From a bacterium (GTDB lineage Bacteria > Myxococcota_A > UBA9160 > UBA6930): a DNA stretch of 35,668 bases. Every line of letters begins with the position of its first letter. Within the stretch, counting starts at the first letter, position 1. This document shows, in pieces, positions 1-35,668 of the stretch. A program made the translations under genes and the position numbers. Below the pieces are notes generated by a model, which made no database searches, was not told where the DNA came from, and saw only the letters and a list, made by a program, of their open reading frames with translations. The stretch is taken from assembly GCA_024228115.1 (NCBI GenBank), contig JAAETT010000059.1, forward strand, positions 1-35,668. Reading direction: 5' to 3'.

Positions 1-2
1 CG

Positions 3-59
3 GTCGAGCCGGGAGGGCGTTCGCCCTGGGTCAAGGACCTTTCGACCCGGAAGATCTGA
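3..59 (+). CDS. Possible 3' end of an upstream gene (partial)
   Basis: The frame beginning at base 3 is open from the window edge to a TGA at 57-59. Its codons mostly end in G or C, as in the real genes of this window, and the last residues read SPWVKDLSTRKI. Frame 2 is also open, to a TGA at 122-124, but its third positions are less GC-biased. No family can be named from 18 residues. The call rests on codon bias alone. Confidence 0.25.
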   Translation, partial: VEPGGRSPWVKDLSTRKI

Positions 60-232
60 ATCGGAATCCGGAACGGCGGGCTGCGTCGCCCCCCGGCCAA
101 ATGATCAGATTTCTACGCTTCTGAGTGAGCGTCTACAGCCATCCCCGCACGGTAGCGCGCCGGGAGTGGGCTAGTCTGCCCGCGCGGCCAGGCATGGCCC
201 GTGTCGCGTGGCTTGCACGGAGGAAGAAGCGA

Positions 233-670
233 GTGACGACCGAAGCCAACAAGCAGATCGTCGAGGAGATGTGGCAGGCCATGGGCCGGATGGATTGGGA
301 GGCATTGAAGGCCTGCCTCCATCCCGAGGTCCACTACCAGGACGTCCCGACAGAGGATCCGGGCGCCCATGGCCCGGAGAATGTCGTGAAGCGGCTTCGC
401 ATCGCCTTCGACCATCTGGCAAGCCAGGAGCAGGTGCTGCACCACATGGCGGCCGAAGGTGATGTCGTCTTCCTCGATCACACGGAAACCTGGACGTTCA
501 AGACCGGCGAGCAGGTCCAACACACCTTCGCGACCGTGCACGAAATGAAGGACGGAAAGATCTCCCTCTGGAACGACTACTGGGACGTCCAGAATTTCGT
601 CAGCCAGTTCCCCCCGTGGTTCCTCGAAAAGATGGCAGAGAGCAGCGCAGCAGACTTCGGAGGGGAATAG
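233..670 (+). CDS. NTF2-fold protein, limonene-epoxide-hydrolase-like
   Basis: A 145-residue protein of the SnoaL/NTF2 superfamily. The closest recognisable relatives are limonene-1,2-epoxide hydrolases, small cytosolic enzymes that open epoxides. The C-terminal NDYWDVQNF stretch matches the RDYFDLREF segment that carries one catalytic Asp of that family. The HTETW stretch sits roughly where the family has Arg-x-Asp, so the Arg and Asp look replaced by His and Glu; a hydrolase role is therefore not assured. The start is the GTG at 233 because GGAGG at 219-223 lies nine bases upstream. A longer in-frame reading from 125 gives an Arg-rich, atypical N-terminus. The gene stands alone, about 100 bases before the copper-efflux operon, and shares no visible function with it. 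Confidence 0.8.
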   Translation: MTTEANKQIVEEMWQAMGRMDWEALKACLHPEVHYQDVPTEDPGAHGPENVVKRLRIAFDHLASQEQVLHHMAAEGDVVFLDHTETWTFKTGEQVQHTFATVHEMKDGKISLWNDYWDVQNFVSQFPPWFLEKMAESSAADFGGE

Positions 671-750
671 GCCCGGAACCGTCTCAAGTCGCAACTCGGA
701 GCCTCCGAGACGAAACCTTGCGCCCGGGCGAGCCCGGGGATACGGTCCCT

Positions 751-767
751 ATACCCTCCAGGGGTAT
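751..767. promoter_or_regulatory. CsoR-like palindromic operator before the copper-efflux operon
   Basis: ATACCC (751-756) and GGGTAT (762-767) form a perfect inverted repeat around a five-base spacer, five bases before the first start codon of the efflux operon. Operators of the CsoR/RcnR copper-sensing family commonly have a TACCC...GGGTA core, so a copper-responsive repressor is a reasonable guess. A weak promoter could lie just upstream (TTGCGC at 718-723 and TACGGT at 741-746, 17 bases apart). That would place the palindrome over the transcription start and ribosome-binding site. No regulator gene is present in this window. Confidence 0.55.
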
Positions 768-772
768 CAGTC

Positions 773-1180
773 ATGCGGATGATTCTCCTCCAACTCGGTC
801 TAGCTCTCAGCCTGCTCGCGCGAGGTCCGTTCTGTGACGTCTTGTGTGAAGCTCCTGCCGTCGAGGTCGCAGAGGCTGCCCCGGGCCAGCATGGCATGAC
901 GGATGACGCGCCCTGCCACAGCGATTCATCGGGCGGGGCAAAGGGAAGCAAGCCGTCACCGGTGAATTCCCACGATTCCTGCTCCATCTGTGAAGACCTG
1001 ATCCTTGCCTCGATCGATCCCCCGCCGGCTGGAGCATGGATCGATCTGCGCGTTTCGAGAAGTTCCGTTCATGAATCCCCGAGCCAGGCCGCGCGGCAAC
1101 CCTTGGCGCTCTCGAGCCCACGATCGGGTCAGCCAGAACCACCCGACATCCTTCTCCTGAAGTCGACACTTCTCATCTGA
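773..1180 (+). CDS. Small exported Cys/His-containing protein heading the copper-efflux operon
   Basis: A 135-residue protein of no recognised enzyme family. A hydrophobic N-terminus (about residues 3-16) suggests export to the periplasm. It holds five cysteines (about 21, 25, 48, 70, 73) and nearby histidines, including CHS near 48-50 and HDSCSIC near 67-73. These could bind Cu(I) or Ag(I). The C-terminus is a short hydrophobic PDILLLKSTLLI run. Small proteins of this layout often precede CusC/CzcC-type genes, and some are annotated as DUF2946-like; that placement is from memory of family patterns. The ATG at 773 follows the CsoR-like palindrome, whose GGGG may serve as ribosome-binding site; ATG 779 is an alternative. 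The efflux porin gene follows after 137 bases. A metallochaperone or sensor role is inference. Confidence 0.7.
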   Translation: MRMILLQLGLALSLLARGPFCDVLCEAPAVEVAEAAPGQHGMTDDAPCHSDSSGGAKGSKPSPVNSHDSCSICEDLILASIDPPPAGAWIDLRVSRSSVHESPSQAARQPLALSSPRSGQPEPPDILLLKSTLLI

Positions 1181-1317
1181 GAAGCCGCACGCCTCGGCGC
1201 CCAGCCAAGAACGGCTGAGCCGAGGAAAGGCGCGCACCGGAATCGGTGCGCTCATGGCCTGGCTGCGACGCGCTTCGTATCGCAGTCCCGATGCGATTCG
1301 AGCTTCAAGAGAGAATC

Positions 1318-2628
1318 ATGGAAAACGCGTCACCCATCATGGCCGGTCGCGCATGGACGGGAACAGGGATCGCCGCATGGGCGTTCTGCCTTCTCCTACT
1401 TCCGGTCGGCGCCGCCGGGGAATCCGTGCCTTCACCGCTCCCGCTTGGCTGGTGTCTCGAACGGGCCGCCGCCGAGAACCCTGCGATCGCCGAGGAACGC
1501 GCCCTCGCCGATGCCGCCAGCGCACGAATCCACTACGCCGACTCACTGGAGGACCCCCGATTCCACTACGAGGCCAGCAACATCCCGACCGGCGACCTCG
1601 ATTTCGGCTCGACCCCCCTTTCGGGCCACCAATTGGGGCTCAGCCAGCGCATTCCCTTCCCGGGTGTCCTCACGAACCGCCGCAGCGCAGCCACAGAAAA
1701 CGCCCGTGCGGCGGAACACGCCCACGAAGATCGCGCAGGACGAATCGCTTCCGGAGTCGAGATCGCGTGGGCCGAACTCGGCTTCGCTCAGCGTGCACTC
1801 AAGATCACCACGCGGAACATGGAGCTTCTGAGGCAACTCGTGCAGGTTGCTGAGGCGAAGTACAGGGTCGGAACGGGCCGCCAACAAGATGTCCTCCGCG
1901 CCCAGGTCGAATTGACAGCTTTGCTCGATGAGCAGCTTGCCCGGACCTCCGCGATCGAGCGCGCATCGGCTGAGCTGAACGAACTGCTCGACCTGGAGCC
2001 TGGCAGCCGATTCCCGACGACAGAGCGCCTCCTCGACGCGTCCCCCGTGCCCGATCTGCTTGAACTCCACGCTACCCTGGAAGAAACGAATCCGAAGCTC
2101 CTCTCACTTCAGGCCAAGGTCGCGGAGGCGGAACGCATCGTCCGAACGACCGAGCTCGAGGGCTACCCGGACTTCGACTTCGGCCTGGGCTACCGCATTC
2201 GCGAAGAAGTCGAAGGGGATACGGTGGACGGCGACGATTTCTTGAGCGCGTCGGTCACGCTCCGCCTGCCGATCGATCGCTCGAAATGGAACGCGAAGAA
2301 GGCCGAAAAGCAGGCTTTGCTGCGCCGCTCGCGAGCAGCCTACCGTCGATCTCGCGGAGCGCTCTTCTCCTCTCTTCGATCGGCCCATGCCGAACTGATT
2401 CGGGCCGACTCCGAGGGCGCCCTTCTGGAAACCGGTCTGGTACCCCAGGCCCGACAGTCGCTGGAATCAAGCCGCTCCGCCTACGCCGTCGGACGGATCG
2501 AGTTCCTCAGTGTTCTCGATAGCCAGGTTCGCCTGCTGAACGCGGAGCTTCGATTGATCCGTGCCCAGGCCGATCGAAGGCAGGCCTTTGCATCCCTCGA
2601 AGCCACCGCTGGGGAGACCCTCCGATGA
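1318..2628 (+). CDS. cusC: CusC/CzcC-type outer-membrane efflux channel (TolC family)
   Basis: A 436-residue outer-membrane factor that forms the exit duct of the tripartite RND pump encoded by the next two genes. An N-terminal hydrophobic segment ending near PVGAAG is a signal peptide. The rest shows the two TolC-family repeats of long helices: an early AAAENPAIAE helix, the GLSQRIPFPG beta segment typical of heavy-metal outer-membrane factors, and a second half beginning near NPKLLSLQAKVAEAE. No lipobox cysteine is seen, unlike many CusC proteins. The frame is open from GTG 1246, but ATG 1318 is chosen because it follows an AGAGAGA purine run and gives a normal signal peptide. The TGA stop overlaps the start of the adaptor gene (ATGA), indicating translational coupling. 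Confidence 0.88.
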   Translation: MENASPIMAGRAWTGTGIAAWAFCLLLLPVGAAGESVPSPLPLGWCLERAAAENPAIAEERALADAASARIHYADSLEDPRFHYEASNIPTGDLDFGSTPLSGHQLGLSQRIPFPGVLTNRRSAATENARAAEHAHEDRAGRIASGVEIAWAELGFAQRALKITTRNMELLRQLVQVAEAKYRVGTGRQQDVLRAQVELTALLDEQLARTSAIERASAELNELLDLEPGSRFPTTERLLDASPVPDLLELHATLEETNPKLLSLQAKVAEAERIVRTTELEGYPDFDFGLGYRIREEVEGDTVDGDDFLSASVTLRLPIDRSKWNAKKAEKQALLRRSRAAYRRSRGALFSSLRSAHAELIRADSEGALLETGLVPQARQSLESSRSAYAVGRIEFLSVLDSQVRLLNAELRLIRAQADRRQAFASLEATAGETLR

Positions 2629-4010
2629 ACCAACGGATTCTTCAGATCGTTCTCGTGGGCTGCGTTGCGCTTGCAGCCGGATGGTGGGGCCGGGGCCTTT
2701 TGGCGGGGCAGCAGACGACGGATGGAAGAACCATCGAACCCGCGGACGATCGCTGCGCAGGGGGAGCCGCGCCGCTCTACTGGAAGGCACCGATGGACCC
2801 GACCTACGTTCGCGACGAGCCTGGGAAATCCCCGATGGGCATGGATCTGGTTCCTGTCTGCGCGACGGCGGGGATGGCCCGGTCGGACGGCGCCATCGAG
2901 ATCAGCCCGCAGACCATCCAGAACATCGGTGTTCGTACGGAAGAAGTGACGCGGCGAGACCTGAGCCGTTCGATCCGCGCCCTCGGACGTATCGCCTATG
3001 ACGAAACCCGCGTGACGCATGTGCATACCAAGGTCCAGGGCTGGGTCGAGGCGCTCCATGTCGATTTCGTCGGACAGCGGGTAAGGAAGGGCCAACCGCT
3101 TCTGGAGGTGTACTCACCGGAACTCGTCGCCACCCAGGAGGAGCTTCTCCTCGCCGCGCGCTACCAGGCGGCCACCCAGGACAGCCCGTTCGAGGATGTG
3201 CGCGGCAGTGGCGCTTCTCTGCAGGAAGCGACGAGACGCCGACTCGAGCTCAGGGACATCTCCGAGCGGGACATCGAGAAGCTCCTCGAGACGGGGGAAA
3301 TCAAGAAGACGCTCACTCTCTACGCGCCGACCAGCGGCATCGTCACGGATCTCGGAGTTCGTAGCGGGATGGAGGTCGGCCCCAACCAGAACCTCTACAC
3401 CATCGCCGACGTCTCGAAAGTCTGGGTACGGGCAGAGGTATACGAATACGAGCTTCCCTGGCTCTCGCTCGGCCAGACCGGAGTGGTGGAACTCTCCTAC
3501 CTGCCAGGCAAGATCCACTCCGGCCCGCTCACCTATATCTCACCGTTCCTCGATCCGAAGACGCGCACCGCCGAGGTGCGATTGGAGCTTGCGAACCCGG
3601 ACGGCGAACTTCGTCCCGAAATGTTCGGCAACACCCTGCTTCAGGGCTCACCACGGAAGGACGTGATCGCCATTCCTTCGGAGTCCGTCATTCGCTCCGG
3701 GAGAAGAAGCCTCGTCATTCGAGCGCTTGGTGAGGGTCGATTCGAACCTCGCAATGTCTCACTGGGAATGGACTCCGGTGACGGCTGGCTCGAGATCACG
3801 GATGGACTCGCGGTGGGAGACGAAATCGTCGTGTCGAGTCAGTTCCTGATCGATAGCGAGAGCAACCTCCAGGAAGCCATCCGAAAACTCCTCGTCACCT
3901 CGGAAACCGACGAGACGGAAGCCCACGAAGGAACGCGGGAGATGCCCATGGGCGGGAAGCCTCCCATGGATCACTCGGCGCCCTCCTCCCACGAGGGTGA
4001 AGGGGAGTAA
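2625..4010 (+). CDS. cusB: CusB-type periplasmic adaptor of the Cu/Ag efflux pump
   Basis: A 461-residue membrane-fusion protein linking the inner-membrane pump to the outer-membrane channel. A hydrophobic anchor or signal (residues 8-27) is followed by the metal-binding N-terminal segment: APMDP near 55-59 and KSPMGMDLVP near 68-77. Met57, Met71 and Met73 correspond in layout to the Cu/Ag-binding methionines Met49, Met64 and Met66 of E. coli CusB. Barrel-sandwich and beta-barrel regions follow, including a KVQGWVEALHVDFVGQRVRKG lipoyl-like strand and an LYAPTSGIVTDLGV half-motif. The C-terminus is rich in Met, His and acidic residues (MPMGGKPPMDH), which may be an extra metal site. The gene starts inside the cusC stop, and its stop lies just upstream of the preferred cusA start. 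Confidence 0.9.
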   Translation: MNQRILQIVLVGCVALAAGWWGRGLLAGQQTTDGRTIEPADDRCAGGAAPLYWKAPMDPTYVRDEPGKSPMGMDLVPVCATAGMARSDGAIEISPQTIQNIGVRTEEVTRRDLSRSIRALGRIAYDETRVTHVHTKVQGWVEALHVDFVGQRVRKGQPLLEVYSPELVATQEELLLAARYQAATQDSPFEDVRGSGASLQEATRRRLELRDISERDIEKLLETGEIKKTLTLYAPTSGIVTDLGVRSGMEVGPNQNLYTIADVSKVWVRAEVYEYELPWLSLGQTGVVELSYLPGKIHSGPLTYISPFLDPKTRTAEVRLELANPDGELRPEMFGNTLLQGSPRKDVIAIPSESVIRSGRRSLVIRALGEGRFEPRNVSLGMDSGDGWLEITDGLAVGDEIVVSSQFLIDSESNLQEAIRKLLVTSETDETEAHEGTREMPMGGKPPMDHSAPSSHEGEGE

Positions 4011-4014
4011 CGCT

Positions 4015-7000
4015 GTGCTGAAACGGATCGTCGAGGCCTCAGCCAACAACCCTTTCTTCGTAGCGATTGAAATCGTGACTCTCCTGGCATGGGGGGCATA
4101 CGCCGTCCTGAACACCCCGCTCGATGCCATCCCAGACCTCTCGGACATCCAGGTCATCGTGTTCACGGAAGTTCCGGGCCAGGCGCCCCAGGTCGTCGAA
4201 GATCAGGTGACCTACCCGCTGACGACCGCCATGCTGGCCGTCCCCTTTGCCAAGGTCGTTCGCGGCTATTCCTTCTTCGGTTCTTCGTTCGTCTACATCA
4301 TCTTCGAAGATGGAACCGATCTCTATTGGGCCCGCAGCCGAGTCCTGGAGGCCTTGAACTTCGTCTCCGGTCGTCTTCCCGATAGTGTCACACCGACCCT
4401 GGGCCCCGACGCGACGGGTGTAGGCTGGATCTACGAGTACGCACTCGTCGATCGAACGGGGAAGCGCGACCTTTCGGAGCTTCGTTCGATCCAGGACTGG
4501 CACCTTCGCTACGAACTCCAGTCGGTTCCAGGCGTCGCCGAAGTTGCGAGTGTGGGCGGTCACATCCGGCAGTATCAGGTCGAGCTGGACCCGAACAAGC
4601 TCGCGGCCTTCGGCATTCCTCTCCGCCAGGTGCGCCATGCCATCGAGCGCAGCAACAACGAAGTCGGAGGCAGGCTTCTCGAAATCGCGGAATCGGAATT
4701 CATGGTTCGAGGCCGCGGCTACGTACAGAGCGTTCGCGATCTGGAGGAGATCGCGATCCGTGCCGAGGCGGGTGGTACACCCATCCTGCTTCGCAACATC
4801 GCGACCGTCTCCCTGGGCCCGGAGCTGCGACGTGGCCTGACGGATCTCGATGGAGAGGGTGAAGTCGCCGCGGGAATCGTGGTCATGCGCTTCGGGGAAA
4901 ATGCGCTCCAGACGATTCAGCGCGTCAAGGCGCGTCTCGAAGAGCTGAAAGCCTCCCTCCCTGAAGGCGTCGAGATCGTTCCCGTCTACGACCGTGCGCC
5001 GCTGATCGAACGAGCCATCGCCAACCTCGAAGAGAAACTCCTGCAGCAGGGGCTCATCGTTGCGCTCATCTGTTCTGTCTTTCTCTTCCATCTTCGCAGC
5101 GCGCTGGTGGCCATCCTGATTCTTCCACTGGGCATCCTGGTCTCGTTCATCGTGATGTACCACCAGGGGATCAACGCGAACATCATGTCCCTTGGCGGCA
5201 TCGCCATCGCCATCGGGACGATGATCGATGCCGGGATCGTGATGGTCGAGAACGCCCATCGACATCTCGAAAGGGACGGCGGAAAGCGCCCTCGCAAGGA
5301 GATTCTCATCGAAGCCGCCAGCGAGGTCGGCCCATCGCTCTTCTTCTCCTTGCTCATCATCACCTTCTCCTTCCTGCCCATCTTCGCGCTGGAGGCCCAG
5401 GAGGGCCGGCTCTTCAGACCCCTCGCATTCACGAAGACCTATGCCATGGCGGGGGCGGCGTTGCTCTCGATCACGGTCGTTCCTGCACTGATGGTCTGGA
5501 TGCTTCGCGGGCGGATCCTGCCGGAGGATCGCAACCCGTTGAACCGTGCGATCCTGCGTTTCTATCGCCCGCTCCTTCGAGGTGCGCTGCAGTTTCGCTG
5601 GATCGTGCTTGGAGTCGCGCTGCTTACACTTCCCGTCGGCGTCTTCACCTGCGGGCGGCTGGGAAGCGAGTTCATGCCGCCTCTGGATGAAGGCGACCTC
5701 CTCTACATGCCCACCACGTTGCCCGGTCTCTCGATCACCAAGGCCAAGGAGATTCTCCAGCAGACGGATCGGATCATTGCGAGTTTTCCCGAGGTCGAAC
5801 GCGTCTTCGGAAAGGTAGGACGAGCCGAGACGGCTACGGATCCGGCCCCGCTCTCGATGCTCGAGACGACCATCACGCTCCGTCCTCGTGCAGAGTGGCG
5901 GGAGGGCATGACCACCCAGAAGCTCATCGCCGAACTCGATCGGGCGATCCCGTTTCCCGGTGTCACCAACGCCTGGACCATGCCGATCAAGACGCGCATC
6001 GACATGCTCTCGACGGGAATCAAGACACCGGTGGGCATCAAGATCGCCGGTCCCGAACTCCTGGAGCTCGAGCGGATCGGGCGCGAGGTGGAGGCGAAAC
6101 TCGGAAGCGTCCCGGGTACGCAGAGCGTCTTCGCAGAGCGCGTCGTCGGAGGGAACTATCTCGACATCGAGATCAACCGACCCCGGATCGCCCGCCATGG
6201 GCTCACGGTCGGAGACGTTCAGGATGTCATCCAGACCGCCATCGGCGGCATGAACGTTAGCCAGACGATCGAAGGGCTCGAGCGCTACCCCATCAATCTG
6301 CGTTACAGCCGCGAACTGCGGGATGATCTCTCGTCCCTCCGGCGTGTCTTGATCTCGACTCCGGATGGCGCCCAGATCCCACTCGGGCAGCTCGCAACGT
6401 TCGAGTTCATCAAGGGTCCGCCTTCGATCAAGACGGAAAACGCACGCCCGAACGCCTGGGTCTACATCGACCTGGAAGGCGTCGACATAGGGACCTACGT
6501 CTCGGAGGCCAAGCGGATTCTTGCGGAGAGCCTGGAGCTTCCGACCGGCTACACCCTGACCTGGAGCGGGCAGTACGAATACCTGGAACGGACTGCGCTG
6601 CGATTGCTCTTGATCGCCCCGATCACCCTCGGGATCATCTTCCTGCTGCTCTACGTCAACTTTCGGCGGATCAGCGACACCCTGATGGTGATCGGCTGCA
6701 TCCCCTTCGCCATGGTCGGAGGCGTCCTGCTCCTCTGGCTATTGGACTACGACGTCAGCGCCGCCGTCGGTGCCGGGTTCCTGGCCCTCATGGGCCTCAC
6801 CGCGGAAACAGGCGTCATCATGTTGCTCTTCCTGAACCAGGCCCGCGACCGGTTCCAGGCTGAGGAGAAGCTCCGAGACCGCTCCGATCTCTGGGATGCC
6901 ATTGTCGCCGGTGCGACCGATCGCGCGAGGCCGCTGTTGATGACCGTGGCCTCCGACGTGATCGGATTGCTTCCCATCATGTGGGGGGCGGGTACCGGGT

Positions 7001-7155
7001 CGGAGACGATGCGACGCATCGCGGCCCCGATGGTAGGCGGAGTGCTCACGGCGACGATCGCGACGCTCATCCTTCTGCCGATCGTGTATTCAGCGGTGCA
7101 TGGCTGGCGCCTGCCGCGCAAGGCCGAGGAAATCACATCGGAGCCCGGTATTTGA
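4015..7155 (+). CDS. cusA: CusA-type Cu(I)/Ag(I) RND efflux pump
   Basis: A 1,046-residue inner-membrane, proton-driven pump of the heavy-metal RND family, with twelve transmembrane segments and two large periplasmic loops. Copper/silver specificity is well supported. Met565, Met615 and Met664 (in YMPTTLPG, APLSMLETT and IDMLSTGIK) have spacings of 50 and 49, identical to the E. coli CusA triad 573/623/672. TM4 reads GGIAIAIGTMIDAGIVMVEN, with the proton-relay Asp at residue 405 as in E. coli. This is the monovalent-metal signature rather than the CzcA type. The start is GTG 4015, seven bases after AGGGGAG (4001-4007); an in-frame GTG at 3997 inside cusB would add six residues. It completes a tight cusCBA operon, and a converging gene begins 20 bases later. 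Confidence 0.95.
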   Translation: MLKRIVEASANNPFFVAIEIVTLLAWGAYAVLNTPLDAIPDLSDIQVIVFTEVPGQAPQVVEDQVTYPLTTAMLAVPFAKVVRGYSFFGSSFVYIIFEDGTDLYWARSRVLEALNFVSGRLPDSVTPTLGPDATGVGWIYEYALVDRTGKRDLSELRSIQDWHLRYELQSVPGVAEVASVGGHIRQYQVELDPNKLAAFGIPLRQVRHAIERSNNEVGGRLLEIAESEFMVRGRGYVQSVRDLEEIAIRAEAGGTPILLRNIATVSLGPELRRGLTDLDGEGEVAAGIVVMRFGENALQTIQRVKARLEELKASLPEGVEIVPVYDRAPLIERAIANLEEKLLQQGLIVALICSVFLFHLRSALVAILILPLGILVSFIVMYHQGINANIMSLGGIAIAIGTMIDAGIVMVENAHRHLERDGGKRPRKEILIEAASEVGPSLFFSLLIITFSFLPIFALEAQEGRLFRPLAFTKTYAMAGAALLSITVVPALMVWMLRGRILPEDRNPLNRAILRFYRPLLRGALQFRWIVLGVALLTLPVGVFTCGRLGSEFMPPLDEGDLLYMPTTLPGLSITKAKEILQQTDRIIASFPEVERVFGKVGRAETATDPAPLSMLETTITLRPRAEWREGMTTQKLIAELDRAIPFPGVTNAWTMPIKTRIDMLSTGIKTPVGIKIAGPELLELERIGREVEAKLGSVPGTQSVFAERVVGGNYLDIEINRPRIARHGLTVGDVQDVIQTAIGGMNVSQTIEGLERYPINLRYSRELRDDLSSLRRVLISTPDGAQIPLGQLATFEFIKGPPSIKTENARPNAWVYIDLEGVDIGTYVSEAKRILAESLELPTGYTLTWSGQYEYLERTALRLLLIAPITLGIIFLLLYVNFRRISDTLMVIGCIPFAMVGGVLLLWLLDYDVSAAVGAGFLALMGLTAETGVIMLLFLNQARDRFQAEEKLRDRSDLWDAIVAGATDRARPLLMTVASDVIGLLPIMWGAGTGSETMRRIAAPMVGGVLTATIATLILLPIVYSAVHGWRLPRKAEEITSEPGI

Positions 7156-7175
7156 AGGATGCGCCGTAGGCACGA

Positions 7176-7703
7176 TCACCCCCTCCGATCGCGGGCCCCT
7201 CGTTTGGCCCGCGCCTCCTTCGGAGCCTTTCTTGCCGGGCGCTTTCGGGCTCCCGGGCCGATCGCGGATTCGTAGCGTGCAATGAACTCCGTCACCGGTA
7301 CGCCTTGGATCGCCTCACCCACCACCTCAAGCGGCACGTCCTCGAGCTTCTTGAATCGCACGCATGACTTCCCCATATCGAGCTTCTTGCCCGTCGCCTT
7401 CCACGCCCGAACGAACCGGTCCCGATGTTCCTCATCGCTGTAGATGCACATGAGGTAGATCGACATGTGGTTCTTCTGGTTCGCCAGCGAGGCAAAAGGA
7501 AGCGGTTGCGACGGATCCGCGTGGTATCCCGCTGGATACACGCTATGCGGAACGAAGTACCCGATCATTCCGTACTGGATCCCCTCGGCATAGCCTTTGG
7601 GAAGGTTCTTCTTGATCGTCTTGCGTACCGATTCGAGCGCCTCGCGGCGATCGGCGGGGAGACTCGCGAGGTACTCGGCAACCGTTGTCGGCTTCTTGGC
7701 CAC
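7176..7703 (-). CDS. DUF1801 domain protein
   Basis: A 175-residue cytosolic protein with a single DUF1801/YdhG-like domain over residues 1-145. The typical features are visible: an opening TVAEYLASLPADRREAL helix, the central GMIGYFVP segment, a FASLANQKNHMSIYL strand, and a C-terminal motif around GKSCVRFKKLEDVPLE. The domain is widespread and its biochemical role is not settled; some members are annotated as iron chaperones. The last 25 residues are a Lys/Arg/Ala-rich tail that might bind nucleic acid or be disordered. It starts at a GTG with only a weak purine tract upstream. It lies downstream of the sigma-factor gene, but that gene has its own terminator, so it is probably a separate unit. 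Confidence 0.85.
   Translation of the reverse strand: MAKKPTTVAEYLASLPADRREALESVRKTIKKNLPKGYAEGIQYGMIGYFVPHSVYPAGYHADPSQPLPFASLANQKNHMSIYLMCIYSDEEHRDRFVRAWKATGKKLDMGKSCVRFKKLEDVPLEVVGEAIQGVPVTEFIARYESAIGPGARKRPARKAPKEARAKRGARDRRG
7190..7213 (+). terminator. Hairpin after cusA
   Basis: CGCGGGCC (7190-7197) and GGCCCGCG (7206-7213) form a perfect eight-base stem with an eight-base loop, 35 bases after the cusA stop. It lies inside the 3' coding end of the converging DUF1801 gene. No T-run follows, so it may only slow transcription or limit read-through between convergent genes. It could also be incidental in GC-rich coding sequence. Confidence 0.3.
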
Positions 7704-7811
7704 ATCGCGAGCCTACCACGGCCGGCCGGGGGCGATGTCCGACGTGCCTCGGCCGCCTGGCATCGGAGAACGTCTTCGAGCCCGAGAAGCCCGCTCTCCC
7801 TGAACGAACAA

Positions 7812-7841
7812 GACCCGGCCTGGGTTTCCCCGGGCCGGGCC
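7812..7841 (-). terminator. Terminator of the sigma-factor gene
   Basis: Read on the minus strand, GGCCCGGCC pairs with GGCCGGGTC (one G-U). An inner GGG-GAAA-CCC stem follows, capped by a GNRA-type GAAA tetraloop and separated by one C-A mismatch. TTGTTCGTTC follows, a moderate T-run for this GC content. It begins 26 bases beyond the sigma-factor stop codon and should end that transcript. Confidence 0.7.
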
Positions 7842-7866
7842 TTCAACGTGCTTGGCTTCTGCCGGC

Positions 7867-9309
7867 TCAGTCCGAAGCGAGCGCCAGCTCGCCTAGCGCC
7901 GTGCCCGAATCTCCTTCGCGGAGGCGGGCAAGCGCGCGGGCTTCCAGCTGACGAGCTCGTTCTCGCGAGAGGCCGAGCTTGTCTCCGATCTCCTGGAGCG
8001 TGTGCTCTCGGCCACCGTCGAGCCCGAAGCGCCAGAGCAGGATCTGCCGCTCGCGATCCGGCAACCGCTCCACCGCCGTGAGCGCAGTGCGCTCGAGACG
8101 TGTGCGGTCCAGATCATCCATGGGCGTTCCGGCGTTCGTATCGGCAACCAGCTGCTCGAGCCGGCGCGGCCGACTCGAATCCTTGCCAGCCACCTCGGCG
8201 TCGAGGCTCACGGGCTCCGCTGCCATCATCTCCAGCTCTTCGACCCGATCCACCGGGATGTCCATCTCATGGGCCACCTCGGCATGGGTCGGATCGCGTT
8301 GGAGCTCCTTCGCCAGCCGCGCCTTCGTCTGGTCGAACCAGCGCAGCGTGTCGTAGTGATGGCTCGGGATGCGAATCGTCCGGGAGTGGTTCTGGATGGC
8401 GCGGATCAGCGCCTGCCGGATCCACCAGACCGCGTAGGTCGAGAATCGGAAGCCGCGCCGCCAATCGAACTTCTCGACGGCTCGGATCAGCCCCGTGTTC
8501 CCTTCCTGGATCAGGTCCGGGAAGGAGAGCCCGAGGTTCCGGAAATCCTTCGCGACCACCACGACCAGTTTCAGGTTGTGCTGAACGAAGCGATTCTTGG
8601 CGTCGCTCATGCGATCGAAGGCATCATCGAGCGCCGCTACGCGTTGCTTGTACTCGGCCGTCTCGAGCAGAACCACGCTTGCAAGCTTCGCAACCTGCCC
8701 ACGATGGGTCCGCCGCAGCTCCTCGAAGCTACTGAGCACCCGGCGCAGCAGCTCGATGGAGAGATCCGCCTCGTGCAGCAGCTTGACCGATCGCTTGTCG
8801 AGCCGGCGAAGCGCCGCGGGGTCCGTATCTCCGTCCTCGAAGAGCTTGGCACGGCGCAGCATCTGGCGTTCCAGCTTGACCAGAGCTGCGTCCAGACATT
8901 CGCCCGCCTCCGTGGCGCGATCGCCGAAGGATTCGGAGAGCCGGCTCGTCGTGCGACCGCCCTTGCGCGTGCTCTGCCAGACGCGCAGAAGCTCGTTGGC
9001 CGTCCACGGCAGGCCATACAGGCCCTCGCGGAAAGCATGGGTCGCCGCCTCGAGCTCTTTGGCCAGCAGGACCTGCTCTTCGCGACTCAGTGTCGGGATA
9101 TGTGCGATGTCGCCCAGGTACGCAGCGAGCGGCTCGCGCCGTACATCATGGCGATCGTCGCGGGGCGGAAGTTGCCGCGGAAGCGGCTCGGCCCGCGTCG
9201 GCCGAGCGGGAGCTTCCCGCCCGTTGGCCGTGCGGTCCTCGCGGCGCAGAGAGCGCCGGGCGGGCCGCGGGCGACGTCGCTCGTTTGCCTGGTTCGGCTT
9301 CTGACTCAT
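7867..9309 (-). CDS. Sigma-70 family factor (primary-like or stationary-phase type)
   Basis: A 480-residue RNA polymerase sigma factor. An Arg/Pro-rich, probably disordered N-terminus covers residues 1-55. Region 1.2 (about 58-88, [20 protein letters not shown]) is followed by a long non-conserved helical insert (about 90-235). Region 2 (about 238-312) contains [31 protein letters not shown] and the -10-recognition helix [16 protein letters not shown]. Region 3 follows at about 313-395, then region 4 (about 405-465) with the helix-turn-helix [20 protein letters not shown]. Region 1.1 of true RpoD is missing, so a group 2 (RpoS-like) alternative sigma is more likely than the housekeeping factor. 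Start ATG 9309 has GGAGG about 12 bases upstream. The 5' side faces 670 bases without a gene, leaving room for regulation. Confidence 0.93.
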
Positions 9310-9761
9310 GGTTTCTCGTTCCCTCCTGAGGGCGCTTGCTGGGCGCGGTGGCCGCCGCTTGGGCAGCCGGGCCCGGCCCTTTCACCGATGGCGCGCGGAG
9401 CCAGGCTCCGACACCGCCGGCCGTTGCCGGTTCTGTGGTCTCCTTGCATTTCCAGGTGTTCCTCGTCGCTCGCGGAGGGGCGCTCGAGACGAAGAGGGTC
9501 AACCCTAGTACGCTCGCCAGGTAGCGAACGCACGATCAGTTAGATGCCTTGGCGCCCCTGATGGTTCACGAGGCTCCCCCGGGGGACCCTGCCCCACGTT
9601 AGAACCCCGCAGCCACGCTAGAGCGTGCTGGCAACCTGCCGACCGTGGACTGGCCCTTGGCCTCACCCGGTGTGCATCCTCTCGAATTCCCCCATCTCCA
9701 TCGGCCAAGTGCCGGAGCACGGCCGCCCCCGGGGACATCACTCCGTCCGGGAGGTGGTGAC

Positions 9762-9790
9762 TTGCCCACCATCACCCAGGTAGATATTTT
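9762..9790 (+). promoter_or_regulatory. Candidate sigma-70 promoter
   Basis: TTGCCC (9762-9767) and TATTTT (9785-9790) are separated by 17 bases, the best -35/-10 pair seen in the intergenic stretch. Transcription would start near 9797, just before the bulged hairpin, and continue towards the MFS gene at 9984. The match is partial and unproven. Confidence 0.3.
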
Positions 9791-9799
9791 TCTCAACCC

Positions 9800-9848
9800 C
9801 CCAGGGAGGGCTAGCGGCCACATTTTTTTGCGGCAGCTACCCTCTGGG
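9800..9848 (+). other. Bulged hairpin with T-rich loop (candidate structured RNA element)
   Basis: CCCA, GAGGG and TAGC (9800-9803, 9806-9810, 9812-9815) pair with GCTA, CCCTC and TGGG (9836-9839, 9840-9844, 9845-9848). This gives 13 base pairs with bulges of two and one bases. The loop holds a small GCC/GGC stem and a run of seven T. It directly follows the candidate promoter, so it could be part of a 5' leader or a small RNA. It does not look like a simple terminator because the T-run is in the loop. Confidence 0.35.
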
Positions 9849-9983
9849 CTCCCAGTGGGCTGGACGCGAACGCGCCGGCACCTTCCGGTGGGCCGCCTGG
9901 TGGCCCCGACCCCGACCTCGCCCGGGCCAGCCTGAACGCCGGCTCCCGCGGATCGCCCGTCAGCCGGCACCAGCGGAGCGGTC

Positions 9984-11339
9984 GTGGTCAAATCCCGTGT
10001 CGAGCAGAGCCTGGGCGCCAACCCTGGCGATGCAGCGCTCAATCCGGCGGATTCGGTGGCGATGGGCGTTCAGGCAGCCCGAGCCCCGCGCATGCTCGAG
10101 AGGGCGCGCTGGCGGGCCTTTCGCGCCCTGCGCAACCCGAGCTTCCGGTTGCTCTTCAGCGCTTTCCTCGTCAACCAGACCGGCTTCTGGATCTCGCACG
10201 TCTCGCTCCAGGGGCTGATGGCGAGCTTGTCGTCGAGCGATGCGACCCAACAGGGGCGGCTGTTCTTCGCGATGTTCATTCCGGCGTTCGTGCTGGCCCC
10301 GCTGGCTGGCGTGGCCGCCGACCGATTCGACCGCAAGCGCATCGTGTTGGCTTGCTATGCCGGGGTCGTGTTCGTGACGTCCGGCCTGGCTGTGACCACC
10401 TACGCGGGCCTGGCCACGCCGTCCCTCCTCCAGGTCTTCGGCTTCGGCCTGGGCGTCTGCTTTTCATTCTCGGGCCCGGCGAGCATGGCCCTTGCCGCCA
10501 ATGCCGTCCCCGAGGAAGACCTGTCGAGCGCAGTCTCCCTGCAATCGACAGCGAACAACCTCACCCGCGTGCTCGGGCCCGCGTTCGCAGCACCGCTCCT
10601 GGCAAGTGGGCGATTCGAAATCGCATTTGGCACCTTTACCGCCGCGGCCTTCATCGCAGCCGTTCTGACGTCCCGCATGCGTCCACGCCCCTACGAGCCC
10701 GAAGCCGAGGATGGCGGAATCTTCGCGCGGCTGAAGAGCGGGCTCGATCATGCTCGCGAACGCCACCCGGCCATGCCCGCGTTGATCACCGTCGCATGGG
10801 TTTCGCTCTTCGGTGTCTCCCATGTCGCGCTGACGCCGATCTATGCGGCCGAAGTGCTCGGGAATCCCAATTGGTTCGCGTGGATCGTGGTCTGCACGGG
10901 GATTGGCGCGATGGCTGGCGCACTGACCAGCGGTTACAAGCGGGGACTGCCGACGCTTCGCGGCTCGGCGTTGCGCGCCCTGGCGTTCGGCTTGATGCTG
11001 ATCGGATTCGCACTTTCGCGAACCCCGGCCGCAGCGCTGCTGATGCAGGTGCTGGTCGGCTACTTCTACTTCGCCACCATGACCGATCTACAACGCCTGA
11101 TTCAGGAGATCGTGGACGAGGCCCGTCGCGGCCGCGTGATGAGCCTCTTCCAGGTGGCTTGGGGCGGCATCGTGCCCTTTGGCGGCCTCGGCATGGGCCT
11201 GCTCGCCGCCGAGTTCGGAACGCCCGTCACCATTGGGCTCGGCGGGGCACTCTGTGGGTTGTACGGCGCCGTGCTGGCCGTCGTCGCACCCCGTCTGGGC
11301 AACGAAATGGGCGTGGAAGGCGACTCCCCCAAGGGGTAA
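9984..11339 (+). CDS. MFS transporter (MFS_3/EntS-like)
   Basis: A 451-residue inner-membrane permease of the major facilitator superfamily, with about twelve hydrophobic segments between residue 50 and the end. It resembles the MFS_3 group that includes enterobactin exporters and many uncharacterised drug or metabolite exporters. Visible features are an amphipathic start (RAFRALRNPSFRLLFSAFLVNQTGFW), the motif-A-like loop GVAADRFDRKR near residues 109-119, and the conserved VPEEDLSSAVSLQSTANNLTRVLGPAFA of this group. The start is uncertain: GTG 9984 has a GGAG five bases upstream, while ATG 10062 or ATG 10092 would give a more usual short N-terminus. The substrate cannot be read from sequence. 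A small membrane protein follows on the same strand. Confidence 0.88.
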   Translation: MVKSRVEQSLGANPGDAALNPADSVAMGVQAARAPRMLERARWRAFRALRNPSFRLLFSAFLVNQTGFWISHVSLQGLMASLSSSDATQQGRLFFAMFIPAFVLAPLAGVAADRFDRKRIVLACYAGVVFVTSGLAVTTYAGLATPSLLQVFGFGLGVCFSFSGPASMALAANAVPEEDLSSAVSLQSTANNLTRVLGPAFAAPLLASGRFEIAFGTFTAAAFIAAVLTSRMRPRPYEPEAEDGGIFARLKSGLDHARERHPAMPALITVAWVSLFGVSHVALTPIYAAEVLGNPNWFAWIVVCTGIGAMAGALTSGYKRGLPTLRGSALRALAFGLMLIGFALSRTPAAALLMQVLVGYFYFATMTDLQRLIQEIVDEARRGRVMSLFQVAWGGIVPFGGLGMGLLAAEFGTPVTIGLGGALCGLYGAVLAVVAPRLGNEMGVEGDSPKG

Positions 11340-11371
11340 TGCTCCAGCGCGGCCTTTCGAAGAGGTGCGCA

Positions 11372-11797
11372 ATGGGCTTCGAGCGAAACGAACTGAAGGG
11401 CGCGGGGCGCTTTGGCTTGTGGATCGGTTGCTTCGGCTGGCTGATCGGACTGGTGCTGGTGACGCTTCCCGACGCTCCGGCCTTGCTGGGCTCGCTGGTC
11501 GGCGGCGCCGCTCTCAGCGCGGCTTGTGCCCTTGGCCTGGAGGCCTTGTGGCGCCACGCACCGCGCCCGGAATTCGCCATGCTCGGAGGCGCCCACTGCG
11601 CTGCGGCGTTTCTCGCGGCCTACTTCGTGTGGATCATCGAACCCTCTGCGAAAGCGGTCCCTGGGCTTGTCGAGCGAGCGTTCGGAATGGGCGTCCGTCT
11701 GGAGCTTCCGCTGCATTGGGTGGCTCTTGGTCTCCTGGTGGGTGCACCGGCCCTGCTTGCGGGCCTGCATCGCCCCCCGCTGGCTGCAGACGAATGA
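11372..11797 (+). CDS. Small four-helix membrane protein, unknown
   Basis: A 141-residue integral membrane protein of no recognised family. Four hydrophobic segments are visible, near residues 14-32, 36-52, 66-84 and 110-128. The start is ATG 11372, six bases after AGAGG (11361-11365). An in-frame ATG at 11339 overlaps the MFS stop but is too close to its purine run. The same frame is open far upstream, inside the MFS gene, but that part is an out-of-phase shadow. It lies 32 bases after the MFS gene and is probably co-transcribed. Its job is unknown. Confidence 0.65.
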   Translation: MGFERNELKGAGRFGLWIGCFGWLIGLVLVTLPDAPALLGSLVGGAALSAACALGLEALWRHAPRPEFAMLGGAHCAAAFLAAYFVWIIEPSAKAVPGLVERAFGMGVRLELPLHWVALGLLVGAPALLAGLHRPPLAADE

Positions 11798-11804
11798 CTC
11801 CAGC

Positions 11805-11823
11805 CGCGCCCGCCTAGGGCGCG
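11805..11823. terminator. Bidirectional hairpin between convergent genes
   Basis: CGCGCCC (11805-11811) and GGGCGCG (11817-11823) form a perfect seven-base stem around a five-base loop. The loop contains the stop codon of the minus-strand phosphoesterase. The hairpin lies seven bases after the stop of the small membrane protein. No T-run follows, so terminator function is only suggested by position. Confidence 0.35.
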
Positions 11824-13520
11824 CAGGTAGCAGCGTTCTCCAGGCGGAAGCGATCGTAGACCTCGCCGTCCTGGTCGATCGCGCGGACGTCGAAACTGCA
11901 GGCATCGGCGTCGACCAGTAGCGAACCCAGCTGCCCTCCTCGTGAGACCTTCATGAGCGGGTGATCGAGGGGGCCACTACCGCGAATGCTCGCGTTCCCC
12001 GAGACGACGAACACGGGCGTCTCATCTTCGGAACTCCGTTCGTAGTTGTGGCTATGCCCGGCAAAGACGACCGCGACGCCGTGACGCTCGAGAATCGGAA
12101 GAATGCGTTCGCGCACGAGACTGGTGGCCACCTCCTTGTCAGAATCATGGCTTCCGCGGCTATGGGGCGGATGATGGAGAACCGCGATCGTCCACGGCGC
12201 CCGGGCCCTGTCGAGATCGGCTTCCAGCCATTGAAGCATGGGGCCGTTGCGGGTGCGGTGACCGCTCACACTATCCAGCGATACGACGTGCACAGGGCCC
12301 CAGTCGAAGGCATACCACCGTTCTCGGTGCGAAGGGACGCCCCCTGCCTCGCCTTGGGTAGGCAGTGAGAAGACATCGAAGTAGGGGCTTTCGTCCCGGT
12401 CGGGCGTGGTGCCGATCAAGTCGTGATTGCCCGGCGCTGGCCACAGGGTCGTGTTGGCGAGCAGCCCGGCGAAGGTGTCGAAGACCGCAACCTGCAACTC
12501 GGCCTCCGTACCCGAGGGATACGCGTTGTCACCCAACGTGATCCAGGCACCTGGGGAGCGGGGACCCGCGGCGGAGAGCATTCCGTCGCGAACTTCTCGT
12601 GCGTGCTCGTCGCCCGAGCCCTGATCACCGGTGATCCAGAGGCGCACGGTCTTGCCTGGGCGGGGAATACGGTGTGCCGCGTCTCCACCCGCGAGAACCG
12701 ACTCTCCCACGCCGACGGAATAGTGGACCCTGCCTTCCGGCAAGCCCGTGACCTCGACTTCGTGATTCCTTCTGGCGATGCGCTCATCGAACCGCCGGGT
12801 GACCTCGCCGGGAGCTTCGCCTAGATCGACCCAGCCACGGGCAGGGCCTGCCGTCTGCCACCGGATGACACTGCGTTTCTGGCTGGTTTGCTGGAGGTAG
12901 GGCCCGCGCGTGAGCACCGGCGCATCGGATTGCCGAAATCCCCGTAGCTCCAGATCGAAGATCAGGTCACCGCCCGAGACACTCGCCTGGTGAACCGCCA
13001 CCGCGATCTGGTTGATGCCCGGCCGCAGGCCATCTGCCGGAAGCGCCAGCCGTTCCCAGTCTTGTTCCTCAGGGCGGTGGACGGCACGTGCCGCCAGACT
13101 CGCCCGAGTGATCTCTCCGGCCCGAAGATCGTGGCGCAACATTTCGGTGCCGTTGAGCCAGAGCCGCAACCCATCGTCGCGGAGATAGTGCACCGTCAGC
13201 CCTTCGATGCCGTGTCCCTCCGGTAGCTCGAAGGATTTGCGAAACAGCACAGCCATTTGCGGCGGCTCGAGCGCCGTCGGGTCGGCCGTCTCGGTCCGAA
13301 GGCCGGAAATGCTCGTGCCCAGAGGCCCGGGCCCCTCGGCCCAGTTCCGATCGTCGTACTCGGCCACGAGCCAATCGTCTTCGAGCGGAATGTCCACAGC
13401 GTGCCGCCAGACCGAACCGGCGGGGATCAATACCGCTCCGGGACCACTCGCGGGCGGCGGCAGGGGCTGGCTGCAAGCGGCAAAGGCGACAACGAGCGAG
13501 ACGCGAGCGAGAACCCTCAT
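11814..13520 (-). CDS. Purple-acid-phosphatase-like metallophosphoesterase lipoprotein
   Basis: A 568-residue secreted hydrolase. The N-terminus has a signal ending FAAC (Cys16), probably lipidated. Residues 30-195 form a beta-rich domain like those found before bacterial phosphoesterases, with a WLVAEYDDRNWAEGPGPLG segment. A fibronectin-like domain typical of purple acid phosphatases follows, from TRGPYLQQTS. The calcineurin-like catalytic domain carries the expected metal ligands in order: GDQGSG, LGDNAY, GNHD, VLHHPPHS and GHSHNYER. It should hydrolyse phosphate esters in the periplasm or at the cell surface, using a dinuclear Fe/Zn/Mn centre. The GDQGSG motif differs slightly from the usual GDxG. 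It begins at ATG 13520 and converges with the small membrane protein upstream. Natural substrate unknown. Confidence 0.9.
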   Translation of the reverse strand: MRVLARVSLVVAFAACSQPLPPPASGPGAVLIPAGSVWRHAVDIPLEDDWLVAEYDDRNWAEGPGPLGTSISGLRTETADPTALEPPQMAVLFRKSFELPEGHGIEGLTVHYLRDDGLRLWLNGTEMLRHDLRAGEITRASLAARAVHRPEEQDWERLALPADGLRPGINQIAVAVHQASVSGGDLIFDLELRGFRQSDAPVLTRGPYLQQTSQKRSVIRWQTAGPARGWVDLGEAPGEVTRRFDERIARRNHEVEVTGLPEGRVHYSVGVGESVLAGGDAAHRIPRPGKTVRLWITGDQGSGDEHAREVRDGMLSAAGPRSPGAWITLGDNAYPSGTEAELQVAVFDTFAGLLANTTLWPAPGNHDLIGTTPDRDESPYFDVFSLPTQGEAGGVPSHRERWYAFDWGPVHVVSLDSVSGHRTRNGPMLQWLEADLDRARAPWTIAVLHHPPHSRGSHDSDKEVATSLVRERILPILERHGVAVVFAGHSHNYERSSEDETPVFVVSGNASIRGSGPLDHPLMKVSRGGQLGSLLVDADACSFDVRAIDQDGEVYDRFRLENAATCAP

Positions 13521-13593
13521 GCCATCACGTATGCAGATGGGGATTCGTCTCGTTCATCTGCCGAACGGTACCAGACTGACGAAACCCGTCCCG

Positions 13594-13651
13594 CCGGCCA
13601 ATCGGTCTGGTCCCTCCGGCCAAACGGTCTGGCCCTCCGGCCAAACGGTCT
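13594..13651. repeat. Tandem 21-22 bp repeat, imperfectly palindromic, 2.7 copies
   Basis: Three head-to-tail copies start at 13594, 13616 and 13637. The core is CCGGCCAAACGGTCTGG, followed by a short CCCT linker; copy 1 has one substitution and one extra base, and copy 3 is truncated. Within each unit CCAAACGGTCTGG is nearly palindromic. The array sits in the divergent region between the phosphoesterase (start 13520) and the small coiled-coil gene (start 13694), so repeated operator sites are possible. Confidence 0.7.
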
Positions 13652-13693
13652 CGAAGCGCTAGGCTCGGCGTTCCCGGTCCCAATGGAGATTCG

Positions 13694-13939
13694 ATGAGCC
13701 AAGATGACGCCGACCTGCAGTCCGAGATCGAACGGCTCCGCGCCGAAAATGAGGCGTTGAAGGCGAACGAAAAGAAGGGTCTGCGGCTTCAAGTGAGTCA
13801 GAAAGGTGCCGTCTCCCTGTACGGGATTCGCCGCTTCCCGATCACCTTCTACGCCGATGAGTGGGATACGGTGCTTGGCATGACCGACGACATCCGCGCC
13901 TTCATCGCGGAACATGACTCGGAGCTCAAGCGCAAGTAG
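13694..13939 (+). CDS. Small coiled-coil protein of a widespread unknown family
   Basis: An 81-residue cytosolic protein. Residues 5-27 form a short leucine-zipper-like coiled coil (LQSEIERLRAENEALKAN). A conserved core follows: QVSQKGAVSLYGIRRFPITFYADEW at about 36-60, then a final amphipathic helix. Small proteins with this 'VSxKGAVSxYGxxRFPxTxY' core are common in many bacteria and have no assigned function. The start ATG 13694 follows GGAG six bases upstream. It is immediately preceded by the tandem palindromic repeats, which could regulate it. Dimerisation through the N-terminal coil is likely; anything further would be a guess. Confidence 0.8.
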   Translation: MSQDDADLQSEIERLRAENEALKANEKKGLRLQVSQKGAVSLYGIRRFPITFYADEWDTVLGMTDDIRAFIAEHDSELKRK

Positions 13940-14032
13940 CCACGACGCTGCCTGGCCCGCTCGCCTGGCCAGGTGCTCCGTAGTATCCTGCCCCGGCTGC
14001 GCCCTGAACCTCGCGCGGCCGGAGGTCTCAGC

Positions 14033-15442
14033 GTGGACGAGTATGAATCCTATGACGGTCTTGGGTTGGCGGAGCTTGTTCGCAAAGGCGAAACCCAGCC
14101 GAAGGAACTCCTCGACGCAGCCCTGGAGCGGATGGAGCGCCACGAGCCCGCCCTGAACGCGGTCCCCATTCCGATGCTCGACGAAGCGCGGGCGGCTCTC
14201 GAGGGGGGCCTTCCCGAGGGCCCCTTCACCGGAGTGCCGTTCCTGCTGAAGGATCTGCATCTCTACTGGGCAGGCGTGCCCACGACGAACGGCAGCCAGC
14301 TCTTCGCCGAACACGTACCCGATCACGACAGCGCGTTGACCGAGCGCTATCGCGCGGCGGGCCTGGTGACGTTCGGAAAGAGTCTGTCGCCTGAGTTCGG
14401 CATCACGCCGACGAGCGAATCGATCCAATTCGGCGATACGCACAATCCCTGGAACCCGGCGCATAGCGCTGGAGGCTCCTCGGGAGGCGCCGCCGCAGCG
14501 GTCGCGGCGGGCTATCTGCCGCTGGCGAATGCGAGCGACGGCGGCGGCTCGATCCGCATTCCGGCGTCGGCTTGTGGCTTGTTTGGCATGAAGCCCACGA
14601 GGGGCCGCACACCGATGGGGCCGGACGTCGGCGAGGGGTGGGCTGGCATGAGCATCGTCCACGCCGTGAGCCGTAGCGTCCGCGACAACGCCGCCCTCCT
14701 CGACGCCACGGCGGGCCCGGATCCGGGCGCGCCCTACGTCGCACCGCCGCCGGTGCGTGCCTATCTGGACGAGGTCAACAGGCCACCCGGCCGCCTTCGC
14801 ATCGCGCTCCAGCGCAACACCTGGAACGGCACGCCGACCCATGCGGATTGCATCACCGCCGTAGAGGCCGCGGCAGAGCTCTGCGAAGAGTTGGGTCATG
14901 ACGTGGTCGAGACGACGCTCGAGATCGACGTAGACGCGATGCGACGAGCCTCCCTGACGATCCTCCCCGCCAGCTTGCTCGTCTCACTCGAAGACCGCGC
15001 CGAGGCCCTTGGCCGCGAACTCACCGAATCGGATGTGGAGGCGGGCACCTGGGGCATGGTGATGGCCGGCCGTGAGCGAAGTGCCGCCGACTACGTGCGC
15101 GCAGTGAAGGGAATCCATCACGTCGGTCGCCAGGTGGCGCGCTTCCAGGCCGACTACGACGTCATTCTCACACCCACGATGGCACTCCCGCCGACGCCAC
15201 TGGGCACCCTCAGCTTGTCCAACCCGAACCCGGGCGCCAACATCCTGGCCCTGCTCCAGACCATCGGCTTCTGCCAGGTCTTCAACGCCTCGGGGAGCCC
15301 CGCCATGTCCGTCCCGCTCGCCTGGAACGACGCGGGCCTGCCCATTGGCATCCAATTCGCCGGCCGCTTCGGAGAAGAAGGCACCCTCTTCCGCCTCGCC
15401 GGCCAACTCGAACAAGCCCGTCCCCGCTTGTTGACTTGTTGA
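14033..15442 (+). CDS. Amidase-signature family amidase
   Basis: A 469-residue amidase that should hydrolyse carboxamides through the Ser-cisSer-Lys triad. Lys73 (FLLKD), Ser149 in AGGSSGG and the nucleophile Ser173 in DGGGSIR are all present at the usual spacings. The N-terminal ELVRKGETQPKELLDAALERME helix is typical. GTG 14033 is chosen as start because GGAGG (14021-14025) sits seven bases upstream; a frame from GTG 13973 would add 20 atypical residues. The C-terminus is odd: relatives usually continue past GQLEQARPW, but here the frame enters a REP-like repeat after ARP and ends in RLLTC. It overlaps the convergent DUF547 frame by 161 bases. The substrate is unknown. Confidence 0.9.
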   Translation: MDEYESYDGLGLAELVRKGETQPKELLDAALERMERHEPALNAVPIPMLDEARAALEGGLPEGPFTGVPFLLKDLHLYWAGVPTTNGSQLFAEHVPDHDSALTERYRAAGLVTFGKSLSPEFGITPTSESIQFGDTHNPWNPAHSAGGSSGGAAAAVAAGYLPLANASDGGGSIRIPASACGLFGMKPTRGRTPMGPDVGEGWAGMSIVHAVSRSVRDNAALLDATAGPDPGAPYVAPPPVRAYLDEVNRPPGRLRIALQRNTWNGTPTHADCITAVEAAAELCEELGHDVVETTLEIDVDAMRRASLTILPASLLVSLEDRAEALGRELTESDVEAGTWGMVMAGRERSAADYVRAVKGIHHVGRQVARFQADYDVILTPTMALPPTPLGTLSLSNPNPGANILALLQTIGFCQVFNASGSPAMSVPLAWNDAGLPIGIQFAGRFGEEGTLFRLAGQLEQARPRLLTC

Positions 15443-16154
15443 GATGCCAGTCGTAGTCGAGGTACTCGAGATCGACGTCGGGGCTTCCGACCTCGACGTA
15501 GCCGCTCAGGAACGCGCGAACTCCGCCCTGGACATCGAAGTCTTCTTCGAACCACTTGAAGACCTTCGACACGTGGAGTGTGTTCGATGCGGCATCCAGG
15601 CGGACGCCCTTGTTCGGATGACGGAGCCATCGCTCGAGGTTCGCCCGAAGCTCACCTTCGAGGCCAGCGGCGGTGTAGGGCGTGCGTGCCAGGGGTGGAC
15701 ACGACGACGAGGCGCAGACGATCGCCCCATGGATCCGCGGATCGCCCATCGGGCGCAGGATCTCGTGCTCGATCTCGTGCAGGGTGTAGCTCCTGCCTGC
15801 GATACGTCCTGCGGGCTTCTTCCAGACAGGGCTGAAGAACGAGCCCAGATCCCGAATACTCTCCTGGGGGCGCCCCTTCACCACCAGATCGATCGCGAAG
15901 ATGTTGTAGGCGTTGATCCAGTAGGCGAGGCGGGAATCAGCGCCCTGAAGCGCCGCCGGGTCGGTGGCTTCGATTCCGGTCAGCAACCGATCCCAATCCG
16001 GCGCACGGCGCAGCGCCGCGTAGTCGACGCGGGTCTGGGCGAGATCGCTCGTCTCCAGCGTATGCCGATCGAGCAGCTCCGCATAGAGTGCCCAAGGCTC
16101 GCTGGACGCGGGAGTGGCCAGCAGGATGAGGAACAGGGCGTTCACGAGCTTCAT
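15282..16154 (-). CDS. DUF547 exported protein with read-through C-terminus
   Basis: A periplasmic protein of 290 residues from ATG 16154, starting with a clear signal peptide (KLVNALFLILLATPASSEP). The DUF547 domain follows, with hallmark segments AYWINAYNIFAIDLVV, YTLHEIEHEILRP, IHGAIVCASSSCPPL and the closing YLDYDWHLN. DUF547 proteins normally end at about this point. Here the frame has no stop and runs about 49 more residues, Arg/Gly-rich, through the REP-like unit and antisense to the amidase. The extension is therefore probably non-native. An alternative GTG at 16187 overlaps the upstream stop. It is the last gene of a minus-strand set with the LOG-family gene and a sugar transferase. 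The domain's function is unknown. Confidence 0.8.
   Translation of the reverse strand: MKLVNALFLILLATPASSEPWALYAELLDRHTLETSDLAQTRVDYAALRRAPDWDRLLTGIEATDPAALQGADSRLAYWINAYNIFAIDLVVKGRPQESIRDLGSFFSPVWKKPAGRIAGRSYTLHEIEHEILRPMGDPRIHGAIVCASSSCPPLARTPYTAAGLEGELRANLERWLRHPNKGVRLDAASNTLHVSKVFKWFEEDFDVQGGVRAFLSGYVEVGSPDVDLEYLDYDWHLNKSTSGDGLVRVGRRGGRGCLLLRSGRRIGCQWAGPRRSRRAGRTWRGSPRR
15417..15443 (-). repeat. REP-like unit at the junction of two convergent genes
   Basis: On the minus strand this 27-base stretch contains AACAAGTCAAC and GGGGACGGG. It matches 23 of 27 positions of 35574-35600 at the other end of the window, where the same sequence directly follows a stop codon. Here it supplies the last codons and stop of the amidase, and it replaces the expected stop of the DUF547 gene. 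I interpret it as a solo copy or scar of a dispersed element. Confidence 0.6.
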
Positions 16155-16183
16155 GCCGGTGCGATGCCGCGGCGGGGAGACGG

Positions 16184-17320
16184 TCACGCCTCGTCGTCTT
16201 CTTCCGCCTCCTCGGCCTCGGCCGAGAGCTCCCGCGCAAGGAGTTCCGGCGGCAATGTCTCATGCCACGGCTCCCGTTCGGCCGGAAGATCGTTCAAGCG
16301 GTCGATCAACTGGCGCAGACGCCCAACGCGGCGCCGGCTGATGCGCACCGCGAGTCGGGGCAGGCCCGGTGCGTCATCCTTCTCCTCCGGAAGCGGGCCA
16401 CAGACCTCGGGCTCGCCCTCGAAGAAATCGTCGAATTGATCTGCCAGTGCCTCACATTGCGCCGGGCTCGGCGCCTCGGCGAGGCGAATCAGCAGCCGAT
16501 CGCCCAGCCAGCGACTCGAATGATAGTTCCGATAGAACTGGACGATCTCCTCGACGGCCACATCGAGATCATCCGTCACGCGATAGAGAGAAAGATCCTC
16601 ATCGCCGATCAGCCCGCGCGCATGGAGATGGGTCTTCACGTACTCATGCCAATCGCGCCAATAGCTTCCGCCGGGTTCGTCGACGTAGACCACCGGCACG
16701 ACGCTGCTCTTGCCGGTCTGAATCAAGGTCAGCGCTTCGAACCCTTCATCATGGGTGCCGAAGCCGCCCGGGAAGAGCGCCAAGGCGTGACTCTCCTTCA
16801 CGAAGGTGACCTTGCGCGTGAAGAAGTATCGGAAGTTGACGAGCTTGCGATCCCCCTCGATGACCGCATTCGCTGACTGCTCGAAGGGCAAGCGGATGTT
16901 CACACCGAAGCTCGCCGCGCGGCCCGCGCCGCCCTGGGCTGCGCCCATGATGCCATCGCCCGCACCGGTGATGACCATCCAACCGGCCGCGACCATCCGC
17001 TCGGCGAATGCATGTGCCTGCTGCCAATCCGGATGATCGGGCTCTGTGCGCGCACTGCCGAAGACCGCGACCTTGGGCACGGCCGCGTAGGGCGCGAACA
17101 CGCGGAACGCATGTCGCAGCTCCTTGAGGGCATTGTTCACGAGCTTGAGATTTCCGCTCGAAGCCTCCTTCGCCATGCGAACGGAGGTGACCAGCATCTG
17201 GCGAAGCTGATCCGCGTCCGGGCGCTCTCCGTACCGCTCGAGCGCCGAGGCCACCAGGGCCTCGAGTTGCTCATTCAGCGACGAATCGCGGAGCTCGTAG
17301 CGGCGTCTCTTGCGGGTCAT
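16184..17320 (-). CDS. LOG-family (TIGR00730-like) putative nucleotide phosphoribohydrolase
   Basis: A 378-residue protein with a Rossmann-like LOG domain at about residues 80-270. Visible are VAVFGSARTEPDHP, the glycine-rich ITGAGDGIMGAAQGG, FFTRKVTFVKESHA and the active-site signature PGGFGTHDE (184-192). LOG enzymes cleave ribose 5-phosphate from nucleoside monophosphates (cytokinin precursors or AMP-like substrates); older annotations call them lysine decarboxylases. It is longer than most family members, with an N-terminal helical part (1-78) and a C-terminal acidic extension of about 110 residues. Start ATG 17320 is 10 bases after the sugar-transferase stop; an in-frame GTG at 17341 overlaps that gene. 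Its physiological role beside a polysaccharide initiating enzyme is unclear. Confidence 0.87.
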   Translation of the reverse strand: MTRKRRRYELRDSSLNEQLEALVASALERYGERPDADQLRQMLVTSVRMAKEASSGNLKLVNNALKELRHAFRVFAPYAAVPKVAVFGSARTEPDHPDWQQAHAFAERMVAAGWMVITGAGDGIMGAAQGGAGRAASFGVNIRLPFEQSANAVIEGDRKLVNFRYFFTRKVTFVKESHALALFPGGFGTHDEGFEALTLIQTGKSSVVPVVYVDEPGGSYWRDWHEYVKTHLHARGLIGDEDLSLYRVTDDLDVAVEEIVQFYRNYHSSRWLGDRLLIRLAEAPSPAQCEALADQFDDFFEGEPEVCGPLPEEKDDAPGLPRLAVRISRRRVGRLRQLIDRLNDLPAEREPWHETLPPELLARELSAEAEEAEEDDEA

Positions 17321-17330
17321 CGTGAAGTGC

Positions 17331-18758
17331 TCAGCTGGCACCGTGCCCGCTCAAGACAGCGGGAAGGGTTCGGGCAAGAATGCGAAGATCGCCTGCGAGA
17401 GACCACGTATCGATGTACTCCAGATCGAGGCGCACCCAGTCTTCGAACCCGATCTCGTTGCGCCCGTTCACCTGCCAAAGACATGTGAGGCCAGGACGCA
17501 TGGAGAGCCGGCGCCGTTCGAAGGTCTTGTAGGCCGCAACTTCGTTCGGCACCGGAGGACGAGGGCCCACCAGGCTCATATCACCCTTCAAGACGCTCCA
17601 GAGCTGGGGCAGCTCATCCAGACTGTAGCGGCGCAGGAGCCGGCCGACCGGCGTCACCCGCGGGTCGTCTCGAATCTTGAAGACCGGGCCATCCATCTCG
17701 TTCAAAGAACCCAGATCCTCTTTCCGAAGGTCGGAGCCCACGCCCATCGTGCGCAGCTTCGGCATCACGAACCGACGACCATTCAGCGAACATCGTTCTT
17801 GCCTGAACAGGATCGGCCCCGGCGACGACAACTTGATACCGACCGCGGCTGCGACGAGAATCGGTGCCGCGAGCGTCATTCCCACGAGAGCCCCCGCCAC
17901 ATCCAATGCGCGCTTCAGTGCAAGGGCGGTGACGTTGTGATGCACCGGTGCGAACGAGAGCGCAGGCAAGGCTCCGAAGCGTTTGACGCGGGGTGCCGGC
18001 AGCAGATCGCCGAAGATGTCCGACAACAAGGTGATCGGCACGCCTGCGGCCGTCGCCCGGTCGACCACGGGCAGGAAAAGGTCGAGTTTCGAACGGGGGC
18101 AGGCGACGATGATCTCATCGATCACCTCGTCGCGAAGAAGCTCCCCCATCCGAGAGAGCGGGAAGATCCGCTCGGCGGGCACCACCGCGGTGTGACCTGG
18201 CTCCTCCTGATCGATGAAGCCGATCACTTCGAGGGCCCAAGCCGGATGGCCCCCGATCACCTCCGCCACGTAGGCCGCCCGCGGACCGCTACCGGCGATC
18301 AGGACGTTGCGCGAGTTCCGGCCACTGCGCCGGAGCGAGCGAAGCGCCGCATAGACACCAACCCGCAGCGAGGTGATGCCCACCAGCTGAAGCGATACGC
18401 ACGCCAACGGGAACCAGCGTGGAACCGGGGCGCGGGTAAGAAAGGCGGCCGCGCTCTCCACCAGGACCGCGATGGCGGCGGCCAACGCGAGCCCCCGCAG
18501 CAGCGCGACCAGGCTCTCGCGCCGCTGGGAGGCGTAGAGATCGAGAGCCCGTAGCGTGACAGGCCAGACCAGGGAGGCGACCAGACCGAAGGGCAGAAGC
18601 GTTCGCAGCCCGGCGTCCGCGCCCGGGCCGGACGGCGCCACCAGGACGACGAATACAACCGTGGCGACCAGGAGATCCATCCCCTGCAGGAGCAGATCCA
18701 GCTCGCGGGAATGGTCCCTCAGCATCCGAGGACGTTTCGGTCGGATCGGGTGGCTCAC
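17331..18758 (-). CDS. Polyprenyl-phosphate sugar-1-phosphate transferase (WbaP/WcaJ type)
   Basis: A 475-residue inner-membrane enzyme that starts exopolysaccharide or O-antigen repeat synthesis by moving a hexose-1-phosphate from a nucleotide sugar to undecaprenyl phosphate. Four or five hydrophobic helices fill residues 20-130. A nucleotide-binding-like middle domain contains NVLIAGSGPRAAYVAEVIGG. The conserved catalytic domain begins near residue 282 (KRALDVAGALVG) and shows SPGPILFRQER, PKLRTM, SLDELPQLW, GDMSLVGPRPP and RPGLTCLWQVNGR. It starts at a GTG. No other polysaccharide genes such as glycosyltransferases, Wzx or Wzy lie in the window, so the pathway must be elsewhere. The LOG-family gene follows after 10 bases, so the two are probably co-transcribed. 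Confidence 0.92.
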   Translation of the reverse strand: MSHPIRPKRPRMLRDHSRELDLLLQGMDLLVATVVFVVLVAPSGPGADAGLRTLLPFGLVASLVWPVTLRALDLYASQRRESLVALLRGLALAAAIAVLVESAAAFLTRAPVPRWFPLACVSLQLVGITSLRVGVYAALRSLRRSGRNSRNVLIAGSGPRAAYVAEVIGGHPAWALEVIGFIDQEEPGHTAVVPAERIFPLSRMGELLRDEVIDEIIVACPRSKLDLFLPVVDRATAAGVPITLLSDIFGDLLPAPRVKRFGALPALSFAPVHHNVTALALKRALDVAGALVGMTLAAPILVAAAVGIKLSSPGPILFRQERCSLNGRRFVMPKLRTMGVGSDLRKEDLGSLNEMDGPVFKIRDDPRVTPVGRLLRRYSLDELPQLWSVLKGDMSLVGPRPPVPNEVAAYKTFERRRLSMRPGLTCLWQVNGRNEIGFEDWVRLDLEYIDTWSLAGDLRILARTLPAVLSGHGAS

Positions 18759-18855
18759 TGAGTCTTCGCGACAGAAAGCTGGCCCGCCGGGTCCATTTCA
18801 CCTCGCTCCCGGGAATGTTCGAGCGGGGATTCCCGTCCCCTACCCTGCGGCACCC

Positions 18856-20067
18856 ATGGCCCGGCATCCGACTCTCCAGGTTCTCGAATCGCGAGAACTC
18901 CGGGCGTTCCTGGCCAGCCGTTTCCTTCGCAGCGTCTCTCAGACCGGGTTGGCCGCGACCCTTGCCTGGCATCTCTATGAGCAGACCGGCTCCGCGTTCC
19001 AGCTCGGATTGCTCGGACTGGTGCAATTCCTGCCCGTCCTTCCCATCGGGTTGTGGGCGGGCGCGATCGCCGACGCGCGAGAACGTGTCGGAATCGTCCA
19101 GAACGCTCAGCTCGGAGCCGCGCTCTTCGCGTTCGGACTTGCCGGCTTTGCGAGCTGGGGGGCCGCCAGTGCGTTGCCGATCTTCGTGCTCGCGCTCCTG
19201 GGCGCCGTCTCCGACGCATTCGAGAACCCGGCCTCGTCGGCCATCCTCCCGAATCTGGTGACGCGCGAAGACTTCCCCGCTGCCGTCAGCGTGGTCGCAG
19301 CAGCCCGCAACGCGGCCTGGGCCAGCGGGCCGGTCTTGGCAGGCTTCGTGATCGCCGAAGGAGGTGTTGCGGCATCCTATGCGCTGAATGCATCGTTGAT
19401 CCTCGGAAGCGTCGCTGCCCTGGCGGCCATGGGGCGCCGCATTCACGCCGAAGAAGGCCAGACCGTGAGCTGGGCGGCCATCCGCGAAGGGCTCTCCTTC
19501 GTCATGCACCGTCAGCCGGTCATCGGCTGCATGGCCCTCGACCTGTTCGCCGTGATCTTCGCCGGCGTCGATGCGCTTCTTCCGGTCTTCGCCAAGGACA
19601 TTCTCGGTGCCGGCCCGACAGGTTTCGGTGCGCTCTCGAGCGCCATCCAGCTGGGCACCTTCGCGATGGCGAGCGTCCTGCTCTTCATACCTCCCATCCG
19701 CAACGTCGGCCGCGTGCTGCTCGTTGCGGTCGCCGGCTTCGGCCTGGCGACACTCCTATTCGCCGTGTCGACCTCGTTCGCCCTCTCCTTCGCTGCACTC
19801 TTCCTGTCCGGCATCGCGGATCAGATCAGCATGGTGCTGCGCACCACCATCATTCAACTCTCGACGCCCGACGGCTTGCGGGGGCGCGTGAGCGCGGTGA
19901 GCATGGTCTTCATCGGTGCCTCGAACGAATTGGGCCGCGCGGAATCCGGATTCCTGGCCGCGCTGACGAGCGCTGTCTTCTCGGTGCTCTTTGGTGGGGC
20001 TGCTTGCCTGGCGACAGTGGGAGTGGTTGCAGGAACGCTTCCGGAACTGCGCCGGTTCAAGATCTAG
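18856..20067 (+). CDS. MFS transporter (MFS_3/EntS-like)
   Basis: A 403-residue twelve-helix inner-membrane permease of the MFS_3 group. It opens with LQVLESRELRAFLASRFLRSVSQTG and has a motif-A-like loop GAIADARERVG near residues 69-79. The conserved DAFENPASSAILPNLVTREDFPAA region matches the siderophore-exporter-like branch, and NELGRAESGFLAAL appears in the second half. The frame is open 300 bases further upstream, but that part is antisense to the sugar transferase. ATG 18856 gives the normal family N-terminus. It diverges from the sugar-transferase gene with 97 bases between starts. It is related to the MFS protein at 9984 in family but not obviously a recent copy. Substrate unknown. 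Confidence 0.9.
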   Translation: MARHPTLQVLESRELRAFLASRFLRSVSQTGLAATLAWHLYEQTGSAFQLGLLGLVQFLPVLPIGLWAGAIADARERVGIVQNAQLGAALFAFGLAGFASWGAASALPIFVLALLGAVSDAFENPASSAILPNLVTREDFPAAVSVVAAARNAAWASGPVLAGFVIAEGGVAASYALNASLILGSVAALAAMGRRIHAEEGQTVSWAAIREGLSFVMHRQPVIGCMALDLFAVIFAGVDALLPVFAKDILGAGPTGFGALSSAIQLGTFAMASVLLFIPPIRNVGRVLLVAVAGFGLATLLFAVSTSFALSFAALFLSGIADQISMVLRTTIIQLSTPDGLRGRVSAVSMVFIGASNELGRAESGFLAALTSAVFSVLFGGAACLATVGVVAGTLPELRRFKI

Positions 20068-20179
20068 CCGAAAGGTACCTCCAGCGGTCACGGGGCAACC
20101 TTGCTTCGAGCTCCAGGTGGCGCCCGGCTCCAGGGCCGCGAGCAGCCTCGCGCCCGAACGGCTCAGTTGGTGCCGGTAC

Positions 20180-20947
20180 CTACCGGACGGCGAAGGTCGC
20201 GGTCAGAACGGCGCGCACGTTCTTCAATGGTGAGTGGGTGTCGTACATGCCGCCCGCCGACACCTCGGACGAGTAGCGAGAGGTGATCTGAAAGACGCCC
20301 TGGGTCGCCGAGGCGAGCTCGCCCAGACTGGCGCCACCCTCCTGCGCCAGGCGCTCGGCCCTGGCCCGCGCATCGCGCGCCGCCGCACCGACCATCTCGA
20401 TCTTCAGTGCGTCGAGCCCGGTGTAGTAGAAATTGGGTGGGTCGGAGGTGACCTCGATGCCCTCCCGGATCAGGGAGGTGATGGTCTTGGAGGTGCGCTC
20501 TACGAGCGCCACGTCCGGGCTCTCGACCGACGCCGACTGGTGCAGCTCGTAGCCTTCCACCTCGTTCGTGTTCCAGCCCTTCTCGTTCTGGCGGTAGTGG
20601 ACGCCGATCGATGCCGACGAGAAGGAAAAGCGCTCCTCAGCGAAGCCCGCCTCCAGCAGGGCAGCGCGCACGCGCGCGCGAGACGACTCCAGGCGTTCGT
20701 ACGCTTCCGCCAACGAAGGCGAGCGCGCCACGACCCTCACCGCCCAGACGCCTACATCCGACTCGATCGGTTGCTCAGCGAAGCCCTTCACAGTGATCGA
20801 TCGACTCGGCGCGCGCAGCCGCCCGGCAAGATGACCGGCCCACACGACGCTCGCGACCAGAGCCAGCGCGATCGCCAAACCCGCGGTGGCGGTTCCGCGT
20901 TGACGGCGGTCTCGACCGATGGCGCGTGTTCGGTTCTCGCCTTCCAT
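20180..20947 (-). CDS. SIMPL (DUF541) domain protein
   Basis: A 255-residue envelope protein with an N-terminal signal-anchor (about residues 20-40, TAGLAIALALVASVVWAG). A SIMPL domain follows, beginning SRSITVKGFAEQPIESDVGVW. The family pattern continues with helices rich in Ala/Arg (LAEAYERLESSRARVRAALLEAG), then ASVESPDVALVERTSK, and a C-terminal NVRAVLTATFAV strand. SIMPL proteins are periplasmic or surface proteins of poorly defined function, linked in some bacteria to oxidative stress or signalling. Start ATG 20947 has GGAGG directly upstream; a longer frame to 21049 lacks support. It lies 150 bases downstream of the transglycosylase gene on the same strand and converges with the MFS gene. 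Confidence 0.88.
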   Translation of the reverse strand: MEGENRTRAIGRDRRQRGTATAGLAIALALVASVVWAGHLAGRLRAPSRSITVKGFAEQPIESDVGVWAVRVVARSPSLAEAYERLESSRARVRAALLEAGFAEERFSFSSASIGVHYRQNEKGWNTNEVEGYELHQSASVESPDVALVERTSKTITSLIREGIEVTSDPPNFYYTGLDALKIEMVGAAARDARARAERLAQEGGASLGELASATQGVFQITSRYSSEVSAGGMYDTHSPLKNVRAVLTATFAVR

Positions 20948-21097
20948 GACCTTCCTCCGCTCGACACTGATTGGTTCCGAACAGGTCCGACACCTCCGCG
21001 GACTTCCAGGTTCCGTCCGCCTCCTGCGGACGCTCACGCATCGGATCAAGGGGATCTGAACTCCACGCGTCGCAGTCTTCAGCCGCCGGGGTCGTTC

Positions 21098-21757
21098 TTA
21101 GGGAAGCACCGGGCCACCACAGGTGGCGTACTGAGCCGCGTAGAGGCCTGCGCGGGCTTCGACCTTGCGCGCGACGCCTAGCAACCACTCTTTTTCCGCG
21201 TAGCTTCCGCGGGCAAAACCGGCCGGGCCTTCGTGGTAGGCCAGATAGAGGTGGTAGGCGTCGCTCTTCTCGACGTCGGTGACCCGGTGAATCACCTGGC
21301 CGTACCAACCGATGAAGTCGACGACATCCGCGAAGGAGGTGCGCTTGGCCCCGGGGTTCTTGGTCTTCTTCTGATAGTCCTGCCAGGTGCCATCCTTCAC
21401 CTGCCCATAGCCGTACGCGGACGAGAGCCGGCCGACTGGAATGATCCAGAACACGGTGCGCCAGCCCGGGCGAGCCGTGGGGCGGAAGCGTGATTCCTGG
21501 TGCAGGATGGCCAGCTGCACGGGTTCCGGAACCCCCCATCGGTCACGGCTTCTTGTGGTCGCCTCGCGCCAACTTTCGCGTTGTTCGAACATCGCGCAGA
21601 GGTCGTCGATATCGCGCGGGGGAATCGCACGACATGCCTTTACGAGAACGAGCAGGGCCAACCCACCCAGAACGACAATGCCCAGGCGGGTTCGCCAATT
21701 CGAAGAGGTCGTTGCAGTGTGGGCGATGGGGCACCTCTGGATGCGGCTAGAGTACAC
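21098..21757 (-). CDS. SLT-type lytic transglycosylase, membrane-anchored
   Basis: A putative peptidoglycan lytic transglycosylase of about 219 residues. A hydrophobic helix (about 26-41) precedes a cysteine in VKACRAIPPRDIDDLCAMFE. In related lipoproteins the cysteine before the proline pair is the lipidation site, though the Lys near it weakens a lipobox here. The catalytic glutamate is Glu88 in AILHQESRF. It is followed by the family's RLSSAYGYGQVKDGTWQDY and FADVVDFIGWYGQ segments and a TATCGGP-like end (YATCGGPVLP). The start is uncertain: GTG 21757 leaves only seven bases to the divergent MFS start, and the longer frame to 21817 overlaps it. It should trim peptidoglycan in the periplasm. 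Confidence 0.8.
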   Translation of the reverse strand: MYSSRIQRCPIAHTATTSSNWRTRLGIVVLGGLALLVLVKACRAIPPRDIDDLCAMFEQRESWREATTRSRDRWGVPEPVQLAILHQESRFRPTARPGWRTVFWIIPVGRLSSAYGYGQVKDGTWQDYQKKTKNPGAKRTSFADVVDFIGWYGQVIHRVTDVEKSDAYHLYLAYHEGPAGFARGSYAEKEWLLGVARKVEARAGLYAAQYATCGGPVLP

Positions 21758-21764
21758 CCAGGTG

Positions 21765-22964
21765 ATGAGGTCGGCGAGCCATAGCGATGCGGTGTTCGTA
21801 GCGTTCCGCGTCTTCACGCGCCTGATGGTGCACGCGCCGTGGCTCTACCATTTTTCGACGTCCGTGCGCGGACTGTCTGCCACCGAATTCGGCTGGATGA
21901 TCGCAATCTTCTACCTGGCGGTCGTCCTGCTCGAGGTCCCCTCAGGCGTCCTCGCCGATCGCTTCGGCCGCCGCCGACTGCTCGTGACCGGCGCGTTCGC
22001 CAACGTGCTGGCATGCGTGATGCTGGCAACGGCATTCGACTTCCTGGCGTTCGCGATGGCCCAGGTGCTCTTGGCGATCGGCACCGCGACCGTCAGCGGG
22101 GCGAACTCCGCGCTGCTCTTCGATCGGCTGGCTGCCGAGGGACGCGAGAAGGACTACGCACGCATCGAAGGGATCTCGCAGGGCGCCTGGCTGATCGTCA
22201 CCGCCGTCGCGATGGTGCTCGCGGATCTCTTCCTGGTCGAGGGCGGCGATCCGACCCCGGCCGTGATCGTCACGGGAAGTTTCCAGGTCGTCGGTGTCAT
22301 CTTCGCGTTCGGATTGCACGACAACCCGCAACCTCACGGGAAGAGTGCGCGAGCGATCGCGGCCGCCGCCCTCGAAAACGTGTTGCAGGTTCCCGGAGCA
22401 GCGCGCTGGATCGCGATCAGCGTCGGTGTTTTCGTGCTGATCCGATCGGCAATCGTGTTGCTCTACAACCCGATCCTCGACGCCGCCCTGGTGCCAATCG
22501 ATCGCTGGGGCAGCCTGCTGGCGCTGATCAATCTGGCAGGGGGCGTCGCAGCGTGGCAGGCCCACCGATGGACGGGGGGCCGCGGAGCCGAACGGATGGT
22601 GATATTGCTTCCGGTCGCGCTCGTCGGCATGTACGCAGGGCTTGCGACCCTGCACAGCGGCCCGGCGGTTCTGCTCTTCTGCATCCAGGGCGTCGCATTC
22701 GGTGTCTACCCGGTGGCGATGCGAACCGTGTTGAACCACCGTATTCCGGACCCACTCCACAGGGCAACCGTCCTCTCGATCGAATCCCTGGCTTGCCGCC
22801 TGGCGTTTGCGGGCACAGCGGCTGCGGTAGGTGCCCTGCTCGACCGGGCCGAACTCGGCTGGGCGATCTTTGCTGCGGTTGGTCTGGGCCTTCTACCGCT
22901 CCTGGCCAGCGCGCTCCTACCGCCGACGCGACCCTCGACCGGTCAACGCGACGACGGATTATAG
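21765..22964 (+). CDS. MFS transporter
   Basis: A 399-residue major-facilitator permease with about twelve hydrophobic segments. The N-terminal half contains VVLLEVPSGVLADRFGRRRLLVTG, the classical EiPtG and motif-A pattern of sugar- and drug-type MFS proteins. It differs from the two MFS_3 proteins in this window. The frame is open far upstream, but the upstream part is antisense to the transglycosylase. ATG 21765 or GTG 21792 keeps the first transmembrane helix; neither has a strong ribosome-binding site. Its last 22 bases overlap the tail of the converging M48 protease gene. Substrate unknown. Confidence 0.85.
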   Translation: MRSASHSDAVFVAFRVFTRLMVHAPWLYHFSTSVRGLSATEFGWMIAIFYLAVVLLEVPSGVLADRFGRRRLLVTGAFANVLACVMLATAFDFLAFAMAQVLLAIGTATVSGANSALLFDRLAAEGREKDYARIEGISQGAWLIVTAVAMVLADLFLVEGGDPTPAVIVTGSFQVVGVIFAFGLHDNPQPHGKSARAIAAAALENVLQVPGAARWIAISVGVFVLIRSAIVLLYNPILDAALVPIDRWGSLLALINLAGGVAAWQAHRWTGGRGAERMVILLPVALVGMYAGLATLHSGPAVLLFCIQGVAFGVYPVAMRTVLNHRIPDPLHRATVLSIESLACRLAFAGTAAAVGALLDRAELGWAIFAAVGLGLLPLLASALLPPTRPSTGQRDDGL

Positions 22965-24424
22965 GTCGATGCCCGGACGATCTTCAGCCTTTGCCCCGGC
23001 CCCAGGCGCGCGTCCTCCGGGAGACCATTGGCCACTGCGGTCTCCGCCACGCTCCAGGCGTTCCCGGTTCGCTGCCCGAACTCACGAAGGGTCTCGCCAC
23101 TTCGCGCTCCGGTGATGTGCAGGCGCCTCTCCTTGATGCCATTTCGCTCGCCGGGCGAAAGCGGGCGAAAGCTCGCACCGACCTTCACGAGTTCGCTCAA
23201 CTCGGCATCGGACGCGCGCGGACCGGCGATCCCCGTGATCCGAAACGTTGCCTTGCGATGGGCGATCCATGTGAAGTGGAGCTGCTGGGCACCGTTCTGG
23301 CCCTGCATACTGGCCACCGCACGATAGGCCGGGAGCCCTCCGATCTTCGTGCGTCGCCCATTCTCCAGCACCACACCCGCCTTCTTGGCGAACGCCTGTG
23401 CAACTTCGGTCGGGTCGGCAACCGCGGGACCACCTTCCAACGTGACGGCGCGATCCTTGTCGGGCGCAATGGCAACGACCACGTCACGGCCATTCCGTGT
23501 ACGCCAACCCCTGGGAAATCGCAGAGAGAAACCGAAGTTCGGATGCAGGAAGATCTCGCCCTGGAAGACGCCCTGGCTCGGATCCGCGCCGACGAGCAAC
23601 CCCTCCAGCCGCGACAGGAATCCCGCCTGATCCCGGACGATCGGCGCCACATTGGCCGCCACGAGTTCTTGCGCTCGAGCCGTCGTATCGCGCACCCGCT
23701 CGTCGGTCACCGGATGGGAATCGAAGAAGCTTCCCTGCCGGCGCTTGCCGCCCGCTCGCAACACGGAATCGCGATCGAGGGTCGCGAGGAAAGCCGAGAT
23801 GCCGGCCGGGTCGTAGCCAGCGCGGGCCGCAATCTGCTGGCCGACCTGATCGGCTTGACGCTCCTGATCCCGCCCGTAGGTCGCGATCAAGCCGGCGCCG
23901 GCCACCTGACCGAGCTGCGCCACACTCTCTGCGGCGCCTGCACCACCTGCCGCTCCGGCTGCCACGGCGCCTAGCAAGGTAAGCAGGCCCACACCGATCT
24001 GCCGGCTCTCCCGACTGGCCGAGTGCCGGGCGGCGACATGGCCGATCTCGTGGCCGATCACTCCAGCGAGTTCGGCCTCGCTACCCGTGATCGCGAGCAG
24101 GCCGCGGGAGACGTAGATCCATCCACCCGGCAAGGCGAAGGCGTTGGGCTCCGCCATGTCGGCGATGGCGAAGTGGTACTCGACGTCCTTGCGCGGAGAG
24201 TGGCGTGCCAGGCGATCGCCGAGTGCCGAGACGTAGCCGGTGAGCCCCGGCATCTTCACCAGGCCGATCTGTTCCTGGACCTTCGCGGCCTCCTGGCGGC
24301 CCAGCTCGGTTTCGCGCTCGGGTGACATGAAGATCACCTGGCGCTCGCCCGTCACCGGATTGATGGCACACGCGCAGTAGACCATCACCACCAGGAGCAG
24401 CGCGACCCGCCGGAAACGATGCAT
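22943..24424 (-). CDS. M48 family metalloprotease with C-terminal LysM-like domain
   Basis: A 493-residue envelope zinc protease, probably a lipoprotein (Cys19, in the family's usual C-x-I-NPVTG start). The zinc site is HEIGH at 125-129, with the third ligand expected in the ERQADQVG segment near residue 190. NAFALPGGWIYVSRGLL, just before the site, is typical of BepA/LoiP-like proteases that act on misassembled outer-membrane proteins. Residues 270-400 form a less conserved beta-rich region. The last 55 or so residues (SGETLREFGQRTGN to GQRLKIV) look like a LysM domain, which would bind peptidoglycan. It follows the 24433-25530 gene by eight bases, so both are probably one operon. It overlaps the MFS gene end to end by 22 bases. 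Confidence 0.9.
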   Translation of the reverse strand: MHRFRRVALLLVVMVYCACAINPVTGERQVIFMSPERETELGRQEAAKVQEQIGLVKMPGLTGYVSALGDRLARHSPRKDVEYHFAIADMAEPNAFALPGGWIYVSRGLLAITGSEAELAGVIGHEIGHVAARHSASRESRQIGVGLLTLLGAVAAGAAGGAGAAESVAQLGQVAGAGLIATYGRDQERQADQVGQQIAARAGYDPAGISAFLATLDRDSVLRAGGKRRQGSFFDSHPVTDERVRDTTARAQELVAANVAPIVRDQAGFLSRLEGLLVGADPSQGVFQGEIFLHPNFGFSLRFPRGWRTRNGRDVVVAIAPDKDRAVTLEGGPAVADPTEVAQAFAKKAGVVLENGRRTKIGGLPAYRAVASMQGQNGAQQLHFTWIAHRKATFRITGIAGPRASDAELSELVKVGASFRPLSPGERNGIKERRLHITGARSGETLREFGQRTGNAWSVAETAVANGLPEDARLGPGQRLKIVRASTYNPSSR

Positions 24425-24432
24425 CTGCGAAC

Positions 24433-25530
24433 TCAGGCGGTGGCGCTGGGCGCAGGTCGATCGTGCACGAGGACACTGCGGCGTTCATCGAACAGCACAC
24501 GGATCTTCTGCGGGCCAGCCGCACCCTGCACGACACCGAGGCCCAGCGTCGGATGCTCGATCCGATCGCCCGGATCGAAGTGGTCGTTCAGGCTGTAGGA
24601 ACGGATCGGTCGGCTCATATCGGCCTCGATGATCTCGTTCTCCGGTTGGGCGGAGGATCGCCGGGAACGCGGCTTGGCCTTGGGCTTCACCCGCCCGGCA
24701 CTGGCTTCCCAGGCTTCCACCATGCGCGGCTCGCACTGAAGCACGGGAGAACCATCCTCGTAGTTCCAGGGCGGCGTCTCCTTCATCTTGAACGAGACGT
24801 ACTCGACGCGCAGCCCGAGCTCACCGAGCTCCTTTGCGAGGCGTTCCATTTCGCGAATCCATGCCGCACCGCGCTGGGCTGCGCGCTTGCGGCACAGTTC
24901 CCAGTAGCGAGGGCTGCCCGCCACCAGCACGATGGGATGCCCCTCGGCGAACGGTCCCTCGGTATGCGCTCCCAGCTCCTCGGTGAGGGCCGCAGCATTC
25001 GCCTCGGCGACCGCCGCGTGAGCGAGCGCAAGGAGCAACGCGCGCAGCGGCGTATCGCCGGTGCCGACTCGTCCTGCGGTCGGCGGCAGCCAACGGGTCG
25101 CCATCGCGATCAGGCTGTCATCGGGGCCCCGCCCGACCAGATCGATCTTGTCCAGACCGAAGTTCGGATCGTCCGCACCCTTTTCCTTGTCGGCCGGTGC
25201 GCTGCGCAGGGGAACCAGCGGGTGGAGGGCCTCGAAATGCCCTTCCTCATCGGCCATCAGCAGCGGCGGCCCGCCATCCTTGTGGCGCCGCGCCAAGGCG
25301 ATGCAGAGGTGCTCGCCTTCGCGACCCGCCTTTTCCTCGGCGGCCAGACGGCTGTTGTACGCGACGAGATACTTCTTGCCGGCATCGATGCGGTTGGGAG
25401 CGGCGGCCTTCTCGCGCTCGTACTCCGCCAGCAGGATATCGCCCGTAAGTTGGGCGGCAGCCTCCTGGAAGCCCTTGGCCTGGCGCACCAGCTTGTCATT
25501 GGCGCGCTCGATGAGCGGATGTTGACCCAC
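24433..25530 (-). CDS. Unknown protein with C-terminal SH3-like (CarD/DUF3553-type) domain
   Basis: A 365-residue soluble protein with no signal peptide. Residues 1-265 match no family I recognise. They include a mixed Ala/Arg-rich helical region and an AEGHPIVLVAGSPRYWELCRKRAAQRG segment. A Lys/Arg/Ser linker (about 275-295) separates this from a C-terminal 60-residue beta domain. That domain reads SLNDHFDPGDRIEHPTLGLGVVQ and then IRVLFDERRSVLVH. Such 'F-GDxIxHPxFGxGxV' modules occur in CarD-like, UvrD/PcrA-tail and many myxobacterial or deltaproteobacterial proteins, where they bind protein or nucleic acid. It starts at GTG 25530 after GAGGGGG. The M48 protease gene follows after eight bases, so expression is probably coupled; the functional link is unknown. 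Confidence 0.75.
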   Translation of the reverse strand: MGQHPLIERANDKLVRQAKGFQEAAAQLTGDILLAEYEREKAAAPNRIDAGKKYLVAYNSRLAAEEKAGREGEHLCIALARRHKDGGPPLLMADEEGHFEALHPLVPLRSAPADKEKGADDPNFGLDKIDLVGRGPDDSLIAMATRWLPPTAGRVGTGDTPLRALLLALAHAAVAEANAAALTEELGAHTEGPFAEGHPIVLVAGSPRYWELCRKRAAQRGAAWIREMERLAKELGELGLRVEYVSFKMKETPPWNYEDGSPVLQCEPRMVEAWEASAGRVKPKAKPRSRRSSAQPENEIIEADMSRPIRSYSLNDHFDPGDRIEHPTLGLGVVQGAAGPQKIRVLFDERRSVLVHDRPAPSATA

Positions 25531-25609
25531 GATTCCCCCTCGTGTGGAACGGCGGATAGATCATAACGGCATCCCGCGCCGAGGGCCCCCGCATGGGACC
25601 CAAGACGGT

Positions 25610-26209
25610 TCAGGAACCGGCTTTCGCTGGCATTTTCGGACGCTGGGGGAGCCAGCGCAGGCCGAGAAGAAGCCCCAGAACGCCTGCGTAGGCCAGGGGG
25701 GCCGCCAGATCCGCCTTCGCGAGCCAGAGGAAATGCAGCACGGCCAGCCCACCCGCCAGGTAGGTCAGCCGGTGGAGGCGGATCCAGCGCCGCCCGAGCC
25801 GGCGCTGCCAGCCCCGGGTGGAGGTGATCGCGAGAGGCAGCAGGCAGAGCAGGGTCGCGAAGCCAATGCTGATGTAGGGCCGCTCGAGAATTTCCTCTGT
25901 CAGGAACGTCAGATCGAGCCCGAGGTCGAACACCAGGAACACGAGGAAATGGCAGATCGCATACGTGGCGGCAAGAAGTCCGAAACTGCGCCGATACGGT
26001 GCAAGTGAAGACCAACCGAGCCAGCGGCGGGCCGGCGTCACCGCAAGGCAAAGCAGGAGACAGCGCAAGGCCCACTCACCGGTCTCGTGCGTCATGACCT
26101 CGACCGGATTGGCACCGAGACCATCCTGCAGGGCACCCCACGCGAGACCCACCAACGGCAGGAGCAACACGGCGATGACCGCCCGGTGCAGCGTGGCGCG
26201 GGACGTCAA
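25610..26209 (-). CDS. msrQ: Heme-binding membrane subunit of the MsrPQ methionine-sulfoxide reductase
   Basis: A 199-residue membrane protein (YedZ/MsrQ family) that passes quinone-derived electrons through b-type heme to MsrP. About six hydrophobic helices are visible, with family motifs HETGEWALRCLLLCLAVTP, YRRSFGLLAATYAICHFLVF, ERPYISIGFATLLCLLPLAITS and RRWIRLHRLTYLAGGLAVLHFLW. The histidines near residues 41, 86, 148 and 160 are candidate heme ligands. The start is a TTG at 26209: the msrP stop lies eight bases upstream and overlaps TGAGGAG, which gives the ribosome-binding site. The open frame further upstream is antisense or out-of-phase to msrP. msrP and msrQ form a classic two-gene operon. 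Confidence 0.9.
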   Translation of the reverse strand: MTSRATLHRAVIAVLLLPLVGLAWGALQDGLGANPVEVMTHETGEWALRCLLLCLAVTPARRWLGWSSLAPYRRSFGLLAATYAICHFLVFLVFDLGLDLTFLTEEILERPYISIGFATLLCLLPLAITSTRGWQRRLGRRWIRLHRLTYLAGGLAVLHFLWLAKADLAAPLAYAGVLGLLLGLRWLPQRPKMPAKAGS

Positions 26210-26217
26210 TCGGCTCC

Positions 26218-27192
26218 TCAGTAGAACTTGCGAAGGTCCATGCCGCGGTAGAGAGATTCCACCTGCTCCGCGTAGCCGTTCAACATCAAGGTAGGCCGCT
26301 TTCCCCACTCGCCAATCCGCCGCTCCCGAGCTTGGCTCCAGCGCGGGTGGGAGACCTCGGGGTTCACGTTGGCGAAGAAACCGTACTCGCGCGCGTTTTC
26401 CATCTGCCAGGTGGTGCGGGGCTGCTTTTCTGACAGGCGAATCTTCACGATGGATTTGATCGACTTGAAACCGTACTTCCACGGCACGACCAGCCGCAGG
26501 GGCGCGCCGTTCTGGTTGGGCAGGACCTTTCCGTACATGCCCACGGCGAGAAGAGTGAGGGGATGCATGGCTTCGTCGATGCGCAGGCCCTCTCGGTAGG
26601 GCCAATCCAGGTTGCTGCGACGTTGCCCGGGCATCTGTTCCGGGTCGACGAGGGTTTCGAAGGCGACGTACTTCGCCTTCGAGGTGGGACCGAGACGTTT
26701 CAGCACGGCCGCCAACGGAATCCCGACCCACGGGATCACCATGGACCAGGCCTCGACGCAGCGCAGGCGATAGATCCGATCTTCGAGGGCTTGAGGCCGC
26801 AACAGGTCATCGAGATCGACGACGCCGGGCCGGCCAACCTCACCCTCGATCGCCACGGACCAGGGCCTTGGGCGCAGGCTCCCCGCACGGGCGGCTGGAT
26901 CGGATTTGTCGGTGCCGAACTCGTAGAAGTTGTTGTAGGAGGTCGCATCCTTGTAAGCGGTCGGCGGATCCTCGGCCTGCAGCTCCTTCGGGCCCGGAAT
27001 GACACCTGACAGTGGCTTCAGAGCGGGCCCCCCGTTCGGGCGTGCCTGCGCCGGCTCCGCATCGAAACAGCCGGGCAAGCCCAATCCGACCGCGGTTCCG
27101 GCAGCCGCCTGGAGAAACGCCCGCCGGCGCAAGAAGACGCCCTCGGCAGTGATTTCCGAGGACGGAATCGGGGTGGGGCGAAAGCTCCTCAT
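26218..27192 (-). CDS. msrP: Periplasmic molybdopterin methionine-sulfoxide reductase MsrP
   Basis: A 324-residue molybdoenzyme of the YedY/MsrP family that reduces methionine sulfoxide in periplasmic proteins. A twin-arginine signal is clear (RRRAFLQ at 22-28, then a hydrophobic [13 protein letters not shown]). The Mo-ligating cysteine is Cys145 in [15 protein letters not shown], very near its position in the E. coli precursor. Other family segments are [39 protein letters not shown] and [12 protein letters not shown]. Start ATG 27192 has AGGAG five bases upstream. It is followed directly by msrQ. Upstream lies a divergent region with a 34-base-period direct repeat facing doxX. Its role fits the copper and oxidant-defence flavour of the window. 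Confidence 0.95.
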
Positions 27193-27219
27193 GACAACTC
27201 CTGGCGGGTGGCGGCGGTG

Positions 27220-27284
27220 GGATGCCCGTAGCGGCTGGCAGTTCCGCAGCGACGGATACCCGTAACGGCCGGTGGTTCCTACAG
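27220..27284. repeat. Two-copy direct repeat in the msrP/doxX divergent region
   Basis: Units at 27220-27249 and 27254-27284 start GGATGCCCGTAGCGG and GGATACCCGTAACGG and both reach GTTCC. They match at 21 of the first 26 positions with a 34-base period. Each holds a CCGTARCGG near-palindrome. The position between two divergent genes, about three helical turns apart, suits cooperative binding of a regulator. A TTGACT (27289-27294) lies just beyond, but no good -10 was found. Confidence 0.6.
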
Positions 27285-27350
27285 GTACTTGACTCAGGGT
27301 AGACTCGGGCCGCACCGGGACCCAGCCGCAGACCGAATCAAGGAGACGAG

Positions 27351-27749
27351 ATGGACTTCCTTCGACCCCACGCCGACAAGATCTACGCCGCGATGCGCAT
27401 TCTCACGGGCCTCTTGTTCGTCCAACACGGCCTGCAGAAGATCTTCGGCCTGTTCGGCGGCGCGCCGGAGGGAGCGCCGGGCTTCATCGTGTACGGCGCT
27501 GGCGCCATCGAACTGGTTGGCGGCGCCCTCGTCGCGATCGGATGGTTCACCGGGCCGGCCGCGTTCATTTCGAGCGGCACCATGGCCTTCGCCTACTTCC
27601 TCGGACACGTCGCCCAGAAGGGAAGCCTCCTGCCGATCCTGAACGGCGGCGACCTCCCCATCCTCTACTGCTGGATCTTCCTGCTGATCGCCGCCAGGGG
27701 CGCCGGCATCTGGAGTGTCGACGGCGCTGGAACAGCTTCCGCCGACTAG
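27351..27749 (+). CDS. DoxX family membrane protein
   Basis: A 132-residue protein with four transmembrane helices. DoxX-family signatures are visible: [19 protein letters not shown] near residues 15-33, [26 protein letters not shown] near 48-73, and [38 protein letters not shown] near 78-115. DoxX-like proteins are linked to quinone or thiol redox chemistry and oxidative-stress complexes in some bacteria; the exact role here is unknown. The ATG has AAGGAG close upstream. It diverges from msrP and is followed after 32 bases by a five-heme cytochrome lipoprotein, so the two are probably one transcript. This suggests a membrane redox function. Confidence 0.9.
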
Positions 27750-27781
27750 ACCGCCTCCGGGCATCGACCGAAGGAGCTGCG

Positions 27782-28987
27782 ATGAGGTGGCCCGCACTCG
27801 CAGTTCTGGTTGGCTCGCTCGCGGGTTGTGATGCCAGTGAGCCGGCGGCGCCCATGGACCGAGCCGGTGCCGAGGCGAACGCAGGCGGCCAGCGGGAGCA
27901 GGTACTGGGTTCGTTCCTCGAGGCACATTGGAAGCGGCCCGTCCCGGTTCAGGGCCCGGCGCCGGAAGATTGGAGCCCGCTCGAGACTTCGCTGCATCCG
28001 AAGGATTGCGGGTCCTGCCATCCGCAACAGCTCGCGGATTGGCAGACCTCATTGCACGCGGACGCATTCTCGCCCGGCTTCTCGGGCCAGCTGATCGAAG
28101 GTGGCCTCGCCCAGCCCCATGCATTGCGCGGCTGCCAACGCTGCCATACCCCCCTGGAAGAACAGCAACCCTTCGGCCCGGGGCCGGATCATACGGCAGA
28201 GCCCTCTGCCTACGACCCGGAGCTTCGGCAGGCGGGGCTCATCTGTGCGGGCTGCCACGTCCGCGCCCACCGCCGCTTCGGACCGCCGCGCCGCGCAGAA
28301 CTCCCACCGCTGCCCGAGGCCATTCCGCATGCCGGTTTCGAAACCCGACCCGAGTTTCAGGAATCGCGCTTCTGTGCGCCGTGCCACCAGTTCTTCGACC
28401 GCTCCGGCGTGAACGTCCAGAACACCTACTTCGAATGGAAGGAGAGCCCCCACGCAGCCAGGGGCGAGACCTGCCAGAGCTGTCATATGCCGGATCGGCG
28501 GCACCTGTGGCGGGGCATCCACGACCGCGAAATGGTCGCCGCCGGGGTCGACGTAGCGTGGGCCGAAGGCGACGCGACCGCGCTCGTCCTCACCGCCCAT
28601 GGCGTGGGCCACGCGTTTCCTACCTACGTGACACCTCGGGTCGTCATGGCCATCTGGCAGGAAGATGCAGCCGGCCAGGCGATCGAGGGAACCCGGGGCG
28701 AGCATACGATCGGCCGCAAGGTGAACTTCCGCAAAGGCGAGGATGTCTTCGATACCCGGGTGCCCGCTGGAGGTACAGCGCGCCTCGAGTACCCACGCCC
28801 CCCGGAGCCGGGCGCCGTCGCACTGATCGGTAAGGTCACGGTGGACCCGGACTACCACTACCGGGGCGTGTTCGAGCACTACCTGCCAACCCTGGGCGAC
28901 ACCAAGGCACGCGCATTGATCGCCGAGGCTCTCGAGCGCTCCCAACGCTCCTCCTACACGCTGACAGAGCTGCGCCAACCGCTCTAA
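27782..28987 (+). CDS. Five-heme c-type cytochrome lipoprotein (cytochrome c554-like)
   Basis: A 401-residue exported cytochrome. A short signal peptide ends in a good lipobox (SLAGC, Cys16). Five CXXCH heme sites are present: 76-80, 118-122, 155-159, 198-202 and 231-235. Their order and the segments HPKDCGSCH, GCQRCHTP and FCAPCHQF resemble the cytochrome c554 family. The C-terminal 150 residues lack heme motifs and look beta-rich. It probably carries electrons in the periplasm at a membrane; the partner enzyme is not identified. Start ATG 27782 has AAGGAG six bases upstream. A long frame extending to 27542 is antisense-like and out of phase with doxX. It is likely co-transcribed with doxX. 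The next gene downstream converges. Confidence 0.92.
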   Translation: MRWPALAVLVGSLAGCDASEPAAPMDRAGAEANAGGQREQVLGSFLEAHWKRPVPVQGPAPEDWSPLETSLHPKDCGSCHPQQLADWQTSLHADAFSPGFSGQLIEGGLAQPHALRGCQRCHTPLEEQQPFGPGPDHTAEPSAYDPELRQAGLICAGCHVRAHRRFGPPRRAELPPLPEAIPHAGFETRPEFQESRFCAPCHQFFDRSGVNVQNTYFEWKESPHAARGETCQSCHMPDRRHLWRGIHDREMVAAGVDVAWAEGDATALVLTAHGVGHAFPTYVTPRVVMAIWQEDAAGQAIEGTRGEHTIGRKVNFRKGEDVFDTRVPAGGTARLEYPRPPEPGAVALIGKVTVDPDYHYRGVFEHYLPTLGDTKARALIAEALERSQRSSYTLTELRQPL

Positions 28988-29105
28988 CCGAGACGACCCA
29001 AGACATCGCCGCCGGATCTCGTGATCGGCTGCCTTCGACCACCGCTTCGCTTCTCCTGCGAGACGCAGAGTCGCCGGGGCTGGGCACAGGCCGGGGAAAA
29101 GGGGT

Positions 29106-29141
29106 GGGGACCGGCAGCAGGAGGGGTCGCCGCCGGTCCCC
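29106..29141. terminator. Hairpin between convergent cytochrome genes
   Basis: GGGGACCGGC (29106-29115) and GCCGGTCCCC (29132-29141) form a perfect ten-base stem with a 16-base loop. It sits in the 237-base gap between the five-heme cytochrome stop (28987) and the stop of the minus-strand CNPC cytochrome (29225). No strong T-run follows on either side. It is best read as a bidirectional transcription barrier. Nothing else is evident in this gap. Confidence 0.45.
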
Positions 29142-29224
29142 GCATTCGCCTGGATGGGGCGAAGCGATTGCACCACCGGATGAAAGGCAGGGAGCCTTCC
29201 GCCCGGCGACGCGACTCATGAGGG

Positions 29225-29899
29225 TTAGTTACCGCAGGGGTTGCACGGGTTCCCCGCCGAACAAGGATTTGCCCCGCAGGGGTTGCACGGATTCGCCGCG
29301 CTGGTGCCGGCCGGGGCCTCGAAGCCCTGTTGGATCTTCTCGACGTAGGCCGTCAAGGCAGCGAGTTGGCGGCCGCTCCAGGAGAGCGGCTCGTTCGCCA
29401 TCGGCGTGATCATGCAGAACTGCACCATCTCGGCGGCATTCACCTTGTCTACTCCGGCAGCCTGGTGGGGCATCGCCACGCGATGGGGGTACGCGTCGGC
29501 GAAACTGGCGTTCATCTGGGTGGTTCCACCAACGTGGCAGGTGGCGCAGGCGACTGCGCCGCTACCCGAGAGCGCCTTGTCATTCCAGAGGGCCTCCCCC
29601 TCGGCGACCAGGGCCGCATCGGCCGAAGCCACCTTCACTCCCTTCGGCTGCATGAAGCGCGACGCGTCAGCGCCACCTCCGCCACAGGGGTTGCACGGAT
29701 TGCCGCCGCACGGATTGCACGGGTTCGCGCCACATGGGTTGCAGGGATTGGCACCGCAAGGGTTGCAGGGGTTCGAAGCGCAGGGGTTGGCCGCGCAGGG
29801 ATTGCACGGGTTCTCCGCGGCCGCGGGCGGCCCGATCAGCGTGACGGCGAAGACCACCATCCATGCGAGTTGCGAGAGCCGGGCGATGGATCGAATCAT
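29225..29899 (-). CDS. Monoheme c-type cytochrome framed by Asn-Pro-Cys repeats
   Basis: A 224-residue exported protein with a signal peptide (1 to about 28). Residues 30-73 are a low-complexity array of NPCNPCG/NPCNPCA units with 11 cysteines. A class-I-like cytochrome c domain (about 85-195) has one heme site, CATCH at 118-122, and candidate sixth ligands in RVAMP or FCMITPM. A shorter second array (203-223) adds five cysteines. The middle domain's QFCMITPM and LAALTAYVEKIQ segments recall SoxA/TsdA-like cytochromes. Cysteines follow a C-x2-C-x4-C-x2-C rhythm, which could bind a soft metal such as Cu(I) or form disulfides. The ATG overlaps the upstream DUF3179 stop (ATGA), so the pair is translationally coupled. 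The repeats lie in a matching 24-base DNA repeat. Function unknown. Confidence 0.85.
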   Translation of the reverse strand: MIRSIARLSQLAWMVVFAVTLIGPPAAAENPCNPCAANPCASNPCNPCGANPCNPCGANPCNPCGGNPCNPCGGGGADASRFMQPKGVKVASADAALVAEGEALWNDKALSGSGAVACATCHVGGTTQMNASFADAYPHRVAMPHQAAGVDKVNAAEMVQFCMITPMANEPLSWSGRQLAALTAYVEKIQQGFEAPAGTSAANPCNPCGANPCSAGNPCNPCGN

Positions 29900-30915
29900 T
29901 GGAGCGTTCCTTCTGATCGGTCGGACTGCGGGCCGGATCTTCCAGCCTCGGGCGCGACACGAAAAACACTGGCGTCGGGGTGAAAGGCTGCCCAGGCAAA
30001 CCAGTACCCCTCCACGACCTCGACCCGCGAAGGTGCATCGACATCGAAGACCTGGGCGACATCGTCGTAGCGTATGCGCACTTTCTCACCGGCGAGCTGC
30101 TCCTCGGCGAAGCCACCGGCGCGTACGAGCTCTGCTGCCGGATAGCCCCGGGCCACCACGCCCCGGATACGAAGGCCTAACGTCGGCATCTTCGGGTGAT
30201 AGCGGTCGTCCGAGGGTGCCGGAAACATCAGGCGGGAAGACGTGGCGTAGCCCGCATAGGGTGAGCGTCCGTAGTTCCTCGTGTGACCGGTACGCCGCGA
30301 GAGGATCGTCGTATCCGGATGCCGCAGGCGCCAGGCGCCCCAGCTCTCCATGCGCGAGCGCAGCAACTCGAGCTCGCCCCCACGGCTCGCACCCGAGATC
30401 GCGCGGGAAGAGATCTGGGACCACAAGCTCCCGGTCTCGCGGTCGTACATGAGAACATCAGATTGGTAGAGCAGACCCGATACGCCGTAGGTTCGCTCCG
30501 CACCGGCGACGCGACGATCGAAGACCATTCCGGTACCGCACAACGGACACCAGCTGATCAGCACGGGGCGCCCACCCACGGTGTCGTTGACCAACTCGTG
30601 GTGGTCGAGGATCGCCACCGGATAGGCACGGGCTTCGCCGTTCCATTCGAAGCCCAGGACGATGGCGTCATCCTCCCAGGTGAGATCTCCCGAGCTGCCG
30701 GCGGGCCCGGTCCTCGGGTGATCGAGGGCCGGGATGCCGTCTTGAGGGGGGCCTCCGGCTCGGATCTCCGCGACCGGGACATCCGCTTCCGCCAGGTCGA
30801 AGCCGTTTCGAATCGGCTCCGCAGCCGTCGCGAACGCGATCAGGAGAACGACGTGAATACTCGCGACCGGGCGGCCGAATCTCCTGCTTTGTCCCGCTCC
30901 CTCGTGTTCGCCCAA
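29896..30915 (-). CDS. DUF3179 domain protein
   Basis: A 339-residue exported protein of the DUF3179 family. A hydrophobic segment (about residues 19-32, IHVVLLIAFATAA) is a signal or anchor. The family signature is present: ARAYPVAILDHHELVNDTVGG near 95-115 and SWCPLCGTG at 121-129. Its two cysteines (123, 126) form a CxxC that could bind metal or cycle as a thiol pair. Later segments VSGLLYQSDVLMYDRETGSLWSQ and TRNYGRSPYAGY are also typical. The start is a TTG at 30915, supported by GGAGG nine bases upstream. It precedes, and overlaps by four bases, the CNPC-repeat cytochrome gene. The domain has no established function; the pairing suggests periplasmic metal or redox handling. Confidence 0.88.
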   Translation of the reverse strand: MGEHEGAGQSRRFGRPVASIHVVLLIAFATAAEPIRNGFDLAEADVPVAEIRAGGPPQDGIPALDHPRTGPAGSSGDLTWEDDAIVLGFEWNGEARAYPVAILDHHELVNDTVGGRPVLISWCPLCGTGMVFDRRVAGAERTYGVSGLLYQSDVLMYDRETGSLWSQISSRAISGASRGGELELLRSRMESWGAWRLRHPDTTILSRRTGHTRNYGRSPYAGYATSSRLMFPAPSDDRYHPKMPTLGLRIRGVVARGYPAAELVRAGGFAEEQLAGEKVRIRYDDVAQVFDVDAPSRVEVVEGYWFAWAAFHPDASVFRVAPEAGRSGPQSDRSEGTLQ

Positions 30916-31058
30916 ACCTGCCTGCCTCCAGACAGGATTACGGGCTGGAACGCCGCTCCGTTACGCGGGAATCCCCCAGGGTGGCCACTTGTTCCCGCGG
31001 GGTATGGCAAATGACACCTCGGCGGGCCCCAGGTCACTCAAGGACTACTGGAAACGCC

Positions 31059-32015
31059 ATGAGATCCCTACTCCGCCTGTCGCTCCGATGCCTGCTCGCC
31101 AGCTTGCTGGTCGAGGGCCTCCAGACGAGCGCAGCCCTCGCGGAGGACATCGAGCTGGTCACGGCGACGCTTCCCGTCAGCCTCGCCCCTCTGCCCGCGG
31201 TCGGCTCCTTCGCGCCCTCCCTCTACTCGCCGGATCTGCGGGGTGATCCCGCGCTCAGCCGCCTCTGGGCCGAGGCCGTCGAGGCCGAGCGAATCCGCGA
31301 TGTCGAGCGCACGGCGGACCTGAAGCGGCGTGTCCTCGAACTCCTGCCCGAGGATGTCCATACCCGCTGGCGCCTTGCGCGAGACCTTCTGAACCTCGGC
31401 GAGGCCATGCCCGCCGACCAGAAGGAGGAGCGGCTACTGATCTACCGGGAGGCCCGGGCCCTGGCCTCCAGTGCGGCAGCCGATGACCCGGATTGCGTCG
31501 AGTGCTGCTTCTACGATTTTGCAGCCACCTCGCGCATCGCGACCATCAAGGGCGCGTTCCGTTCGATTCCTCTGGTCAAGGCGTCCGGCCAGGTGCTCGA
31601 ACGATGCCTCGCCATGGAGCCTTCCGTCTGGAGCGATACGGACTGGAACCACGAGCGCGGCAACCTCTACTACGGCGCGGCGGTCTACTACCGCATGGTA
31701 CCCGATACCTGGTGGATGGAGCGGTTGCTCGGCTTTCGTGGGGACAAACGGGCCGCGGTCCAGCTGGCCCGGCAGGCCTACGAAGTAACTCCCAGCCGCG
31801 TCGACTATCGGGTGGAACTCGGCGTCGCTCTGATCTGTCTTGGAAACGCCACGGACGAGGATGAGCCCCGCGCCGAAGGCATGGCACTGCTGGGAGGTCT
31901 GGATGGCCTGCCCACGCGGATTGCGACCGATCCGCTGGACCGCCTCCGTGCAGCCGAGGTTCGCGCCGAGCCGGACAGTGCCTGCCAGAATGGGCGCTCT
32001 TTCGAGATCGAGTAA
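31059..32015 (+). CDS. Exported TPR-like helical-repeat protein, unknown
   Basis: A 318-residue exported protein. Residues 1-30 are a signal peptide (LLRLSLRCLLASLLVEGLQTSAALA). The remainder is mostly amphipathic helices of tetratricopeptide type, for example LWAEAVEAERIRDVERTADLKRRVLELLPEDV and AAVQLARQAYEVTPSRVDYRVELG. A cysteine-rich DPDCVECCFYDFA segment (about 148-160) is unusual for a TPR protein. Start ATG 31059 is preferred because it begins the signal peptide; the frame is open from 30981. It diverges from the DUF3179 gene, and the acyltransferase follows after 29 bases. It might be a scaffold for an envelope complex, but no specific role can be assigned. Confidence 0.7.
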   Translation: MRSLLRLSLRCLLASLLVEGLQTSAALAEDIELVTATLPVSLAPLPAVGSFAPSLYSPDLRGDPALSRLWAEAVEAERIRDVERTADLKRRVLELLPEDVHTRWRLARDLLNLGEAMPADQKEERLLIYREARALASSAAADDPDCVECCFYDFAATSRIATIKGAFRSIPLVKASGQVLERCLAMEPSVWSDTDWNHERGNLYYGAAVYYRMVPDTWWMERLLGFRGDKRAAVQLARQAYEVTPSRVDYRVELGVALICLGNATDEDEPRAEGMALLGGLDGLPTRIATDPLDRLRAAEVRAEPDSACQNGRSFEIE

Positions 32016-32044
32016 GTCACGCCGGGCGCGTTAATCTCTAGGTC

Positions 32045-32779
32045 GTGACGCGTCGAATCGGCTCGGTCGTCTTCTGGGCATTTCTCACGATTTCCTCGAT
32101 CCTCTTGTTCCCGGTTGCCGTGCTGCTGTGGGCGCTCACCGTCTTGTTCGACAAGCGGCTGTTCCTGCTCCACAAGTTCACCTGCTTCTGGGCCGCGCTC
32201 TACACCTGGACGAACCCGATCTGGCCGGTCACGATCGAAGGGCGCGAGAAGATTCGACCGGACGAGACCTACGTAATGGTCTCGAACCACCTTTCGTTGG
32301 TGGACATCTTCGTGGTGTTTCGGCTCTTCACCCATTTCAAGTGGGTCTCGAAGATCGAGAACTTCCGATTGCCCTTCATCGGTTGGAACATGCGGCTCAA
32401 CCGTTACATCGAGCTGCGCCGCGGCGAGCGCAGCAGCGTGATGCAGATGTTCCGTGCCTGCGAGCGGACCCTCGAAGAGGGCAGCTCGATCATGATGTTC
32501 CCCGAAGGCACCCGCTCGGTGAACGGGAAGCTCCGGCCCTTCAAGCCAGGCGCTTTCGAACTGGCCATCCGTTGCCAGAGGCCCCTCCTCTTGATCACCA
32601 TCGAAGGCAGTGACGACGCCCTGCCGAAGCGCGGCTTCGTGCTCCAGGGCAGTCATCCGATTCGCATGAGCGTGTTGGGCGAAATCCCGGTCGAAGAGCT
32701 CGGAAACGATGAACATGCTCTCTCCGATCGCGTGCGCAACCAGATGGCGGAACACCTGGGGCAGACTGCCCGCCCGTGA
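32045..32779 (+). CDS. Lysophospholipid acyltransferase family protein (PlsC-like)
   Basis: A 244-residue membrane-bound acyltransferase. It probably makes phosphatidic acid from 1-acylglycerol-3-phosphate or a related lipid. Two N-terminal hydrophobic helices (about 8-36) are followed by the family motifs in order: NHLSLVD (catalytic His82 and Asp87), then KIENFRLPFIGWNMRLNRYIELRRGE, then FPEGTRS (152-158), and a final LLLITIEGSDDALPKRG block. GTG 32045 is used as start with little ribosome-binding signal. The gene lies 29 bases after the helical-repeat protein, perhaps in the same transcript. Whether this is the main PlsC or a specialised paralogue cannot be told here. Confidence 0.9.
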   Translation: MTRRIGSVVFWAFLTISSILLFPVAVLLWALTVLFDKRLFLLHKFTCFWAALYTWTNPIWPVTIEGREKIRPDETYVMVSNHLSLVDIFVVFRLFTHFKWVSKIENFRLPFIGWNMRLNRYIELRRGERSSVMQMFRACERTLEEGSSIMMFPEGTRSVNGKLRPFKPGAFELAIRCQRPLLLITIEGSDDALPKRGFVLQGSHPIRMSVLGEIPVEELGNDEHALSDRVRNQMAEHLGQTARP

Positions 32780-32869
32780 CCCGAGGCGCCTGCTCGGTCG
32801 CGGAACGCGCAGATGCGGAGTACCGGGCGGCTGTCCTAACCTCGCTGATTCCGCCGCAGAGGAGCCGCC

Positions 32870-33349
32870 ATGGGCCAGTACGGCCGCGAGGAAATCCTGG
32901 AAGCCTTCACGCGCTACAAGCAGGCACGTGATGACGCCTCCCGCACGGGAGATTGGGGAATCTGGGCGGCGACCTTTGCGGACGACGCGCACTACATCGA
33001 ACACGCCTACGGAGAACTCGACGGTCGCCAGGCCATCCAGGACTGGATCCAGGGTGTGATGGCGCCCTTCCCGACGATGACGTTTCCCCAGGATTGGTGG
33101 GTGCTCGACGAAGAACGCGACGCCGTCGTGTTCTGCTGCCAGAATCAGTTCCCGGAGCCCTATCAGGAAGACGGCACGCCATTCCAATTCCCGAACTGGA
33201 CCCGCCTCGTGTATGGCGGAAATGGCCAATGGGCCTCGGAAGAAGACATCTACAACCCGGCCCGAGATGCAGGACGCGTCTTCAAGGCCTGGATCAAGGC
33301 CGGCGGAAAGACTCGGGCCGGCGAATCCGTGGCCATGGAGCATCGATAG
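32870..33349 (+). CDS. SnoaL/NTF2-like protein
   Basis: A 159-residue cytosolic protein of the SnoaL-like NTF2 superfamily. The N-terminal helices (REEILEAFTRYKQARDDASRTGDW) and FADDAHYIEHAYGELDGRQAIQDWI are characteristic of the fold. The C-terminal half has the WWVLDEERDAVVF strands and ends in a basic tail. Catalytic residues cannot be identified because members range from isomerases and hydrolases to non-enzymatic binding proteins. ATG 32870 has GAGGAG five bases upstream. It is only distantly similar to the NTF2-fold protein at 233-670. It lies between the acyltransferase and the outer-membrane barrel gene, possibly as a separate unit. Confidence 0.82.
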   Translation: MGQYGREEILEAFTRYKQARDDASRTGDWGIWAATFADDAHYIEHAYGELDGRQAIQDWIQGVMAPFPTMTFPQDWWVLDEERDAVVFCCQNQFPEPYQEDGTPFQFPNWTRLVYGGNGQWASEEDIYNPARDAGRVFKAWIKAGGKTRAGESVAMEHR

Positions 33350-33397
33350 GATGCCCGTCGCCACTGTCGACTAGCTGCGGAGTCTGTACCCGAAAGA

Positions 33398-35572
33398 ATG
33401 ATGACGCGTTCCGGATTCCGCTGGCTTGCACTCCCGTGCCTCTCGCTCCTGTGGATCACCGCGGCCTCGGGCGTGCCTGCCAAGCCACCGTCGGCGCGAA
33501 TCACTCCTTTGCCCGAAGGCGTTTCGGCGCCAACCGTCGACGGCAACCTGGATGATGAGGCCTGGGCCCACGCCGCGTTGATCGGCCCCCTGACCCAGTT
33601 GCTTCCAGTCGAGGGCGCCCCACCCAGCGAACGCACCGAAGTGCGGATCACCTATGACCGGAATGCGCTCTACGTCGCCGTCCAGGCTTTCGATCGCGAA
33701 CCGGACAAGATCGTCGCCTCAGGCATGCGGCGAGATGCCGGCCTGACGCCCGACGACCGCATCAGCTTCCTCCTCGACACTTTCCACGATCACCGCAATG
33801 CGTTCCTGTTTTCGACCAATCCGAATGGTGCGCGTTTCGATGGAATCGTCGAGAACAACGTCTCGTTCAAGTCCGAGTGGGACGGGATCTGGTACTCGAA
33901 ATCCCGCATCCACGAGGATGGATGGAGCTGCGAGTTCGAGATCCCGTTCAAGACACTCACCTTCGATCCGAACGGCTCCACATGGGGCTTCAACCTGCTC
34001 CGCACCGTGCGCCGCCACAACGAAGAAAACCGTTGGGCATCGGCGAAGCAGAACAAAGCCATGATCGATGTCTCCGAGGCAGGTACGATCACGGGCCTGC
34101 ACGGCCTCGAGCAGGGCCTGGGCCTCGATATCAAGCCAGCGGGATCGCTTGGCTGGACGGGGGACCGCGCAGCTGATCGCAGCTTCACGAACCTCGACCC
34201 GAGCCTGGATGTCTTCTACCGGGTCACACCCTCGGTCACCGCATCCCTCACCGCCAACACGGATTTTTCCGATGCTGCGGTCGACGCGCGCCAGGTGAAC
34301 CTCTCGCGCTTCGCCCTCTTCTTTCCGGAAACCCGCGACTTCTTTCTGCAGAACGCCGGTATCTTCGATTTTCCGGTCGGAGGCTCGGGCGCCACGAATG
34401 GCATTCCGTTCTTCTCCCGTCGCATCGGAATCTCCGAGGATGGCGACGTCATACCGATCCGCGTCGGCACCAAGATCACCGGCCGCACGGGTCCCTTGAA
34501 TTTTGGTGCGCTGAATGTGCAGATGGCGGGGCACGGCGACGTCGACGCCAAGAACCTCTCCGTCGGTCGCGCCAAACTGAACATCGGAGAAGAGTCCTTC
34601 ATCGGCATTCTCGCGACGCATGGCGACCCGCTTACGAACGGCTCGAATAGCCTGTTTTCCGGTGATCTGAACCTTCGCACCAGCAGACTCTTCGGAAATC
34701 AGATCCTCGAATTCCGAAGTTGGCTCCAGCATTCGACCACCTCGGGCCCTGTCGGGGATGATGACGCCTGGAGCGTGCGTCTCGCCTACCCGAACGACCG
34801 CTGGAACTGGGCCCTCGACATCAAGCAGGTCGGCGAGAACTTCAATCCCGCACTCGGCTTCGTGAACCGACCTGAGACCCGACAGAGCATCGCCACGCTG
34901 CGTCGCCGCTGGCGGCCAGTGGGAAGCTCCATTCGATTTCTCGAGGCCTCGGCCTTCGGCATCATGAATACGGACCTGGGCAACGATCTCGAATCGCTGC
35001 TCATCAGCTCTTCCGGGCGCATCGAGAACCAGGCGGGCGATTTCTTGAAGCTGGAGGCAAACCACAGAACCGAAGTCCTCGAGACAGGCTTCGAGATCCT
35101 CCCGGACATCCTCGTCCCCAAGGATCGATACGACTTCAACCGAGTCACCCTCTCCCTCGGTACCGCGACCTCTCGAACCTTCGCCACGCAGCTCTCATTC
35201 GGTGCCGGGACCTTCTACTCGGGCCACATCCGCGCGGGCCGCGTGCTCCTCGAGTGGCGTGCGTCGAAACACTTCTTCGCCTCCCTCGAGTACCTCCAGA
35301 ACTCCGTGCGTCTCCACGAAGGAAACTTCAGCACCCGACTCGGACGCATGAATTTCAATGTCGTCTTCACGCCCGATCTCTCCTGGGAAACCTTCATTCA
35401 GTTCGACAACCTGAGCAACAGCCTGGGTTGGAACAGCCGACTTCGCTGGATCCTCCGACCCGGAGAAGAGGTCGTCTTCGTCTGGAACCAGGCCTTCGAC
35501 ACGGCGAACTACGACCTCCGCAGCACGCAAACCAATCTGATCGGGAAAGTGTCCTGGACGTTCCGGTTCTAG
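33398..35572 (+). CDS. DUF5916 outer-membrane protein with N-terminal CBM9-like domain
   Basis: A 724-residue exported protein. A signal peptide (about 1-28) is followed by a carbohydrate-binding family 9-like domain (about 45-215) starting VDGNLDDEAW. Its inner motifs are EVRITYDRNALYVAVQAFDREP and DDRISFLLDTFHDHRNAFLFSTNPNG. The remaining 500 residues are alternating beta strands of a DUF5916-type outer-membrane barrel, ending in an aromatic SWTFRF, which suits Bam recognition. SRFALFFPETRDFFLQNAGIFDFP is a DUF5916 hallmark. Such proteins are common in Bacteroidota and deltaproteobacteria, and their substrate is unproven; binding or import of glycans is the usual guess. ATG 33398 (or 33401) is the start. 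It ends one base before a REP-like element. Confidence 0.9.
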   Translation: MMTRSGFRWLALPCLSLLWITAASGVPAKPPSARITPLPEGVSAPTVDGNLDDEAWAHAALIGPLTQLLPVEGAPPSERTEVRITYDRNALYVAVQAFDREPDKIVASGMRRDAGLTPDDRISFLLDTFHDHRNAFLFSTNPNGARFDGIVENNVSFKSEWDGIWYSKSRIHEDGWSCEFEIPFKTLTFDPNGSTWGFNLLRTVRRHNEENRWASAKQNKAMIDVSEAGTITGLHGLEQGLGLDIKPAGSLGWTGDRAADRSFTNLDPSLDVFYRVTPSVTASLTANTDFSDAAVDARQVNLSRFALFFPETRDFFLQNAGIFDFPVGGSGATNGIPFFSRRIGISEDGDVIPIRVGTKITGRTGPLNFGALNVQMAGHGDVDAKNLSVGRAKLNIGEESFIGILATHGDPLTNGSNSLFSGDLNLRTSRLFGNQILEFRSWLQHSTTSGPVGDDDAWSVRLAYPNDRWNWALDIKQVGENFNPALGFVNRPETRQSIATLRRRWRPVGSSIRFLEASAFGIMNTDLGNDLESLLISSSGRIENQAGDFLKLEANHRTEVLETGFEILPDILVPKDRYDFNRVTLSLGTATSRTFATQLSFGAGTFYSGHIRAGRVLLEWRASKHFFASLEYLQNSVRLHEGNFSTRLGRMNFNVVFTPDLSWETFIQFDNLSNSLGWNSRLRWILRPGEEVVFVWNQAFDTANYDLRSTQTNLIGKVSWTFRF

Positions 35573-35573
35573 C

Positions 35574-35668
35574 CGCAATAAGTCAACCAGTGGGGACGGG
35601 GTTTACAATTGACTTGTTGAAAGGGGGCAAAGCCCCCTTTCAACAAGTCAATTGTAAACCCCGTCCCC
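35574..35668. repeat. REP-like element ending in a perfect 77-bp palindrome at the window edge
   Basis: It begins directly after the stop of the DUF5916 gene. CGCAATAAGTCAACCAGTGG leads into a perfect inverted repeat: 37-base arms (35592-35628 and 35632-35668) around an AAA loop, ending at the last base of the window. The inner arms read AGGGGGC/GCCCCCT and the outer arms GGGGACGGGG/CCCCGTCCCC. A nested AAGTCAA...TTGACTT pair also exists. The leading 27 bases match the unit at 15417-15443 at 23 positions. The layout is that of a REP or MITE-like dispersed element, of the type often mobilised by Y1 (RAYT) transposases. No transposase is visible inside the window. Confidence 0.75.

Follow-up and report, generated by a model that had tools for sequence, protein, structure and literature searches.

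Cytochromes flanked by Asn-Pro-Cys arrays: an apparently undescribed family of envelope proteins for redox and metal or sulfur handling

Two described systems come closest to the locus analyzed here. The SoxA/TsdA cytochromes (PF21342, TIGR04484) carry heme c with an extra cysteine at an axial position, and the arginine four residues before that cysteine is invariant in TsdA and SoxA; the active-site residues used for comparison below are those named in PMC4423706. Bufferins and oxazolins are MNIO-modified, exported, cysteine-rich peptides of variable repeat number, and in repeat-type oxazolins the array length varies while the cysteines are kept (PMC12452194). DoxX genes lie near oxazolin clusters, as do, in small numbers, Oxidored_molyb and ferric-reductase-like genes, and a Buf1/cytochrome c/FGE fusion has been reported, FGE being a cuproenzyme (PMC12452194). 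A third family represented at the locus, DUF3179 (PF11376), has Sec-containing UxxC forms on record (PMC9312934, PMC13188914).

The window, by which we mean the whole 35,668-nucleotide stretch of bacterial contig JAAETT010000059.1, encodes a 224-aa, exported-type, monoheme protein at 29225..29899 (−), hereafter the array cytochrome. As the initial annotation had described, this reading frame places arrays of 11 and 5 cysteines around a single CATCH heme motif: a signal peptide leads into an N-terminal NPC array with 11 cysteines (about codons 29–76; 29672..29815), followed by a SoxA/TsdA-like cytochrome c core containing CATCH and an invariant third cysteine in QFCM (29315..29650), and then by a C-terminal NPC array with five cysteines (29225..29295, stop included), all on the minus strand and with approximate limits. 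The C-x2-C-x4-C-x2-C rhythm noted for the window recurs across the family, in which cysteines are most often spaced by 3 (383 cases) or 5 (148 cases).

The heme domain, judged from profiles and a structural model, is a member of the SoxA/TsdA superfamily. PF21342, the SoxA-TsdA cytochrome c domain, matched 20/20 members at E ≤ 0.001 and the window protein at 36.4 bits (cut-off 27), and TIGR04484 matched weakly, far below its cut-off. An AlphaFold2 model of the domain (pLDDT 89) had only SoxA or TsdA structures among its top seven Foldseek matches, though with E-values of 0.045–0.1. The third, non-heme cysteine of the core is invariant in a 20-row alignment and aligned with a SoxA cysteine, the model itself being without heme, and is predicted to be the axial heme ligand. 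Unlike SoxA/TsdA cytochromes, the array cytochrome is single-heme, bears cysteine arrays on both flanks and lacks the thiosulfate-site residues: in the family alignment, the TsdA/SoxA arginine (−4 from the cysteine) and the TsdA serine (+4) are absent, with mostly Met and Pro in their place. The view that neither partner at this locus has an established function stands for DUF3179, despite the Sec-containing forms on record. The heme domain of the cytochrome is identifiable as SoxA/TsdA-type.

Homologues of the array cytochrome (n = 27) were found in the window's class (8/91 genomes), in the order holding a Granulosicoccaceae MAG (12/48 genomes) and in seven further gammaproteobacterial genomes; a viral_contigs scan returned no relative. 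Genome records with known titles are MAGs, often fragmented, and beyond the window genes were called with a simple custom script, so that start codons and short genes there are approximate. The repeats are a family trait, being carried by 26 of the 27 homologues with 6 to about 70 cysteines each. The one homologue without arrays (L131) groups with an array-bearing one (L128), so the absence looks derived. All 27 have exactly three cysteines in the core segment.

Array length and linker vary, yet Asn-Pro-Cys is kept, with NP preceding 607 of the 752 array cysteines in the 27 homologues. Against its close relative in G076, the N-terminal array of the window shows 17 synonymous and 0 nonsynonymous changes. 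Repeats with identical peptides differ in their codons almost solely at third positions; the array is therefore not a product of chance, and on the same ground we reject the idea that the repeats arose by recent slippage. We conclude from these codon patterns that the NPC arrays are kept by selection, which supports the initial picture of a genuine cysteine array beside an electron-transfer-type heme. In composition, the arrays have almost no His or acidic residues and are also Met-poor, and several members space one cysteine per 6–8 residues, without CxxC. Because relatives occur so far apart among bacteria, and selection preserves as many as about 70 repeat cysteines in them, the array cytochromes seem to form a genuine family, not yet described, of envelope proteins that handle metal or sulfur and take part in redox reactions; in the open-access literature searched, NPCNPC and related strings gave nothing relevant. 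Other NPC-repeat proteins were also seen. Small exported NPC-repeat peptides occur in G000 (L002/L043, G000:C655) and in the same genus (L044–L047), with a DUF2330 gene beside the G000 copy and an NQR2/RnfD-family gene near the G076 copy. An alphaproteobacterial NPC-array protein (L004, about 1–805, minus strand) has a different C-terminal domain without a Pfam match, which may resemble cytochrome P460.

Upstream of the array cytochrome lies a DUF3179 gene with CPLC (29896..30915, −; PF11376 262 bits, cut-off 27; TTG start uncertain), and the two share the ATGA overlap originally reported (29896–29899). This overlap is not general, since relatives keep the gene order with short gaps. The DUF3179 gene adjoins the array cytochrome in 5/8 array-bearing genomes of the class (G000, G076, G078, G004, G020), from three families, and is not beside it in G080, G016 and G013. 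Its adjacency is therefore non-random but not obligate, as two further genomes also attest: in the congener G077 the array cytochrome appears to have been deleted, with both locus neighbours, DUF3179 among them, kept and a scar in which a 57-bp 3′ cytochrome remnant (window 29224–29281) runs into sequence that corresponds to the window from 29917 on, and in G075 no cytochrome was found at the locus. Elsewhere in the class, DUF3179 usually occurs without an array cytochrome. A dedicated DUF3179 and array cytochrome pair, as first suggested, is thus only partly supported. The DUF3179 model is confident (pLDDT 91) and had no convincing match in the PDB, the best being weakly NirD/Rieske-like.

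The steadiest neighbour of the array cytochrome in the class is a pentaheme cytochrome rather than DUF3179. The locus reaches beyond the span first annotated, to a convergent pentaheme c-type cytochrome gene with a lipobox-like N terminus (LAGC) at 27782..28987 (+). This gene occurs in 20/91 class genomes, including 8/8 with the array cytochrome (P about 1.5e-6, a rough calculation uncorrected for kinship). The two cytochrome genes lie side by side in convergent orientation in G000, G080, G013, G004, G020 and G016, and the contigs of G076 and G078 stop where the pentaheme gene would lie. In G028, a 55-aa reading frame ending AANPCNPCAR (L136:5207–5374, +) sits beside the pentaheme gene at the array-cytochrome position. 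The wider synteny, mainly within the window's family, includes DoxX (27351..27749, +) and an MsrPQ-like pair (25610..27192, −) made up of Oxidored_molyb (26218–27192) and Ferric_reduct (25610–26209) genes; a 365-aa protein without a Pfam or NCBIfam match (24433–25530, −) is syntenic in several class genomes. About 20–22 kb from the locus, consecutive OEP, CusB-like (HlyD_D23, HMBD) and ACR_tran genes (1246–7155, +) are probably a heavy-metal RND efflux set of CusCBA type.

The gammaproteobacterial surroundings are different in part. DUF6969 accompanies the cytochrome in 12/12 fetched loci of the Granulosicoccaceae order; it was not found in the 91 window-class genomes, and no paper on it was found in the open-access literature searched. 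In most loci of this order a SUMF1-like gene follows the array cytochrome, with a CGVC motif in 10 of 11 checked copies (L130 being without it), and the array cytochromes have lipobox-like starts. No pentaheme cytochrome was found in the Granulosicoccaceae-order genomes tested; among the gammaproteobacteria, G542, G624 and G493 have a pentaheme partner next to the array cytochrome, and G446 has one at another place in its genome. YeeE/YedE genes occur in L129 and L130, DUF302 in L127 and L129, and thioredoxins in G557. A second small Cys-array protein adjoins the array cytochrome in L129 (8592–8876, +), and in L125 (1–958) genes for MNIO (PF05114) and DUF2282 lie some 6 kb away from an array cytochrome.

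The arrays resemble bufferins and oxazolins in being exported, cysteine-rich and variable in repeat number, and share DoxX, Oxidored_molyb and ferric-reductase-like neighbours with oxazolin clusters, but have NPC rather than EGKCG motifs and a heme domain. The MNIO gene reported as lacking from the window was not found in the whole genome either, nor in any of the 17 window-class genomes tested (PF05114), and MNIO modification of the arrays was rejected because the search of the genome found no such enzyme; some gammaproteobacteria encode PF05114, both with and without the array cytochrome.

Functionally, a soft-metal reading of the arrays is possible, given the copper-like context and a genome in which no MNIO was found. 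We tentatively propose that the protein is a thiol array of the periplasm that probably binds Cu(I), has a Cys-ligated heme of its own and exchanges electrons with the pentaheme cytochrome. The extra cysteine would act as axial heme ligand, the array thiols would hold a soft metal, with Cu(I) the likeliest, and electron exchange between the pentaheme cytochrome and the array heme would either maintain the thiols in their reduced form or reduce the captured metal on arrival, with DUF3179 (CPLC) as an optional thiol-redox helper. This proposal draws on the selected cysteines in arrays almost devoid of His and acidic residues, on the variable length with cysteines kept and the DoxX, Oxidored_molyb and ferric-reductase-like neighbours, both as in oxazolins, on SUMF1-like neighbours recalling the Buf1/cytochrome c/FGE fusion (PMC12452194), and on the pentaheme partner in all eight array genomes of the class. 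Counting against it, no copper gene adjoins the locus (one CusCBA-like set is 22 kb off), and the Granulosicoccaceae-order genomes tested lack the pentaheme cytochrome. Periplasmic copper proteins are often Met- and His-rich, and the Met- and His-poor arrays therefore also weigh against Cu(I). Somewhat doubtful is a self-contained, heme-wired variant, in which a SoxA/TsdA-type cytochrome would itself load metal or sulfur onto the NPC thiols at its flanks, an architecture with no description in the open-access literature searched.

YeeE/YedE together with the SoxA/TsdA kinship opens a sulfur alternative, a serious if rather unlikely rival to the soft-metal reading: the Cys-ligated heme would attach reduced sulfur oxidatively to the cysteines on either side, as though SoxA and SoxY were fused into a single chain. 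The fold, the profile and the third cysteine aligned with SoxA speak for such a carrier, as do YeeE/YedE and DUF302 in two gammaproteobacterial loci each, but the −4 arginine and +4 serine are replaced and SoxB (TIGR04486) was not found over cut-off in 17 window-class genomes. The Sox pathway itself was rejected for the class genomes tested on the SoxB result; gammaproteobacteria were mixed. Between the two readings, our preference is for the thiol array linked to a heme, with Cu(I) as its probable metal, rather than for the sulfur carrier. Less likely again is a thiol-disulfide redox buffer whose cysteines would store and release electrons via the heme, in exchange with either DUF3179 or thioredoxins; CxxC spacing, CPLC, the G557 thioredoxins and the nearby MsrPQ-like pair would suit it, but not the several members without CxxC. 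A structural or adhesive tail cross-linking to the envelope, with the heme incidental, would fit low-complexity repeats and lipobox-like starts but is improbable beside the invariant core residues and recurrent linkage to redox genes.

In this testable protein family a heme, probably with a Cys ligand, is combined with long thiol arrays under selection, and DUF3179 and DUF6969, both uncharacterised, gain a recurring redox context.
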